This document shows, piece after piece, positions 1 through 58,769 of a stretch of 58,769 nt of DNA. Origin of the DNA: a bacterium (GTDB lineage Bacteria; Ratteibacteria; UBA8468; B48-G9; JAFGKM01). The notes beneath the pieces were generated by a model, which was given only the letters and a program-made list of their open reading frames with translations, searched no databases and was not told the DNA's origin. How positions within the stretch are numbered: the first letter of the stretch is position 1; the number at the start of each line of letters is the position of its first letter. The translations under genes were made by a program, and so were the position numbers. Location: NCBI GenBank assembly GCA_026414725.1, contig JAOAIL010000009.1, positions 1-58,769 of the forward strand. The letters run 5' to 3'.

Positions 1-813
1 ATGTTAAAGATGGATAAACTTGACCTCGTTGTGGTAATACTTCCTCATAATCTTCATGCGCCTGCTGTAATGGAGTGCCTTGAGGCAGGAAAACATGTGG
101 TTGTAGAAAAGCCATTCTGTATTACTGTAAAGGAAGCGGATGAGATGATTGAGAAGGCGCGTTCTTCTGGATTGATGCTCAGTGTATTTCATAACAGGAG
201 ATGGGACCCTGACTATCTACTCATCAGGGAAATCATAAACAAAGGACTTATAGGAGATATATTCCATATAGAGTGCGGTGCTTCTTCTTACAGCCATCCT
301 GGATTTTCCTGGCGTTCAGATAAAAAGATAAGTGGTGGATTACTTTATGACTGGGGTGCTCATTTCCTTGACTGGGTACTAAACCTTGTAGATTCAAGGG
401 TTTTAAGTATAACAGGAGAACTGAAAAAACTTGTATGGAATTCTGTGACCAATGAGGATTATGGAGAGATATATATGAAGTTTGAAAATGGAGTATCAGC
501 TGACTTTGTTCTATCTCAGATAAGTGCGTTGCCCAAATCAAGATGGAGAATTTTAGGCACAAAAGGAGCAATAGAGCAGACAAACTGGGAAGAGATAAAA
601 CTTGTAAGTTATGTATCAGGTATAAAACAGGAAGGAATTATAAAAGTACCGCAGCAGACAACCGGAAACTGGTGGCAGTATTATAGAAACATAGCAGACC
701 ATATTCTTATGGGAGAAGAACTGATAGTAAAACCAGAGCAGTCAAGAAGAGTTATTGCTATTCTTGAAGAATGTGAAAAAAGTATAAAAGAGCAGGGAAT
801 ACTTTCAATATAG
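1..813 (+). CDS. Gfo/Idh/MocA-family oxidoreductase (5' end cut by window)
   Basis: NAD(P)-dependent sugar-type dehydrogenase, visible for its last 270 residues. The frame is open at base 1 and the protein lacks the N-terminal Rossmann GxGxxG motif, so roughly 50-60 residues lie outside the window. The family signature is clear: an ILPHNLHAP stretch followed by EAGKHVVVEKPF (the EKP motif that positions substrate and cofactor), then a GGLLYDWGAHFLDW segment that carries the family's conserved Asp and His. It is followed 26 bases later by trpD. No functional link to tryptophan synthesis is evident, and the exact substrate cannot be told from sequence. Confidence 0.85.
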   Translation: MLKMDKLDLVVVILPHNLHAPAVMECLEAGKHVVVEKPFCITVKEADEMIEKARSSGLMLSVFHNRRWDPDYLLIREIINKGLIGDIFHIECGASSYSHPGFSWRSDKKISGGLLYDWGAHFLDWVLNLVDSRVLSITGELKKLVWNSVTNEDYGEIYMKFENGVSADFVLSQISALPKSRWRILGTKGAIEQTNWEEIKLVSYVSGIKQEGIIKVPQQTTGNWWQYYRNIADHILMGEELIVKPEQSRRVIAILEECEKSIKEQGILSI

Positions 814-839
814 ATATTTTTTATGATAATATACCTAAT

Positions 840-1865
840 ATGGAAAAAGTTGATATAAAAGATATATTTGATATATTGTTTGAAAGAAAGGCGCTGGACG
901 AAGAGACAAGTTATGGTATTTTTAAGATGATTATGGAGGAAGAGATATCTCCTGTGAAGACTGCTGCTTTTCTTTCCCTCTTAAGGATGAAAGGCGAAGA
1001 CCCGTCAGAGATTACAGGTGCTGCTAAACTTCTCCGTGACAAGGCAACGAAGATAATTATTAACAAAAAAATTTCTGTATGTGATACCTGTGGAACAGGT
1101 GGTGATTATTCAGGAACATTTAATATATCAACCTGTGCTGCAATAGTTGGTTTCTCTACAGGACTGACAGTTGCCAAGCATGGTAATCGTTCAATGACCA
1201 GCAGTTGTGGGAGTGCAGATGTTCTTGAAGCAATTGGATATAAGATTGAGGTAGAGCCATCAAAGAGTGAAGCGATTTTGAATAAATATGGGTTTGCCTT
1301 TCTCTTTGCCCCTTTGTACCATAAGGCAATGAAAAATGTTTCACCTATAAGAAAAGAACTCGGATTTAAAACAATCTTCAATATCATAGGACCTCTCTGT
1401 AATCCTGCTGGTTCTGATGTACAGATAATGGGCGTAAATGACTATAAACTCTTAAAGATTATACCTCCTGTTTTTCAACGGCTGGGAATAAGGGGCTATA
1501 TATTTCACTCAGAAGATGGTCTTGATGAGATATCACTTACAGGAAAAACATATATGTCAGAAGTATCAACCAAAGGAATAAGAGAGTTTGAGATATATCC
1601 TCAGGACTTTGGATTTAAAAAATGTAACCTTTCTGACCTTAAAGGTGGGGATGTAAAAACGAATGGTGAAATTCTTTTAAGTATCATAAAAGGAAAAGAA
1701 AAAGGAGCAATGAGGGATGTTGTTCTCTTGAATACAGCATTTTTACTTAATGCTGCAGGGACTACAAAAACCGTTAAAGAGGGAATTGAACTTTCAGTAA
1801 GTGCTATAGAAAAGGGGATATGCTGGAAGAAGATTAATGAGGTTTTAGAGGCGGTGAATAGATGA
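840..1865 (+). CDS. trpD: Anthranilate phosphoribosyltransferase
   Basis: Second step of tryptophan synthesis: it transfers phosphoribose from PRPP to anthranilate. The 341-residue length is normal for the family. The PRPP-binding GTGGD motif is at residues 85-89, KHGN at 113-116 and CGSAD at 123-127, all in expected order after the helical N-terminal domain. There is no fused TrpG glutaminase domain. It opens a trp gene run (D, C, B2, F, B1, A). trpE and trpG are not in the window. No convincing Shine-Dalgarno is visible. The stop overlaps the next start as ATGA, implying translational coupling. Confidence 0.95.
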   Translation: MEKVDIKDIFDILFERKALDEETSYGIFKMIMEEEISPVKTAAFLSLLRMKGEDPSEITGAAKLLRDKATKIIINKKISVCDTCGTGGDYSGTFNISTCAAIVGFSTGLTVAKHGNRSMTSSCGSADVLEAIGYKIEVEPSKSEAILNKYGFAFLFAPLYHKAMKNVSPIRKELGFKTIFNIIGPLCNPAGSDVQIMGVNDYKLLKIIPPVFQRLGIRGYIFHSEDGLDEISLTGKTYMSEVSTKGIREFEIYPQDFGFKKCNLSDLKGGDVKTNGEILLSIIKGKEKGAMRDVVLLNTAFLLNAAGTTKTVKEGIELSVSAIEKGICWKKINEVLEAVNR

Positions 1866-2500
1866 AGAAGGTTATTACTATTGTTCTTATTCTATTATTT
1901 ATTGTTTTTATCTCTACCTCTTTTGCCAGTGATATAGACATTTCCCTTTCACATCAAGCAGCAGTAGACCTCTGTGCATACCCATCTGTCAGAGAAGGGG
2001 TTATAGACCTTTTGTATCTATATGTGGATGAACTATGGCACAGAGGAATGTATGAGAGAATCTTTCCTGTGTTGAAGTTGATAACCACTATTTCACCATC
2101 AGATGTTGAAGCATGGACACTGGGGGGCTGGTTTCTCATAAATGGTATTGTCCCAAAACTTTCGGGAAAAGAGAAGGAGAGGGTGATTAATTATGCTGTT
2201 GAGTTTATGAAAAAAGGTATAAAGGCAAATCCTGAAGATGCCCGGCTTTATATGGAACTGGCTATGTATTACTATAACAGGCAGGATTATGAAAATGCCC
2301 TTTATTATCTGGAAAGTATAGAAGTGCCATATCCTTCGTTCCACTTTTTACATATCAAGGCACATACATATCAAAAATTAGGAAGAACAGAAGAGGCAAT
2401 AAAGGTCTGGGAAACAGTGAAAAAGTTTTTCCCTGAGATGAACGATGTTGCAGACAGGTTTATTACGGAGTTAAAGAGTGATATTGAAAAAAATAATTGA
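1862..2500 (+). CDS. Exported TPR-repeat protein of unknown function
   Basis: A 212-residue protein with an N-terminal hydrophobic signal (about residues 3-22, ending near SFASD). The rest is helical and TPR-like, with repeated patterns such as DARLYMELAMYYYNRQDYEN and a second unit around KAHTYQKLGRTEEAIKVWE. It probably acts outside the inner membrane as a protein-protein scaffold. It is wedged between trpD (4-base ATGA overlap) and trpC (23-base overlap), so it is co-transcribed with the trp genes, but nothing in it suggests an enzymatic role in tryptophan synthesis. Confidence 0.75.
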   Translation: MKKVITIVLILLFIVFISTSFASDIDISLSHQAAVDLCAYPSVREGVIDLLYLYVDELWHRGMYERIFPVLKLITTISPSDVEAWTLGGWFLINGIVPKLSGKEKERVINYAVEFMKKGIKANPEDARLYMELAMYYYNRQDYENALYYLESIEVPYPSFHFLHIKAHTYQKLGRTEEAIKVWETVKKFFPEMNDVADRFITELKSDIEKNN

Positions 2501-3245
2501 GGAAAAGAAGAGAATTATAGAAAGACAAAAAGAAGAAGGATTAGAGAAAAAAGGCAGGATAAGAGAGACAATAAGTTTGAAGAAAAGATTACAGGATGGA
2601 TTTGGTGTTATTGCTGAAATAAAAAGAGCATCTCCATCCGCAGGTATTATAAAAGAAGATATAGATGTAAAAGAGATATCTTTATTCTACAGCAGATATG
2701 GTGCTTCTGGTATATCGGTACTTACCTGTGAGCCATTCTTTAAGGGCAAGATAGAAGACATAAAAAAAGTGAGGGAAGTTGTTGATATCCCAATACTGAT
2801 GAAGGATTTTATTATTGACCCTTATCAGGTATATCTGGGAAGGATGTACGGTGCAGATGTTTTTTTACTCATATTAAGAATTTTATCAGATGAAATTTTT
2901 TTAAATCTTTTAAAAATAGGTGAAGATATGAAGATGGAAGTGCTTATAGAGGTACATAATGAGGATGAAGTTAAAAGAGCGTTGAATCTGGTACAGAATT
3001 GGGAAAACAAGATTTTAGGGATAAACAATAGAGACCTTGATACATTAAAAACAGATATTTCTGTAACATTTAATTTGATTAAGTTAATTCCAAAAGATAA
3101 AATAGTTGCTATAAGTGAAAGTGGTATCAAAAGTAAAGAAGATGTAGAAAGATTGAAAGATGCAGGAGTGAAGGGTATTTTGGTAGGCGAGAGTTTGTTG
3201 AAAAGTATTGATATTAAAGAGAAACTAAAGGAGTTTCTGAGTTAA
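2478..3245 (+). CDS. trpC: Indole-3-glycerol phosphate synthase
   Basis: Converts carboxyphenylaminodeoxyribulose phosphate to indole-3-glycerol phosphate. It is a TIM barrel of 255 residues, the normal length for a monofunctional enzyme. Family motifs are present: IAEIKRASPS at residues 45-54 (catalytic Lys and Glu), ILMKDFIID (second catalytic Lys), GINNRDL and ISESGIKS near the end, then GILVGESL for phosphate binding. It is not fused to TrpF, which is a separate gene downstream. It overlaps the TPR gene by 23 bases, and trpB2 follows after 14 bases. Confidence 0.95.
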   Translation: MILKKIIEEKKRIIERQKEEGLEKKGRIRETISLKKRLQDGFGVIAEIKRASPSAGIIKEDIDVKEISLFYSRYGASGISVLTCEPFFKGKIEDIKKVREVVDIPILMKDFIIDPYQVYLGRMYGADVFLLILRILSDEIFLNLLKIGEDMKMEVLIEVHNEDEVKRALNLVQNWENKILGINNRDLDTLKTDISVTFNLIKLIPKDKIVAISESGIKSKEDVERLKDAGVKGILVGESLLKSIDIKEKLKEFLS

Positions 3246-3259
3246 ACGAGGGAGGATAG

Positions 3260-4606
3260 ATGGAAGACAACATAATTGTTTTATCAGCAAAGGAGATGCC
3301 ACAGAAGTGGTATAATATTTTACCTGACCTGCCTGTATCCTTACCGCCTGTGATACATCCGGGAACAAAGCAACCAATTAAGCCAGAAGACCTTGCACCC
3401 ATATTCCCTATGGCTCTTATACAGCAGGAGTTTTCTCCTGAAAGATGGATAGAAATCCCTGACCCTGTAATGGATGTTTACCGACTGTATCGTCCAACTC
3501 CTTTAAGAAGGGCAAAAAACTTTGAAAAGGCATTGAAGACAAAGGCAAGAATATACTTTAAAGATGAGTCAGTTTCTCCCCCGGGTTCACATAAGCCCAA
3601 TACTGCGGTTGCTCAGGTATATTATAACAAAGCAGAAGGGGTAAAGAGGATTGCTACAGAAACAGGAGCAGGTCAGTGGGGTAGTGCACTTGCCTTTGCC
3701 TGCAGGATGTTTGGATTGGAATGTACGATATATATGGTAAAGGTATCATATAACCAGAAGCCATATAGAAGATTGCTATGTCAGGTGTGGGGTGCAACTA
3801 TGTATCCTTCTCCATCCGATAAGACAAACTATGGAAGAAAGGTTCTTGCAGAAAATCCGGATTCTCCTGGCAGTTTAGGTATTGCTATATCAGAAGCAGT
3901 TGAAGATGCTGCTTCAAGAGAAGATACAAAGTATTCATTAGGAAGTGTCCTTAACCATGTACTTCTTCACCAGACCATTGTAGGACTTGAGACAAAAAAA
4001 CAGTTGGAGATGATAGGGGAGAAACCTGATGTTCTTATTGGCTGTGTAGGTGGTGGTAGTAATTTTGGTGGTTTAATATTGCCCTTTATCCCTGATAAGT
4101 TAAAAGGAGAAAAAATAAAAATAATTGCAGTTGAACCAAAGGCATGTCCTACTCTTACAAAGGGGCTTTATAAATATGATTTTGGAGATACTGCCTGTAC
4201 AACACCACTTATTAAGATGTTTACACTGGGACACAGTTTTATACCACCAGGTATCCATGCAGGTGGATTGAGATATCATGGAGCAGCACCTATTGTATGT
4301 CATCTTTTGAAACATAAACTTATAGAAGCGGCAGCATATCACCAGAAAGAGTGTTTTGAGTCAGCAGTTCTTTTTGCCAGAACTGAAGGGTTCTTACCAG
4401 CCCCTGAGACATCCCATGCTATAAGAGCGGTGGTAGAAGAAGCAAAGGATGCACCAGAAGGTAAGGTAATTGTTTACAATCACTCAGGGCATGGGTACTT
4501 TGACCTCTCTGCCTATCAGTCATATTTTGAGGGAAAACTTGAGGACTATGAATATCCTGAGGAAAAGATAAAACAGGCACTTTCAGAACTGCCTGATATA
4601 GAATAA
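3260..4606 (+). CDS. trpB2: TrpB2-type tryptophan synthase beta chain
   Basis: PLP enzyme of the TrpB2 group, which condenses indole (and in some members other nucleophiles) with serine and often works without TrpA. At 448 residues it is longer than classical TrpB and has the TrpB2 N-terminal extension with [13 protein letters not shown]-like sequence. The PLP lysine is in GSHKPNTA (K112), where classical TrpB has HKINN. The phosphate-binding [11 protein letters not shown] loop is intact. A good Shine-Dalgarno (gggagga) lies just before the ATG. A classical trpB is also present three genes on (5326-6510), so the operon carries two beta chains. Confidence 0.93.
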
Positions 4607-4625
4607 TTAAGTATATTCTCATTGA

Positions 4626-4648
4626 TATCCTTTTTCTGTAAAAGGATA
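4626..4648 (+). other. Stem-loop inside the trp operon
   Basis: A perfect 9-base inverted repeat (TATCCTTTT / AAAAGGATA) with a 5-base loop sits in the 80-88 base gap between trpB2 and trpF. It is A/T-rich and is not followed by a T tract, so it does not look like an intrinsic terminator. It might stabilise or process the mRNA. This is the only sizeable gap inside the trp gene run. Confidence 0.4.
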
Positions 4649-4694
4649 GAGGAAAAAAGGAGAGAGGGAAGGTATTATCTTAATTTTGAAGGTT

Positions 4695-5339
4695 ATGCAT
4701 ATAAAAATATGTGGTTTTACCAGAAGACAGGATATATACGATGCTTTTTCTCTCGGTATTAAGATTATAGGACTGAATTTTTATAATAAAAGTCCAAGGT
4801 TTATATCACAGGAGAAAGCAAAAGAATTTCTTGTGGATATTTATAAGGATATTAAGGTTATTGGTGTATTTGTAAACCCTGAAGAAGAAAACCTTTTTCA
4901 AATAACAGAATTTTTAAATCTTTCTGGTGTGCAACTACATGGGGATGAGAGCCCGTTACTTATAGAAAAGTTTAAAAAGAAATTCCCAGAAAAGATAGTT
5001 ATAAAAGCACTGCGAGTAAAAGATAAGAGAGTGCTGAAAGAAAGCATGAAGATATATACACCTGACTTTTTTCTCCTTGATGCATATGATAGTTTTATCC
5101 GTGGAGGTACAGGTAAAAGGATAGATATTTCTTTACTTGATGGGTCTTATATACCCTGGGGGAAGGTTTTTCTTGCAGGTGGTATCACACCGGATAATGT
5201 AAAGGAAATTCTTAATGTCTTTCATCCGTATGGAATAGATGTGGCTTCAGGTGTAGAGAGTGCGCCAGGTATAAAGGATAAAAACAAAGTAGAGCAATTG
5301 CTTAAAAATATAAGAGAGATGAAATATGAAACTGCCTGA
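4695..5339 (+). CDS. trpF: Phosphoribosylanthranilate isomerase
   Basis: Amadori isomerase that converts phosphoribosylanthranilate to CdRP; a small TIM barrel of about 215 residues, standard size. The N-terminal IKICGFTR motif carries the catalytic Cys, the LDAYD segment the catalytic Asp region, and [11 protein letters not shown] plus GIDVASGVE the phosphate-binding loops. The start is uncertain: ATG at 4695 places the first strand as the family expects, while TTG at 4686 would add three residues. Neither has a well-spaced Shine-Dalgarno. The end overlaps trpB1 by 14 bases. Confidence 0.93.
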
Positions 5340-6510
5340 TATGTACGGGAAGTATGGAATTTTTGGTGGAAGGTTTGCTCCTGAAACACTTATACCTGCA
5401 CTTGAAGAATTAGAGAGAGAATACAGAAACATCTCAAAAGATAAAGGTTTTAGAAAAGAACTTGCATCTCTCCTTTCTGAATATGCGGGCCGTCCTACAC
5501 CTCTTTATCTCGCTGAAAATTTTAGTAGAGTTATTGGCTGTAAAATATATCTAAAAAGGGAGGACCTTGCATTTACAGGGGCACATAAAATTAACAATAC
5601 ACTGGGACAGGTGCTTCTTGCTAAAAAGATGGGGAAAACCCGAATAATAGCAGAGACAGGGGCAGGGCAACATGGTGTAGCAACCGCAACTGCCTCTGCC
5701 CTTTTTGGTATGGACTGCTGTGTATATATGGGTGAGATTGACTGTGAGAGACAGAAACTGAATGTTTACAGAATGAAACTTTTAGGTGCAGAGGTTATAC
5801 CGGTAAAGTCAGGCAGTAAAACACTTAAAGATGCAATCAATGAGGCAATGCGGGACTGGATAGCAAATTTTTCTAATACCCATTATGTTATTGGTTCTGT
5901 TGTTGGTCCACACCCATATCCTCAAATAGTGAGGGATTTTCAGTCAGTAATAGGTACAGAAACTAGAAAACAGATACTTAAAAAAGAAAAGTGTCTGCCT
6001 GACTATCTCGTTGCCTGTGTAGGTGGAGGAAGTAATAGTATTGGACTTTTCTATCCATTCTATAAAAATAAAAGTGTTAAATTTATAGGGGTGGAAGCAG
6101 GAGGGGATGGAATAGATACATTAAAACATTCAGCAACACTTAATAGAGGAAGCAAAGGAGTACTTCATGGTAGTTTTTCTTATATATTACAGGATAGATA
6201 CGGACAGATAAACGAAACACATTCTGTTTCAGCAGGGCTTGATTATCCTGGGGTTGGACCAGAACATGCATTTTATAAAGAGACAGGAAGGGCTATCTAT
6301 GTTTATGCTACAGATAAGGAAGCACTTAATGGTTTTCATGTTTTAAGTGAGACGGAAGGAATTATCCCTGCACTTGAGTCAGCACATGCAATTGGCTGGC
6401 TGATAAAGAATAAAAAGAGGTTTAAGAAAAATGATACTGTAGTAATATGTCTCTCAGGCAGAGGTGATAAGGATGTGGCTGGAGTTGCTGCAATAGAAGG
6501 TTGTATGTGA
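5326..6510 (+). CDS. trpB: Tryptophan synthase beta chain (classical TrpB1)
   Basis: Condenses channelled indole with serine in the TrpA-TrpB complex. 394 residues, normal length. The N-terminus has the [10 protein letters not shown] motif typical of TrpB1; the PLP lysine is K88 in [10 protein letters not shown]; the [10 protein letters not shown] region and the [10 protein letters not shown] phosphate loop follow. C-terminal SGRGDKDV is present. trpA follows after 6 bases, as expected for the partner subunit. Because a TrpB2 also occurs upstream, this copy is the more likely TrpA partner. Confidence 0.96.
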
Positions 6511-6516
6511 GTAAAA

Positions 6517-7296
6517 ATGAACAGGATAGATGAAAAATTTAAGAGGTTAAAGAAAAAAGAAGAGAAGGCATTGATTGCATATTTTACTGCCGGTTTGCCT
6601 TCTACTGCTGGTACGGTTGATATAATTAAAAAGGCAGAGCAGTCAGGTGTGGATATTATAGAGATTGGGATTCCTTTTTCAGACCCGATTGCAGATGGAC
6701 CTATTATACAGTATGCCTCACATCTTTCACTTGAAAAAGGAACAAATACAGATAATGTATTTGAGATATGCAGAGAACTGAAAAATTCAGTAGATATACC
6801 ATATCTCCTTATGACATATTACAATCCTGTTTACAGATACGGGATAGAAAAATTTGTAGGAAGATGTGCAGAGACAGGTGTATCCGGTCTTATTATTCCT
6901 GACCTTCCATTTGAAGAGGGTAAGGAGATAAGGGAAATACTGAAGAAGAGAGACATATATCTTATTAACTTCCTTACTCCTTTTACACCAGAAAGGCGGG
7001 CAGAAAAAATTGTAAAGGCATCAGATGGATTTATATATTTTATTACATCAGCAGGTGTTACAGGACCGAGGGAAGATTTTTCAAAAGAAATGTGGGAAGG
7101 ATTGTCAGTAATAAGAAGAGTGTCAGATATTCCTGTAGCAGCAGGTTTTGGAATATCAAGTGTCCAGCAGGTAAAAAAATTAAAGGAAAAGATAGACGGG
7201 GTGATTATAGGAAGTTTTTTTGTAAAAAAGGTAATAGATGGTAAAATAAAAGAACTATGGAAAGAAATAAAAGCAATAAAAAAGGTTTTAAGTTAA
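6517..7296 (+). CDS. trpA: Tryptophan synthase alpha chain
   Basis: Cleaves indole-3-glycerol phosphate to indole and glyceraldehyde 3-phosphate and passes indole to TrpB. 259 residues, a TIM barrel of usual size. The catalytic Glu49 (IEIGIPFSDP) and Asp60 (DPIADGP) occur at the same residue numbers as in the Salmonella enzyme. The SAGVTG phosphate loop and the GFGISS and GVIIGS motifs are present. It lies 6 bases after trpB1 and overlaps the next gene by 40 bases. Confidence 0.96.
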   Translation: MNRIDEKFKRLKKKEEKALIAYFTAGLPSTAGTVDIIKKAEQSGVDIIEIGIPFSDPIADGPIIQYASHLSLEKGTNTDNVFEICRELKNSVDIPYLLMTYYNPVYRYGIEKFVGRCAETGVSGLIIPDLPFEEGKEIREILKKRDIYLINFLTPFTPERRAEKIVKASDGFIYFITSAGVTGPREDFSKEMWEGLSVIRRVSDIPVAAGFGISSVQQVKKLKEKIDGVIIGSFFVKKVIDGKIKELWKEIKAIKKVLS

Positions 7297-8000
7297 AAAA
7301 GATAGTTATTACTATTATCTGCCTCGCGATTGCAGGTGCAGGGGTTAACTTTTATCTTAAATATCTTCAGGAGAAGAAGAAACAGATGGAACTTGCTGAA
7401 AAGAAGAGGCAGGAAGAACTTGAAAAAGAAAGACAGAGAAAATTACTTGAAGAAAAAAGAAAGGAATTTGAGAACCTTATTGATGAGATGAAAAAGTATT
7501 ATGAGGCAGGGGATTTTGAAAAAGCGAGGGAAATTGCTCGCAGGGCACTGGAACTGGCAAAACAATATAACTTCAATACAGACGAGATATACAGGATACT
7601 GCATCTTATAGAAGTTGCAGAATATAAAAAGAAACTTAAAGAACTGGAAAAATTGAATGTGGATATTTATAAATACTTTTATGTAAGAGAAGAAGTTTCA
7701 AAAATACCGGTTATGAAAGAACTGGAAGATTTGAAAGGTAGTGTTTTGAAGAAGACCTATGTTAATGAGTACTCTGTGAATCTTATAATGGCAAAAGAAA
7801 ATGCTGTTAAAGGGATGAAGGCAGAAAATCCTCTTTATTACTATCTTATAAGCAGGGATTATTTTGATAAAGCGATTGCTATCCGTAAAAAGCACCACAT
7901 TGCTATTGCGCCAGAAGAAGATGAAGTTAGAAACCGCCAGAGAGAATTGTTCTTCTACTCAGAAAAGGTAAGGGAAGCAACAGTCCCTTCTACCCTATAA
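7257..8000 (+). CDS. Membrane-anchored coiled-coil protein, unknown function
   Basis: A 247-residue protein with a single N-terminal hydrophobic segment (about residues 15-32, IVITIICLAIAGAGVNFYL) followed by a long Lys/Glu-rich coiled coil (about 35-75). A helical TPR-like region follows, with YYEAGDFEKAREIARRAL at its start. Likely anchored in the inner membrane with the helical part outside. The start overlaps trpA by 40 bases; no alternative ATG lies before the membrane segment. It is the second non-enzymatic gene in the trp run and resembles the TPR gene at 1862 in general design, though homology between the two cannot be judged by eye. Confidence 0.7.
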   Translation: MERNKSNKKGFKLKKIVITIICLAIAGAGVNFYLKYLQEKKKQMELAEKKRQEELEKERQRKLLEEKRKEFENLIDEMKKYYEAGDFEKAREIARRALELAKQYNFNTDEIYRILHLIEVAEYKKKLKELEKLNVDIYKYFYVREEVSKIPVMKELEDLKGSVLKKTYVNEYSVNLIMAKENAVKGMKAENPLYYYLISRDYFDKAIAIRKKHHIAIAPEEDEVRNRQRELFFYSEKVREATVPSTL

Positions 8001-8003
8001 GTG

Positions 8004-9290
8004 ATGGATAAAAAGGCCGTTAATATTGGAATTATTGGATGTGGAACTGTTGGAAGTGCGGTTGTAGAAACCCTTCTTAAAACAAGAAACTCCCTTAAGC
8101 AAAAAACAGGAGTTGATTTTATAATTTCAAGGGTTTGTGATAAAGACATTAAAAAGAGAAGTTTACTCCCTTCACTATTCACTTCAAATCCAGAGGATAT
8201 TGTAAATGCACCTGATATAGATATAGTTGTGGAACTTATAGGCGGAACAGATATTGCCTTTGATATAATCAAAAGGGTACTGAATAAAGGTAAGTCAGTT
8301 GTTACAGCAAACAAAGCAGTTATTTCAGAAAGAGGTAGAGAACTATTTAACCTTGCAGAAGAAAAGAGGGTTCATATTGGATTTGAAGCAAGTGTTGCAG
8401 GAGCCATACCTGTTATAAAGACAATAAGAGAGAGTTTTGTTGGAAATAACATCCTGAAAATCTTCGGAATACTTAATGGTACTACAAACTATATACTTAC
8501 AGAGATGTTCCATAATTCTTTAAATTTTACTACTGCCCTATCAATGGCTAAACAACGTGGTTATGCTGAAGCAGACCCTTCCCTTGATATAAAGGGAATT
8601 GATACCGCACATAAAATCTCTATACTTTCAACACTTGCCTTCCGAAAATATATCCACTGGAAGGATATTTATGTGGAGGGGATTGAGACAATTGAACCAA
8701 TAGATATAAATTTTACTGCAGAATTTGGATACAGGATTAAACTTCTTGCTGTTGCAAAAAAGGAAGAGAACAAACTTGATATACGGGTTCATCCCGCACT
8801 ACTACCTTCAAAACACCTGCTCTCTTTTGTAGATGGTGTTTATAATGGTGTTTATCTTGAAGGAGATATGTTTGGGAGGTCACTGCTTTATGGTGAAGGG
8901 GCTGGTGGAATTGCTGCTTCCAGTGCAGTTATCTCTGATATTGTTGATATCGGGAAGAAACTTATACACAATAATCTTCCTTATAAGACCATTGCTTCAG
9001 AAGATAAAACAATGCAATTGCTTTCTGTAGAGGATGTCCAGACAAGGTATTACTTTAGATTTACTGCTCTTGACAGACCCGGGGTCTTAGCGGGTATCGC
9101 AAGGGTATTAGGAGAAAATAATATAAGTATCGCATCAGTTATTCAAAAAGAGGAAAGTCCTGAAAAGGCAGTTCCTATTCTTATGTTAACCCACAGAGCA
9201 AAAGAGTCGTTCGTAAGAAAGGCAATAAAAAAGATAGACAAACTTCCATTTATCAAAAGCCCGACTGTTATTATACGTCTTGAAGAGTAA
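8004..9290 (+). CDS. hom: Homoserine dehydrogenase with C-terminal ACT domain
   Basis: Reduces aspartate semialdehyde to homoserine for threonine, methionine and isoleucine synthesis. The Rossmann motif IGIIGCGTVGSAV is at the N-terminus, then VVTANKAVIS and the substrate region with GILNGTTNYIL and AEADPSLDIKGID. The last 80 or so residues form an ACT domain (FTALDRPGVLAGIARVLGEN), usually the site of feedback control by threonine. It is monofunctional, with no aspartokinase fused. GTG at 8001 is immediately followed by ATG at 8004; the ATG is preferred. It appears to be the last gene of the trp transcript, because a promoter follows. Confidence 0.95.
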   Translation: MDKKAVNIGIIGCGTVGSAVVETLLKTRNSLKQKTGVDFIISRVCDKDIKKRSLLPSLFTSNPEDIVNAPDIDIVVELIGGTDIAFDIIKRVLNKGKSVVTANKAVISERGRELFNLAEEKRVHIGFEASVAGAIPVIKTIRESFVGNNILKIFGILNGTTNYILTEMFHNSLNFTTALSMAKQRGYAEADPSLDIKGIDTAHKISILSTLAFRKYIHWKDIYVEGIETIEPIDINFTAEFGYRIKLLAVAKKEENKLDIRVHPALLPSKHLLSFVDGVYNGVYLEGDMFGRSLLYGEGAGGIAASSAVISDIVDIGKKLIHNNLPYKTIASEDKTMQLLSVEDVQTRYYFRFTALDRPGVLAGIARVLGENNISIASVIQKEESPEKAVPILMLTHRAKESFVRKAIKKIDKLPFIKSPTVIIRLEE

Positions 9291-9329
9291 AAAAACTAAA
9301 ATCTGCCTTTCATTTTTATACCTTGATAC

Positions 9330-9358
9330 TTGCTGTTATAGGATAAAAATTGTATTAT
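9330..9358 (+). promoter_or_regulatory. Sigma-70-type promoter for the CsgG-like gene
   Basis: TTGCTG at 9330-9335 and TATTAT at 9353-9358 are separated by exactly 17 bases. Transcription would begin near 9365. A strong Shine-Dalgarno AGGAGG (9372-9377) sits 5 bases before the ATG at 9383. The region lies in the 92-base gap after hom and separates the trp/hom run from the housekeeping run. Confidence 0.6.
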
Positions 9359-9382
9359 AAAAATACATAACAGGAGGTAAAG

Positions 9383-10684
9383 ATGAACCGAAAAGTCCTG
9401 ATAATTGCATTCAGTTTTATTATTTGTTCATTCTTCCTCAGAGCAGAAGAAGTAAAGACAAAGGTCACAACAGGTGGGGCATCAGCTGCTGATATTGTTT
9501 CTTATCAGGGACCAAAGGCAAGGATTGCTGTAGGTAGTTTTGAAGTAAAGGCAGCCAAAGCGTATGGGAGGATTGGTGAGGGTATTCAGGATATGCTTAT
9601 AGATGCACTTTTCAAGACAAACAGGTTTATCGTACTTGAAAAGGCGGCACTTGCAGACCTCCAAAGCGAATATGAATTGGGTGAGAGTGGATGGTCATCT
9701 GAAGCACCTACCAAAGGAACTTTTGAGTCAGCGGATATTATTCTTACAGGTGCTATTACTGCGTTTGAGCCGGACTATAGAGGAACAGGTGGTGGTGGAG
9801 TTGTTATTCCTCTTCCCTTAAAGATAGGTGGTGGGTTGAAAGTAGAGAAGAAAGAGGCATATATAGCAGCGAGTATTCGTCTTGTGGATGTTAAAACACG
9901 AAGGGTGATAAAAACAGGGACTGTTGAAGGGTATTCTTCAAAGTCAAGTTTAGGGATTATAGGTGGTGGTTTAATAGGTCCTGTGGCTCTCGGCGTAGGT
10001 TTTGAGAATTATAAGAACACTCCTATGGAGAAAGCAGTTATGATAATGCTTGAGAATGCGATAAAAGAGATAGTGGATAGTGTCCCTGCAGAATATTACA
10101 GATATACTGCTGAAGGTAAACAGGTTCCATCACAAGGAGAGAAAAAGACATTAGGTATAGTGGGTGGACTGGATAAATTCAATCCAGGTGGAAGTGTTGT
10201 GTGGTCAGAGGATTTTACAAAATATGGTACTGGAGAAGTGCCTGAGGGATGGACATTAAACAAGACATCTGTAGAAATTGCAGAGTATGAAGGTAAAAAA
10301 TGGATAAGATTTTTAAATTCAGGTACCATACAAAAGAAAGTAAAAGTAAGTTCTGATTATTCACTTGAACTGACATTTTTTGCGCCTGATACTGCAACAT
10401 CTTTCTCATTGAAATATGGAGATATGCCAGAGTGTGAGATAACTGGAAATTCCTTGAAGATAGGAGGTATTTCCGGTGGTACATTAAACAGGGACAATAT
10501 CCATACACTTGCTGTTTCAAGGAAAAATAATCAGGTGGTTTTTTATCTCAATGGAAAAAGGATATATACAACAACACCACAGGGTAGTTTATCAGAAAAT
10601 GTAGTTATCTCTACAAAAGGTATAGATATAAATCAAGGGCAGGAGTGTATTCTTACAGATATGAGGATAGCAGAATATAAATGA
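9383..10684 (+). CDS. Secreted CsgG-family protein with C-terminal sandwich domain
   Basis: 433 residues with a cleavable signal peptide (about 1-21, ending near FLRAEE). Residues about 45-230 resemble the CsgG/curli-assembly family: RIAVGSFEVKA at the start, LIDALFKTNRFIVLEK, then DIILTGAITAF and a VDVKTRRVIKTGTVEG strand. In CsgG this fold forms an outer-membrane secretion pore, but many relatives are periplasmic or lipoprotein-like and of unknown role; no lipobox Cys is visible here. The C-terminal 160 residues (WSEDFTKYGTGEVPEGW onward) look like a beta-sandwich, LamG/concanavalin-like. No curli genes are nearby, so a curli role is not supported. Confidence 0.7.
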   Translation: MNRKVLIIAFSFIICSFFLRAEEVKTKVTTGGASAADIVSYQGPKARIAVGSFEVKAAKAYGRIGEGIQDMLIDALFKTNRFIVLEKAALADLQSEYELGESGWSSEAPTKGTFESADIILTGAITAFEPDYRGTGGGGVVIPLPLKIGGGLKVEKKEAYIAASIRLVDVKTRRVIKTGTVEGYSSKSSLGIIGGGLIGPVALGVGFENYKNTPMEKAVMIMLENAIKEIVDSVPAEYYRYTAEGKQVPSQGEKKTLGIVGGLDKFNPGGSVVWSEDFTKYGTGEVPEGWTLNKTSVEIAEYEGKKWIRFLNSGTIQKKVKVSSDYSLELTFFAPDTATSFSLKYGDMPECEITGNSLKIGGISGGTLNRDNIHTLAVSRKNNQVVFYLNGKRIYTTTPQGSLSENVVISTKGIDINQGQECILTDMRIAEYK

Positions 10685-10719
10685 GGGAAGGTATAGAAAG
10701 AAAAGGATTAATTACAGTG

Positions 10720-11454
10720 ATGGAAACCATCGGCATTGAGGTTGGAAACAGTAATGTAAAGATAGGGCTTTTCTATAAAGAAAGATTGGTTAAGGTGATA
10801 ACCTTCCCCACAAAAGATATTGAATGTTTTAAAATACCTGCTTTCTGGAACAATAGAAAACCTGTATTAATAGGGATTGCATCAGTCGTTCCACAGATAA
10901 ACACGCTTTTGAAAGAGAAGTTCAGCATATACAAAAAAAAAGTTTTTTTTATCACCCCTTCTTTATGTGGAATACCTTTAAAAATTAAAAATCCTGATAG
11001 GGTAGGTGTGGACAGGGTATTAAACTGTAAAGCAGCGATAGAGTTTTTTAATTCTGATGTGGTTGTTATTGATATAGGTACTGCTATTACAATGGATTAT
11101 GCCTCAAGAAAAGGTTTCTTTGGCGGGGTTATAATACCGGGACCTTTTCTCTGGAAGGGTGCATTGACTTCGACAGCACTGATAAAGGATATAAAGGAGG
11201 TAAGGGCAAAAATACCGGGGAAGGATACATCAGAGGCAATATGTAGCGGGATAAGATATGGGATACCGGGAGCAATAAACAGTATAGTTTCTGTTTATAA
11301 GAAAAGATACCCTTCTGTAAAGGTGGTTCTTACAGGTGGAGGGAGTAAGGAATTCAATAAAGGTATAGAGTTTGATATAATGAGGAAATATCTTGGTCTT
11401 GAAGGTCTCGGTATGGTGCTTTATGGAATGTATGGAAAAACAAGAAGAATGTGA
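10720..11454 (+). CDS. coaX: Type III pantothenate kinase
   Basis: First step of coenzyme A synthesis, phosphorylating pantothenate; an ASKHA-fold enzyme. EVGNSNVKIGLF near the start is the phosphate-1 motif, GVDRVLNCKAAI carries the catalytic Asp of the usual GADR segment, and VVIDIGTAITMDYAS is the second nucleotide motif, followed by GGVIIPGP. Homology places the start at ATG 10720, because the family begins only a few residues before this motif. An ATG at 10681, overlapping the previous stop, would add 13 residues without family counterpart. birA follows, as is common. CoaB (20480) and CoaE (35988) are also in the window. Confidence 0.92.
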   Translation: METIGIEVGNSNVKIGLFYKERLVKVITFPTKDIECFKIPAFWNNRKPVLIGIASVVPQINTLLKEKFSIYKKKVFFITPSLCGIPLKIKNPDRVGVDRVLNCKAAIEFFNSDVVVIDIGTAITMDYASRKGFFGGVIIPGPFLWKGALTSTALIKDIKEVRAKIPGKDTSEAICSGIRYGIPGAINSIVSVYKKRYPSVKVVLTGGGSKEFNKGIEFDIMRKYLGLEGLGMVLYGMYGKTRRM

Positions 11455-12013
11455 AAGGATAATAATAGAGGGTATCCCTGTATATTTTTTTGGTAATGTT
11501 ATCTCAACTATGGATTTAGCGGATACTTTTTTAAGTGAAGGTAAGACAGGGATAGTTGTTGCAGAACAGCAGGAAAAGGGCAGGGGAAGATATGGAAGAA
11601 GGTGGTTTTCTCCGAGAGGGGGGCTTTATCTTTCATGGATTTTGAAAGAAGAGCATTTATATCCCCTTTTCCTTTCTGAAATGCTATCTTTAAGTATAGT
11701 GAAAACATTAAGATATTTTGGTATAGATTGCAAAATTAAACTTCCCAATGATATAATAACAGGAGGTAGAAAGATAGCAGGTATTCTTATTGTAAAAAAA
11801 CAGGGCTGGTATATTGCAGGAATAGGAGTAAATCTGAACAACCCTGTTGAAGATGAAACACATCAGGTATCTGTAAAGGATATTACTGGTAGACAGGTGG
11901 ATAAGAAAAAAGTAATTGAATATTTTATAAAGGCGTTTTTGCATTACAGAGATGAATTTTACACGGACTCCAGCAGACCTTTAAAACAATGGGGTGAATA
12001 TCTTATAAAATGA
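11423..12013 (+). CDS. birA: Biotin--[acetyl-CoA-carboxylase] ligase (no DNA-binding domain)
   Basis: Attaches biotin to the carboxyl carrier protein of biotin enzymes through biotinyl-AMP. About 197-206 residues, covering only the catalytic domain plus a short tail, so it lacks the N-terminal HTH repressor domain of E. coli BirA. GRGRYGRRW is the adenylate-binding loop, and NDIITGGRKIAGIL corresponds to the KWPND/KIGGIL region with the active-site Lys. The start is uncertain among 11393, 11423 and 11432; the first overlaps coaX by 62 bases, so the shorter ones are preferred. The stop overlaps the next gene by 4 bases. Confidence 0.9.
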   Translation: MECMEKQEECERIIIEGIPVYFFGNVISTMDLADTFLSEGKTGIVVAEQQEKGRGRYGRRWFSPRGGLYLSWILKEEHLYPLFLSEMLSLSIVKTLRYFGIDCKIKLPNDIITGGRKIAGILIVKKQGWYIAGIGVNLNNPVEDETHQVSVKDITGRQVDKKKVIEYFIKAFLHYRDEFYTDSSRPLKQWGEYLIK

Positions 12014-13281
12014 GTGAATCTGACTTGTTCTGGTATATAATCACTATTATCATACTCCTAATACTCTCTGCTTTTTTCTCAGCAGCAGAGGCAGCATTTA
12101 TCTCTTTTGGTAGACACCACTTCCAGAAGATTTCTGAAAGGGATGAGAAAAAGGCGAGAAGGTTGGAATTCTGGTTTGAAAATCCTAATAGAATCCTTGT
12201 AACCACACTGATAGGCAACAATATAGTGAATATATCTGCTTCTATTATAGCAGCAACATTGACATATAATTATCTGCACAGGATAAGTGCTACTCTTGTA
12301 GCGGGGATAATGACATTTATGATACTTGTTTTTGGGGAGATTATCCCGAAGAGTTTAGCAAAAAAATATGCAGAGAAGATTGCATATTATTTTACATTCC
12401 CTGTTATGTTTTTCTGTATTCTTCTTAACCCGGTGGCAAAGTTTCTTATTGGTATCTCCCATCTTTTTGTTCGTCTGTTCGGTGGAAGGATAGAAAATAT
12501 TATGCCTGTTTTAACAGAAGAAGATATAAAAGCAATGATTATTGCTGGAGAAGAGGAAGGGATTATTGAAGAAGAAGAGAGGGATATGATAGACAGCATA
12601 TTTGAATTGGGAGATAAGATGGTAAGAGAGATTATGACACCGAGGGTTAATATCATTTCTGTAAAAGAGGAGACATCTATTGAAGATGTTGTAAGGGTAA
12701 TGGCACGGGAAGGTTATTCAAGATTGCCTGTTTATAGAGAAAGTATTGACAGGATAACAGGGATTATCTATATCAAAGATATTATAGGGCATAGAGTAGA
12801 AGATGTAGAAGGATTAAAGGCGAAAGACCTTATGAGAGAACCATACTTTGTCCCTGAAAGCAAAAAGGTCAAGGATTTAATGAAAGAACTTCAGGAAAAG
12901 AAGATACAGATGGCAATAGTGGTGGATGAATATGGTGGTACAGGAGGACTTGTTACAATGGAAGACCTCGTTGAGGAGATAGTCGGTGAAATTTCCGATG
13001 AATATAAGAAAGAACCGAAAGAACTTTATGTATTACCGGATGGTGATTTTCTTATCTCTGGTGGCACAGAGGTTGAGAAAGTAAATGAGGAAATAGGCGT
13101 GGGTATACCTGAAGGTAAATTTGAGACACTCGCGGGTTTTGTCCTTGACAGATTTGGCAGGTTCCCTGTAAAAGGAGAGAGTTTTGTGTATAATAACTAT
13201 CAATTTACAGTTCAGGAGTCGGATAGAAAAAAGGTTATAATGGTAAAGATTAGAAAACTTAAGGGGAATGATTATGAGTGA
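12010..13281 (+). CDS. CNNM/CorC-HlyC family membrane protein with CBS pair
   Basis: 423-residue member of the DUF21-CBS-CorC_HlyC family (old name hemolysin C; relatives export magnesium or cobalt). The N-terminal DUF21 domain has three to four hydrophobic segments (LILSAFFSAAEAAFISF, LVTTLIGNNIVNI, FMILVFGEIIPKSLAK). The acidic linker EEGIIEEEERDMID leads to two CBS motifs (VREIMTPRVNI and DLMREPYFVPES), and the C-terminal transporter-associated domain contains DGDFLISGG and FETLAGFVLDRFG. Substrate cannot be decided from sequence. It shares short overlaps with birA and lysS. Confidence 0.9.
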   Translation: MSESDLFWYIITIIILLILSAFFSAAEAAFISFGRHHFQKISERDEKKARRLEFWFENPNRILVTTLIGNNIVNISASIIAATLTYNYLHRISATLVAGIMTFMILVFGEIIPKSLAKKYAEKIAYYFTFPVMFFCILLNPVAKFLIGISHLFVRLFGGRIENIMPVLTEEDIKAMIIAGEEEGIIEEEERDMIDSIFELGDKMVREIMTPRVNIISVKEETSIEDVVRVMAREGYSRLPVYRESIDRITGIIYIKDIIGHRVEDVEGLKAKDLMREPYFVPESKKVKDLMKELQEKKIQMAIVVDEYGGTGGLVTMEDLVEEIVGEISDEYKKEPKELYVLPDGDFLISGGTEVEKVNEEIGVGIPEGKFETLAGFVLDRFGRFPVKGESFVYNNYQFTVQESDRKKVIMVKIRKLKGNDYE

Positions 13282-14701
13282 AGAGATAAAAAAACAGCGG
13301 ATTGAAAAGATAGAAGAACTTAAAAAGAGAGGCATTGATGTTTATGGAAGGGCATTTACTAAAAAGGAGATATCACTTATTAAAGAGGGTGAAACTGGTG
13401 TAAAAACAGCGGGCAGGATTATGGCAATGAGACATCATGGGGGGTCTTCTTTCCTTGATATAAAAGATAGTACAGGGAAAATACAGCTCTATTTTAAAAA
13501 GAACATCTTAGACGAAGAAACACTTTTTGTATTTAACCATTTAGATATAGGTGATATTATAGGGGTTGAAGGAGATGTATTTAAAACAAAAACAGGAGAG
13601 ATTACTATACTTGTTAAAGATCTTACTCTCCTATCAAAAGCGTTAAATCCATTACCAGAGAAGTGGCATGGACTCAAAGATGTGGAGATAAGGTTTAGAA
13701 AGAGATACCTTGACCTTATTATGAACCAGGATGTAAGAGAGGTTTTTAATAAGAGAGTAAAGATAATACAATACATAAGGGAGTTTCTAAATAATATTGG
13801 ATTTATTGAGGTGGATACCCCTATGATGCATCCTATACCAGGTGGAGCTGAAGCAAGGCCATTTATCACCTACCATAATACACTTGATATGAACCTTTAC
13901 TTAAGGATTGCTCCTGAACTATATCTGAAAAGGTTATTGGTGGGTAATTTTGAGAAGATATATGAAATCAACCGTTCTTTCAGAAATGAGGGTATTTCTC
14001 CATTGCATAATCCTGAATTTACAATGCTTGAACTATATTCTGCTTATGGTGATTGTAAAGAAATGATGGAAATAACAGAGGGACTAATCACATCACTTAC
14101 AGAGAGGGTAAATGGTACTCTTACATTAGATTATCAGGGCAAAAGGATAGATATGTCTTTACCATGGAAAAGGATAAAATGGTCTGAAGTGTTTTCAAAT
14201 GAAGGTATTTCTGATTGGAAAGACAGAGAAGCAGTACTTAAAAAGGCAGAGGAGGAGGGTATTGAACTGACGGATGATGATAAAGGGAATATATTTGAAG
14301 TACTGGATAAGATATTCAAGAAAAAGATACAGCCAGAACTTATAAACCCTACATTTATCCATCAATATCCTGTAGAGATTTCACCCCTCGCAAAGTCATT
14401 ACCGGACAGGAAAGATATGGTAGAAAGGTTTGAACTTTTCATTGGAGGACTTGAGATAGCAAATGCTTATTCAGAACTTAATGACCCTTTTGAGCAGCAC
14501 AGAAGGTTTTTAGAAGCAGTCAACAAACAGACAGGTAATAAAGAGAAGATGGTTGATGAAGATTATATTGAAGCACTTGAATACGGAATGCCTCCTGCAG
14601 GAGGACTTGGTATTGGTATAGACCGTCTCGTTATGCTTCTTACAAATGCTTCCTCCATAAGAGAGGTGATATTCTTTCCGCTTTTAAGACCCAAAAAATG
14701 A
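13268..14701 (+). CDS. lysS: Lysyl-tRNA synthetase, class II
   Basis: Charges tRNA-Lys. 477 residues, close to the usual length. An N-terminal OB-fold anticodon-binding domain (GRIMAMRHHGGSSFLDIKD) is followed by the class II catalytic core: motif 1 near EVDTPMMHPIPGGAEARPF, motif 2 FRNEGISPLHNPEFTMLE, and motif 3 GLGIGIDRLVMLL close to the C-terminus. It overlaps the CorC-type gene by 14 bases and murJ by 4 bases (ATGA), so it is translated within the same run. Confidence 0.97.
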   Translation: MIMSEEIKKQRIEKIEELKKRGIDVYGRAFTKKEISLIKEGETGVKTAGRIMAMRHHGGSSFLDIKDSTGKIQLYFKKNILDEETLFVFNHLDIGDIIGVEGDVFKTKTGEITILVKDLTLLSKALNPLPEKWHGLKDVEIRFRKRYLDLIMNQDVREVFNKRVKIIQYIREFLNNIGFIEVDTPMMHPIPGGAEARPFITYHNTLDMNLYLRIAPELYLKRLLVGNFEKIYEINRSFRNEGISPLHNPEFTMLELYSAYGDCKEMMEITEGLITSLTERVNGTLTLDYQGKRIDMSLPWKRIKWSEVFSNEGISDWKDREAVLKKAEEEGIELTDDDKGNIFEVLDKIFKKKIQPELINPTFIHQYPVEISPLAKSLPDRKDMVERFELFIGGLEIANAYSELNDPFEQHRRFLEAVNKQTGNKEKMVDEDYIEALEYGMPPAGGLGIGIDRLVMLLTNASSIREVIFFPLLRPKK

Positions 14702-16218
14702 GTTCAAAAAAAATTATCAGAGCCGTTTCAATTGTCTCTTTAGGAACAATAATTGCCAGGGTTTTTGGACTTGCCAGAGAGATTGCAACCGCAAATTTCT
14801 TTGGTACTATCTCAATATATGATGCTTTTCTTCTTGCTTTTATGATACCAAATTTTTTCAGAGGACTTATTGCAGAAGGAGCACTCAATACTGCTTTTAT
14901 ACCTGTTTTTACTGAATATGCCATTGATGAAAATAAAAGGGCAGAAGGGAAGGATATATTCAATATCTGTTTTACCATCTCTTTAATCATTACAACCTTT
15001 TTATTTTTACTTATTCTGGGTGTAAGTTTTATATCAGCAGGAATAGTAAGCGAGACATCAAGGTGGCATAGTGTATGGATATTGGTGAGATTTACATTTC
15101 CATATCTTATATTTATATCGCTTGCTGCAATCAACACAGGTATTTTGAATGTTCACAAGGACTTTTTCCTTCCTTCATTATCTCCTGTTGTTCTGGATAT
15201 ATTCTGGATAGCAGTACTTTTCCTTATCCTGCCATTAATGCCTGCTATTCCGGAACATCAGATATTTGTTTTGTGTGCAGGCGTTATATTGGGTGGAATG
15301 GGTCAATTTGTTTTTACGCTAATGCCTGTAATTAAAAGGGGATATATACCCCATCTGAATTTTAATTTTACACATCCTGCTGTTAAAAGAATGGGATTGC
15401 TTCTTGCTCCTATGGTAATAGGAGTTGCTGTAACACCTATTAATCTTCTCGTGGATAACTCTCTCGCATATACTTTATATGAAGGGGCTGTTTCTGGTTT
15501 ATGGTATAGTACCCGTATATTTCAGTTGCCTCTGGGTGTCTTTGCTATCTCAATATCAACAGCAGTACTACCATGGTTTTCAGAAAATATCTCATCAAAT
15601 AATCATAAAGAATTTATCAAAAACCTTATTTTTGCCACACGTATGCTTGTCTTTTTACTGCTACCTTTTACCTTTGGAATGATAATTCTTAAGACAGAAA
15701 TAGTAAAAATTCTTTTTGAAAGAGGGATGTTTACCGCAAAATCAGTTGAACTCGTTGCTTCCCCTCTTGCTTTCTATTCTCTGGGATTATTAGGATATGG
15801 TGGTGCTTCTGTATGGAGTAGGGCATTCTATGCCTGTAAAGATACAGCCACACCTGTAAAGGTCGGGATATTAAGCATACTGGTAAATTTCATTATGGAT
15901 ATTATCCTGATGCAGTTTATGGGACACAACGGGATTGCACTTGCTACATCTATTGTTGGCATTACAAACTTTATACTTTTAGTTATCCTCTTTAATAGAA
16001 GACATATGTGTATTGACTTGAAAAAAGAGCGCCTGTTTTTTTTCAAAATAATCCTTGCCTGTATACTTACAGGATGTTTCCTTTATATCAGTAAGAGAGT
16101 ACTATCTCCAGTTCTCTCCTTGCCCCTGCTTCTTCTTTCCTGTATAATAGTTGCTGTGCTCGTCTATATCTTTTCCACAGGGATTTTAATAAAGATACGG
16201 AGGTTGAAAGAAGAATAA
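14698..16218 (+). CDS. murJ: Lipid II flippase MurJ
   Basis: Polytopic inner-membrane protein of the MOP superfamily (MviN/MurJ) that flips the peptidoglycan precursor lipid II. 506 residues with about 13-14 hydrophobic segments. Family signatures: GTIIARVFGLAREIATANFFG at the N-terminus, AFMIPNFFRGLIAEGALNTAF, and the late GGASVWSRAFYACKDTATPVK stretch. It starts in the lysS stop (ATGA) and ends immediately before the next ATG. Its presence agrees with a peptidoglycan-making cell. Confidence 0.95.
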   Translation: MSSKKIIRAVSIVSLGTIIARVFGLAREIATANFFGTISIYDAFLLAFMIPNFFRGLIAEGALNTAFIPVFTEYAIDENKRAEGKDIFNICFTISLIITTFLFLLILGVSFISAGIVSETSRWHSVWILVRFTFPYLIFISLAAINTGILNVHKDFFLPSLSPVVLDIFWIAVLFLILPLMPAIPEHQIFVLCAGVILGGMGQFVFTLMPVIKRGYIPHLNFNFTHPAVKRMGLLLAPMVIGVAVTPINLLVDNSLAYTLYEGAVSGLWYSTRIFQLPLGVFAISISTAVLPWFSENISSNNHKEFIKNLIFATRMLVFLLLPFTFGMIILKTEIVKILFERGMFTAKSVELVASPLAFYSLGLLGYGGASVWSRAFYACKDTATPVKVGILSILVNFIMDIILMQFMGHNGIALATSIVGITNFILLVILFNRRHMCIDLKKERLFFFKIILACILTGCFLYISKRVLSPVLSLPLLLLSCIIVAVLVYIFSTGILIKIRRLKEE

Positions 16219-16839
16219 ATGGAACTTATTTCAGTTATATTTATACTTTTTATTGTATTTTTTTCTGTTGTTATGCATGAGTTCTGTCACGGATATGTTG
16301 CTTATCTTAATGGAGATGACACAGCAAAGTTGATGGGGCGACTCACCCTCAATCCCCTGCCTCATATTGACCCATTCAGTACAATACTACTGCCCGTCCT
16401 TCTTCTCTTATTAAGTGGTGGAAGGTTTGCTATAGGAATGGCAAAGCCAGTTCCCATTAACCCATTTAATTTCAGAAACTATGACAAAGGTATGTTATCT
16501 GTAGGTATAGCAGGTCCTGGTAGTAATATAGTTATAGGAACATTTCTTGCAATTATTTCCCGATTGTTTTTACATAGTCCTTTAGTCCAGTTTATTATTA
16601 TAGGTGCTTTAATCAACTTTGTACTTGCTTTTTTCAATCTCATCCCTATACCTCCTCTTGATGGTTCAAGGATTTTAAGTGTTTTTTTACCCGGGCGGAT
16701 AAGGTACAGATATGAACAGATGGAACGGTATGGTATCATAATAGTGATGATTTTTGTATTCGCGGGTGGGCTGCAATGGCTCTGGCCATTAAGTTCTGCA
16801 GTTGTTAACTTTATTGCAGGAAGCCGGGTAAACTTCTAA
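16219..16839 (+). CDS. Site-2 protease family (M50) membrane metalloprotease
   Basis: 206-residue integral membrane zinc protease of the small M50/SpoIVFB-like group. HEFCH (in VVMHEFCHGYVAYLNGD, near residue 17-21) is the HExxH zinc site within the first membrane segment; NLIPIPPLDGSRIL contains the third-ligand Asp in the conserved NxxPxPxLDG motif. Four to five hydrophobic segments and no PDZ or CBS domain. It directly abuts murJ (no spacing). The target is unknown; relatives cut membrane-bound regulators. Confidence 0.9.
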   Translation: MELISVIFILFIVFFSVVMHEFCHGYVAYLNGDDTAKLMGRLTLNPLPHIDPFSTILLPVLLLLLSGGRFAIGMAKPVPINPFNFRNYDKGMLSVGIAGPGSNIVIGTFLAIISRLFLHSPLVQFIIIGALINFVLAFFNLIPIPPLDGSRILSVFLPGRIRYRYEQMERYGIIIVMIFVFAGGLQWLWPLSSAVVNFIAGSRVNF

Positions 16840-16853
16840 AAAAGGAGTAAAAA

Positions 16854-17159
16854 ATGGAAGAGGGACTTTTTGTCTTTATTGTTTCATTTTTTGCTGACTG
16901 GGGTTGGCAGGCACTGGGTAAGGTTGCAAATCCTGTAACAGGCAAGACAGAAAAAAACCTTACACTCGCAAAGCAAATAATAGATATAATGGAGATGTTG
17001 AGAGAGAAAACAAAAGGGAACCTTACAAAGGATGAAGAGCGAATCCTTAATGCTACTATTACTGAATTGCAGTTAAACTATGTTGATGAGTTAGAAAAGG
17101 AGAGAGCCACCCATAAAACAGATGGAGAAAAGAAAGAGGATACAGAAAAAACTGGCTGA
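16854..17159 (+). CDS. DUF1844 domain protein
   Basis: Small 101-residue protein. The core (GLFVFIVSFFADWGWQALGK, then NPVTGKTEKNLTLAKQIIDI and LTKDEERILNATITELQLNYV) matches the DUF1844 family, found in Planctomycetes, Omnitrophota-type genomes and other diderms; its function is unknown. The C-terminal 20 residues are charged and probably disordered. A Shine-Dalgarno (aaaggag) precedes the ATG. uvrC starts 38 bases before this gene ends, in another frame. Confidence 0.85.
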   Translation: MEEGLFVFIVSFFADWGWQALGKVANPVTGKTEKNLTLAKQIIDIMEMLREKTKGNLTKDEERILNATITELQLNYVDELEKERATHKTDGEKKEDTEKTG

Positions 17160-18399
17160 TGTCCCTGATATCCCTGGTGTGTATTTGATGAAAGATAAGG
17201 GAGGAGAGGTAATATATGTGGGGAAGGCGGTCTCTTTGAGAAAAAGGATTACATCATATTTTTACAGGACAGATACCAGTCCTAAAAACATTTCCCTGAT
17301 TTCAAATATATATGATTTTGAATTTATTCCTGTGGCATCAGAAGCAGAGGCACTTATCCTTGAAGATAATCTTATAAAAAAATATCACCCCAAATATAAC
17401 GTAAACCTTAAGGATGATAAAAGTTATCCATATGTGAAGATTACAGAAGAGAAATTTCCATCTATTAAGATTGTCAGAGAAGAAAATGATGGTGTATCCA
17501 GATATTTTGGACCATTTACAAAGGTTGAACTTTTAAAAAGTATACTTAAGTTTATAAGGAGGTATTATCCTGTAAGAAATTGCAGGTATAATCTGGAGAA
17601 GAAAAAGATAAGGTTATGTACCCAGTATTATATAAGAAGATGTTCAGGACCATGTGAGGGAAAGATATCAGAAGGAGAATATAAGAAACTTATAGAGGGA
17701 ATAAAGTCATTTTTTGAAGGAAACTATCAGGACTTTATTAAAAAATTGAAGCGAGAGATGAAACAGGCAATAGAAAAACTTGAGTTTGAGAAAGCAGAAG
17801 AGATAAAAAGGCGTATTTTTATGCTTGATGAGATGAAGAAAAGATTTCCCTTAAGGGATGAAAAGGCACTTTTTTCTTATGGGGAAAGCAATGTCTTACT
17901 CCGGCTAAAGGAGATATTGCATCTTGAGAATCTTCCATATCACATAGAGGGTTACGATATCTCAAATATTCAGGGTGATTCTGCAACTGGATGTAAGGTC
18001 TCTTTTAAGGGGGGAGTTCCTGATAAAGAAAATTACAGGAGATATAGAATAAAGACAGTTAAAGGAATTGATGATTGTAAGATGCTGGAAGAAGTTCTTA
18101 CGAGAAGATTTGATACTCCAGAAGAGAGAAAAGAAATGCCTTCTCTTATCCTTATAGATGGAGGAAAAGCGCAGCTTAATACCGCATTGAAGGTTCTGGA
18201 GCAAATGAATATTAATATTCCTGTTATATCACTGGCAAAACGGGAGGAAGATATATACATTAAGGGATTTAAAAAACCCCTTCATTTAGATAAGACATTG
18301 CCAGAGATGCATCTTCTTCAGTCAATACGTGATGAAGCGCACAGGTTTGCTATTGCCTATCATAGAAAATTAAGGAGTAAGGGTATAAGGAATGGCTAA
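17122..18399 (+). CDS. uvrC: Excinuclease ABC subunit C, lacking the C-terminal HhH domain
   Basis: Makes the two incisions in nucleotide-excision repair. The N-terminal GIY-YIG nuclease (PGVYLMKDKGGEVIYVGKA) is intact. Cysteines at 154, 166, 174 and 178 have the same spacing (C-x11-C-x7-C-x3-C) as the Fe-S/zinc cluster of E. coli UvrC. A UVR domain (KLEFEKAEEIKRRIFMLDEM) follows, then the RNase H-like nuclease with GYDISNIQG, LILIDGGKAQL and RDEAHRFA. The protein stops there at 425 residues, whereas typical UvrC runs to about 560-610 and ends with a double helix-hairpin-helix DNA-binding domain. obgE begins inside its last codons, so the short end appears natural. Confidence 0.93.
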   Translation: MEKRKRIQKKLADVPDIPGVYLMKDKGGEVIYVGKAVSLRKRITSYFYRTDTSPKNISLISNIYDFEFIPVASEAEALILEDNLIKKYHPKYNVNLKDDKSYPYVKITEEKFPSIKIVREENDGVSRYFGPFTKVELLKSILKFIRRYYPVRNCRYNLEKKKIRLCTQYYIRRCSGPCEGKISEGEYKKLIEGIKSFFEGNYQDFIKKLKREMKQAIEKLEFEKAEEIKRRIFMLDEMKKRFPLRDEKALFSYGESNVLLRLKEILHLENLPYHIEGYDISNIQGDSATGCKVSFKGGVPDKENYRRYRIKTVKGIDDCKMLEEVLTRRFDTPEERKEMPSLILIDGGKAQLNTALKVLEQMNINIPVISLAKREEDIYIKGFKKPLHLDKTLPEMHLLQSIRDEAHRFAIAYHRKLRSKGIRNG

Positions 18400-19402
18400 A
18401 TTTATTGATGAAGCAAAGATATGGGTAAAGGCAGGTGATGGTGGAGATGGTTGTGTTGCTTTCCGAAGAGAAAAGTACATCCCCAAAGGAGGTCCTTCGG
18501 GAGGCAATGGTGGTAAGGGTGGTGATGTGATATTCAGGGCAAAAAAGGATATCCGTACACTTATTGATTTTCATTACAGACAGCACTTTAAAGCGGAAAA
18601 AGGGAGGAATGGAGAGGGAAATAACAGGGAAGGAAAATCAGGGGAAGACCTTGTAGTTCCTGTTCCTGTTGGTACAATAATATCTGAAATAAAGGATGAT
18701 AAAGAGATTTTTCTGATTGACCTTTCACAGGATGGTATGGAATATATTGTGGCTAAAGGTGGTAAAGGAGGAAGGGGCAATGCCTCCTTTAAGTCGTCTA
18801 CAAATCAGGCACCGAGGAAGGCAACACCAGGTGAAAAAGGAGAAGAAAAATATCTAAAACTTGAATTAAAACTTCTTGCAGATGCAGGAATTATAGGATA
18901 TCCCAATGCTGGTAAGTCAACGCTTATATCAAAGGTCTCTTCGGCAAGGCCAAAGATTGCTGACTATCCCTTTACCACACTTGAGCCCCATTTAGGTGTA
19001 GTGAATCTCGGTGAATTCAGGAGTTTTGTAATAGCAGATATCCCGGGTATTATAGAGGGTGCATCTGAAGGTAAAGGGCTGGGGCATAAATTTTTGAGGC
19101 ATATAGAAAGGACAAAGGTACTGATACACATTATTGACCTATCAGTTCCAGATGCGATGAAAAGATATTATAATATAAGGGAGGAGATTGAAAGATACAG
19201 CAAGAATTTGAGTGAAAAACCAGAGGTTATTGCAGGTAATAAAATTGACCTTGATGTATCAAAGGAGAATATAAAAATTTTAAAAGAAAAATTCAGCGAT
19301 ATCTATTTTATTTCTGCTCTTACTGGAGAAGGACTTAAAGAACTGATGGAAGCGGTCTGGAGGATAATAAATGAGTATAGAGATAAACCAGATGAGAGAT
19401 AA
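18392..19402 (+). CDS. obgE: Obg family GTPase
   Basis: Ribosome-assembly and stress GTPase. 336 residues: the glycine-rich Obg fold (residues about 1-158; [28 protein letters not shown]) is followed by the G domain with G1 [10 protein letters not shown]3 DIPGIIEGA and G4 NKID. The optional C-terminal OCT domain is absent, as in many lineages. It starts within the end of uvrC (8-base overlap), with GGTATAAGG upstream as a weak ribosome site, and overlaps prfB by 32 bases. Confidence 0.95.
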
Positions 19403-20483
19403 GTATAAGGAAATAGTGGAGATATGGGAAGGGATAAAAAATAAATTTGATATTCCATCTCTACATAAAGAGTTTTTATTGCTTGAGGAAGAAAGAGCGA
19501 AAAAGGGATTCTGGGATCCGAGGATTGAAAGGGATAAAATGGACAGGTGGAACCTTCTTAACGAAAGAGTTTCATCTGTTATGGAGATAGACAGAAAGAT
19601 AGATAACCTCAAAACTATTATAGAACTCCTTTCTCATCAATATGATGAGGAGATAGAAAAAGAAGGGATTAAAGAGATTGAGGATATAGAAAATAGTGTT
19701 GCTAAAATAAAAAAGACACTTATCTGGAATTCAGAAGAGGATACAAAGAATGCAATAGTGGAACTTCACGCAGGTGCAGGTGGAACAGAAGCATGTGATT
19801 GGACAAGTATGCTATGGCGATTGTATTCAAAGTGGGCTACCAAAAAAGGTTTTGACGTAGAAGTGGTGGATTTTTTACCGGGTGAAGAGGCAGGTATAAA
19901 ACACCTTACAGCTATAATATCAGGTCCTTATGCATATGGATACCTTAAAGGTGAAAGCGGTGTTCATCGTCTCGTAAGAATTTCTCCTTTTGATGCAAAT
20001 AAAAGAAGGCATACGAGTTTTGCTGCTGTAACAGTATTACCTGAGATTTCTAAGGATATTAACATTGAAATAAAGGAGGAAGATATAGAGATGGAGACAT
20101 TCAGGTCAGGTGGACCTGGCGGTCAGAATGTCAATAAGGTTTCTACAGCGGTACGTTTGAAACATATACCTACAGGTATTATTGTTCAGTGTCAGACAGA
20201 GCGTAGTCAGTTTAAAAACAGAGAACTTGCAATGAAACTTTTAAAAAGCCGTCTCTATCAGAAACAACTTGAAGAACAGCAAAAGGCAGAAGCAGAGATG
20301 CGTGGAAAGCAAAAAAAGATAGAATGGGGCAGTCAGATAAGGTCGTATATATTCTGTCCATATACACTTGTGAAAGACCACAGAACAGGTTTTGAGGTAG
20401 GTAATGTTGAATCAGTGATGGATGGCGAGATAGATGGATTTATAGACGCAGAACTTGAATGGCTTACAAAAAATCAACAATGA
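19371..20483 (+). CDS. prfB: Peptide chain release factor 2 (no programmed frameshift)
   Basis: Releases peptides at UGA and UAA codons. 370 residues in one continuous frame. The SPF tripeptide (RISPFDANK), which reads UGA, and the GGQ catalytic motif ([20 protein letters not shown]) identify RF2 rather than RF1. The early region where many bacteria carry a CUU-UGA-C frameshift site reads straight through ([12 protein letters not shown]), so autoregulation by frameshifting is absent here. ATG 19371 overlaps obgE by 32 bases; ATG 19392 is an alternative. coaB starts in its stop codon. Confidence 0.95.
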
Positions 20484-21088
20484 AAGTTCTTATTACAGCA
20501 GGACCCACGAGGGAATATATTGACCCTGTGAGATTTATAAGTAATCCTTCAACAGGGAAGATGGGATATCTTATAGCAGAAGAGTGTGTAAGAAATGGCT
20601 ATGAGGTTATCCTCATAAGTGGTCCTGTATATCTGGAAATACCCTCAGGGATTAAATGTATAAAAGTTGAAACAGCGGAAGAGATGAGAAAATCGGTCTT
20701 GAAATATTTACCACAAGTAGATGTTCTTATTATGTCTTCTGCTGTAAGTGACTGGAGACCTGCAAAAAAGTCAAAAGAAAAAATAAAGCAAAAAAAGGAT
20801 TGGTCTCTTAAACTTATTCCTAATTCTGATATACTAAAAGAAGTGGCGAAGATAAAGGGAGATAAACATAAGATAATTGGGTTCGCACTTGAGACAGAAG
20901 ATATTATAAAAAATGCTGAAAAGAAACTGAAGGAAAAGAAACTTGATTTAATTGTAGCAAATACACCTGAATTTTTCGGAGAGGGGAAACCATCAAAGGT
21001 TATTTTCATATCTAAAGAGGGACAAGTTATAGAGTACAAAAAGATAAAAAAGGAAGAGGTAGCAAAAAAAATAGTTTCTTTCCTTTAA
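20480..21088 (+). CDS. coaB: Stand-alone phosphopantothenate--cysteine ligase
   Basis: Joins cysteine to 4'-phosphopantothenate in CoA synthesis. The protein of about 202 residues covers only the CoaB half of the usual CoaBC fusion. [24 protein letters not shown]-like [16 protein letters not shown] and the late LDLIVANT are CoaB landmarks. The flavoprotein CoaC decarboxylase domain is missing and not encoded nearby. The start at 20480 overlaps the prfB stop as ATGA and fits the family; an ATG at 20459 would add seven residues. Confidence 0.92.
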
Positions 21089-21106
21089 TCTCACTTGACA
21101 TATAAA

Positions 21107-21817
21107 ATGGATAAACTAATAATAACTTCTAAAGATGGACTATTTTTACTCTCCTGTATTCCCTTTCGGTTTGTTTTAGAAGATATAGCGCAAAAGTTTA
21201 AGATTTTCCCTAACAGTAATGAATTTTCTATCTTAAAAAATATGTTAAGAGAAGCAGAAGAGATTGCTATTCCAAAGGCAGTATATAAAATCGGATATAT
21301 TGATAAAAAAACAGAGAGTAGTGTGGTTATTAATGGTATAGAGTTTCAGAGTAGAGTATTGAGAGTAAATCTTGAAGATGCAGAAAGAGTATTTTTATAT
21401 GTAATAACCTGTGGAAGAGAACTTGATAATTGGTCAAAAAAATATACAGACCCATTTTTTAGTTATATAACCGACTACGTAAAAGAATTAATTTTACGTT
21501 CTACAATAAATTTTTTCTTTGATTATATAAAAGATACATATAAAATCCCGAAATTTTCAAAGATGGCACCTGGTTCTCTTAATGACTGGCCTATCCAGCA
21601 ACAGAGAAAACTTTTTGAAACTATCGGGGATGTAGAAAATACAGCAGGAGTTATACTTACAGATAGTTTTCTCATGATTCCTTCAAAATCCGTATCAGGG
21701 ATTATCTTTCCTGCAGAGATAACATTTGAAAGCTGCATGCTATGCCCGAGAGAAAAATGTCCGTCCCGTCGTGCTCCTTACAACAGTTCCCTGTGTGATG
21801 AAAAATATAAGTTATAG
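21107..21817 (+). CDS. B12-dependent methionine synthase activation-domain-like protein
   Basis: About 236 residues. The central part matches the MetH reactivation domain: an APGSLNDWPIQQQRKLFE stretch (compare the SPGY...KRKLF region of MetH) followed by GVILTDSFLMIPSKSVSGI (compare GVxLTESxAMxPxxSVSG). In MetH this domain binds AdoMet for reductive methylation of oxidised cobalamin. Here it stands alone and ends with a Cys cluster, C-x2-C-x4-C (CMLCPREKC), that could hold a metal or Fe-S centre. Such free-standing proteins accompany corrinoid methyltransferases. TTG at 21095 is an alternative start. Last gene of the run; a tRNA on the other strand follows. Confidence 0.8.
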   Translation: MDKLIITSKDGLFLLSCIPFRFVLEDIAQKFKIFPNSNEFSILKNMLREAEEIAIPKAVYKIGYIDKKTESSVVINGIEFQSRVLRVNLEDAERVFLYVITCGRELDNWSKKYTDPFFSYITDYVKELILRSTINFFFDYIKDTYKIPKFSKMAPGSLNDWPIQQQRKLFETIGDVENTAGVILTDSFLMIPSKSVSGIIFPAEITFESCMLCPREKCPSRRAPYNSSLCDEKYKL

Positions 21818-21973
21818 GGTACATTTTAGGTAATTTAAGGAACAAGATGTAATTAATATAACTACGGGTTTTCTGTAATGAAATTTCACTTAATGAGTGG
21901 AATATACCCCATAAACTGTAAACTATGTGCTCGGAATATTGTGTTAAGGATGTGCCCGGAATATACCAAGAAG

Positions 21974-22058
21974 CGGAGGGTGAGGGACTCGAACCCCCAT
22001 GTCCCGCGAGGGACGGCGGATTTCAAATCCGCTGCCTTACCAGTTAGGCTAACCCTCC
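21974..22058 (-). tRNA. tRNA-Ser (anticodon UGA)
   Basis: 85-base class II tRNA on the minus strand. The acceptor stem pairs GGAGGGT (22058-22052) with ACCCTCC (21981-21975), discriminator G at 21974. The anticodon stem GCGGA/TCCGC encloses loop TTTGAAA, giving UGA, which reads UCA. A long variable arm (CCGTCCCTCGCGGGAC) and the TTCGAGTC T-loop confirm tRNA-Ser. The 3' CCA is not encoded; the cca gene at 50529 would add it. It is the only RNA gene seen in the window. Confidence 0.97.
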
Positions 22059-22069
22059 GAGAGATAGAT

Positions 22070-22099
22070 AGTATACCTTATTCTTTATCCTTTATGCAA
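22070..22099 (-). promoter_or_regulatory. Promoter for tRNA-Ser
   Basis: On the minus strand TTGCAT (22099-22094) and TATACT (22075-22070) are 18 bases apart. Transcription would begin about 5 bases before the mature tRNA 5' end at 22058, a short leader typical of a single tRNA gene. The -10 element differs from TATAAT at one position. Confidence 0.6.
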
Positions 22100-22158
22100 T
22101 AATCCGGTATTCCTCTAGTCTTTCTGAAATGAATTTGGAAATATGTATTAAATATGAC

Positions 22159-23085
22159 TTAAATTAATAGGAAAATAAGGAGTCCTAAAAATTCAAGTAT
22201 TAGACAGATTTGAGTGATTTTACTGCATATTTCTAAGTTACATCCTTCTTTTTCTTTATATTGTAAACCCAGTGGTAAATGTTTCTCTTTTAATATAGTA
22301 TATCTAATCCCTTTTTGTGTGTTTTCACCTGAAAAAACAAATGTAAATCTATTAGTTAATGCTGACGTAAGTTTTGTAATGGAAGGGATGGGTTCTTCAT
22401 CAGTTTTATTATTGAAAAAGGAAATTTCAGGTGGATGGTTATTTTCGTAGGCATGGATTACTTCAGTAGTTGATAGAGGGATATTGTTTGAAGAAAAATA
22501 AAGTCCAAAGCTGGGGTCTATAAGTACCCATTTGTCAAATTCAGAAATATAAAATTCAGATGTTACATGCCCTTTTAGCCATAAAACTCTTGAAGGAATA
22601 CCATAGGACTGTGCTATGGAAGCAGCCAGTCGTGCATACCCATCACATAAAAATCTATATCTCTTCATATCCTTTAGAATTAAATGAGGTTCCCAGTAAT
22701 AGTAGTGAACTTTATCATCTCCAAATTTTAAACTGTTTCTGACACTTTTACATATATTTATTACTTTTACAAAGGTGGAAGTATTTTTTTCAACATCAAT
22801 ATTCAAAAAGGTAAGTTCATGTTTGTTCAGTATTACAGGAAATTTATAGTCAAATACTTTATTTTTGACCTGTATTTTCATTTGTTGGTCAGGTCCCTGA
22901 TTAAAAACTTTATAGTCATCAATAGAAATAATTCTTACCAATAATAGAGGATTTTTTATCGTAAAATAAATAGAGCAGAGTAAAATTGATAAATATGTTA
23001 CAAAAATGATTCTTTTTTCCTTTTTCTTTCTATACCAGTTTGAGAAAAATCTATGAATTTTATCTTTTAACATCTGTTTTAACAC
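22159..23085 (-). CDS. Membrane-anchored transglutaminase-like protein
   Basis: 308 residues with a hydrophobic segment near the N-terminus (about 25-48) and another at the extreme C-terminus (LILEFLGLLIFLLI). The middle has a transglutaminase/protease-like core: the Cys in FLCDGYARLAASIAQSYGIP followed by the His of LKGHVTSEFY and the Asp of WVLIDPSFGLY, in the correct order for the Cys-His-Asp triad. Likely faces the periplasm, but the substrate is unknown. It is an isolated gene between the tRNA and a divergent sugar-kinase gene. A start at the next Met (five residues in) is possible, and no strong ribosome site is visible. Confidence 0.75.
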   Translation of the reverse strand: MLKQMLKDKIHRFFSNWYRKKKEKRIIFVTYLSILLCSIYFTIKNPLLLVRIISIDDYKVFNQGPDQQMKIQVKNKVFDYKFPVILNKHELTFLNIDVEKNTSTFVKVINICKSVRNSLKFGDDKVHYYYWEPHLILKDMKRYRFLCDGYARLAASIAQSYGIPSRVLWLKGHVTSEFYISEFDKWVLIDPSFGLYFSSNNIPLSTTEVIHAYENNHPPEISFFNNKTDEEPIPSITKLTSALTNRFTFVFSGENTQKGIRYTILKEKHLPLGLQYKEKEGCNLEICSKITQICLILEFLGLLIFLLI

Positions 23086-23125
23086 ACATCTTCCTTAACC
23101 ATTCTCTTTTGTTAGACACATATAT

Positions 23126-23144
23126 ACTATAAAAGGTTTATAGT
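23126..23144. promoter_or_regulatory. Palindrome upstream of the transglutaminase-like gene
   Basis: ACTATAAA and TTTATAGT form an 8-base inverted repeat around three bases, 41 bases before the minus-strand start. The minus-strand reading contains TATAGT, which could be a -10 element, so the palindrome could be an operator over that promoter. No matching regulator can be named. Confidence 0.35.
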
Positions 23145-23323
23145 TTACCGTTTCTTCTCTTTTGAAAAATATGTCTTTTTGAAAAAATGATTAAAAGAAA
23201 TATATAAAAGGGCTCCCTTATTTATTACATTATAAATTATAAGGAGATTTTAGGACAATAAAGATTTGCAGAAAAGCATGATGTGAATTGAAAATTTAAT
23301 ACAGAGATGTATCTATCAGCAGA

Positions 23324-23352
23324 TTGATGTTTTTAAATATCTATTCTATAAT
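23324..23352 (+). promoter_or_regulatory. Sigma-70-type promoter for the PfkB kinase gene
   Basis: TTGATG at 23324-23329 and a perfect TATAAT at 23347-23352, 17 bases apart. Transcription would start near 23359, just before the ribosome site GGGAG (23363-23367) of the kinase. This rules out the upstream TTG and ATG at 23324-23329 as the gene start, because they lie in the -35 box. Confidence 0.7.
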
Positions 23353-23374
23353 ATTGAAAATAGGGAGATATATT

Positions 23375-24319
23375 ATGGAGAACAAAGTGTTTTGTTTCGG
23401 ACTTATTGTAGGGGATTTCCTCGGTAGACCAGTAAAAGATATACCGGAAAAAGGGAAACTTGTGCTTATAGATAAAGTGGAATTACATATTGGGGGATGT
23501 GCTGCAAATACAGGGATTGTCCTTTCAAAATTAGGTATAAGTGTAAGCATTTCTGGTAATGTGGGGGATGATAATTTAGGAAGGTTTTTAATAAGTAAAC
23601 TTAAAGATGAAGGAGTAGATGTATCACAAATAAAAACAAGCAAGATTAAGAATACCTCTGGTTCTATGGTTATTGTTCATTCTGATGGTGAGAGGTCATT
23701 TATCCATTCAATAGGGGCAAACAGTGATTTGCATCTTGAAGAGATTGATTTTGAATATATAAGTAATTTCCCTATTATCCATATTGCGGGAGCACTTCTT
23801 ATGCCAGGATTTGATGGTAAGCCACTGGCTGAAACATTAAAAAGGGCAAAAAAAATGGGGCTTATCACATCCCTTGATACCGCATGGGATGCAACAGGTA
23901 AGTGGCTTGAACTTATTGAAGATGCATTACAATATACTGACTATTTTTTACCGAGCATTGAGGAAGCAAAGATGCTGACAGGACAGACGACTCCGGAGGA
24001 TATTGCAAAGTTCCTGATGGATAAAGGTGTAAAAAATGTTGGACTTAAAATGGGAGGGGATGGTTCTTTTATATGCAATGAAAAAGAAAAATATAGGTTT
24101 CATCCATTAAAGTTTGATGTTGTGGATACTACTGGTTGTGGAGATGCTTATGTTGCTGGATTTATCACAGGAATAGTGAAAGGTTTTTCTTTTGAGAAGT
24201 GTGGACTTTTAGCAAATCTTGTAGGAGCAAAGGCAGCCACTGCCATAGGTGCTACTGCTGGAATTACATCATATGAGGATACATTAGAGTTCGGGAAAAA
24301 GTTTGGTTATAGATTTTAA
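23375..24319 (+). CDS. PfkB-family carbohydrate kinase
   Basis: 314-residue ribokinase-fold enzyme that phosphorylates a sugar or nucleoside. ELHIGGCAANTGIVLSKLG is the first PfkB motif (GG dipeptide hinge and substrate contacts); DTTGCGDAYVAGF is the second, with the catalytic Asp in the GxGD anion hole. The alanine usual in GAGD is Cys here, a mild change. The start at ATG 23375 is set by the promoter and by GGGAG 7 bases before it. It precedes a GntR regulator and sialidase-like genes, suggesting it phosphorylates a sugar released by that pathway. Confidence 0.9.
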   Translation: MENKVFCFGLIVGDFLGRPVKDIPEKGKLVLIDKVELHIGGCAANTGIVLSKLGISVSISGNVGDDNLGRFLISKLKDEGVDVSQIKTSKIKNTSGSMVIVHSDGERSFIHSIGANSDLHLEEIDFEYISNFPIIHIAGALLMPGFDGKPLAETLKRAKKMGLITSLDTAWDATGKWLELIEDALQYTDYFLPSIEEAKMLTGQTTPEDIAKFLMDKGVKNVGLKMGGDGSFICNEKEKYRFHPLKFDVVDTTGCGDAYVAGFITGIVKGFSFEKCGLLANLVGAKAATAIGATAGITSYEDTLEFGKKFGYRF

Positions 24320-24349
24320 CTCTCTAAAGGAATTATTCATTTAGAGAGT
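24319..24349 (+). terminator. Stem-loop after the PfkB kinase gene
   Basis: A perfect 10-base inverted repeat (ACTCTCTAAA / TTTAGAGAGT) with an 11-base loop begins at the last base of the stop codon. No T tract follows (ACATATAAAG), so it may be an mRNA 3'-end stabiliser or a weak terminator rather than a classic one. Confidence 0.5.
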
Positions 24350-24769
24350 ACATATAAAGATTAAGTTTATTGCTGTATATTAATAATAACTATTTGTCAT
24401 TTCAAAGAATCCATATCAACTTGAAAATAATATCTATTTAAGGGCCTCTCATATTTTTAAAATTTCTGGATATGAAACTTATATCTTTGGTTATCCAGTT
24501 AATTTCATCTGAATATTCAGTTCCTTCCATCTTAATTTTAATTTCTCTATATGTCAGTTTTATAAACCCCTGCAGAATTTGAGATACATAGGTAAATATC
24601 GTTATAGATAAGTTAGCAGAAGTAATAAGGTTAGGATTTCTTCCCTTATGGTAGAGGTGCTGGTGGGGGTGAGAATAAAGGAGAGGTCTCATCCTCACCT
24701 TTGTCCTCTTCACTCAAAGGAGAGGGAAATGGTTTAAAGTGTTATCTATACCCCTATCCGTATGAACAG
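24350..24769. other. Intergenic region without a recognisable gene
   Basis: About 420 bases between the kinase and the GntR gene. A 91-codon open frame on the minus strand (24438-24713) has no recognisable domain and no ribosome site, and part of it covers a GA-rich tract. The right part holds two copies of AAAGGAGAGG (near 24678 and 24716) about 37 bases apart in a purine-rich stretch. It may be the remains of a lost gene, but nothing specific can be recognised. Confidence 0.4.
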
Positions 24770-24796
24770 TTGACAAAAATTTCTGTGTGGTATAAT
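24770..24796 (+). promoter_or_regulatory. Promoter of the GntR gene, giving an almost leaderless mRNA
   Basis: Perfect TTGACA (24770-24775) and perfect TATAAT (24791-24796) with a 15-base spacer; reading the -10 as TAATAT (24793-24798) gives 17. Transcription would begin about 24803-24805, only 5-7 bases before the ATG at 24810, and no Shine-Dalgarno fits (ATACAAAAA). GTAT...ATAC repeats (24790-24804) and TATGCATA overlap the -10 and start, a plausible site for autorepression by the GntR protein. Confidence 0.6.
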
Positions 24797-24809
24797 ATGC
24801 ATACAAAAA

Positions 24810-25481
24810 ATGAAGACAAAGACGAAAGAATTAAGAGAAAAAATCATAGAATATTTGATGAACAGTGGAGATAATAAAGGGATAACAGAGGAAGCGATTG
24901 CTTCCTATTTTAAGGTAAGCAGAACCCCTGTAAGGGAGGTATTGAAGCATCTTGAACATGAAGGAATTATACAGACAAAGAGGAAGGCAGGCATTACATT
25001 TAAGAAGTTCAATGAAAAGGAGATAAAGGAGATGTATGATTTGCGAGCGTTGCTGGAAGGATTTGCTATAAGGGAAGGTATAAAGAATGTAACAGAAAAA
25101 GATATAAGAGAATTAAAAGAATGGGTAAAAATGTTTCATATGGCAGGGGAAAAACATGATATGAGAAAGGTGGAGGAATTGGACAGGTTATTCCATACAA
25201 AGATAATAGAATTTTCAAATAACAGATATCTGATTTCTATGGTGAAGAGATTAAATCTTTTCACCAAAGTATTTAAAGTAAAGATATATAAGAAAAACAA
25301 ATTTTATTACAAGGGATATGATATAAATCCTTATTCTCATACAAAGATAATAAAGGCGATTACTACAGGTAATCCAGATATAGCAGAAGGGTTTGTAAAA
25401 AACCATATTTTGTGGGCAAGGGATAATATAATAAAGAATTTGATGAAAGGATCTGATGTAAAAGAGAAAAATATTAAGTAG
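24810..25481 (+). CDS. GntR-family transcriptional regulator (FCD/FadR type)
   Basis: 223 residues. The N-terminal winged helix-turn-helix reads ITEEAIASYFKVSRTPVREVLKHLEHEGII, the diagnostic GntR VSRxPVREAL-type recognition helix. The C-terminal part is all-helical and FCD-like (YDLRALLEGFAIREG, a later His in HTKIIEFSNNRY and another in YSHTKIIKAI), which usually binds a carboxylate ligand through a metal. It heads the sialidase-like gene run, as NanR (also FCD-GntR) heads sialic-acid genes in E. coli; that parallel is inference. Strong promoter and near-leaderless start just upstream. Confidence 0.88.
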   Translation: MKTKTKELREKIIEYLMNSGDNKGITEEAIASYFKVSRTPVREVLKHLEHEGIIQTKRKAGITFKKFNEKEIKEMYDLRALLEGFAIREGIKNVTEKDIRELKEWVKMFHMAGEKHDMRKVEELDRLFHTKIIEFSNNRYLISMVKRLNLFTKVFKVKIYKKNKFYYKGYDINPYSHTKIIKAITTGNPDIAEGFVKNHILWARDNIIKNLMKGSDVKEKNIK

Positions 25482-25536
25482 CATTAGTAGACAGTCAAAG
25501 GATATTAACTACAGTTTTAATGCAGGTGAAGTAAAA

Positions 25537-25566
25537 ATGTTTACTGGAGTTACAGGATGGAGATAA
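25537..25566 (+). CDS. Possible 9-codon leader peptide before the first sialidase-like gene
   Basis: ATG 25537 is preceded by AGGTGA (25524-25529) at 7-base spacing and encodes MFTGVTGWR before TAA. The stop lies within codons 2-4 of the next gene (ATG 25557), so ribosomes ending here could restart on it. It may be coincidental; the next gene has its own GGAG 7 bases ahead. Confidence 0.25.
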   Translation: MFTGVTGWR

Positions 25567-26744
25567 GGGTAAAGAGAGAGAAGTTTTTAGGTTATGATGA
25601 GAAGGGTAGACCTATAATGCCTTGTTTTATTAGCTATATTTCCAATGAGAAGCCGACTTTAATTCACAGGTATAGCAGGGAGGACTACTCAGATGGATAT
25701 GATGATTTCACAGATATAATCAGTTATGACAATGGAAGGACATGGACAGAGCCGGTCTTACATTATAAGAGTATAATTACACCTGAAGGAAAGATAAGAT
25801 ATGCAGAATCCGCAGGACTTTTTGACCCTGATACAGAGAAGTTGATAACAATAACAGACAAAAAGTTATATCCAGAAGATAGTTTAGATGTTGACCTGCC
25901 CTGGTCAGTTGTATATGAAGAGTATGACCCGAAGAAGAATAGATGGAGTGGAGAGATACCGCTTAATTTTGATATACCCGGTGGGATAGCGGTAAGTTTC
26001 TGTAGACCTATAAAGACATCTAAAGGAAGGATTGTATTTCCTGCCCAGAGTTATTATATAGATAAGGATGGTAAGATAGTTCATTGTAAAGGGTGTTGGA
26101 ATCCTACAGGAATAATTGTTCATATCCTCGGTGATTATAGAGAGAATAGTATTATAGATTGGAAATTAAGTAGTCCGCTTTATCCTGATTTAGAAAAGAC
26201 ATCCGAAGGGTTTTATGAGCCGACAGTGATAGAGAGGAAGGATGGAAGTTTTGCTATGATACTTAGGGGAGATAACAGTATGTATCCAGAGAAGCCCGGA
26301 TATAAATGGGTAAGTTTTTCTTATGATGGTTGTGAAACATGGACAGAGGCAATTCCGTTGGGATGTGATAAAGGAGAACCGATAGAGTCAAGTTCTACAG
26401 GTTCAGTTGTCTTCAGGTCAATAAAGGATGGCAGGGTGTACTGGATAGGGAATTTATGTATAGAAGGGGTGCGTCCGAATGGGAACTGGCCGAGGACACC
26501 ACTTGTAATAGCAGAGATAGAAGAGGAACTATTTGTAATAAAGAGGGATACGATAAAGGTGATAGACAGGCGGCAGGCAGGAGAACCACCACAACTACAA
26601 CTTTCTAATTTCAGGATATATCAGGATAGGGAGAATGGAGATGTGGTATTGTTTTTGACAAGATATGCTGAGAGAGGGCATGAAGACAACCGCTGGCTGC
26701 TTTCTGACTATTACAGATACAGGATAGAGATAATCAATGATTGA
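25557..26744 (+). CDS. Sialidase-like (BNR/Asp-box) protein
   Basis: 395-residue beta-propeller protein of the exo-sialidase/BNR superfamily. Asp-box motifs (S-x-D-x-G-x-x-W) are seen in SYDNGRTWTEP and, in relaxed form, SYDGCETWTEA. FYEPTVIERKDGSFAMILRG is the conserved sialidase-superfamily strand. No signal peptide or membrane segment, so it is probably cytoplasmic and unlikely to attack polymers outside the cell. Catalytic Arg triad residues cannot be assigned by eye, so it may be a glycosidase on small imported sugars or another propeller enzyme. It overlaps the next, related gene by 8 bases. Confidence 0.75.
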   Translation: MEIRVKREKFLGYDEKGRPIMPCFISYISNEKPTLIHRYSREDYSDGYDDFTDIISYDNGRTWTEPVLHYKSIITPEGKIRYAESAGLFDPDTEKLITITDKKLYPEDSLDVDLPWSVVYEEYDPKKNRWSGEIPLNFDIPGGIAVSFCRPIKTSKGRIVFPAQSYYIDKDGKIVHCKGCWNPTGIIVHILGDYRENSIIDWKLSSPLYPDLEKTSEGFYEPTVIERKDGSFAMILRGDNSMYPEKPGYKWVSFSYDGCETWTEAIPLGCDKGEPIESSSTGSVVFRSIKDGRVYWIGNLCIEGVRPNGNWPRTPLVIAEIEEELFVIKRDTIKVIDRRQAGEPPQLQLSNFRIYQDRENGDVVLFLTRYAERGHEDNRWLLSDYYRYRIEIIND

Positions 26745-27828
26745 GATAAAAGAAAAGGTAGTTATTTTTGAAAATCCCATACCCAATCTTGTAAGTCGGC
26801 ATGCCTATTTCCCAGGACTTACAAAAATAAGTGAAGGAGATATTATTGCTTTGTTTAGCATAGGTGAGGCATTTGAATCAATGAATAGCCGGATATGTAT
26901 CTCACGTTCAACAGATGAAGGAAAAACCTGGAATTTTGAGGGGGCTATATTTAAAGATACATTTAACAATATGGGTCCCTGTACATTGAAACCCACCCTT
27001 CTTGATAATAATTCTATTATCGCTATTGGTTATGGGTTTTACAGAGATAATCCTGAAGTTTTTATCAACTTAAAGACAGGTGGACTACCCAAAGGGGTAA
27101 ATGTCGTTTCTTTTTCTTATAACAGAGGAAAGAGTTGGACTCTTCCTGAAACAATTCCTTTAAGTAGACCGGGTCTTTTTGAAATTTCAGGTCCCTGTAT
27201 CCAATTGAAAGACGGAGATATCATTGCTTCAGGGACTTCTTTTCCTGACTGGGAAGGAAAGTATCCATCAGGGAAGATAGGTGTTATCTTGAGAAGCAAA
27301 GATAATGGAATGTCTTGGGATGATAATACAATCTTTTTCTCTTCCAGAGATATTGTTGCATATGAGTCACGGCTCTGCCAGATGGATGATGGAAGGGTTT
27401 TGGTAATGTTATGGCTTTATGATGAAAAAAACAAAAGGAATCTTACAAATCACATAGTGGTTTCTTATGATAATGGTTTTAGTTGGTCAGAACCTATAGA
27501 TACCGGGATATTTGGACAGGCATCAAATCTTCTCCATCTTGATAAAAATCTGCTTTTATCAATCCACTGTTTTAGAGAAAAAGATGTTGGTTTATACTTA
27601 AATATTGTTGAATTTAAAGATTCGTGGAATGTAATTTTCAGTAAAAAGATATGGGGAAATACTGAAGGTAGAGAGATAAAAGGGTTGAAGGATATGGGTA
27701 AGTCACTTAAATTCGGACAACCATCTATCTTTCCTGTAAAAGATAACAAAGAATTTTTAGTTGTTTTCTGGGCAGTTGAGGACTGTATAAGTAAAATTTT
27801 GGGTTATCGGGTTTGTATTGGAGTATAG
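26737..27828 (+). CDS. Second sialidase-like (BNR/Asp-box) protein
   Basis: 363-residue propeller, related in design to the preceding protein. At least four Asp-boxes are visible: STDEGKTWNFE, SYNRGKSWTLP, SKDNGMSWDDN and SYDNGFSWSEP. No signal peptide. It is co-transcribed with the first (8-base overlap) and is the last intact gene before a broken chimeric gene. Exact substrate unknown; the neighbouring neuraminate-lyase-like aldolase and PfkB kinase make an acidic or amino sugar the best guess. Confidence 0.75.
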   Translation: MIEIKEKVVIFENPIPNLVSRHAYFPGLTKISEGDIIALFSIGEAFESMNSRICISRSTDEGKTWNFEGAIFKDTFNNMGPCTLKPTLLDNNSIIAIGYGFYRDNPEVFINLKTGGLPKGVNVVSFSYNRGKSWTLPETIPLSRPGLFEISGPCIQLKDGDIIASGTSFPDWEGKYPSGKIGVILRSKDNGMSWDDNTIFFSSRDIVAYESRLCQMDDGRVLVMLWLYDEKNKRNLTNHIVVSYDNGFSWSEPIDTGIFGQASNLLHLDKNLLLSIHCFREKDVGLYLNIVEFKDSWNVIFSKKIWGNTEGREIKGLKDMGKSLKFGQPSIFPVKDNKEFLVVFWAVEDCISKILGYRVCIGV

Positions 27829-27921
27829 ATAGGAAAAAATAAATCTGATGAGAGGAAGGAAAAACAGATTGAAGAAAATAAGGAGGCAGAAAGAAGGAAG
27901 ATAAATGAAAAAGGGCGATAG

Positions 27922-28545
27922 AGTTGTTTTTCATTTCCAGCAGGTGATTGTAAGCTTCCAGGAAAGTATCATAACGGAGGAGCGAATATTTTATTTGTGG
28001 ATGGACATGTGGAATGGAAAAGGCTGGCAAAGAGATACAATCTACCATATGGAGTAGAATGTGGTGGGTCTATGGTATATCGGTTTGATGGGCAGAGTGG
28101 TGCAGAGGGAGTCCTTTTTATGTTATCCGCTTATCTCTCTGGAGCCAGTATATTAAGTGGTATTGGTTCCTGTTATAATGCGATGGGTATGTCAGCAGAG
28201 ATGATGGTAATACAAACTACCTGGTTTGAGGTTGCAAAATATCTGACAGAAGGTATAAAGTTTGATGACTTTCAGGAGGCAATGGAAAGTATAAAAAATA
28301 CAGGTCCTGGTGGAAATTTTTTAACAGATGTCCTTACACTCAAAAACCTTCGCAGTGGTGAGTTTTTTTATAATGAACTTTTTGGCGAAGCGGAAGGGAA
28401 ATCAATGCTGGAAAAGGCACACAATAAGGTTGAGGAAATGATAAGTAATTTCCAATCACCATTGAAAGATGAACTAAAAGGGGAACTTATAAAGTATTTT
28501 TCAGACAAAATTTTCAAAGAGAATAAGAAGGGAGAATCCTTGTAA
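27922..28545 (+). pseudogene. Chimeric remnant: prepilin H-X9-DG tail joined to MttB-family C-terminus
   Basis: The open frame runs from an in-frame TAG (27919-27921) to 28545 with no good start; a GTG at 27997 is the first candidate. The first 30 codons end in KYHNGGANILFVDGHVEW, the H-X9-DG signature of secreted prepilin-like proteins. From about 28024 the frame continues as the C-terminal third of a trimethylamine methyltransferase (MttB) family protein (LAKRYNLPYG, then GMSAEMMVIQT, KNTGPGGNFLTDV and NLRSGEFFYNELFGEAEG). Normal MttB proteins have about 480 residues; only about 170 remain. The two families are unrelated, so a deletion or recombination has joined two gene ends. Confidence 0.7.
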
Positions 28546-28572
28546 TTTAACTTGGTTCAATGAGGATAAAAA

Positions 28573-28618
28573 GTATAGGGTGCCTACAGTATCTTAGTGA
28601 AAAGAAGTATCCCTATAC
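28573..28618. repeat. Inverted repeat between the broken gene and the aminotransferase
   Basis: GTATAGGG (28573-28580) and CCCTATAC (28611-28618) form an exact 8-base inverted repeat around 30 bases. It could be an operator, a transcript stem or a recombination scar, given the chimeric gene just upstream. A second small hairpin (CTCTC-AAAA-GAGAG, 28672-28685) lies just before the next ribosome site. Confidence 0.4.
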
Positions 28619-28700
28619 ATTCGCTATGGAGAAAAAATAATTGATATAATCGTTGCGATAGAGGAAAGTATCTCTCAAAAGAGAGTGGTGGAGGTGAAGT

Positions 28701-30014
28701 ATGAATTGTAAAAAGGGGCAGAAATTGTGGGAAAAAGCAAAAAAACTTATCCCTATGGGAACACAACTATTATCAAAAAATGCTGACCTTTTTCTTCCAG
28801 AGCAGTGGCCCTCTTATTTTAAGAAGGCAAAAGGTATAGAGGTCTGGGACCTTGATGGAAATAAGTTATTTGATTTTACCATTATGGGTGTTGGTAGTTG
28901 TATCCTCGGTTATTCAGACCCTGATGTTAACAGGGCAGTAAAAAAGGTAATAGACAGTGGAAATATGAGCACCTTAAATAGTCCAGAGGAGGTGGAACTT
29001 GCAGAGATACTTTTAAAGATGGAACCGTGGGCTGGTAAGGTAAGGTATGTCAGAACAGGTGGTGAGGCGATGGCTGTCGCTGTGAGGATTGCCCGTGCCT
29101 TTTCAGGTAAGGATAAGGTTGCATTCTGTGGTTATCACGGCTGGCATGACTGGTATCTTTCCGCAAACCTCTCAGAAGATAAAGCCCTTGATGGCCATCT
29201 TCTACCAGGACTGAAACCGCTCGGTGTTCCGCGGGCTCTTTTAGGAACTGCTTTCCCGTTTACATATAATAAGATAGAAGAACTGGAAAGGATAATGGAG
29301 AGTAATAATGATATAGGTGTGATAGTGATGGAGCCAATCAGAAATTATTATCCAGAAGATGGATTTATACAAAAGGTAAGGGAGATTGCGGATAGATATA
29401 AGGCAGTCCTTATATTTGATGAGATAACGAGCGGGTTCAGGATGAGGTTAGGTGGTGCATATAAAATTTTTAATGTAATACCTGATATAGTTGTTTATGG
29501 TAAGGCAATAAGTAATGGTTATCCTATGGCAGTTATTGTGGGTAGGTCAGAGGTGATGGAGAAGGCAGAGGAAAGTTTTATAAGCAGTACATACTGGACT
29601 GAAAGGATAGGACCTGCTGCAACAATTGCAACGATAAAGAAGATGAAGGAAAAGGATGTACCATCACACCTTATAAAGATAGGGAAGAAGATAATGGATG
29701 GCTGGAGGGTAGTATCAGAAGAAACAGGAGTGAAGATAAATGTATCAGGTATACCACCACTTCCAAAATTTTCTTTTGAGTATGAGAATTCAAGAGAACT
29801 GATGACACTTTTTACACAGGAGATGCTGGAAAGGGGCTTTCTTGCACGGGAAAGTGTATATGTCTCTTACAGTCATAAAGAAAAAGAGGTTGATAGGTAT
29901 CTCTGTGCTGTAAAGGAAGTATTTAATGTGATAAAAAAAGGAATGGAGAAGGGCAGGATAAGAAAAATGTTGAAAGGTCCTGTTGCAGAGCAGGGTTTCA
30001 GACGGCTTACATAA
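28701..30014 (+). CDS. Class III aminotransferase, glutamate-1-semialdehyde-mutase-like
   Basis: 437-residue PLP enzyme. N-terminal KLIPMGTQLLSKNADLF and GNKLFDFTIMGVG resemble the HemL/GSAM group; FCGYHGWHDWY holds the PLP-stacking region, LIFDEITSGFRM the Asp that binds the pyridine nitrogen, and VYGKAISNGYPMA the Schiff-base Lys. Members of this group also transaminate sugars and other keto compounds, and the sugar-gene setting makes a role in amino-sugar or lipid/glycan metabolism more likely than heme synthesis; no other heme gene is near. GGAGGTGAAG sits just upstream of the ATG. Confidence 0.8.
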   Translation: MNCKKGQKLWEKAKKLIPMGTQLLSKNADLFLPEQWPSYFKKAKGIEVWDLDGNKLFDFTIMGVGSCILGYSDPDVNRAVKKVIDSGNMSTLNSPEEVELAEILLKMEPWAGKVRYVRTGGEAMAVAVRIARAFSGKDKVAFCGYHGWHDWYLSANLSEDKALDGHLLPGLKPLGVPRALLGTAFPFTYNKIEELERIMESNNDIGVIVMEPIRNYYPEDGFIQKVREIADRYKAVLIFDEITSGFRMRLGGAYKIFNVIPDIVVYGKAISNGYPMAVIVGRSEVMEKAEESFISSTYWTERIGPAATIATIKKMKEKDVPSHLIKIGKKIMDGWRVVSEETGVKINVSGIPPLPKFSFEYENSRELMTLFTQEMLERGFLARESVYVSYSHKEKEVDRYLCAVKEVFNVIKKGMEKGRIRKMLKGPVAEQGFRRLT

Positions 30015-30023
30015 AAAAAGAAA

Positions 30024-30947
30024 ATGAAGAAATTGGCATTTATAGGAACAAATGAAGGGAATGGGCACATATTTTCCTGGAGTGCTATTATAAACGGAAG
30101 ATATGATAAGGAAAAGATGGAAAAGTGTGGTTATCCTGTAATCCCTGAATATCTTTCAAAAGAGCCACCTGAAAATTTAGGGATAAAAGATGCCTATGTG
30201 TATTATGTATGGACTGAAGATAAAAAATATGCTGAATATGTGGCAGAGACAACATATATAAATGAGGTTGTGGATAGACCTGAAGATGTGATAGGTAAGG
30301 TGGATGGTGTTGTTATAACGACCGATATAGGTTCCACCCACCTTAAACTTGCAAAGCCATTTATTGAGGAGGGTATCCCTGTTTTTATAGACAAACCACT
30401 TACGGACAATATAGATGATCTGAAGGAGTTTATAAGATATTTCAAGGAAGGCAGTCCCATACTTTCCTCATCAAGTTATAGATATTCAAAGGATATAGAG
30501 GACTTTTGGAAGAAAAATAATGAAAAGATAGAGTTTGTAAGGTGTATAATGAATAAGTCCTGGGAGAGATATGGAGTGCATGCAATGGAAGGGTTATATA
30601 AAATCCTCGGAGCAGGGATTAAGAGTGTTATAAACTTGGGAGATGGCAATATAAATGTGGTGTATATTGAGTATAACGATGAAAGGAAGGCAGTCATTGA
30701 AAACATTTATAATTCTAAAATTACCGGATATGATATTTTCACTCCCGAAAACACCTATACTATAAAAGATACACACACGTTTTATATGTTTAAAAAACAG
30801 ATGGAGACATTTGTGAGGTTTATTGATGAAAGAAGATATCCCTATCCATATGAAGAAACAATAGAAATAATAAAGGTGATCATAGCAGGGATAATATCAA
30901 GAAAAGAGAAAAGAAAAGTGGAACTGAAAGAGATGGAGGTGGGATAG
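30024..30947 (+). CDS. Gfo/Idh/MocA-like oxidoreductase
   Basis: 307 residues. KKLAFIGTNEGNGHIFSW is a degenerate Rossmann start, and VDGVVITTDIGSTHLKLAKPFIEEG then VFIDKPLTD give the family's EKP-type motif (DKP here). The C-terminal half is shorter than in typical members. Probably NAD(P)-dependent and sugar-related. It sits 9 bases after the aminotransferase and directly abuts the SDR gene, so these are one operon. Distinct from the Gfo/Idh gene at the left edge. Confidence 0.78.
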   Translation: MKKLAFIGTNEGNGHIFSWSAIINGRYDKEKMEKCGYPVIPEYLSKEPPENLGIKDAYVYYVWTEDKKYAEYVAETTYINEVVDRPEDVIGKVDGVVITTDIGSTHLKLAKPFIEEGIPVFIDKPLTDNIDDLKEFIRYFKEGSPILSSSSYRYSKDIEDFWKKNNEKIEFVRCIMNKSWERYGVHAMEGLYKILGAGIKSVINLGDGNINVVYIEYNDERKAVIENIYNSKITGYDIFTPENTYTIKDTHTFYMFKKQMETFVRFIDERRYPYPYEETIEIIKVIIAGIISRKEKRKVELKEMEVG

Positions 30948-31727
30948 ATGGGTATTCTGGAAAAGTTTTCATTAAAGGATAAGGTAGCAATAGTAACAGG
31001 TGGTGCAGGGCTCTATGGCAGGTGTATTGTTGAGGGGCTGGCAGAAGCAGGTGCGTATGTTTACATTGTATCAAGGAATGTGGATAATTGTAATAAACTG
31101 GCGGAGGAGTTAAAAAAGAAGGGTTATAATGTTTCAGGTGGAGAACTGGACCAGGCAGATACAGAAAGTATAATTCGGCTTAAGGAGAGAGTAATTACTG
31201 AACAGGGCAGGATAGACATTCTCGTAAATAATGCTGTTTTAAGACCTATGAAGGGACCGGATGGACCAATAGAGGACTTTGAACTTTCAATGAAGGTCAA
31301 TGCGGTAGGTGTTGTGAATATAACAAGAATCATTGCAGAGGAGATGAAAAAGCAGAGGTCAGGGGTGATAATAAATATCTCATCCATATATGGTGTGCTC
31401 GGTGTTGACCCTTATCTTTATGAAGGGACTGATATGGGAGTTCCACCACCTGACTATTTCTTCCACAGGGCAGGTATTATAAATATTACAAGGTATTATG
31501 CTTCTCTTCTTGGTCCTTATAATATAAGGGTGAACTGTATATCCCCTGGTGGGTTTTTTGCCAATCAGCATCCAGAGTTTGTTGAGAGATACAATAAAAA
31601 GACATTTTTAGGGAGGATGGCAAACACTGAGGATATTAAAGGTGTAGTTGTGTTCCTTGCTTCAGAAGCAAGTTCATATATCACAGGCGAAAATATTATG
31701 ATGGATGGAGGACTTTCAGTAAAATGA
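30948..31727 (+). CDS. Short-chain dehydrogenase/reductase with Lys-to-Arg active site
   Basis: 259-residue classical SDR. The cofactor motif is TGGAGLYG (residues 17-24), ILVNNAV (91-97) is the NNAG-equivalent, catalytic Ser lies in INISSIYG, and SPGGFF follows the active site. The usual Y-x-x-x-K is Y170-F-F-H-R174: the catalytic Lys is replaced by Arg (codon AGG), which may change or abolish activity. The rest of the fold, including C-terminal ITGENIMMDGGLSV, is intact. Probably acts on a sugar acid or amino sugar. An intact enzyme with altered chemistry and a binding-only protein are both possible. Confidence 0.88.
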   Translation: MGILEKFSLKDKVAIVTGGAGLYGRCIVEGLAEAGAYVYIVSRNVDNCNKLAEELKKKGYNVSGGELDQADTESIIRLKERVITEQGRIDILVNNAVLRPMKGPDGPIEDFELSMKVNAVGVVNITRIIAEEMKKQRSGVIINISSIYGVLGVDPYLYEGTDMGVPPPDYFFHRAGIINITRYYASLLGPYNIRVNCISPGGFFANQHPEFVERYNKKTFLGRMANTEDIKGVVVFLASEASSYITGENIMMDGGLSVK

Positions 31728-31739
31728 AAGGGAGAATAT

Positions 31740-32645
31740 ATGGAAAACAAATTTTACGGTATCTATGCAGCACTTTTAACCCCTTTTAATGAGAAAGGGA
31801 ATGTCTGTGAAAAGCGGTTGAAAGGACTTGTAAGGTTTCTTATTTCAAAAGGGATAAATGGACTGTATGTATGCGGTGGAACAGGAGAAGGACTTTCAAT
31901 GGATATAGAGGAGAGGAAGAAGGTAGCAGAGATAGTAAAGGAAGAGGCAGGGGATAGGGTGAGGATAATTGTCCATGTGGGAGGTGCTCTAAATACAAAA
32001 AATGCAGTTGAACTTGCAAAACATGCAGAGATGATAAGAGCAGATGGGATAAGTTCTATCCCACCTATTTATTATAAGTTTAACTTCAATGAGATTTATG
32101 AGTATTACAAAAGAACGGCAGAAAGTATCTCATTACCATTTTTTATCTATTACATTCCTGCAACCACAGGTGTTACTATCCCTGTTGATAAATTCCTGAA
32201 ACTTTTAGAGATAGAGAATATCAAAGGGTTGAAATATACAAACTATGATTTTTATACACTTCAGGATATTTTAATAAAAGCAAAGGGTAGATGGATTGCA
32301 TTTTCAGGTCCTGATGAGATGTTTTTACCTGCGCTTACTATGGGTGTTTCTGGCTGTATCGGTTCCACGCAGAATGTATTACCTGAAATTTTTGTAGATA
32401 TATATAAAAGTTTTAAGGGATGTGATATAAAAAGGGCGATGGAGTTGCAGAAAAAGATTACAGTTGCTGTCTCGCTATTAAAAAAATATGGTGATTGTAT
32501 TGCCTCATGGAAGACAGCGCTGAAGTTCAGAGGAATTGATGCTGGTTATGGAAGAAGTCCTATGAAGGAAACACTTACTGAAGAGGAAGAAAGAACATTT
32601 TATAAAGAATGGAAAGAGGTATTTCCTGAATATATAGAAAAATAA
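31740..32645 (+). CDS. N-acetylneuraminate-lyase-like aldolase (DHDPS/NAL family)
   Basis: 301-residue class I aldolase barrel. GGTGEGLSM (47-54) is the carboxylate-binding loop, Y138 in FIYYIPATTGV the catalytic Tyr in the NAL-type YxIPAxxG context, and K165 in KGLKYTNYDFY the Schiff-base Lys (same number as in E. coli NanA). These favour neuraminate lyase over dihydrodipicolinate synthase, although other keto-sugar-acid aldolases share them. It follows the SDR by 12 bases. With two sialidase-like proteins, a PfkB kinase and a GntR regulator it suggests use of sialic-acid-like sugars. Confidence 0.82.
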   Translation: MENKFYGIYAALLTPFNEKGNVCEKRLKGLVRFLISKGINGLYVCGGTGEGLSMDIEERKKVAEIVKEEAGDRVRIIVHVGGALNTKNAVELAKHAEMIRADGISSIPPIYYKFNFNEIYEYYKRTAESISLPFFIYYIPATTGVTIPVDKFLKLLEIENIKGLKYTNYDFYTLQDILIKAKGRWIAFSGPDEMFLPALTMGVSGCIGSTQNVLPEIFVDIYKSFKGCDIKRAMELQKKITVAVSLLKKYGDCIASWKTALKFRGIDAGYGRSPMKETLTEEEERTFYKEWKEVFPEYIEK

Positions 32646-32648
32646 TCT

Positions 32649-33077
32649 ATGGAAAGAGAACAGATACACAAGGATTTTCATGGTGCGTTAAGTACCGGTT
32701 TTGAATATCTTAAAAAAAGGTTCGGGAAGAAGACATTAGAAGAGTTTCTGGAAGTTTGTGGCAGGAATATGTATAGAGACCTTATAAAGAAAATTAAAAA
32801 AGAAGGGCTTCATCCAATAGAAAAGTACTGGAATGCTATCTTTTCACTTGAAGGAGCGAAATTTAAAATAGAAAGGAAAAGCAATGAGGTGGTTTTGAAA
32901 GTTACAGAATGTCCTGCGATATCATACATAAGAAAAGCAGGATATTCTATTTACAGTGATTTTTGTATTCAGTGCAGGGTGATAAATAGAGTAATTGCAG
33001 AAGAGACAGGGTTTGTTTCAGAGGTAGTTTCAGAACAAAATAAATGCAGGTGTATTCAGAAATTCAAGGAGAGATAG
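32649..33077 (+). CDS. DUF6125/ATC-hydrolase-like small protein
   Basis: 142 residues, no signal or membrane segment. HKDFHGALSTGFEYLKKRFG, EGLHPIEKYWNAIFSLEGAKF and VTECPAISYIRKAGY resemble small proteins annotated DUF6125 or L-2-amino-thiazoline-4-carboxylate hydrolase-like. Several Cys and His residues (CPA, FCIQC, KCRC) could bind a metal. It follows the aldolase by 3 bases and is followed by a likely paralogue. Function unknown; its linkage to sugar genes suggests a pathway role. Confidence 0.6.
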   Translation: MEREQIHKDFHGALSTGFEYLKKRFGKKTLEEFLEVCGRNMYRDLIKKIKKEGLHPIEKYWNAIFSLEGAKFKIERKSNEVVLKVTECPAISYIRKAGYSIYSDFCIQCRVINRVIAEETGFVSEVVSEQNKCRCIQKFKER

Positions 33078-33078
33078 A

Positions 33079-33522
33079 ATGATTTCCTGTACAGAGTTTA
33101 TCCTCGCCTATAACGAACTTTTCAAATTTCTTCATAAAAAGTATGGAAAGAAGGCAGTGGTGGACTTCTGGATTTATATCTCTGACAATTTTCTGACAAA
33201 CCTTGATACACTTGTGAAGGAAAAAGGAATTGCAGGTATGGCGGAGTACTGGACACATACACTTACAGAAGAGAAAGCAGAGTACTGTATGGAAGTAGGT
33301 AGAGATAGATTTGGGATATATATAAAGAAATGTCCTTCTGTAGGGATTATGAATAGAAGAAATGTTGAAAAATATCCTTATTACTGTGAACACTGTGATA
33401 TCCTGTACAGAAGAATTATAGAGAAATATGGATTTAACTACAGAATAAGGTTTATAGATGTTGACAAAGGTATATGTTGTATAAAAGTGTATAAAAATAA
33501 AAAGAAAAATCAGTATCTATGA
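33079..33522 (+). CDS. Paralogue of the preceding DUF6125-like protein
   Basis: 147 residues, built on the same plan as the preceding protein (LFKFLHKKYGKKAVVDFWIY, KEKGIAGMAEYWTHTLTEE, KKCPSVGIMNRR, YCEHCDILYRRIIEKYGF), including the CP motif and a C-x2-C pair. It probably arose by tandem duplication and divergence. Its 3' end overlaps the convergent MFS gene by 13 bases; no terminator is visible between them. Function unknown. Confidence 0.6.
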   Translation: MISCTEFILAYNELFKFLHKKYGKKAVVDFWIYISDNFLTNLDTLVKEKGIAGMAEYWTHTLTEEKAEYCMEVGRDRFGIYIKKCPSVGIMNRRNVEKYPYYCEHCDILYRRIIEKYGFNYRIRFIDVDKGICCIKVYKNKKKNQYL

Positions 33523-34586
33523 ATATACAGTCCAGTAATAAGAATAAGAGAGCCAATTATTACATAAGCCATAGGAAGATTTATGAACTCGCCCAGTAGT
33601 CCTGCAGTAATAGACCCTACGAATGCGCCAGCCCCTATTATACCTTCATGTATCTCAGTTTTAAGGTTATATTTTATATGCATATGCAAACTGTTATGGT
33701 ATGAAAAAGCTCCTGCAATACCCATGATAATAACAGATGAAAGTATTATAAAAGGATGATTGCTAAGTCCTATTGTAATGCAGCTGATAAAAAGAAATAT
33801 ACATACAAGAATATAGTTTGCCGGATATAATATAAGGGATTTATCCATAAGCAGGGAAAATGTAATAAACCTGCTAACAAATAACATTCCTATAGTTATT
33901 CCAATAAACTGGGGATTAAATCCTTTCATAAGTCCAAGTTTAGGATACAGGAAGAATACTGCACCTGATGCAAAGAAGTGTAGAAAGTGGACTAATCTAA
34001 CTTTTTTTATAATTTTTATAGGTAATACCTGGACTTCTGTTATTTTAGATGAAGGAGAGTTTATTGTGTGAAAAGATAATGTGCTCCTGTTTTTTATAAG
34101 GATAAAAAAAGCCAGTATTTCCAAAAGTATTATAATAAATGCTGGCAGGTGAGGATTTAAACCGTATATAAATCCTGATAAGAATGTACCGCATATTACT
34201 CCTGCAGACCAGGAGAGATTAAATATGCCTATTTTAATATCATCTTTAGTATCAGCAAAACATCTCTGAACCGATGGCCAGAAAAGTCCGAGAAAAGTAC
34301 CTCCTATGAACAAAAATATGAAAATAAGGGGTAGAGGAGAAAAGAATAATAGAAAATAATTTATCCCTATAATCAGAGGTGCATATATAAAAATTTTATT
34401 TTTCAGAGGATAACGTGCAAGTAATAAAGTGGAAATAGTGTATATAAAATTTATAGTGAATCCAACAAGTCCTATGATTAAAGGTCCACAATTTTTTTCT
34501 TTAGATAGAAACAATGTAAGTGCTATGGTAAGAAGATTACCGCTGCACGTCATTAAAAAACTTGCTATATATATTGCCTGGAACAT
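33510..34586 (-). CDS. Major facilitator superfamily transporter
   Basis: 358-residue polytopic membrane protein with about 10-12 hydrophobic segments. LLARYPLKNKIFIYAPLI, near the second to third helices, and GTFLGLFWPSVQRCFAD look like MFS loop regions; the second half repeats the pattern (GITIGMLFVSRFITFSLL, IMGIAGAFSYHNSLHMHIKY). At 358 residues it is short for the family, which suggests trimmed loops rather than truncation. Substrate unknown. It faces the sugar island tail to tail and could serve it, or could belong to the housekeeping minus-strand run. Confidence 0.78.
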   Translation of the reverse strand: MFQAIYIASFLMTCSGNLLTIALTLFLSKEKNCGPLIIGLVGFTINFIYTISTLLLARYPLKNKIFIYAPLIIGINYFLLFFSPLPLIFIFLFIGGTFLGLFWPSVQRCFADTKDDIKIGIFNLSWSAGVICGTFLSGFIYGLNPHLPAFIIILLEILAFFILIKNRSTLSFHTINSPSSKITEVQVLPIKIIKKVRLVHFLHFFASGAVFFLYPKLGLMKGFNPQFIGITIGMLFVSRFITFSLLMDKSLILYPANYILVCIFLFISCITIGLSNHPFIILSSVIIMGIAGAFSYHNSLHMHIKYNLKTEIHEGIIGAGAFVGSITAGLLGEFINLPMAYVIIGSLILITGLYIHRY

Positions 34587-34646
34587 ATGAATATTAGAAT
34601 ACTTATTGAATAGTTAAAACCAGTTTTTCCCTTTTGCTACTTTATA

Positions 34647-35948
34647 TTACTGGGTCTGTGCTTTGATATTGAGGAGAAGTTCTATATTGGATTTTGCACT
34701 CTTCATCCTCGCTATTAGCAGTTCCATCGCCTCTATGGGATTTAATGGAGCAAGAACTTTTCTTAAAAGCCACATAAGTTGTAGTTCATCCGGATTTACG
34801 AGGAGTTCTTCTCTTCGTGTACCAGACCGGTTAATATCTATTGCTGGAAAGATTCTCCTGTCAGCAAGTTTTCTGTCAAGATTAATCTCCATATTTCCTG
34901 TTCCTTTGAACTCTTCAAAAATAACATCATCCATCTTACTCCCTGTATCTATAAGTGCTGTTCCAATAACTGTTAAACTTCCTCCTTCCTCAATGTTTCT
35001 TGCTGCTCCAAAGAACCTTTTGGGTTTATCAAGAGCAGTGGATTCAAGACCGCCTGACATAATTTTTCCTGTGTGAGGGACGAGAACATTATAAGCCCTT
35101 GCAAGTCGTGTGATACTGTCAAGTAGAATTACAACATCTTTTTTATGTTCTACAAGACGTTTTGCTTTTTCCATTACTATTTCTGCTACCTGTGTATGTC
35201 TCTCAGGTGATTCGTCAAATGTTGCACTTATTACTTCACCTTTCACGATTCGTCTCATCTCTGTAACCTCTTCCGGTCTTTCCGCTACAAGTAATACAAT
35301 AAGATATACCTCAGGATGATTTTTTGCTATTGAATTTGCAAGTTTTTGAAGGATAACTGTTTTTCCTGCTCGTGGTGGTGATACAATCAGTCCTCTCTGT
35401 CCTTTGCCTATGGGGGTAACAAGGTCTATTACCCTTGTGGTTATCTCTTCTGAAGTTGTCTCCAGTAAGAGTCGCTGGTTGGGGTGGATAGGAGTAAGTT
35501 CTTCAAATGGTATTCTTGATTGAATACTTTCAGGTGGGTCACCATTTACGTTTTCAACTTTTAACAGAGCAAAATATTTTTCGTTGTCTTTTGGTGGTCT
35601 TACCTGTCCCGCGATTGTATCTCCTGTTTTCAAAGAGAATTTTTTAATCTGAGACGGGGAGACATATATATCATCAGGTCCTGGTAGATAGTTGTAATTT
35701 GGAGACCTCAAAAATCCAAATCCATCAGGAAGTATTTCTAAGACCCCTTCAGCAAACAAAAGTCCTTCTCTTTTTGTCTGTGATTCCATTATCTTATATA
35801 TAAGTTCTTCTTTCCGGAGATTGCTTATACCTTCAACCTTAAGTGCTTTTGCTATTGTTTGCAATTTAGGGATTGTTAATTTCCTCAGTGCTGCTACATC
35901 CATATCTTTCAAGTCCTTAAGAACTTCCATATTATTTATTAATTCCAT
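34647..35948 (-). CDS. rho: Transcription termination factor Rho
   Basis: Hexameric RNA helicase that ends transcription. 433 residues: the N-terminal Rho_N helical domain ([16 protein letters not shown]) is followed by the cold-shock RNA-binding domain ([21 protein letters not shown]) and the RecA-like motor ([15 protein letters not shown] Walker [17 protein letters not shown] Walker [22 protein letters not shown]). A strong ribosome site, AAGGAGG, precedes the ATG. Few hairpin-plus-T-tract terminators are visible in this window, which fits Rho-dependent ends. Confidence 0.97.
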
Positions 35949-35987
35949 ATATTGCCTCCTTGATTTTTTAAGGAATAGATAATGTAT

Positions 35988-36608
35988 TTATTCTGTGAGA
36001 ACTTTTAACTTTTTTATAATATCTTTAACCTGTTGAAATGTTTTAGAGTAAAAACCTGAATTATCAATAACATAGTCCGCTTTTTTTTCTTTCTCTCTCA
36101 ATGGGATTTGTGCGTTCCATCTTTCTTTTATCTCTTTTTTACTAAATCTTCCTTCCAGCCGTTGCGAGATTTTCTGGTGGGATGCTGAGACAACAACTAT
36201 TTTATCAACTAATTTTTCCGATTTTGTTTCAAACAATAAAGGAATTTCTATTGCTATTATACTCTTTTTTCTGCTGTAGTCAAGTAATTTTTTATCAATC
36301 TCTTTGAAAACATAAGGATGTAAAATCATTTCAAGTTTTTTTCTTTCCTTATTATTAGAAAACACAATATTACTCAATCGTTGTCTGTCAATCTTACCTT
36401 TGTTTATGACATCTTTTCCAAAGACAAGACTTATCTTATTTATAATCTCTTTTTTCTTCAAAAGATTATGGACTATATCATCACAGGATATTACAGGAAT
36501 TCCATTTTTCTTAAAGATAGAACTCACTGTGGTTTTTCCTGAACCAAATATACCAGTTATTCCAATTTTAAGGGAGTTTTTTTGTTTTTTTATGTTCCCG
36601 CTTCCCAT
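35988..36608 (-). CDS. coaE: Dephospho-CoA kinase
   Basis: Last step of CoA synthesis, phosphorylating the ribose 3'-OH of dephospho-CoA. 206 residues, normal length. The P-loop is GIFGSGKTTVS near residues 18-28; VISCDDIVHNLL is the DADxxxH-type substrate motif (Asp-Asp here), EIPLLFE the lid region motif, and the ending is KVLTE. It starts 18 bases inside the end of ahcY. CoaX (10720) and CoaB (20480) supply earlier steps. Confidence 0.92.
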   Translation of the reverse strand: MGSGNIKKQKNSLKIGITGIFGSGKTTVSSIFKKNGIPVISCDDIVHNLLKKKEIINKISLVFGKDVINKGKIDRQRLSNIVFSNNKERKKLEMILHPYVFKEIDKKLLDYSRKKSIIAIEIPLLFETKSEKLVDKIVVVSASHQKISQRLEGRFSKKEIKERWNAQIPLREKEKKADYVIDNSGFYSKTFQQVKDIIKKLKVLTE

Positions 36609-37837
36609 GAAGCCAGATATTTTTTTTGTTCAGAGGTTAGTTTGTCTATTCTTATACCCATTGTTTTAAGTTTCATCTCCGCAACTTTTCTATCTATATC
36701 AGAAGGAACTTTATATACCTCTGGTTTTAATGAAGGATGATTTTTAAGATATTCAAGAGATAAAAACTGATTGGCAAAACTCATATCCATAACACAAGAA
36801 GGATGCCCTTCAGCACATGCAAGGTTTACAAGTCGTCCTTCTCCTAATAGATAAATTTTTTTCCCGCTGGGCATTATATATTCATCAAGACACTCTTTTA
36901 TTTTCCTTTTTTTAGCAATACTTTCAAGAGATGCTACATCAATCTCTACATTGAAATGTCCTGCATTGGCGAGGATTGCACCATCTTTCATCTTTTTTAT
37001 ATCCTTTAACCCTATGACTGTTGTATTTCCTGTTGAAGTTATGAAAATATCTCCGATTTTTACTGCTTCTGATACAGGTAAAACATAATATCCATCCATT
37101 ATTGCCTCAAGTGCCTTCACTGGTTCTATCTCAGTAATAATAACCCTGGCACCCATTCCTGATAAACGTTTTGCTATTCCTTTACCACACCATCCATAAC
37201 CACATACAACTGCTATCTTCCCACTTATCATAATATTGGTAGCGCGAAGTATTCCATCAACAGTTGACTGACCTGTTCCATATCTATTATCAAAAAGATG
37301 TTTTGTATCAGCGTCATTCACTGCAATAACAGGAAATTTTAACATCCCTTTTTTTGCTAAATTTCTAAGACGTATTACACCTGTTGTTGTCTCTTCTGTA
37401 GCTCCTATAAGGTTTTCTGTAAATACAGGATTTTTATGAAGTGATGATATAAGATCACATCCATCATCTACCACAAGATGTGGTTTTATTGCCATAACAT
37501 TTTTAATGTTCTGATAATATGCCTTCTTGTCGTCCCCATACTTTCCAAAGACATTTATTTTTTCATATTTTACAAGACAGGCAGCCACATCGTCCTGAGT
37601 GCTTAATGGATTTGAAGCACATAGATAAATATCTGCTCCGGCTTCTTTAAGGGTTATTACAAGATTGGCTGTTTCGGTTGTAATATGCAGACAGCATCCT
37701 ATCCGCATCCCCTTAAATGATTTAATCTTTTTATAGGTGTCTCTCAGCAAACCCATAACTTTCATATCCTGATATGCCCATTCAATCCTTTTCTTACCTC
37801 CTTCTGCTAATTTTATATCCTTTATTGAATAGTTCAT
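36590..37837 (-). CDS. ahcY: Adenosylhomocysteinase
   Basis: Hydrolyses S-adenosylhomocysteine to homocysteine and adenosine. 415 residues, the size of the short bacterial/archaeal type. ETTTGVIRL and [13 protein letters not shown] line the substrate site; [12 protein letters not shown] is the NAD motif and [10 protein letters not shown] the closing signature. The start at 37837 is chosen because it follows AAGGAG and overlaps the metK stop as ATGA; a longer reading to 37882 would add 15 residues without family match. metK lies upstream, so one transcript makes and recycles AdoMet. Confidence 0.95.
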
Positions 37838-38976
37838 CTTATCTCCTTCTGGAAGATTTTGATAGCATCCTTCTTTTCCCATGTAAATCCTTCTTCTTCT
37901 CTACCAAAGTGGCCATAACAGGCGGTTTTTCTGTATATTGGTTTTAAAAGGTCCAGTTTTTTTATTATGCCCCACGGTGAAAGGTCAAAGTTATTTCTGA
38001 TTAATTTCACTATTTCATTATCAGGTATTATCCCTGTATTTTCAGTGTTTACCATTATTGATACGGGTTGTTTCATTCCTATTACATAGGCAATTTGAAG
38101 TTCACATCTTTTTGCTAATCCTGATGCCACTATGTTTTTTGCAAGGTATCTTGCAATATAGGAAGCAGACCTGTCAACCTTTGTTGGGTCTTTACCAGAA
38201 AAACATCCTCCTCCATGACTGCCTACTCCACCATAGGTATCTACTATTATTTTTCTCCCCGTTACTCCTGTATCTGCCTGTGGTCCCCCTATGATAAATC
38301 TACCTGTAGGATTAACAAAAATTTTCATTTTTTTACTTCTCATCTCGTAGGGTATAACTTTTTTTATAACCAATTCTATAAGGTCTTCCTTAATTTTTTT
38401 ATGACTGACACTGGGATTATGCTGTGATGAAAGTACAACACTTTCAACACTCCTCGGTATACCATTTTCATAACGGACTGTTACCTGGGATTTTCCATCA
38501 GGTCTCAAGTATTTTAGTTCTCCTTTTTTTCTTACCTCTGCAAGACGGCGGACAAGTTTATGTGCAAGGATTATTGGCATTGGCATTAGTTCTTCTGTCT
38601 CATCAGTCGCATACCCGAACATCATTCCCTGGTCCCCTGCACCACCTTTATTAACTCCAAGTGCAATATCAGGGGATTGGTTCTGAATGGATGTAATGAT
38701 AGCACTGGAATCAAAGTTAAATCCATAAGAGGTATCAGTATATCCTATGTCTTTTAATAATTCTCTTACAACGCCAGGAATGTCAACATAACCAGTTGTT
38801 GTTATCTCTCCCGCAACAAAAATAAGTCCTCTTGTTGTAAGACATTCACAAGCAACCCTTCCATTTTTATCCTGCTTGAGTACTTCATCCAGTATAGAAT
38901 CAGATATCTGGTCACAGATTTTATCCGGATGTCCCTCTGTAACTGATTCTGAAGTAAAAAGATAAGAATTTTTCAT
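37834..38976 (-). CDS. metK: S-adenosylmethionine synthetase
   Basis: Makes AdoMet from methionine and ATP. 380 residues, typical. Signatures: [13 protein letters not shown] at the N-terminus, [13 protein letters not shown] in the middle (active-site loop) and [19 protein letters not shown] near the C-terminal third. No SAM riboswitch is possible upstream, because it starts two bases after the preceding gene. ahcY follows with a 4-base overlap. Confidence 0.97.
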
Positions 38977-38978
38977 AT

Positions 38979-40010
38979 TTAACCTCCTAATTTTTGTTTA
39001 AGTAAGTTTATCTCTGCTATCTCTGTTGGATTTTCATTATTGAGAATAGCGAGATAGAAACTTATCCAGTCACCGAGAACAATCAGATAGAATAATTCTT
39101 CAAGTAAAGATTCTCCTTCAGCTATTAAATTAATTATCTGTGGTTGTTTCTTGAAAATAATCTCTTTAGTTATCTCAAATCTTAAATTTACTCTCGGATG
39201 TTCCTTTTTAGATATTATAAAGACAGGTAGGCACTTTTCTATAAACCATTCAGGATAACGCCAGGACATAATCTCATTATGGTTCATTTCAGGGAAGACG
39301 TTCATAAAAGCAAATGCTTTGCTATTTTCTGCAATCTGTGTTTTCCACCTTGTAATTACAGGTAGAAATTTATTACTTGAATAGAGTAAAGGGATTCTGT
39401 TATAGAATTTTTCTGCAAGATGTTTTGCTAAATTATCTTTATTTTCCGGTAAGAATTTTTCAATCCATCTTGCCATTGCAGTAAAAATTTTATTTTCTAC
39501 AGAAGGGACAACACCGATTTGCTCCATTATTTTATAACAGGAGAAGAAAAGATATCCTAATGCACATCTTGGGGGAAATCCAGCAGGTATCTTTACAAAA
39601 GGTATATTTTCTTCTTTAACAATTTCTTCTATTTTTCCACCACTTGAGATACATACTATAGAAGTTTTTCTTTTTATAGATTCTTTTAGAACACTGAGTG
39701 TTTCTTCAGTATTACCTGAATAACTTATAGCCACTACCAGTGTTTTTGCATCCGAAGCCCAGAGTGGAAGTGTATAGTCCCTGTTCACAAAAGTAGGTAT
39801 TTTAGAATTTTCAGAAGCAATAGTAGAGATTATATCTCCTCCTATTGCAGAGCCACCCATACCAGAGAAGATAACTTTTTCTATTGACTTAAAAGGCATT
39901 TCAGGAATAACAAAGGAATAACCATCTTTACACTGAGAGGCAAATCCTTTAAGTTTGTTGAACATATCCTGTTTATCCAGTTTTTTTATATTTTCTATCA
40001 TAGATTCCAT
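38979..40010 (-). CDS. Bifunctional phosphoglucose/phosphomannose isomerase
   Basis: Interconverts fructose-6-P with glucose-6-P and mannose-6-P. 343 residues with two SIS domains, the archaeal/Aquifex-type [51 protein letters not shown] and [10 protein letters not shown] (with the conserved Glu and His) fit the family. The start at 40010 has GGAGG 5 bases before it and lies just after the ptsI stop; ATG 40022 is a longer alternative without a site. It probably feeds sugar phosphates from or to PTS-linked metabolism and Kdo/LPS synthesis. Confidence 0.9.
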
Positions 40011-40011
40011 T

Positions 40012-41742
40012 TCAACCTCCATTTATTCTGTTTAAAAGATATTTATAGACCTGTTCATGTGTTTCAAATGAAATGACCTCTTTTAAAATTTCTACCATAG
40101 TAGTATATTTTACAGACCTTATCTTTTCTTTTACTGCAGGGATTGCAGACGGAGCCATACTTAACTCGTCTATACCCATACCTACAAGAAGACATGCTAT
40201 CTCAGGAATGGAAGCCATCTCTCCGCAAAGGCCGGTCCATATACCTTTTCTCTTTCCGTTTTCAATAGTAAGTTGTATAAGTTTTATAACAGACGGATGG
40301 CATGGTTGATAAAGGTGCAATATCTTTTCATTACTCCTGTCAACTGCGAGTGTATACTGCACCAGGTCATTTGAACCGATACTGAAGAAGTCAGATTCTA
40401 CTGCAAGTTTATCAGTTATAAGGGCTGCTGAAGGTGTTTCTACCATTATCCCTACTTCAATATCTTCCTTAAAATGTTTTTTCTCTTTTTTAAGGTCATT
40501 TTTTACCTTTTGTAGTATTTTATGAGACATTCTTACCTCTTCTATTGTTGAAACCATAGGAAACATCACCTTTAAATTCCCATAAACAGAAGCCATCAGA
40601 ATTGCCCTTAATTGGGTTTCAAAAATATCCTGTCTTTCTAAAGAAAATCTTATTCCTCGCCACCCGAGAAAAGGATTAAGTTCTTTCCTTATAGAAAGGA
40701 CAGATACAAATTTATCTCCTCCAATATCTATTGTTCTTATAATGACAGGTTTTTCCGTTCCTATCTTTTCAGCCACTTTTTTATATGCGATGAAGTGTTC
40801 CTCTTCTGTAGGAAGGTCATTCCTATTGAGATATAGATATTCTGTTCTATAAAGTCCAATTCCATCTGCTCCATATTTTTTGGCTGCCTCTACTTCTTCT
40901 GGAAGTTCTATGTTAGCATGCAGGAATATCCTTTTACCATCTATTGTTTCGCAAGGTTTATCTCTGAGAAAGAGTAGTTGTTTTTTCCGCATTGATAATT
41001 GTTCCTGCTTCTTTTTATAATCATCAATGATATTTTTTGAGGGCTTTATTATAACATCTCCTGTATACCCATCTATAATCACAGTATCACCGGTTTTTAT
41101 CTCTGTTATTATCTTTTCCCCAGCAACCACTGCTGGAATTTCCAGTGCTTTTGCAATTATTGCTGTGTGTGATGTTTCACTCCCTATTGCTGTTATAAAT
41201 CCTCTAATATAACTTTTATTAATTGAGACAGTTTGACTGGGGGATAGGTCTCTTGCAACGATTATTTCATCAGAGAATATTTTTATTCCTGTATAAGAAG
41301 AACCCCGAAGATTATGAATAATTCTTTCAATAACATCTAATATATCCCTTCTTCTGTCTTGATGAAAATCCTTTTCTTCTTTTTTGAATATTCTACTTAT
41401 TTGATTTATTACTTTCCTGACTGCACTCTCGCTGTTTACCTTTTCTTCTTTTATAATCCTTTCTACTTCACTTTTGAACAATTTATCTTTCAGGAGTGCA
41501 AGATGAAATGAAAATATATCTGCATACTTAGTACCAACCTCTTTTTCAAATGTTTGTTTGAGTTCCTCAATCTGGGATTCCGATGTATTGATTGCATCAT
41601 GAAATCGTGCTATTTCTTTTTCTATGGTGGACTTATCAATAGTATATTCTGTGTCCTGTAAAGAATAGGATTCAAGAACAAATGCTTTTCCAATAGCAAT
41701 ACCGGGAGAGATACCTATCCCTTTTATTTTTTTCATTGTCAT
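40012..41742 (-). CDS. ptsI: PTS enzyme I (phosphoenolpyruvate-protein phosphotransferase)
   Basis: Takes phosphate from PEP and passes it to HPr. About 576 residues, full length. GSETSHTAIIAKALEIPAV holds the phosphorylated His; DGIGLYRTEYLYLNR, PVIIRTIDIGGDK and GSNDLVQYTLAVDRSN are PEP-site motifs, and GLCGEMASIP contains the C-terminal active Cys. ATG 41742 or 41736 are the likely starts; TTG 41751 would add three residues. The EIIA-like gene is just upstream. No HPr or sugar permease gene is in the window. Confidence 0.95.
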   Translation of the reverse strand: MTMKKIKGIGISPGIAIGKAFVLESYSLQDTEYTIDKSTIEKEIARFHDAINTSESQIEELKQTFEKEVGTKYADIFSFHLALLKDKLFKSEVERIIKEEKVNSESAVRKVINQISRIFKKEEKDFHQDRRRDILDVIERIIHNLRGSSYTGIKIFSDEIIVARDLSPSQTVSINKSYIRGFITAIGSETSHTAIIAKALEIPAVVAGEKIITEIKTGDTVIIDGYTGDVIIKPSKNIIDDYKKKQEQLSMRKKQLLFLRDKPCETIDGKRIFLHANIELPEEVEAAKKYGADGIGLYRTEYLYLNRNDLPTEEEHFIAYKKVAEKIGTEKPVIIRTIDIGGDKFVSVLSIRKELNPFLGWRGIRFSLERQDIFETQLRAILMASVYGNLKVMFPMVSTIEEVRMSHKILQKVKNDLKKEKKHFKEDIEVGIMVETPSAALITDKLAVESDFFSIGSNDLVQYTLAVDRSNEKILHLYQPCHPSVIKLIQLTIENGKRKGIWTGLCGEMASIPEIACLLVGMGIDELSMAPSAIPAVKEKIRSVKYTTMVEILKEVISFETHEQVYKYLLNRINGG

Positions 41743-41766
41743 GAAAAGCAAATTTTACTATAATCT

Positions 41767-42240
41767 TTATGATATAGTAGTTAATTTTTCTTCATCTTCT
41801 TTTATGATATTGAAAACTTCTACAGGTGAAGATGCCTTACGTAAAGCATTCCTGAATGTTTTATCCTTGAGCAGCCGCGCTATCTTTGCAAGTGCTTTAA
41901 GATGCAGCCCTATGGATTTTGTAGGTGCCAGTATGAGAAAGATAATGTAAACAGGTTCACCATCAAGAGCATCAAAAGAAACGCCATTTTCTGAGATACC
42001 AACTGCTCCTACAAGATTTTCAATCTGGTCTGTCTTGGTATGTGGAACTGCAATACCGCCTCCTATCCCAGTTGAACCTAACTTTTCTCTTTCCAGTACA
42101 CTCTCAAGTATTTCATCAGTATTGTTGATGTATCCTCTCTTTTTCAATAGGTCCAGTAATTCTGCAATTGCTCCTTTTGTTTCTCTACTCTTAATCCCTA
42201 TTAATATACAATCATCCTTCAAAAAATCTGTTATTTTCAT
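41767..42240 (-). CDS. ptsN: PTS EIIA (nitrogen/fructose type)
   Basis: 157-residue EIIA domain protein. GGGIAVPHTKTDQI contains the phosphorylated His; FDALDGEPVYIIFLILAP is the typical strand after it. Length and neighbours (hpf before, ptsI after) match the PtsN type, which is regulatory rather than sugar-transporting. A good ribosome site (AGGAGAGGACAGG) is in front of the ATG. With enzyme I but no permease nearby, a regulatory phosphorelay is the best reading. Confidence 0.9.
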   Translation of the reverse strand: MKITDFLKDDCILIGIKSRETKGAIAELLDLLKKRGYINNTDEILESVLEREKLGSTGIGGGIAVPHTKTDQIENLVGAVGISENGVSFDALDGEPVYIIFLILAPTKSIGLHLKALAKIARLLKDKTFRNALRKASSPVEVFNIIKEDEEKLTTIS

Positions 42241-42260
42241 CCTGTCCTCTCCTTTTTCAG

Positions 42261-42557
42261 TTATATTTTATAGTTTTTTGCCACTACTTTATCATGCATC
42301 TTTCTTGTCTGCATTTTTGCTCTATCAAACAATTTTTCAACACTTCTATTCATATCATTATCCTCATCTTTGAGAAAGATATTATAACTTTTAGAATGAA
42401 TTTTTATTTCACTGATGTAGATAGCCCCTTCTTTTTTTATATGAAATTCAGCATGTCCCTCATCAAAGAGAAATTTTCTCAACCGTTCAAATTTATCTCT
42501 AATATACTCTTCAAATCCTTTATCTATAGGAACTGCTGAGTGAATTTTTATTTCCAT
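42261..42557 (-). CDS. hpf: Ribosome hibernation-promoting factor (HPF/RaiA, short type)
   Basis: Binds the 30S decoding site in resting cells. 98 residues from the preferred start: EIKIHSAVPIDKGFEEYIRDKFERL is the family opening, and GAIYISEIKIHSKSYNIF and SVEKLFDRAKMQTRK continue it. The ATG at 42557 follows GGAGG by 5 bases; a longer reading from 42578 is less likely. It has only the N-terminal domain, so it is the short form. Adjacent to ptsN, as in many proteobacteria. Confidence 0.9.
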   Translation of the reverse strand: MEIKIHSAVPIDKGFEEYIRDKFERLRKFLFDEGHAEFHIKKEGAIYISEIKIHSKSYNIFLKDEDNDMNRSVEKLFDRAKMQTRKMHDKVVAKNYKI

Positions 42558-42570
42558 TAGCACCTCCATA

Positions 42571-43467
42571 TTATTCAATACGTGACAATTCCATTTCAGG
42601 AAAGTAATACTTTAGTATCTGTTTATAATCCCAGCCATTTTCTGCCATCTTTTTTGCGCCCCACTGGCACATTCCGACTCCATGTCCATAACCTCTACCC
42701 TCAAATATAAAAAAATTATTCTCTCTCTTTATATTAAAATTTGTACTGGGAATTATTTCAGGATTATTGAAAGATACATATTTATTTCCATTAACCATCA
42801 TCCTGAATCTATGTCCCGTCAGGTTTATAATTTTACCATCTTTTCCTGCTAATCTCAAGGAAATCACACGACCTGTATTATCTCTTTTTTCAATAGATAT
42901 CTTTTCAATATATGGCAATCCCAGTATTTTTGATAGTTTTTCCTGTGAGAATGACTTTTTCCATAAAGAGTAGGGGCTTTCAATACAGTAAGGATCTTCT
43001 ACTGAAGAGATGTGAAAATAACTTCCTCCCCATACATCCGATGTTTTTGCCGTATGTCCACCGCAGGTAGCGTGGAAAAATACCTGAACAATATTTCCAT
43101 TATAAGTTAAAATCTCTCCTTCTGTATCTTTTACTGCTTTTTCTATTTTTTCACAGCAATTTGCATCATATACCTGATGGAATATAGAATTCTCAATATC
43201 GTATGGAAGTTCTTTTTTTCTACTCTCATTTATCATATATACAGCAAATGTACGAGATACAACCGCCTGTGCTTTTAATGCTTCTTCAGGCCAGAGAGAA
43301 TCCATCTCTTTTGAAAGAACTCCTACAAGATAGTTTTCTATATCAAGGGTATTAATAGTCAGATTATTTCCATATTTTTTAACACATACCCTTATATCCT
43401 GACAGAAAACCATACCTGTAAATAATAAAATACTAATGAGAACTTTTTTCTGTATATATCTGTGCAT
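42571..43467 (-). CDS. SpoIID/LytB-domain secreted protein
   Basis: 298 residues with an N-terminal signal (about 8-22, LISILLFTGMVFCQ). The SpoIID core is clear: NYLVGVLSKEMDSLWPEEALKAQAV, ARTFAVY-like SRTFAVYMIN, FHATCGGHTAKTSDVWGG and C-terminal GRGYGHGVGMCQWGAKKMA. In sporulating bacteria SpoIID cuts peptidoglycan glycan strands; in diderms related proteins act on the cell wall in the periplasm. It overlaps lptC by 35 bases. Confidence 0.9.
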   Translation of the reverse strand: MHRYIQKKVLISILLFTGMVFCQDIRVCVKKYGNNLTINTLDIENYLVGVLSKEMDSLWPEEALKAQAVVSRTFAVYMINESRKKELPYDIENSIFHQVYDANCCEKIEKAVKDTEGEILTYNGNIVQVFFHATCGGHTAKTSDVWGGSYFHISSVEDPYCIESPYSLWKKSFSQEKLSKILGLPYIEKISIEKRDNTGRVISLRLAGKDGKIINLTGHRFRMMVNGNKYVSFNNPEIIPSTNFNIKRENNFFIFEGRGYGHGVGMCQWGAKKMAENGWDYKQILKYYFPEMELSRIE

Positions 43468-43999
43468 TTACATTCCCTTTAATATCAAGAGAGTTTTTCT
43501 CAAGATTATAGTACATTATGTCTCCAGAAAAATAATTGTCTCCCCGTTTTATAATAGGGGATATCTCCATAATAATAGTTTTTTCTGTTTCTCTATAAGT
43601 AAGTTTTTTACAACTGCCTTCCATTGTTATATCTTTCGTTTTTATATCTCTGTAGACAATTTTTATATTACCTGTAATTATAATGGTTTTGACTTTCTTT
43701 TCGTCAGGGTCTATTTTAATTTCACCAGAACCTTCTTTCCCTGTTGATATTTCTATAATCTCTGTTCCTGTTGAGAGTGATAATTGTGGAGTGTTTATTG
43801 ATGCTTCTTGGGAAGAGATTTCAGCACTTTCACCCTCTAAAACAAAGCCAGCCCTCTTGTCTGTAAATTGTTTCAATGTAAAGTTTTTTATCTCTTCTTC
43901 TGGTTTTTCTAATGCTTTATTTTCTTCTTTTCTAACACATCCACATATCAGAAGTAAAACTATAATGATGCTAAAAACTTTTTTAGAATGTTTTCCCAT
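43433..43999 (-). CDS. lptC: LptC-like LPS transport lipoprotein
   Basis: 188 residues with a lipoprotein signal (IIIVLLLICGC; lipobox LICGC near residues 17-21). The rest is a beta-rich LptC/OstA-like fold (FTDKRAGFVLEGESAEIS, NYFSGDIMYYNLEKNSLDIKGNV). Typical LptC has one membrane anchor and a jelly-roll that carries LPS from LptB2FG to LptA; a lipid anchor is a variation. It overlaps kdsC by 40 bases, which is the usual LPS gene order (lptC with kdsC and kdsD), so the assignment rests on fold and context. Confidence 0.75.
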   Translation of the reverse strand: MGKHSKKVFSIIIVLLLICGCVRKEENKALEKPEEEIKNFTLKQFTDKRAGFVLEGESAEISSQEASINTPQLSLSTGTEIIEISTGKEGSGEIKIDPDEKKVKTIIITGNIKIVYRDIKTKDITMEGSCKKLTYRETEKTIIMEISPIIKRGDNYFSGDIMYYNLEKNSLDIKGNVNAQIYTEKSSH

Positions 44000-44502
44000 A
44001 CACCTTTCCCTTTTAGAATGACTTCAACCGTCTCTCTGAATACACCATCCCCTCCGGCTTTCTTACATATATAGTCAGCGATATTTTTAATCTCTTTACA
44101 GGCATTATAAGGAGCAACAGAAAACCCTGCTTGCTTCATTATATTAAAATCTTGGAGGTCATCACCGATATAACATATCTCTTGCCATCTTATACCTTTC
44201 TTTGTTATAAATTTTTCTATCGCTGAGAGTTTATTCTCTACACCTTCAATATAACAGTCAACTTTAATTTCAGAAAACCGTTTTTTGGTCTCTTCTGATT
44301 TCTTGGCACTTATAACTATTGTTTTTATACCTGCTATTGAAAGTAGTTTAAAACCAGTTCCATCTTTTGTGTTAAAATTGCGGTATATCTCCCCTTTGAA
44401 ATAGAAAATCTTTCCGTTTGTTAAAACACCATCAATATCAGTTGCAACAACTTTTATATTTTCAATATTCAATTTTGAACTCTTTTTTTCCAAGTAAGTC
44501 AT
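43960..44502 (-). CDS. kdsC: 3-deoxy-D-manno-octulosonate 8-phosphate phosphatase
   Basis: Small HAD phosphatase without a cap domain that makes Kdo. About 180 residues. ATDIDGVLTNG is motif I (usually DVDGVLTDG), IVISAKKSEETKKR carries motif II, and CYIGDDLQDFNIMKQAG motif III/IV. The ATG at 44502 is preferred because it lies 12 bases after GGGGAG; TTG 44514 is a longer alternative. It overlaps the end of kdsD and the start of lptC. Confidence 0.9.
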   Translation of the reverse strand: MTYLEKKSSKLNIENIKVVATDIDGVLTNGKIFYFKGEIYRNFNTKDGTGFKLLSIAGIKTIVISAKKSEETKKRFSEIKVDCYIEGVENKLSAIEKFITKKGIRWQEICYIGDDLQDFNIMKQAGFSVAPYNACKEIKNIADYICKKAGGDGVFRETVEVILKGKGVWENILKKFLASL

Positions 44503-45457
44503 GTAAGTGTACAACTCCCCTTGCTTTTCTATCTTTGTTAAGTATTACAAGACAGGTAATTTCTAATTTTTCCATTATACTCAATGCCTCTACAGCAAGA
44601 CATTCTTCATCTATGGTTTTTGGTTGTTTTGTCATATACTCTTCTGCCTTTACATCAGAGATATCTGTTTTTTTATTTAGCAGTCGTCTTATATCACCAT
44701 CTGTGATAATACCTGCCACCCTTCCATTTTTATCACTGACGAGGGTAAACCCAAGATTCTTTTCAGTTATTTCTCTTACGACGTCAGATATTTTAGCATC
44801 CTTGCCTACAAAAGGAATCTCTTTTCCTTTATGCATAACATCTTTAACTTTCAGCATCAACCTTTTCCCCAGATTCCCTGCAGGATGGAAAAATGCAAAG
44901 TCACGTTTCTGAACACCTTTTATACGCATTAACGATAATGCCATTGCGTCTCCGAGGACCAATGCGCAGGTTGTACTTGAAGATGGTATCATACCGAAGA
45001 CATCTGCTTCCTTAATATCTCCTGTTTCTATTACAATATCACTGTATCTTCCTAATGAAGAATTTTTTGAACAGGTAAGAGATATGACAACCGCTCCTAT
45101 CTTTCTTATAGAAGGCAGTATTCTTAATATCTCTTCTGTCTCTCCACTGTTTGAAACAACCATAACTATATCGTTTTTTGAAACAGTACCGAGGTCTCCA
45201 TGGACAGCATCTCCTGGGTGTAAAAATACAGAAGGTATCCCTAAACTGGAAAATGTACCTGCGATTTTACGACATATAATACCACTTTTCCCCATACCTG
45301 TAAGTATAATCTTGCCTTTACAATGAGAAATTGTATCAAGTGCATTTATAAAATCGTTACCCAGATGATTACGTATGTTTTTTAAATTCTGGCATTCTGT
45401 ATCAATAACATTTTTAGCATAATTTAATAAATCCATTTTCTTCATATTCGTTTTCAT
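44462..45457 (-). CDS. kdsD: Arabinose-5-phosphate isomerase (KpsF/GutQ family)
   Basis: First step toward Kdo: ribulose 5-phosphate to arabinose 5-phosphate. 331 residues: SIS domain with ILTGMGKSGIICRKIAGTFS, PGDAVHGDLG and VVSNSGETEEIL, then two CBS repeats (VKDVMHKGKEIPFVGKDA and AEEYMTKQPKTIDEE). Upstream and downstream genes are kdsA and kdsC, so the window holds the entire Kdo-8-P branch. The last 41-53 bases overlap kdsC. Confidence 0.93.
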   Translation of the reverse strand: MKTNMKKMDLLNYAKNVIDTECQNLKNIRNHLGNDFINALDTISHCKGKIILTGMGKSGIICRKIAGTFSSLGIPSVFLHPGDAVHGDLGTVSKNDIVMVVSNSGETEEILRILPSIRKIGAVVISLTCSKNSSLGRYSDIVIETGDIKEADVFGMIPSSSTTCALVLGDAMALSLMRIKGVQKRDFAFFHPAGNLGKRLMLKVKDVMHKGKEIPFVGKDAKISDVVREITEKNLGFTLVSDKNGRVAGIITDGDIRRLLNKKTDISDVKAEEYMTKQPKTIDEECLAVEALSIMEKLEITCLVILNKDRKARGVVHLHDLLGKKEFKIEY

Positions 45458-45505
45458 ATATACTCTATAGAATCAATATAGAATCAATAATATCTTTATT
45501 ATTCA

Positions 45506-46354
45506 TCAACTATTCTTTTTATTTCCAGATAAAGCAAGATATATAGATTTAAGTTCTGTCAGAAGTATCTCCATCTCTTTTAAGTTTAGCATATTGGAAC
45601 TATCTGACAATGCTTTTGAAGGGTCGGGATGAACCTCAGCAAATATTCCATCACAGCCAACCGCTATGGCAGCTTTTGCAAGATAAGGAACAAATTCCCT
45701 GTTCCCTCCAGAACTTTTTCCCAGTCCACCAGGTTGTTGAACACTATGAGTAACATCAAATATTACAGGGTATCCAAAACTTCTCATTATAGGTAGAGCA
45801 CGGAAATCAGATACAAGGTTGTTATATCCAAAACTTGTTCCACGTTCAGTAATAAGCACTTTTTGGTTACCTGTTGAGATAACTTTCTCTATTATGTTTT
45901 TTACTTCCCATGGTGAAAGGAATTGACCTTTTTTTACATTAACTGCCTTTCCAGTTTTACCTGCAGTAACAAGGAGGTCTGTCTGTCTGCAGAGGAAGGC
46001 AGGTATCTGAATTATATCAACTACATCAGCAACCGGCATTATCTGAGTTTGACAGTGTACATCAGTTGTAACAGGTATTTCAAATTTCTTTTTGACTTTT
46101 GCAAGTATTTCAAGCCCCTTTTTCATTCCATGCCCTCTAAATGAACTGATAGAAGACCTGTTTGCCTTGTCAAATGATGCTTTGAATACGAAGGGGATAT
46201 CTTCTTTCTCACATATCTTTTTAAGATATTCAGCAGTATCAAATACAATCTTTTCATTTTCTATAACACAGGGACCGGCTATAAGACAGAAGATATTTTC
46301 CCCTCCAATTTTAATATTTTTTAGTTTTATTTCTTTAACCATATGAATATTCAC
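45506..46354 (-). CDS. kdsA: 3-deoxy-D-manno-octulosonate 8-phosphate synthase
   Basis: Condenses arabinose 5-phosphate with PEP to Kdo 8-phosphate. 282 residues. LIAGPCVIEN, FKASFDKANRSS, PVTTDVHC, ITERGTSFGYNNLVSDFRA, VIFDVTHSVQQPGG and EVHPDPSKALSD are all family signatures. A second Met (residue 5, 46342) is a possible start. This gene is a strong indicator that the cell makes lipopolysaccharide. Confidence 0.95.
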   Translation of the reverse strand: MNIHMVKEIKLKNIKIGGENIFCLIAGPCVIENEKIVFDTAEYLKKICEKEDIPFVFKASFDKANRSSISSFRGHGMKKGLEILAKVKKKFEIPVTTDVHCQTQIMPVADVVDIIQIPAFLCRQTDLLVTAGKTGKAVNVKKGQFLSPWEVKNIIEKVISTGNQKVLITERGTSFGYNNLVSDFRALPIMRSFGYPVIFDVTHSVQQPGGLGKSSGGNREFVPYLAKAAIAVGCDGIFAEVHPDPSKALSDSSNMLNLKEMEILLTELKSIYLALSGNKKNS

Positions 46355-46369
46355 TGATTATCAGAAATA

Positions 46370-46708
46370 TCAACCAGGAGGCCATTGCATAACCCTGCCT
46401 CCTAATAGATGCAGATGGAGATGTTCAACACTCTGTCCAGCATTACGGTTGGTGTTTATAACAATTCTATATCCGTTTTCTTCTATTCCTTCTTTTTTTG
46501 CAAGTTTCGTAGCGATATTTAATAACTGTCCCAGTATAGATATATCCTCTGTATCATAAAGTTTCGCAATGTGTTTTTTAGGAATTATAAGGATATGGAT
46601 AGGTGCCTGAGGGTTTATATCACGGAAAGCAATGAAGTCATTATCTTCATAGACACTGCTACATTTCATTTCTCCCCTGACTATTTTACAGAAGATACAT
46701 TCTTCCAT
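46370..46708 (-). CDS. HIT family protein (HinT-like)
   Basis: 112-residue purine-nucleotide-binding hydrolase. CIFCKIVRGE and INPQAPIHILIIPKKH are the usual N-terminal region, and HLHLHLLGG is the HxHxHxx histidine triad. The C-terminal MQWPPG matches the Hint end. It lies between infB and kdsA in the minus-strand run. A second, larger HIT protein is at 51917. Confidence 0.93.
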   Translation of the reverse strand: MEECIFCKIVRGEMKCSSVYEDNDFIAFRDINPQAPIHILIIPKKHIAKLYDTEDISILGQLLNIATKLAKKEGIEENGYRIVINTNRNAGQSVEHLHLHLLGGRVMQWPPG

Positions 46709-46731
46709 TTCTATGTTCTCCTTTTAAACAC

Positions 46732-48897
46732 TTAAATTTTCCTCGCTACTTTAGTTTTTATATACGACTGGATAATATCTCCTTCCTGGAAGTCAGAGAA
46801 TTTTTCTATTCCTATTCCACATTCAGTATTTTGTTTTACTTCTTTTACATTCTCTTTGAACCTTTTTAAACTGGATATACTCCCCTGGTATATAACAGTA
46901 CCATTCCTTATAATTTTAGCGATAGAATCTCTCGTAATCACTCCGTTAACCACAAGGCATCCTGCAACACACTCATTATTTGAAAGACGGAAGACCTTTT
47001 TTACCTGTGCCTGTCCTGATAGAACTTCCTTTTCTTCCGGTTCCAACATGCCTTCAACAGCTCTTCTTATCTCATCAGCAAGTTCATAGATAATCCTGTA
47101 AGTTCTAACTTCTACGCCTTCACTTTTAGCAAGTTCTTCCGCTTTTTGTAATACAGGGACATTAAAACCTAACACAATCGCATTTGAAGCAGAAGCCAAA
47201 AGAATATCTGATTCTGATACTGCCCCTGTTTCTGAATGGATTATATCAATTTTAACCTCACTTGTTGGTATCTTTTCAATAATATTTCTTATTGCTTCAA
47301 TTGTTCCCACATAATCCGTCTTCAATATCAATTTTAATTCTTTCAATCCACCCTTCTGAATTTCTTTGTAAAGATTTTCAAGTGTTATCTTCCTTGTAGA
47401 TATTTCTTTTCCAGCAGTTCTATAGTTCCTTTGTTCTATAATCTCCCTCGCAATCTTTTCTGACTCTACAACATGAAAATCTTCTCCAGGGTTTGCTACT
47501 CCCTCACCCCCTAATATCTCAACAGGGGTTGAAGGTCCGACTTTTTCAAGCCGTCTTCCCCAGTCGTCTATAATTGCTCTAACTTTTCCCTTAATAGCTC
47601 CTGCTACAAAAAAATCACCGGTTTTCAGTTCCCCATTTCTTATAAGCACATTTATAATAGGACCTTTCGTTTTGTCAATATATGATTCAATAACTATTCC
47701 ATCTGCTCTGCCTTCTGGAGATGCTTTCAATTCAAGCATCTCTCCTAAAAGAATTATCATATCAAGCAAATCTTCTATCCCCTGTCCTGTTAGACCTGAA
47801 ACATTAACAAATATTGTATCTCCACCCCATTCTTCTGGAATAAGTTTGTGTTCAGCAAGTTGTTTCTTCACTTTATCCGGATTGACATTGGGTTTATCTA
47901 TCTTGTTCACTGCTACTATGATGGGGACATTTGCAGACCTTGCATGATTTATCGCTTCAACTGTTTGTGGTTTTACCCCTTCATCAGCGGCAACAACCAG
48001 AACAACTATATCTGTAATCATCGCACCTCGTGCTCTCATAGATGTAAATGCTTCATGTCCTGGCGTATCAAGAAAGACAATAGAACCTTTAGAAGTATTA
48101 AGTTTATATGCTCCGATTTTCTGAGTAATCTGTCCATATTCTTTGTCTGCTATACGACTTTTTCTGATAGTATCAAGTATAGTTGTTTTACCGTGGTCTA
48201 CATGTCCCATAATCGTAACAACAGGGGCACGCGGTACAAGTAGTTTTTCTTTTTCTACAACAGGTTTTTTTTCTATTGCAGGTGTAACGAACTCTGTTTT
48301 CAAACCAAAGTATTCACACAAATTTTTAATATTTTCTTTCCCTGGACACTGGTTGATATTTAGCACAATCCCTTTTGTAAGGAAAAATTTTATGATTTCG
48401 TTTGCTGGTATTGCAATTTTCTCAGCAAGTTGTTTTATATTCTCTGTCCCTTGCAAGAGAACATTTGGTTTTACTTCTTCAGTAGTTGTTTTTTCTGTAA
48501 TTTCTGTAACAGGTGGGCTAATTTCTTCTGTTTGTATTACAGTTTCTGGTATTTTTTCTATATCTTCTTTTTTAGTTTTTACACTTTTTGCTTTATGGGT
48601 TGTTTTTCTTTTTTTCTCCCGGGAGATTGTTTTTGATGGCGTCTCTTTTTTCTTCTTGGATAGCACCTTCTTCTTATGTTTTTCAGTAGTTTCCCCTTTT
48701 TTTTCTTTTTTTTCCCCTGTTCGTTTATCTTTCGGCTCTTTCAATTTATTCTCAATATATCTGTCAATTTTTTCTATCTCTTCATCCGACAGAACACTTA
48801 CTGTTTTCTTGCCTTTAATTCCTAAATTTTTCTCCAGCAGGGCAAGAAAATCCTTACCCTGCATCTTGAGTTTCTTCGCTTTGTCCCTTACTTTCAT
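46732..48897 (-). CDS. infB: Translation initiation factor IF-2
   Basis: Delivers initiator tRNA to the 30S subunit. 721 residues. The start [20 protein letters not shown] fits the IF2 N-terminal helix, then a Lys/Glu-rich linker of about 100 residues ([20 protein letters not shown]), a second IF2_N domain ([16 protein letters not shown]), and the G domain with [16 protein letters not shown] and NKIDKPNVN. Domains 2-4 follow. It overlaps nusA by 44 bases and shares its promoter. Confidence 0.97.
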
Positions 48898-50053
48898 TGT
48901 TTTCCTTAATTATCTTTTCTCTGTATTCTTTTGCTTTTTTTATAAGTTGTTCAGCCATATCTTCACTAATGGAAGGTATCTTTTTTAATTCTTCCACATC
49001 TGCTTCTGAAAGAGATTTTATTGAGCCAAACCCATACTTTGCCAGTTCAGTAGCAATTGTTTCATCCATGCCTTCTATTACAGAAATAGCAGGTTTTCCT
49101 CCTGCTGCATATTCACTTTCCCTGACAACTCTTATATCCCAGCCAGTGAGTTTTGAAGCAAGCCGTACATTTTGTCCTTTTTTCCCGACAGCTAGGAACA
49201 CCTGACTATCTTCAACAACTACTATCGCTTCTTTTTTCCTCTCGTGTATTATAACTTTTTTCCCTGTTGCAGGGCTTAAAGAGTTCAGGATATATTTATT
49301 TATATCTTTATCCCATAGTATAATCTCTACCTTCTCTCCGCTTAATTCTTTCATTATGTTTTTTATTCTACTTGCTTTTTCTCCAACACATGTTCCAACA
49401 GGGTCAATTTTAGAGTCAGTTGAAAATACAGCGATTTTTACAAGGTCACCAGGAAATCGTGCTATATCTTTAATTTGTACAATCCCTTCTGTAATTTCGG
49501 GGACCTCTTTTTCTAAAAGACACCTTACAAAATCAGGATGTGTTCTGGAAAGGATTATCTGATAGATTCCTTTATTGGGCTTTCTAACTTCCAGTATATA
49601 AGCGTTTATAGGACTACCTACCTTGAAGTGGTCATTTTCTAATCTATGGAGATGTGGAAGAAGTCCCTCAGCTTTTCCTAAAGACACTACAATATTATCT
49701 TCTTCAAATCTTTCCACCCGTCCACTTACTACAGTACCTTCTAATTTCTTGAATTCATTGTATATAGTGGATTTTTCTGCTTCCCTCAGCCGTTGCATAA
49801 TGACATGTTTTGCTGTCTGTGCTGCTATACGTTCCCATGGAAAAGAAGGAGGTGGTATTACTTCACCCTTTTCATTGAGAAACTTAATGTCCCCTGTATC
49901 AGGATCTATCTTTATACTTATACCTTCATCCATCTTTGCTTTTTTGCGATATACCGTTAACAGTCCACTTTCCAGGGCAGAAAGTAAAAATGCTTTATCT
50001 ATACCTTTTTCTTTTTCCCAGTACTCAAGTAAAACCATTAGTTCCTTCTTCAT
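48854..50053 (-). CDS. nusA: Transcription termination/antitermination factor NusA
   Basis: 399 residues: the N-terminal RNAP-binding domain, S1 (LEGTVVSGRVERFEEDNIVVSLG), two KH domains (DPVGTCVGEKASRIKNIMKEL and FLAVGKKGQNVRLASKLTGWD) and a short helix-hairpin-helix tail (LSEADVEELKKIPSISEDMAE). A Shine-Dalgarno GGAGGTG precedes the ATG, and a good promoter lies 21 bases upstream. First gene of the nusA-infB-HIT-Kdo run on the minus strand. Confidence 0.96.
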   Translation of the reverse strand: MKKELMVLLEYWEKEKGIDKAFLLSALESGLLTVYRKKAKMDEGISIKIDPDTGDIKFLNEKGEVIPPPSFPWERIAAQTAKHVIMQRLREAEKSTIYNEFKKLEGTVVSGRVERFEEDNIVVSLGKAEGLLPHLHRLENDHFKVGSPINAYILEVRKPNKGIYQIILSRTHPDFVRCLLEKEVPEITEGIVQIKDIARFPGDLVKIAVFSTDSKIDPVGTCVGEKASRIKNIMKELSGEKVEIILWDKDINKYILNSLSPATGKKVIIHERKKEAIVVVEDSQVFLAVGKKGQNVRLASKLTGWDIRVVRESEYAAGGKPAISVIEGMDETIATELAKYGFGSIKSLSEADVEELKKIPSISEDMAEQLIKKAKEYREKIIKENNESKGQSEETQDAG

Positions 50054-50073
50054 TCAATTCCACCTCCATTTCT

Positions 50074-50102
50074 ATTTTACGAACTTTTCAGAGATTAGTC
50101 AA
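50074..50102 (-). promoter_or_regulatory. Promoter for the nusA-infB run
   Basis: On the minus strand TTGACT (50102-50097) and TAAAAT (50079-50074) are exactly 17 bases apart. Transcription would begin about 50067, giving a leader of about 14 bases that contains the GGAGGTG ribosome site of nusA. On the plus strand TATAAT at 50110-50115 with a poor -35 could serve the gene at 50164. Confidence 0.65.
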
Positions 50103-50163
50103 TATAAGGTATAATAATAAAATAAAAGTTTACTATATAAAATAAACTAAAATTTATGATTTA

Positions 50164-50532
50164 ATGGAATGGAAAAAATGCAGGGATGGTTTTGTAGGAA
50201 TTAATATAGTTGAGGTGAGAAGTGTAAAAATTGCTGCTCCGGATGGTCAGATTAAAAGATTTAGAATTTGTACTCTCAGAGACCCCTCTTCTATTAAATT
50301 CTCCAAAATTCCTGCAGAAGCACGGCTTTTTAAATCAGAAAAGGGTTATATAGGAGTGCTTATTTCAGGTAAGTATGGTGGTTATGTCAAGGTCGGAAAA
50401 GGTGTTACTGTTCAACAGTGCCTTTCTGTTTCTCTGAATTGTGTCAATAAAAAGGTTGTTAAACAATTGTTAAAAGGAACTTCTATTGAAATAACTGATA
50501 TAGATGGGACTATCATAGGAATAGAAAGATGA
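50164..50532 (+). CDS. Unrecognised small protein
   Basis: 122 residues, no signal peptide or membrane segment. The sequence is rich in beta-strand and basic residues (ISGKYGGYVKVGKGVTVQQC, SIEITDIDGTIIGIER) and contains two Cys residues. No family was recognised. The 4-base overlap with cca (ATGA) indicates co-translation with the tRNA nucleotidyltransferase. It lies divergently from nusA. Confidence 0.55.
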   Translation: MEWKKCRDGFVGINIVEVRSVKIAAPDGQIKRFRICTLRDPSSIKFSKIPAEARLFKSEKGYIGVLISGKYGGYVKVGKGVTVQQCLSVSLNCVNKKVVKQLLKGTSIEITDIDGTIIGIER

Positions 50533-51920
50533 AAAAATTTTCTTCGGAGGATATTATAAAAAAGCTTGGAGAATTTTCAGAAAGGAAAGGAATCATTTCA
50601 TATCTTGTGGGTGGATATATAAGGGATAGATTACTTAGACGAAAGAGTAATGATATTGATATTGTAATGGAAATGGATGCGCTTGCTTTTGCAAAGGACT
50701 TTGCTATTGAATATCACCTTCCAATGCCTGTTTTTTACGGTAGATTTGGGACAGCCATGATAGAAATTTCAGGTATAAAGATTGAATTTGCAACAGCAAG
50801 AAAGGAAAGTTATCCTGACAATTCGAGGAAACCGTATGTTCAGAATGCGACCATAGAAGAAGATTGTGCAAGAAGGGATTTTACTATTAATACTATAGCA
50901 CAGAATCTTATTACCGGAGAAATTATTGATTTTTTTAATGGAAGACAGGATATTAAAAATAAGATAATAAGAACTCCTGTATCTCCAGAAAAGACATTTT
51001 ATGATGACCCATTAAGAATATTGAGAGGTATAAGGTTTGCGACAAGATTAAAATTTGAGATAGAAAAACATACAATGGATGGTATGAAAAGAAATGTATC
51101 ACGCCTCCATATAGTCAGTACAGAAAGAATATCAGAAGAGATATTGAAGATATTGGAGGCAAAAGAACCATCAAGAGGTTTTTATCTACTGGATGAGATA
51201 GGTGCACTGGAAATAATTCTTCCGGAAGTATCTGCGTTGAAAGAGAAAAAAACAGAACATCCCTGTAAAGAATTATTTCCTCATACCTTAAAGGTTCTTG
51301 ATAATACCAGTGCCCATACAAAAAATATATATCTTAAAATGGCAGCGTTGCTTCATGATATTGGGAAACCTTCAACTCTACAGATAATAAATGGTAAAGT
51401 AAGTTTCCATAGACATGAATTTGTCGGACAGAAAATGGCTTATAAGATATGTAAAAGATTCAATATACCTGAAGATAAAGGGAAATTTATTGGACGAATG
51501 ATAAGGTTTCATCTCAGGCCACATCTACTTGCTAAAGAGAATCCTACGGATAATGCTCTCAGGAGATTTATAAGGGAGATGGGGAAGGATATAAGACCAC
51601 TTTTTACACTTGCGAAGGCAGACCTTACAAGTCATAATCCTGGAAGGGTAAGAAATGCACTTGAAAAATTAGCACAACTGGAGGAACGTATAAAAGAAAT
51701 CAACAGAAAGGATAAGATAAGTTCTTTCAAACTTGCAATAGATGGTTATGTTATAATGGATTTATTCAGTATCTCTCCGGGCAGGAAGGTAGGAGAGATA
51801 AAAGAGAGATTAGAATCACTTGTGCTGGATGGAATAATAAAGAACAGAAAAAGAGACCTCAAGCGATATATAAAAGAAAATAAAGAGGTAATTTTATCCA
51901 GTTTGAAGGGAGAGAAATGA
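50529..51920 (+). CDS. cca: CCA tRNA nucleotidyltransferase with HD domain
   Basis: Adds or repairs the 3' CCA of tRNAs. 463 residues: the nucleotidyltransferase head contains VGGYIRDRLLRRKSNDIDIV with the catalytic DxD, then TARKESYPD and the RRDFTINTIAQNL motif, LRILRGIRFATRL, and a C-terminal HD domain (MAALLHDIGKPSTL). An HD domain could indicate extra phosphohydrolase activity. The tRNA-Ser in this window lacks an encoded CCA, so this activity is needed. Overlaps by 4 bases on both sides. Confidence 0.93.
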   Translation: MKKFSSEDIIKKLGEFSERKGIISYLVGGYIRDRLLRRKSNDIDIVMEMDALAFAKDFAIEYHLPMPVFYGRFGTAMIEISGIKIEFATARKESYPDNSRKPYVQNATIEEDCARRDFTINTIAQNLITGEIIDFFNGRQDIKNKIIRTPVSPEKTFYDDPLRILRGIRFATRLKFEIEKHTMDGMKRNVSRLHIVSTERISEEILKILEAKEPSRGFYLLDEIGALEIILPEVSALKEKKTEHPCKELFPHTLKVLDNTSAHTKNIYLKMAALLHDIGKPSTLQIINGKVSFHRHEFVGQKMAYKICKRFNIPEDKGKFIGRMIRFHLRPHLLAKENPTDNALRRFIREMGKDIRPLFTLAKADLTSHNPGRVRNALEKLAQLEERIKEINRKDKISSFKLAIDGYVIMDLFSISPGRKVGEIKERLESLVLDGIIKNRKRDLKRYIKENKEVILSSLKGEK

Positions 51921-52426
51921 AAAAATATATGGATATTTTATGGGCACCATGGAGAATGGCATATATAAAACAGGGTGATAAAAAAAAGGGATGTTTTCTT
52001 TGTAAAGCAATCAAGGATAGTAATGACAGGAAAAATTTTATTCTATATAGAGGTAAATATTCTTTTGTGATTATTAATACATTTCCATATAATAATGGAC
52101 ATCTTATGGTCGTTCCTAATAGACATATAGCCAGTATAGAAAAGATGAAAGAGGAAGAGGAAAAAGAGATATTTTTTCTTCTAAAAGCATCAGTAAAAAT
52201 AATAAAAAAGGTTATTAACCCAGAAGGGTTCAACATAGGAATTAACCTTGGAGAGATTGCAGGTGCAGGTGTTGCAGGACATATACATTTTCATATAGTC
52301 CCCAGATGGAAAGGAGATACAAATTTTATGCCTGTAATCTCCAGTTCAAAAGTTATATGTCAGTCGCTAGTGGAACTTTATAAAATTTTATATTTAGAGT
52401 TCAGGGAGTTAAAAAGATGTATATAG
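51917..52426 (+). CDS. HIT family protein, Ap4A phosphorylase-like
   Basis: 169 residues. MDILWAPWRMAYI is the distinctive opening of this HIT subgroup; GCFLC may hold zinc; PYNNGHLMVVPNRH and the triad HIHFHIVPRW follow. Relatives act on dinucleoside polyphosphates or adenylylated substrates. It lies between cca and endoQ (short overlaps), in line with a nucleotide or nucleic-acid role. Distinct from the HinT-like copy at 46370. Confidence 0.9.
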   Translation: MKKYMDILWAPWRMAYIKQGDKKKGCFLCKAIKDSNDRKNFILYRGKYSFVIINTFPYNNGHLMVVPNRHIASIEKMKEEEEKEIFFLLKASVKIIKKVINPEGFNIGINLGEIAGAGVAGHIHFHIVPRWKGDTNFMPVISSSKVICQSLVELYKILYLEFRELKRCI

Positions 52427-53649
52427 CGGACTTTCATATTCATTCTAAATACAGTCGTGCTACAAGTAAAAATATGAATCTTGATGAACTTACAAGATGG
52501 GCAAAATATAAAGGTATAAACCTACTCGGAACAGGTGATATCACTCACTTCTTATGGTTCCATGAACTTTCACGAGTTCTTGTAGAGACCGACAGGGATG
52601 GTATATACCATTACAACGGTATTGACTTTATTCTTACAGGAGAGGTATGTAATATCTTTGAAGATAGAAAGGGGAAAGTAAAAAGGGTACATCTCATTAT
52701 ATTTCTATCTTCTTTTTCAAAGGCAGATAAGCTTAATAAAGTTCTGGAGAGATATACGGACCTTAATATAGATGGTAGACCTATATTACAAATGGATGTT
52801 AAAGAGTTTGTAAAGATATTTAAAGACAGTGATGATGCAGGTTTTATAGTACCCGCTCATATATGGACACCTCATTTTTCTCTTTTTGGGTCTAACTCCG
52901 GTTTTAACTCCATATATGAATGTTTTGGAGATTTTGAAGATGAGGTTTTTGCTCTTGAGACAGGTTTAAGCAGTGACCCCGAAATGAACTGGATGGTTTC
53001 ATCTCTTGATAGATATTCGCTTATTTCTAATTCAGATGCACACTCTCCTACAAAAATAGGGAGAGAAGTCAATATATTTACAGACAGGTTTGATTTTTAT
53101 CAGTTAAAAAAATTTTTGAGAGATAAAGATACAAATAATTTTTTACTAACGGTTGAATATTTTCCTGAGGAAGGGAAATATCATTTTGATGGTCATAGAA
53201 ACTGTAATGTCTGTATGTCTCCTGAAGAGACAAAAAAGAATAACAATATCTGTCCTGTGTGTGGTAGAAAAATGACAATAGGTGTGATGAATCGTGTTTA
53301 TGAATTATCTGATAGAAACTATGGAGAAAAACCATCCAAATTTGTTCCTTTCCGAAAGATGGTTCCACTTGACCAGATTATTGCAAGTATTTTAAATAAG
53401 GATGTAGATTCACTTCAGGTAAGAAACAAGTATATAGAGATTATTGAAAGAACGGGTTCTGAATTCACTGTACTTCTCAATCTTCCAGAAGATGAGTTAA
53501 GGAAAAAGATTGATGAAGATATTGTTGATGGAATATGTAAAGTAAGAGAAGGGAGAATAAATATTGTTCCTGGATATGATGGAGAATTTGGAAAAGTGGA
53601 GATACCCTGTAGAGATTTTAAAATTGAGGACGAGCAGACCCTTTTTTAG
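52417..53649 (+). CDS. Endonuclease Q family protein (PHP domain)
   Basis: 410 residues. The N-terminal PHP metal-binding phosphoesterase has DFHIHSKYSRATSKNM (HxH), GTGDITHF, VPAHIWTPHFSLFGSNSGF and LISNSDAHSP. A Cys4 zinc site follows (CNVC ... CPVC, about residues 265-285), then a helical C-terminal part. This is the EndoQ architecture, an enzyme known mainly from archaea and some bacteria that cuts 5' of deaminated bases such as uracil and hypoxanthine. It overlaps the HIT gene by 10 bases, and lpxK starts within its end. Confidence 0.85.
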   Translation: MYIADFHIHSKYSRATSKNMNLDELTRWAKYKGINLLGTGDITHFLWFHELSRVLVETDRDGIYHYNGIDFILTGEVCNIFEDRKGKVKRVHLIIFLSSFSKADKLNKVLERYTDLNIDGRPILQMDVKEFVKIFKDSDDAGFIVPAHIWTPHFSLFGSNSGFNSIYECFGDFEDEVFALETGLSSDPEMNWMVSSLDRYSLISNSDAHSPTKIGREVNIFTDRFDFYQLKKFLRDKDTNNFLLTVEYFPEEGKYHFDGHRNCNVCMSPEETKKNNNICPVCGRKMTIGVMNRVYELSDRNYGEKPSKFVPFRKMVPLDQIIASILNKDVDSLQVRNKYIEIIERTGSEFTVLLNLPEDELRKKIDEDIVDGICKVREGRINIVPGYDGEFGKVEIPCRDFKIEDEQTLF

Positions 53650-54658
53650 CAATATCTACAGGAGATTTACTCTTCAAAGAAACAATTTGTTTTTTAAAGT
53701 TCTCTCAATATATCTTATACCTTTTTCTCTGTGTTATCTGGCAGTTATATATCTGAAAAGGTGTTTTGTCCGAATAAGAAGATTAGAAGTTCCTGTTATA
53801 AGTGTAGGAAATATCACCGCTGGTGGAACAGGGAAAACATCTCTAGTAATGTATATTGCAGATTTTTATCAGAGATATAGAAAACATATCGTTGTGGCTT
53901 CTTCTGGCAATAAGAAAGGGCAGATAAATTCATCAATGGAAGATGAAGCAATTATGTTAAAACAGAATATACCAGGAATAACAATTACAGGTAAAAAGAT
54001 AGAAGAGATTTATAAGGAGCTTTCTGGCAATAAAAAGGATATTGTGATTCTGGATGATGGATTTCACTGCCATCATATCTATAAAGATATGGACATTTTA
54101 GTTATAGATGCTACAAATCCTTTTGACAATAATTTTCTGATACCAGCGGGTCTTTTGAGAGAACCTAAGAGAGAACTTAAAAGGGCAGATGTATTTATAA
54201 TAAGTCATTCTTCTATGGTAGATACTATGAGGTGTAAGAATCTTATAAGGTATCTAAAAAGATATAGAAAACCTGTATTTACTATGGATTATAAAATTGA
54301 TTCCATACAGAATAATATAAATGGACATCTGCCTTTAAGTTCATTAAAAGGTAAAGTGCTTCTTGCCTTTACAGGGACAGGAAATCCTTTTAGTTTTTTC
54401 TCTTTATTATCAACGGTATCACCATTAAAAATATACGGAGTTATATATCCCGACCATTTCCATTATCAGACACAGGATATAAAAGAACTGGAAGATACCT
54501 TCCTAAAGAAAGGGGCAGAATATCTTATAACGACAGAAAAGGACTATGTGAAATTAAGTGAGTATAGATGGAAAGTACCTGTCTTTTTTCTTAAGATAAA
54601 ACCGATTTTGAATAACAGAGAGGAATTTGACATATTACTATATAATACAGTAGAATAA
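53624..54658 (+). CDS. lpxK: Tetraacyldisaccharide 4'-kinase
   Basis: Phosphorylates the lipid A precursor at position 4'. About 344 residues: an N-terminal hydrophobic anchor (KVLSIYLIPFSLCYLAVIYL) followed by VPVISVGNITAGGTGKTSLV (P-loop), VILDDGFHCHHIYKD and PAGLLREPKREL. The start is uncertain: TTG 53624 overlaps endoQ by 26 bases, while ATG 53564 would overlap by 86. It is the only lipid A gene here, away from the Kdo genes on the other strand. Confidence 0.88.
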   Translation: MRTSRPFFSNIYRRFTLQRNNLFFKVLSIYLIPFSLCYLAVIYLKRCFVRIRRLEVPVISVGNITAGGTGKTSLVMYIADFYQRYRKHIVVASSGNKKGQINSSMEDEAIMLKQNIPGITITGKKIEEIYKELSGNKKDIVILDDGFHCHHIYKDMDILVIDATNPFDNNFLIPAGLLREPKRELKRADVFIISHSSMVDTMRCKNLIRYLKRYRKPVFTMDYKIDSIQNNINGHLPLSSLKGKVLLAFTGTGNPFSFFSLLSTVSPLKIYGVIYPDHFHYQTQDIKELEDTFLKKGAEYLITTEKDYVKLSEYRWKVPVFFLKIKPILNNREEFDILLYNTVE

Positions 54659-54703
54659 TTTGTTTAAGAAGAATAAGAAGAAAATCATAAGGAGGTCAAA
54701 AAA

Positions 54704-55639
54704 ATGTCTTTCTCACCTACTAAATTTATATCAGAGAAAGAAAAAGAACTTAAAGTTAAAATAGGCAATTCCAGAGCGATAGTAGCAACATCAGGTGGTG
54801 TTGATAGTATGACCTGTGCAATACTTGCAAAGAAGGTACTGGGTAATAATGTTGTTGTACTTTTTCTTGATGATGGACTTATGAGAGAGGGAGAACCAGA
54901 AGAAGTTAGGAAATTTTTTGAAAGTATGGGAATAAACCTTGAGGTCTGGGATGTAAAAGACAGGTTTTTTGAAGCATTGAAGGGGAAGATAGACCCCGAA
55001 GAAAAACGGATTGCTTTCAGAGATGCCTTTTATAGAACACTCGGACAGGCAGTGAAAAGTTATTCTGTGGATTTTCTTATTCAGGGGACTATTGCAGCAG
55101 ATATTGTAGAAACACAGAAAGGAATAAAAACACAGCACAATGTTTTATCTCAGATAGGACTTAATCCTTCCACTTTTGGACTGAAAGTTGTTGAACCCTT
55201 AAAGGAACTTTATAAACATCAGGTAAGGGAAGTTGCTAAAAAATTGGGATTGCCGAATAAGTTTGCAGAAAGAAGACCCTTCCCAGGACCTGGATTAGCA
55301 ACAAGGATAATAGGAGAAGTTGTTCCTGAAAAGGTAGAAAAGATAAGAAAGGCAACGAAAATAGTAGAGGAGACAATAACAGGTAAAAATGTTTTTCAAG
55401 TTCTTGTAGTTTTGCTTTCTGATAAAGCCACAGGTATAGTGAATGGTAAAAGGATATTGGGGGATATTATTGCCATTAGAGCAGTAGAGTCAAAAGATGC
55501 TCTAACAGCCAGTCCGTGTAAAATCCCATGGATGATTCTTTTCAAGGCGAGGGATAGAATTTTAAAGGAAGTTCCAGGAGTTGTAAAAGTAGTATATGAT
55601 ATAACACCCAAACCACCGAGTACGATAGAGTATATATAA
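54704..55639 (+). CDS. guaA: GMP synthetase ATPase subunit (no glutaminase domain)
   Basis: Aminates XMP to GMP. 311 residues: the PP-loop (SGGVDSM, residues 30-35) and the C-terminal GMP synthetase dimerisation domain (QHNVLSQIG, FAERRPFPGPGLATRI, LPDEI-like VVYDITPKPPSTIEYI). The class I glutaminase domain (about 190 residues), fused N-terminally in most bacteria, is absent. This is the split arrangement of archaea, where a separate GuaA-a subunit supplies ammonia. No such subunit is in the window. GGAGG precedes the ATG by 9-10 bases. A purF-like gene follows after 48 bases. Confidence 0.9.
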   Translation: MSFSPTKFISEKEKELKVKIGNSRAIVATSGGVDSMTCAILAKKVLGNNVVVLFLDDGLMREGEPEEVRKFFESMGINLEVWDVKDRFFEALKGKIDPEEKRIAFRDAFYRTLGQAVKSYSVDFLIQGTIAADIVETQKGIKTQHNVLSQIGLNPSTFGLKVVEPLKELYKHQVREVAKKLGLPNKFAERRPFPGPGLATRIIGEVVPEKVEKIRKATKIVEETITGKNVFQVLVVLLSDKATGIVNGKRILGDIIAIRAVESKDALTASPCKIPWMILFKARDRILKEVPGVVKVVYDITPKPPSTIEYI

Positions 55640-55687
55640 TAAGAGAACAGAAACATTAACATAGAGAAAATGTAATATTAAAAAGTA

Positions 55688-57016
55688 ATGAATGAAGAAA
55701 ATTGCGGTGTTTTTGGATTGTACAGAAGCGATAATAAACAGGTAGTAAAAGATTTATACTATGGGATATTTAAACTTCAGCATCGCGGTCAGAGGTATTG
55801 TGGTATAGCAACATCCTCTAATACAGATATCCATATTATTACCCATAAAGGATTTGTCCGTCATACCTTTACAGATATAGAACTTAAGTCACTGAAAGGC
55901 ACATCTGGTATAGGACATGTAAGTTTAAAGGACCGTCAGCCAGTTATATTAATATCCAGAATGGGAAAGTTTGCCATTGCTTTTAGTGGTAATATACTGA
56001 ACAGTGTAAAGTTAAGGAATCAGTTAAAAAATGAAGGGCATTCCTTCAGTAATGAGACAGATATAGAACTTATCGGTAAACTTATCTCTTACGAAAAGGA
56101 TTTTCTTAATGGTATTGTACGATTGAGCGAAAGGGTGAAAGGAGCATACAGTATTGTTATACTTACAAAAGAAGGAATATATACAGCGAGAGACCCTTAT
56201 GGTTTTAAGCCACTTATTATCGGTAAAGGGGCTGGTGCTATTGCTGTTTCTTCTGAATCCAGAGCATTTGATATTTTAGGAATGGAAGTTATCAGAGATG
56301 TTGAACCGGGTGAGGTATTATTTATAAATAAAAAAGGTATTACCACACTTACAAAGATTAAAAATTCCAGTCCTGCCTTCTGTGCTTTTGAATGGGCATA
56401 TACTGCATCTATTGATTCTATTATTGAAGGGATTCCAGTAATAAGAGCAAGAGAAAATTTTGGAAGAAGGTTAGCAGAAAAAGATGGAAAGATATCTGCT
56501 GATTTAGTTGCACCTGTTCCTTTTTCAGGTATTGGATGTGCACTTGGATATCATCATACTTCAGGACTCCCTTATGAAGAGGTCTTCCTTATAGACAGGT
56601 TTGCAAGTAGAAGTTATACACCATTAACACAGGAAAGGAGAGATGAAGAAGCACGGATTAAACTTTCTGTGATAAAGGACAATGTGAAAGGGAAAAGAAT
56701 AGTTCTTTGTGATGATTCTATTGTTAGAGGTACACAGATACAGTTTAAGGTTATGGAGTTGAAAAATGCAGGTGCAAAAGAGGTTCATGTAAGGATTGCC
56801 TGCCCTCCACTTATAGCCCCTTGTTTTTACGGTATATCTACCCGTTCTTATAAGGAACTTGCTGCAAAACGATTTTCCTTGAATGAGATAAAAGAACGGA
56901 TAGGAGCAGATAGTTTGAGATATAATACTCTTGATGACTTTATTGATGCAATAGGATTACCGGCAAATTATCTTTGTCTTTCCTGTTTTACAGGGAAACG
57001 TGTGGAGGAGAGATGA
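55688..57016 (+). CDS. purF: PurF-like amidophosphoribosyltransferase with altered glutaminase site
   Basis: First step of purine synthesis, making phosphoribosylamine. 442 residues. N-terminal NEENCGVFG keeps the nucleophile Cys6 after a short propeptide, and QHRGQ is present. The usual GHVRYxTxG glutamine-binding segment is GHVSLKDRQP (77-85): Arg is replaced by Ser and the loop is shortened. The oxyanion-hole Asn of AHNGN is Ser100 (AFSGN). The PRPP site is intact (LCDDSIVRGTQ, 340-350). The flexible loop (RFASRSYTPLTQER) is also divergent from NRYVGRTF. It is therefore a PRPP enzyme whose glutamine use is doubtful. Confidence 0.85.
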   Translation: MNEENCGVFGLYRSDNKQVVKDLYYGIFKLQHRGQRYCGIATSSNTDIHIITHKGFVRHTFTDIELKSLKGTSGIGHVSLKDRQPVILISRMGKFAIAFSGNILNSVKLRNQLKNEGHSFSNETDIELIGKLISYEKDFLNGIVRLSERVKGAYSIVILTKEGIYTARDPYGFKPLIIGKGAGAIAVSSESRAFDILGMEVIRDVEPGEVLFINKKGITTLTKIKNSSPAFCAFEWAYTASIDSIIEGIPVIRARENFGRRLAEKDGKISADLVAPVPFSGIGCALGYHHTSGLPYEEVFLIDRFASRSYTPLTQERRDEEARIKLSVIKDNVKGKRIVLCDDSIVRGTQIQFKVMELKNAGAKEVHVRIACPPLIAPCFYGISTRSYKELAAKRFSLNEIKERIGADSLRYNTLDDFIDAIGLPANYLCLSCFTGKRVEER

Positions 57017-58017
57017 AAAGTAAAGTTATACTGGAAACAGGAGATGTTTTTGAAGGAGATTTTTTTATAGAGGGAGAAATAAGTTCAGGACAAATAATTT
57101 TTGATACGAGGGTTGTTGGTTATGAGAAGGTTTTTACCAGTCCTGAATATTATGGGAAAATAGTATGTTTCACATATCCACTTATAGGGAATTATGGTAT
57201 AAATTATGAAGATTTAGAGTCAGATACATTATTCCCTTCCGGTATTATCATCTCTGAACATAGTAAGATTTATAGTAATTTCCGTGCAAAATGTTCTCTA
57301 AGGGAATTTTTATGCAATAAGAAAATTCCTGTAGTAGAAGGAGTGGATACCCAGTATATCACAGAAATAATAAGAGAGAATAAAGGGATAAAGGGAGTAA
57401 TTGCTCCTGCAGATGTGGATGAAATAGAAGTTCAGAATATATTGAAAGAAAAGAAAAGATTTTATCTTGATATAAAGAATATTGAAAAAGTAGGGGGTCC
57501 ATATATTGCTGTTGTCCATCCTGCAAAAAGGAGTGAAATAGAAATTTTAAAATCCTTGCCGTTTGGCAATAATTTATTATATGTGAGTTTTTGTTCGGAG
57601 ATTAAAGAAGTACTTAAATGTGCAGAATGGATATATCTTTCTTCTGCTTTTGAAGATGAAGAGACAATTTTCAAAACAGCAGAGATTATAAAAGGATTCA
57701 TAGGTAAGATTCCTATAATAGGTTCTGGTGCAGGTCATCTTGCACTTGCTCTTGCTATGGGTGGAGAAATAGCGAGAGAAAAAGTTAACCATTATGGGAC
57801 AAACCATCCTGTTAAAGATATGGAAAAAAACAGGAAATATATTACATCCCAGGCACACAGTTTTATAGTTAATAAAAATTCACTGATTAACAGAATAAGA
57901 TTTATTAATATTACAGACGGTTCTGTTGAAGGTATCAGTGATAGAAAAAATAAGATTCTCTCTACTACATTTACTCCAGCATTAGATATTGTAAAGGAAT
58001 TTTTTTCTTTTGTGTAA
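57013..58017 (+). CDS. carA: CarA-like carbamoyl phosphate synthetase small subunit, catalytic Cys missing
   Basis: 334 residues starting at ATG 57013 (ATGA overlap with purF, GGAGGAG upstream). The N-terminal CarA domain is intact (LETGDVFEGDFF, FTYPLIGNYGINYEDLESD, VEGVDTQYIT). In the glutaminase domain the nucleophile motif GICLGH is GSGAGH (237-242), so Cys is Gly239. The late FHPE is FTPA (320-323), so the catalytic His is Thr321 and the Glu is Ala323. NHPVKDME and ITSQAHSF remain. It cannot hydrolyse glutamine by the known mechanism but may still brace CarB. carB begins 9 bases later. Confidence 0.9.
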   Translation: MKSKVILETGDVFEGDFFIEGEISSGQIIFDTRVVGYEKVFTSPEYYGKIVCFTYPLIGNYGINYEDLESDTLFPSGIIISEHSKIYSNFRAKCSLREFLCNKKIPVVEGVDTQYITEIIRENKGIKGVIAPADVDEIEVQNILKEKKRFYLDIKNIEKVGGPYIAVVHPAKRSEIEILKSLPFGNNLLYVSFCSEIKEVLKCAEWIYLSSAFEDEETIFKTAEIIKGFIGKIPIIGSGAGHLALALAMGGEIAREKVNHYGTNHPVKDMEKNRKYITSQAHSFIVNKNSLINRIRFINITDGSVEGISDRKNKILSTTFTPALDIVKEFFSFV

Positions 58018-58026
58018 GGAGAATAA

Positions 58027-58769
58027 ATGCCTAAAAGGAAAGATATAAAAAAAGTTATAATTATTGGTTCAGGTCCTATTGTAATAGGACAGGCATGTGA
58101 GTTTGATTATTCTGGTTCTCAGGCATGTAAATCATTGAGAGAAGAAGGGTATAACATAGTTCTTGTAAATAGTAATCCTGCTACGATTATGACAGACCCT
58201 GAAATGGCTGATTCCATATACCTTGAACCACTTACTGTTGATGTTCTAACAAAAATAATTGATAAGGAAAGACCGGATGCCTTATTACCAACACTCGGAG
58301 GGCAGACAGGACTTAATCTTGCTACATTTCTTGCAAGAGAAGGTGTGCTTGAAAGGTATGGTGTTGAGGTTATAGGTGCAGATATAGAAGTAATTGCGAG
58401 GGCAGAAGACAGAGAACTTTTTAAGAAAGCAATGATTGAAATAGGACTTAAAGTCCCTGAAAGTGCACTTGCATATAATTTTGATGAGGGGCTTGAAATA
58501 GGGAAAAAGTTGGGTTTCCCCCTTGTTCTTCGTCCTGCCTATACACTTGGAGGTACAGGCGGTTCTGTTGCATATAATATAGAAGAGTTTGAGAAAAAAT
58601 TAGAATTTGCTCTGGATACAAGTCCTATCCATGAAGTCCTCCTTGAACAATCTGTTCTTGGTTGGAAAGAGATAGAGTTTGAAGTGATGAGAGATGTAGA
58701 TGATAATGTGATAATGGTTACCTCAATGGAAAATATTGACCCTATGGGGGTACATACAGGGGATAGTAT
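58027..58769 (+). CDS. carB: Carbamoyl phosphate synthetase large subunit (3' end cut by window)
   Basis: About 247 N-terminal residues of CarB, open to the last base. The start has AAGGAG 6 bases before ATG 58027. [51 protein letters not shown] and [14 protein letters not shown] are CarB signatures of the first ATP-grasp half (carboxyphosphate site). It makes carbamoyl phosphate for pyrimidine and arginine synthesis, here with a small subunit that lacks glutaminase residues, so ammonia is the likely nitrogen donor. Confidence 0.95.

Follow-up and report, generated by a model that had tools for sequence, protein, structure and literature searches.

The gene run guaA'-purF'-carA'-carB' raises the question of where its enzymes obtain their nitrogen, as the usual glutaminase parts are missing or disabled. 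It lies in a window of 58,769 nts (the whole stretch of DNA that was analysed) from a MAG of the candidate phylum Ratteibacteria (G000) and is translationally coupled; the carA' ATG overlaps the purF' stop as ATGA (57013), and 9 bases separate the end of carA' from the start of carB'. The latter resumes on another contig, C12 (G000:C12:21-2537), where hisH and hisF follow it. A first-pass annotation had described all of the glutamine-using enzymes of the run as lacking their glutaminase part and proposed ammonia-dependent purine and pyrimidine synthesis. Judged from their sequences, the primed genes (Table 1) probably form a second, ammonia-dependent isozyme set, which is present beside a complete glutamine-dependent set.

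Table 1. Location of the primed genes and their diagnostic residues in the window.
Feature	Position	Strand	Description or basis
guaA'	54704..55639	+	single-domain GMP synthetase, ATPPase and dimerisation domain, without GATase domain
GuaA' lid-loop motif IKTQHN	55124..55141	+	alignment; in place of IK(T/S)HHN
purF'	55688..57016	+	PRPP amidotransferase paralogue, class II glutaminase disabled; TIGR01134 352.9 bits
PurF' Cys1 nucleophile codon, retained	55703..55705	+	C in 20/20 covering copies
PurF' 8-residue deletion site, GHV-SL vs canonical GHVRYSTTGSS (glutamine loop)	55913..55927	+	alignment
PurF' oxyanion Asn to Ser, FSGN for HNGN	55985..55987	+	alignment
PurF' PRPP-binding loop LCDDSIVRGT, intact	56705..56734	+	invariant alignment columns
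carA'	57013..58017	+	CPS small subunit, dead class I glutaminase; PF00988 1.4e-35, PF00117 1.6e-14
CarA' nucleophile position Cys to Gly, GSGAGH for GICxGH	57727..57729	+	alignment
CarA' His-Pro-Glu to Thr-Pro-Ala	57973..57981	+	alignment
carB', first 247 residues	58027..58769	+	full-length CPS large subunit, cut by contig end

GuaA' (311 aa) corresponds to GMP synthetase only over its ATP-pyrophosphatase and GMP_synt_C regions (NCBIfam TIGR00884, 2.1e-95; PRK00074 at positions 194-511 of 512), and the class I GATase domain is absent, as had been annotated. Its lid loop departs from IK(T/S)HHN, a motif reported as invariant in GMP synthetases (PMC10526850), and a 4-residue insertion follows IKTQHN; relatives in the same order carry HFN/YYN variants. 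The lid His that is changed is reported to be catalytic (H388 in PfGMPS), and XMP may not be the sole substrate of GuaA'.

PurF' passes the purF model TIGR01134 (cut-off 350 bits), and its predicted structure (pLDDT 74.6 on average and mostly 85-92 in the Ntn domain; best Foldseek matches all PurF) confirms a PurF fold but nothing beyond the fold. Residues were compared with B. subtilis PurF (1ao0), whose numbering is used here. Residues 72-79 (RYATAGGG), which make up most of the glutamine loop (R73-E84 in E. coli PurF; PMC7953260), are missing in 22/22 PurF' sequences and present in 15/15 PurF, and the channel Tyr is lost with the loop in these 22 copies. The deletion spans GHV-RY.T.G and is therefore larger than the loss of the GHVRY Arg originally annotated. 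The oxyanion Asn is likewise lost, N102 being replaced by S/T/A in all 22 copies (by S in the window copy, in which H101 is also F). Cys1 is retained wherever the position is covered, as are the invariant PRPP loop DDSIVRGT and R311, R321 and K328, and W240, S245, D306 and F308 are strong invariants specific to PurF'.

In CarA', GICxG has become GSGAG and F-HPE has become F-TPA, so that the annotated loss of Cys, His and Glu was upheld. The nucleophile position is Gly, but Ala in L140, and Cys-less CarA was found in several families, at times as the sole carA found. Chance is excluded as the source of the pattern in the primed copies, as the PurF' changes recur in orthologues at 61-86% identity and those of CarA' across families. 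One correction to the annotation concerns the word 'all', as the run also encodes HisH, whose glutaminase is intact, with its Cys, His and Glu.

The canonical counterparts are not absent from the genome. Family searches of the window's genome found intact purF, carA and full-length guaA on contig C22, clustered with a glutamate-synthase gene, and with carB1 these form the glutamine set. Its seven class I GATases are pabA/trpG, carA, guaA, pyrG, hisH, carA' and purQ, none of which is a stand-alone guaA-a. Intact canonical genes together with a GuaA-a subunit had been named in the first-pass annotation as evidence that would refute its reading; intact purF and carA, with a full-length guaA, do exist and refute the simple version of that reading, although no GuaA-a subunit was found among these seven. 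Ammonia dependence remains the best reading for this gene set, but the organism is not simply ammonia-dependent. In relatives the glutamine set adjoins GlnA, PII, Amt and GOGAT, and in G012 it is found with GOGAT plus nadE, amt, glnB and glnA, a clustering which supports the presence of two sets. No RNA regulatory element of either cluster was detected at Rfam gathering scores, which is a point against the ammonia-set reading.

Of the 35 Ratteibacteria genomes analysed, 22 carry PurF' and 17 have both PurF' and PurF. In the tree PurF' forms one phylum-wide clade of 26 (support 100/100) on a long stem branch, and the bathyarchaeal Val-type PurF is a separate long branch. The genes are under purifying selection; dN/dS is 0.093 for purF' against 0.101 for purF and 0.081 for guaA' against 0.083 for guaA, an equal constraint which supports a functional set, and when both proteins are compared within one pair of genomes, PurF' is usually no less conserved than PurF. 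The value for carA' is 0.224 against 0.064 for carA, i.e. 3.5 times faster evolution, yet still below 1, as expected of a scaffold.

Each of 16 genomes with a completeness of 90% or more encodes PurF, PurF' or both, and likewise GuaA, GuaA' or both. PurF', GuaA' and CarA' are the sole forms found in some genomes, and purD is present in G003, G019 and G032. The last of these (93% complete) has PurF' only, GuaA' only and two Cys-less CarA, with purL and purQ also present, which supports the use of ammonia, although such apparently ammonia-only relatives are draft MAGs in which the canonical genes are clustered, and the loss of a single contig from the assembly could conceal the whole group of three.

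One MAG, L140, has a contiguous guaA'-gdh-purF'-carA'-carB', where gdh encodes glutamate dehydrogenase (GDH), and in family f4 guaA' adjoins gdh; both arrangements support the ammonia reading. The f4 guaA' also adjoins glnA, and the split between GDH clusters and glutamine synthetase clusters is thus not clean. A counterpoint is that gdh was not found in the operon of the window's own genome, where GDH is on C17 near accBC. The primed cluster of G034 has HisF without HisH, and elsewhere on that contig is a glutamine cluster with HisF-HisH; the presence of HisF without HisH in the primed cluster again supports the ammonia reading.

Under the proposed mechanism, free NH3 would be used by PurF' to aminate PRPP, by CarA'-CarB' to form carbamoyl phosphate, and by GuaA' to aminate XMP; CarA' would serve as a scaffold without catalytic activity, by analogy with vertebrate CPS I. 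The glutamine set and its nitrogen-assimilation cluster would work in parallel. The likely logic is that when ammonia is plentiful the ammonia set, with glutamate dehydrogenase, would save ATP and glutamine, and that the glutamine set, with glutamine synthetase/GOGAT, would take over when ammonia is poor. This mechanism is supported by the disabling of three differing glutaminase types in one coupled run, and by the intact acceptor half of PurF' where the glutamine loop is deleted. It is also supported by known activities, as substitution of Cys1 in E. coli PurF leaves the use of ammonia in place (PMC3261824) and single GuaA ATPPase subunits use it in vitro (PMC10526850). Against this, Cys1 is invariant in PurF', and a dead glutaminase would not need it; the changed lid His of GuaA' also counts against the mechanism.

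A broader proposal, which is offered tentatively, is that the phylum has two interchangeable nitrogen-donor programmes, a glutamine set with GS/GOGAT/Amt/PII and an ammonia set with glutamate dehydrogenase, and that some members have discarded the former and use only free ammonia for GMP, PRA and carbamoyl phosphate. The ammonia set so defined comprises GuaA', PurF' and CarA'B', plus the HisH-less HisF in one family.

The invariant Cys1 would also fit a reading in which the primed proteins have acquired different roles, PurF' and GuaA' using different substrates or regulating purine synthesis and CarA' serving as a structural or regulatory subunit. The subfamily-specific residues and long stem branch of PurF', the altered GuaA' lid and the canonical counterparts of both in the window's genome are all in keeping with this. 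It is nevertheless considered unlikely, as PurF' retains its PRPP loop and the catalytic frame, the primed forms are the only ones found in some genomes, including three that have purD, purF' is grouped in G028 and G032 with purS and purL, and three pathway-linked genes are altered in one direction.

Much less probable is that glutamine is still used through one glutaminase in trans, an alternative raised in the first-pass annotation for which HisH is the only local candidate. Its catalytic residues are intact, and hisH-hisF is located 3' of carB' in two genomes (G000, G008) and adjoins purF' or guaA' in three others (G007, G017, G019). However, HisH adjoins its own dedicated partner HisF, the primed cluster of f4 has hisF without hisH, PurF' lacks the loop that lines the ammonia channel and the GuaA' lid is remodelled. 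No family is known in which HisH docks to proteins of the PurF', CarA'B' or GuaA' type. It is scarcely credible that the copies are duplicates in decay or arose from faulty assembly; carA' does evolve faster than carA, and G024 and G021 have a broken purF' and G007 a fragment of it, but the low dN/dS of guaA' and purF', the orthologues with matching neighbours in independent MAGs and the single PurF' clade all contradict it. On conservation and dN/dS, degeneration is rejected, and so is the suggestion that these are rare paralogues, as they belong to a conserved second set.

When glutamine amidotransferases use free ammonia, this is usually a side reaction seen in vitro. If the ammonia-dependent reading is correct, bacteria would in vivo genuinely draw on ammonia for the nitrogen of purines and pyrimidines, one conserved set would have lost its class I and class II glutaminases jointly, and these uncultured anaerobes may inhabit ammonia-rich places. 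For enzymology, the set would offer a natural channel-less PurF and candidate bacterial analogues of CPS I. Standard models call the primed proteins 'glutamine-hydrolyzing' despite the missing residues.

No report of a coordinated glutaminase-less set of nucleotide enzymes was found in the literature, the closest being the crenarchaeal PurF' (Brown et al. 2011, PMC3261824), which likewise is conserved as a second PurF next to the canonical enzyme and has lost glutaminase residues, and for which ammonia-dependent PRPP amination has been proposed. The crenarchaeal protein has Ala or Val at Cys1, whereas in that of Ratteibacteria Cys1 persists but the glutamine loop and the oxyanion Asn do not. 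The Ratteibacteria gene is linked to carA', carB' and guaA', and its product would provide a direct test case for the long-open archaeal hypothesis. GuaA' resembles GuaAb of the archaeal two-subunit GMP synthetase in its single ATPPase domain and equal length, and GuaAb subunits (2dpl, 6jp9) are its closest solved structures; unlike GuaAb, it has IKTQHN in the lid, coexists with a fused GuaA and is encoded in a genome that lacks a gene for a GuaAa partner. Vertebrate mitochondrial CPS I similarly keeps a small-subunit domain without the catalytic Cys and is an ammonia-only enzyme beside the glutamine-dependent CPS II, a pairing that Ratteibacteria appear to share, but carA' and carB' are separate genes and not one polypeptide, CarA' has lost His and Glu in addition to the Cys to Gly change, and there is no sign of a urea cycle. 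Bacteria are known to pair ammonia and glutamine enzymes, as in AsnA/AsnB, NH3- and Gln-type NadE and GDH/GOGAT. These pairs likewise set a direct-ammonia route against a glutamine route, whereas in Ratteibacteria several nucleotide-pathway enzymes are doubled jointly, as gene sets.

At the right end of the window, on contig C9 of a metagenome-assembled genome (MAG) of 1.5 Mb and 96% completeness, a TIGR00375 gene, lpxK, guaA', purF', carA' and carB' follow one another in the same direction with tight spacing (primes mark members of the gene set whose glutaminase parts are absent or altered). The purF' stop and carA' start overlap as ATGA, and carB' lies 9 bases after carA'. It is interrupted at the contig end; contig C12 opens at the matching carB' residue and continues into hisH-hisF, as in the relative G008. 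At that end of C12 (L179), a string translating as MCIRDR directly before carB' resumes resembles residual sequencing adapter.

Coordinates of features in the window's genome (G000) and two relatives (G012, G034)
Feature	Contig	Positions	Strand	Remark
guaA'	G000:C9	54704-55639	+	
purF'	G000:C9	55688-57016	+	
Cys1 codon of purF'	G000:C9	55703-55705	+	
carA'	G000:C9	57013-58017	+	
carB'	G000:C9	58027-58769	+	interrupted
carB of glutamine set	G000:C22	14484-16106		L098; N-terminal half, 542 aa
HisF gene	G034:C197	2959-3732		L197
HisF gene	G034:C197	5154-5909		L197
GuaA-like protein	G012:C31	2791-3720		L200; 310 aa

As the first-pass annotation had proposed, GuaA' has no glutaminase domain, PurF' is altered and CarA' is dead as a glutaminase. 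GuaA' comprises only the ATPPase and dimerisation part, and in CarA' Cys is replaced by Gly and HPE by TPA. In PurF' the region of the GHVRY Arg is gone with B. subtilis residues 72-79, which make up the greater part of the glutamine loop (E. coli R73-E84; PMC7953260), including a Tyr lining the ammonia channel. In each of the 22 PurF' copies Ser, Thr or Ala takes the place of the oxyanion Asn, and 14 of them have Gln or His for Asp127. The PRPP loop is intact and Cys1 is retained, invariant despite the loss of the glutamine-binding loop. The lid motif of GuaA' reads IKTQHN, with HFN or YYN in order relatives; IK(T/S)HHN is reported to be invariant in GMP synthetases and coupled to GATase activation (PMC10526850). 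No GuaA-a gene was found in the window's genome.

Intact purF (GHVRYST, HNGN) and carA (GICFG, QFHPE) are encoded on contig C22 of the same genome, with a glutamate-synthase GXGXG-domain gene, the carB N-half, a full-length guaA with GATase, and pyrG. This cluster runs on into the remaining GOGAT parts in G001, and in G012 comprises GOGAT, purF, carA, carB1, carB2, guaA, glutamine-type nadE, amt, glnB and glnA. The carB of the glutamine set is an N-terminal half only in G000, G001, G002, G004, G008 and G009, and, apart from the one in carB', a search for a separate C-terminal half gave none. G012 also encodes a third and divergent GuaA-like protein with the P-loop TVSGGLDS that lacks both the lid motif and the KPPSTIE end.

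For the first-pass annotation, intact copies elsewhere in the genome would refute its ammonia reading. Such copies exist, but that conclusion does not follow, and those of the window are not rare paralogues: PurF' occurs in 22 of 35 Ratteibacteria genomes (13 of the 16 at least 90% complete), forms a single clade (support 100/100) separate from canonical PurF in these genomes, and across the same genome pairs is usually as conserved as PurF or more so. Between G000 and G001, dN/dS values are 0.093 (purF') and 0.101 (purF), 0.081 (guaA') and 0.083 (guaA), and 0.224 (carA') against 0.064 (carA); the higher carA' value is what one would expect of a CarA' reduced to a scaffold. GuaA' occurs in 30 of 35 genomes. 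Cys-less CarA occurs in G000-G003, G008, G010, G029, G030, G032 (two copies), G034 and the Omnitrophota-labelled MAG L140. Those placed in the tree are all set apart from the rest by one branch (support 98/99); a single origin is thus possible, although branches are long.

Some relatives seem to have glutaminase-less forms only, with absences uncertain as all genomes are draft MAGs. G032 (93% complete) shows only PurF', only GuaA' and the two Cys-less CarA, with purD, purL and purQ present; G003 and G010 show all three enzymes in this form only, and no recognisable purD was found in G010. Every genome of at least 90% completeness has PurF or PurF', and GuaA or GuaA'. Canonical guaA is missing from 4 of these 16; if gene absence simply scaled with incompleteness, the probability of this would be about 0.03. 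The model is crude and the canonical genes lie in a cluster, so the value is only suggestive.

The clustering of the primed genes points to ammonia. In L140, guaA', glutamate dehydrogenase (gdh), purF', carA' and carB' are contiguous, and in one family of relatives (f4) guaA' adjoins gdh, in one or two copies, with glnA beyond. A single 12-kb contig of G034 carries both sets next to each other: carB'-carA'-hisF' (no hisH), then purF-hisF-hisH-guaA-carB1-carA, then gdh. Its two HisF both score above the hisF model cut-off and share 53% identity; one belongs to the glutaminase-less cluster, which has no HisH, and the other adjoins the HisH of the glutamine cluster. In G028 and G032 purF' is clustered with purS/purL and gatAB. 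Ammonia use persists in E. coli PurF with Cys1 replaced (reported in PMC3261824), ATPPase subunits of GuaA can use ammonia in vitro when isolated (PMC10526850), and CPS I is an example from nature of a CPS restricted to ammonia (PMC6022934). PurF', GuaA' and CarA'B' would therefore take free NH3, and the primed and canonical sets may answer to ammonia supply. Another substrate or role is conceivable, given that PurF' keeps Cys1 and that the catalytic His of GuaA' is changed.

Outside Ratteibacteria, the distribution (L140 and two MAGs labelled Deltaproteobacteria, L141 and L142) is a lower bound, from a scan of named genomes with two peptide patterns only. L141 and L142 carry Ratteibacteria-type PurF' beside carB and, elsewhere in their genomes, canonical PurF; lateral transfer is possible. 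Three Bathyarchaeota PurF homologues (L145, L146, L147) have Val for Cys1 and no GHVRY, as in the crenarchaeal PurF' type already described. A CAFEW motif is common to them and Ratteibacteria PurF', yet they form a separate branch.

The apparently new element is that PurF', GuaA' and CarA'B' occur together as a second, coordinated set in bacteria, of which no description was found in the open-licence literature. Each part has known relatives. For the PurF' of Crenarchaeota, ammonia use has been a hypothesis since 2011; the loss of Cys1 that defines this archaeal type is not seen in Ratteibacteria PurF'. Archaeal GuaAb is the relative of GuaA', which has neither the partner nor the lid motif expected of a two-subunit GMP synthetase; and CPS I is the relative of the CarA' part of the set.

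Follow-up and report, generated by a model that had tools for sequence, protein, structure and literature searches.

According to the structural study of human CPS1, glutamine is used by all types of carbamoyl phosphate synthetase (CPS) except CPS1, in which the CarA-like domain is retained, the catalytic Cys is replaced, the synthetase domains are intact, and Gln318, a larger residue at the position of E. coli Gly293, blocks the ammonia tunnel (PMC4655335). The CPS of Aquifex aeolicus works from separate GLN, CPS.A, and CPS.B chains, and the small CPS of M. smithii is half-size and can work as a homodimer (PMC6022934). The archaeal GMP synthetase is a two-subunit enzyme whose synthase part carries no fused glutaminase. 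In E. coli, replacement of CarA Cys269 by Gly or Ser abolishes glutamine-dependent synthesis and leaves ammonia-dependent synthesis in place; the C269S structure is available as PDB 1c30.

Our analysis of the window (the whole stretch of 58,769 nucleotides, belonging to genome G000, 1.52 Mb and 96% complete) indicated that its carA1-carB1 pair probably encodes a second, ammonia-dependent CPS, in which CarA1 would be a structural, perhaps regulatory, small subunit. A retained CarA-like part with the catalytic Cys replaced, a larger residue at the Gly293 position, and intact synthetase domains, as in CPS1, recur in this pair. It differs from the single fused chain of CPS1 in being two genes for separate subunits, in replacing the Cys by Gly (within the class of the window genome) or by Ser or Ala (outside it), in having lost the His, the Glu, and glutamine-site residues too, and in its setting among nucleotide-synthesis genes; CPS1 is N-acetylglutamate-activated. 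The carA-carB order, domain make-up, predicted fold, and ATP-grasp residues are those of the E. coli-type enzyme, but CarA1 is without the triad and the glutamine site, almost every CarB1 has Thr in place of the gate Cys232, and CarB1 forms a separate CarB clade. As in Aquifex aeolicus, the canonical cluster of the window genome has an N-terminal-half CarB as its own gene, although the sole C-half detected there belongs to CarB1, in which it is joined to another N-half, and is encoded elsewhere. GuaA1 resembles the synthase part of the archaeal GMP synthetase, but no separate GMP-synthetase glutaminase subunit scored over the family cut-off in the window genome, where the only one over it was fused in a complete GuaA2.

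The CarA-like subunit of the window

The carA1 frame shares four bases (ATGA) between its ATG and the purF1 stop, and nine bases separate its own stop from the start of carB1 (Table 1). The preliminary description had held that the rest of the fold and the carA-carB linkage were kept in a small subunit without catalytic residues, and our data agreed on both counts. Pfam matches covered both CarA domains (CPSase_sm_chain, 1.4e-35; class I GATase, 1.6e-14), and PDB matches included E. coli CarA and human CPS1. The AlphaFold2 model (pLDDT, 84.9; pTM, 0.83) found its best solved-structure matches in E. coli CarA (TMq, 0.82-0.83), with human CPS1 second, and carB adjoined the pseudo-carA in relatives whose contigs extend that far. 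Among NCBIfam models, CarA1 scored over the cut-off of NF009475 (224.9 versus 221) and under that of the glutamine-hydrolyzing TIGR01368 (206.5 versus 307.35).

Table 1. Positions of the genes and codons discussed (in the window unless a locus is named)
Feature	Position	Strand	Remarks
guaA1, GMP-synthetase synthase domain	54704..55639	+	glutaminase domain absent, PP-loop kept
purF1, PurF paralogue	55688..57016	+	Arg73-Tyr74 loop deleted, Asn101 replaced; Cys1 and PRPP loop kept
carA1, pseudo-glutaminase CarA-like small subunit	57013..58017	+	334 aa, open frame, ATG start
Gly239, codon GGT	57727..57729	+	position of E. coli catalytic Cys269
Thr263 of CarA1	57799..57801	+	position of E. coli tunnel residue Gly293
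Thr321-Pro-Ala323	57973..57981	+	positions of E. coli His353-Pro-Glu355; ACT (57973-57975) is Thr321, GCA (57979-57981) is Ala323
carB1, first 247 codons	58027..58767	+	contig ends; residues 243-1083 on C12:21-2537, same genome; CarB1 clade
carB2N, N-terminal-half CarB adjoining CarA2	L004:14478-16106 (C22)	minus	542 aa, ends after first half

Alignment with E. coli CarA showed that CarA1 is without the Cys-His-Glu triad and that the residues initially named at its positions were right (C269 to G239, H353 to T321, and E355 to A323). Most of the residues that bind glutamine were also changed (S47 to E45, G241 to A212, Q273 to L243, N311 to A281, and G313 to S283). The window is an assembled contig from an incomplete genome, but the chance that these residues stem from faulty sequencing or assembly or from a frameshifted alignment is negligible; this was ruled out by relatives from several genera, assembled separately, that share the loss, with Gly for Cys and the His/Glu loss recurring in the separately assembled G001, G002, G003, G008, and G009. 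The motif GSGAGH lies over GICLGH without a gap, and the downstream NHPVKD is in register, so no Cys is concealed by a frameshift. CarA1 appears to keep the CarA fold and operon position while being unable to hydrolyse glutamine.

CarB1, the ammonia tunnel, and selection

The ATP-grasp residues of CarB1 were kept, with R129, R169, E215, and H243 read in the window part and Q285, E299, N301, R303, and the C-half on contig C12. Both ATP-grasp halves were also intact in G008, G004, and other CarB1. A bulky residue (V, L, T, or I) occupied tunnel position 293 in 19 of 20 dead CarA, versus A or G in 41 of 46 Cys CarA (Fisher, 4e-11, a test that ignores shared ancestry). At the tunnel gate, Cys232 of CarB was Thr in 17 of 19 CarB1 versus Cys in 27 of 27 others, a count that likewise ignores shared ancestry. 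In G056, an independent loss, the tunnel residue was still Gly and the gate residue still Cys. The former ammonia tunnel may be closed in CarA1-CarB1, and free ammonia would be the substrate for carbamoyl phosphate, with CarB1 carrying out the synthesis through its intact ATP-grasp sites and CarA1 presumably binding it as a structural, perhaps regulatory, partner. A role of CarA1 as a scaffold or activator is plausible.

In the CarA tree, whose root is not known and in which several Gly/Ser/Ala CarA sit on long branches, none of the 20 was placed within the clade formed by the 46 Cys CarA (branch support 93/96, just under the starred level). The tree of CarB N-halves placed the 19 CarB1 in one clade (support 100/99), 18 of which adjoin a dead CarA, the contig of the remaining one (G004) ending upstream; CarB adjoining Cys CarA, that of E. 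coli included, lay outside it. In the tree of C-halves, those from the class tracked the genomes. G001 and G002 are the closest pair (dS, about 0.4); between them, dN/dS was 0.215 for carA1, 0.092 for carA2, and 0.075 for carB1. The value for carA1 is well below 1, which places the frame under selection, and remained at 0.1-0.24 where dS was unsaturated. carA1 evolves faster than carA2, and its GATase domain is less constrained than its N domain (pN/pS, 0.33 versus 0.10). Selection on carA1 is thus purifying but relaxed, as expected of a kept non-catalytic subunit. Gly239, Gly241, His282, and Asn264 were invariant in the CarA1 alignment, whose members are 31-60% identical to the query.

Distribution, the second CPS set, and competing readings

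A Cys-to-Gly CarA was verified in 11 of the 35 class genomes (G000-G003, G008-G010, G029, G030, G032 with two copies, and G034), and the class survey showed the CarA of G031 to be a fragment ending short of the Cys position. Gly stood at the Cys269 position in 12 of 12 class CarA covering it, so the substitution first noticed in the window was common to every such relative; Ser or Ala was found in eight CarA outside the class. Within the CarA1 group of the window, all relatives had lost triad and glutamine-site residues. At least eight genomes there have Ser or Ala for the Cys, with the His replaced, and this is a lower bound since the survey of 351 other genomes was limited to high-scoring loci. 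The decay is graded: in G030 and one G032 copy, the Cys is the only triad residue lost, His and Glu being kept, and some residues of the pocket differ. The CarA of G056 (L014:1501-2535), with Val, Met, and Asp at the triad, represents a separate loss nested among Cys CarA. As observations of their own, the CarA of G049 (L028:1420-2517) keeps the Cys and has Asn for His353, and that of a Robertmurraya MAG (L156:6001) has Asp for the catalytic Cys with the remainder intact, which in a single MAG may be an error.

An active CarA, and with it a potential source of ammonia, is also present in most pseudo-CarA carriers. Pseudo-CarA was the only CarA found, with one CarB only, in G242 (96% complete), G372 (92%), and G056 (99%, the independent loss). 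Active CarA was also absent from G010 and G032, in which pyrG is present, and from G003 and G030, which are weakened as clean dead-form-only cases because pyrG is missing from both assemblies and contigs may be absent. Active CarA was missing from 7 of 20 carriers, whereas incompleteness would account for 2.0 (p about 0.001 if each genome counts as independent). In G009, carA1 (L039:1425-2471) has a single in-frame TAG, reflecting either decay or an assembly error. In G011, carA1 is deleted, and a small open reading frame (L285:4513-4770) that fuses the PurF1 start to the CarA1 start sits as a scar between guaA1 and a shortened carB1. G005 and G006 are without carA1, the C-half of carB following guaA1 directly. 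These cases together indicate that carA1 is dispensable in some lineages, and the layouts of G011, G005, and G006 that the C-half persists without purF1, carA1, and N1.

The window genome has a second cluster on contig C22, in the order purF2-carA2-carB2N-guaA2-pyrG. The catalytic motif and HPE of CarA2 are intact; therefore, carA1-carB1 is a second enzyme, and CarA1 as part of the sole CPS of the cell was ruled out. A recent family-level duplication of carA2 as the source of CarA1 was unsupported, as all the Cys CarA tested group in a clade that excludes CarA1, and CarB1 forms a clade apart. The C22 cluster yielded no matching CarB C-half; CarB1, on contig C12, has the only one detected in the genome. 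A Cys CarA paired with a half-length CarB, the sole C-half being in CarB1, was seen in G000, G001, G002, G004, G008, and G009 and, outside the class, in G101 and G285; in some members of the class, the N and C parts of CarB are neighbouring genes. We hold more loosely that CarA2-CarB2N would have to borrow the CarB1 C-half or act as a half-size homodimer.

This pairing in eight genomes would also suit an arrangement in which CarA1 is dead and CarB1 still runs on glutamine nitrogen, with CarA2 (with CarB2N) hydrolysing glutamine in one CarB1 complex and CarA1 filling a structural slot. The canonical-adjacent and CarB1-fused C-halves look orthologous, given that class C-halves track genomes, and the Aquifex CPS is built of separate GLN, CPS.A, and CPS.B chains (PMC6022934). 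We nevertheless regard such a shared complex as rather unlikely, since the genomes with pseudo-CarA alone (G242, G372, and G056) suggest that the pseudo-CarA enzyme can stand alone, and the half-size homodimer of M. smithii (PMC6022934) suggests that CarB2N may not need CarB1.

The dN/dS of carA1 above that of carA2, the relaxation concentrated in its linker and GATase domain, the G011 scar, and the G009 TAG could all be expected of a functionless, slowly decaying remnant riding along with a needed carB1. That reading is quite improbable in view of the open frames, the invariant Gly239, Gly241, and His282 in sequences that share 31-60% identity with the query, the low dN/dS where dS is unsaturated, the confident full predicted fold, and the retention of pseudo-CarA in many lineages, including genomes with no other CarA. 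The pocket is remodelled rather than erased, with Gly239, His282, and Asn264 invariant, and a dead PurF is linked to pseudo-CarA, as might be so if the pocket were a ligand sensor or regulatory subunit through which a small molecule controls CarB1 (or PurF1); with no ligand indicated and the remaining pocket residues differing between members, we give this very little credence. A kept dead CarA is favoured because of the family-wide conservation, the purifying selection, the matching CarB clade, and the change at the CPS1 tunnel position. The best reading of carA1-carB1 is that of a putative ammonia-dependent CPS convergent with CPS1 and set in a glutamine-independent operon. The comparison with CPS1 made in the preliminary description, as an independent bacterial example, thus stands as to the kept dead CarA; it is not a single case, given the multi-lineage family and G056, and an intact CarA2 is also present.

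The putative glutamine-independent operon and its wider meaning

The order guaA1-purF1-carA1-carB1 was found in G000, G001, G008, and, with the TAG, G009, and hisH and hisF lie 3' of carB1 in G008 and also in G000 and G001, there on the contigs bearing the remaining carB1. The glutamine site of PurF1 (Arg73, Tyr74, and Asn101) is lost through an 8-residue deletion and an Asn-to-Ser change, and its PRPP-binding loop DDSIVRGT is present. A PurF relative in which Ser takes the place of Cys1 comes after the dead CarA and CarB1 in G242, G372, G285, and G148; where aligned (G285), it has the loop deletion as well. The last residues of GuaA1 read KPPSTIEYI versus KPPATIEWE in GuaA. PurF1 occurs in at least 22 of the 35 class genomes and GuaA1 in 30; both are commoner in the class than CarA1 and were ruled out as its markers. 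Judged from their residues, the PurF and GMP synthetase of the operon look glutamine-independent too.

More tentatively, the lineages concerned may share a conserved operon in which the CPS, PRPP amidotransferase, and GMP synthetase are all glutaminase-less and ammonia-using, alongside a glutamine-dependent set whose half-length CarB would need the C-half of the ammonia enzyme, which would possibly make a CPS with two inputs that share a single carbamate-phosphorylating domain. Searches of the open-licence literature turned up neither a bacterial CarA described as lacking the catalytic Cys nor such a family, which leaves its absence unproven. If borne out, this bacterial family would mirror the human urea-cycle enzyme by convergence and would be a suitable system in which to study how ammonia gets in and what preserves a dead glutaminase domain. 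The glutaminase-less PurF and GuaA linked to it point to a lineage being able to move several amidotransferases over to ammonia at once, and annotations as a glutamine-hydrolyzing CPS small subunit can be wrong and call for caution.

Two further arrangements were seen around CarB. Full-length stand-alone CarB (about 54% to CarB1) occurred in f2, f3, and G028 (L288, L289, L291, L293, and L294) with no CarA in the flanks. In G370, a glutamate-dehydrogenase-like gene (L328:7073-8320) lies immediately 3' of the dead carA-carB1.
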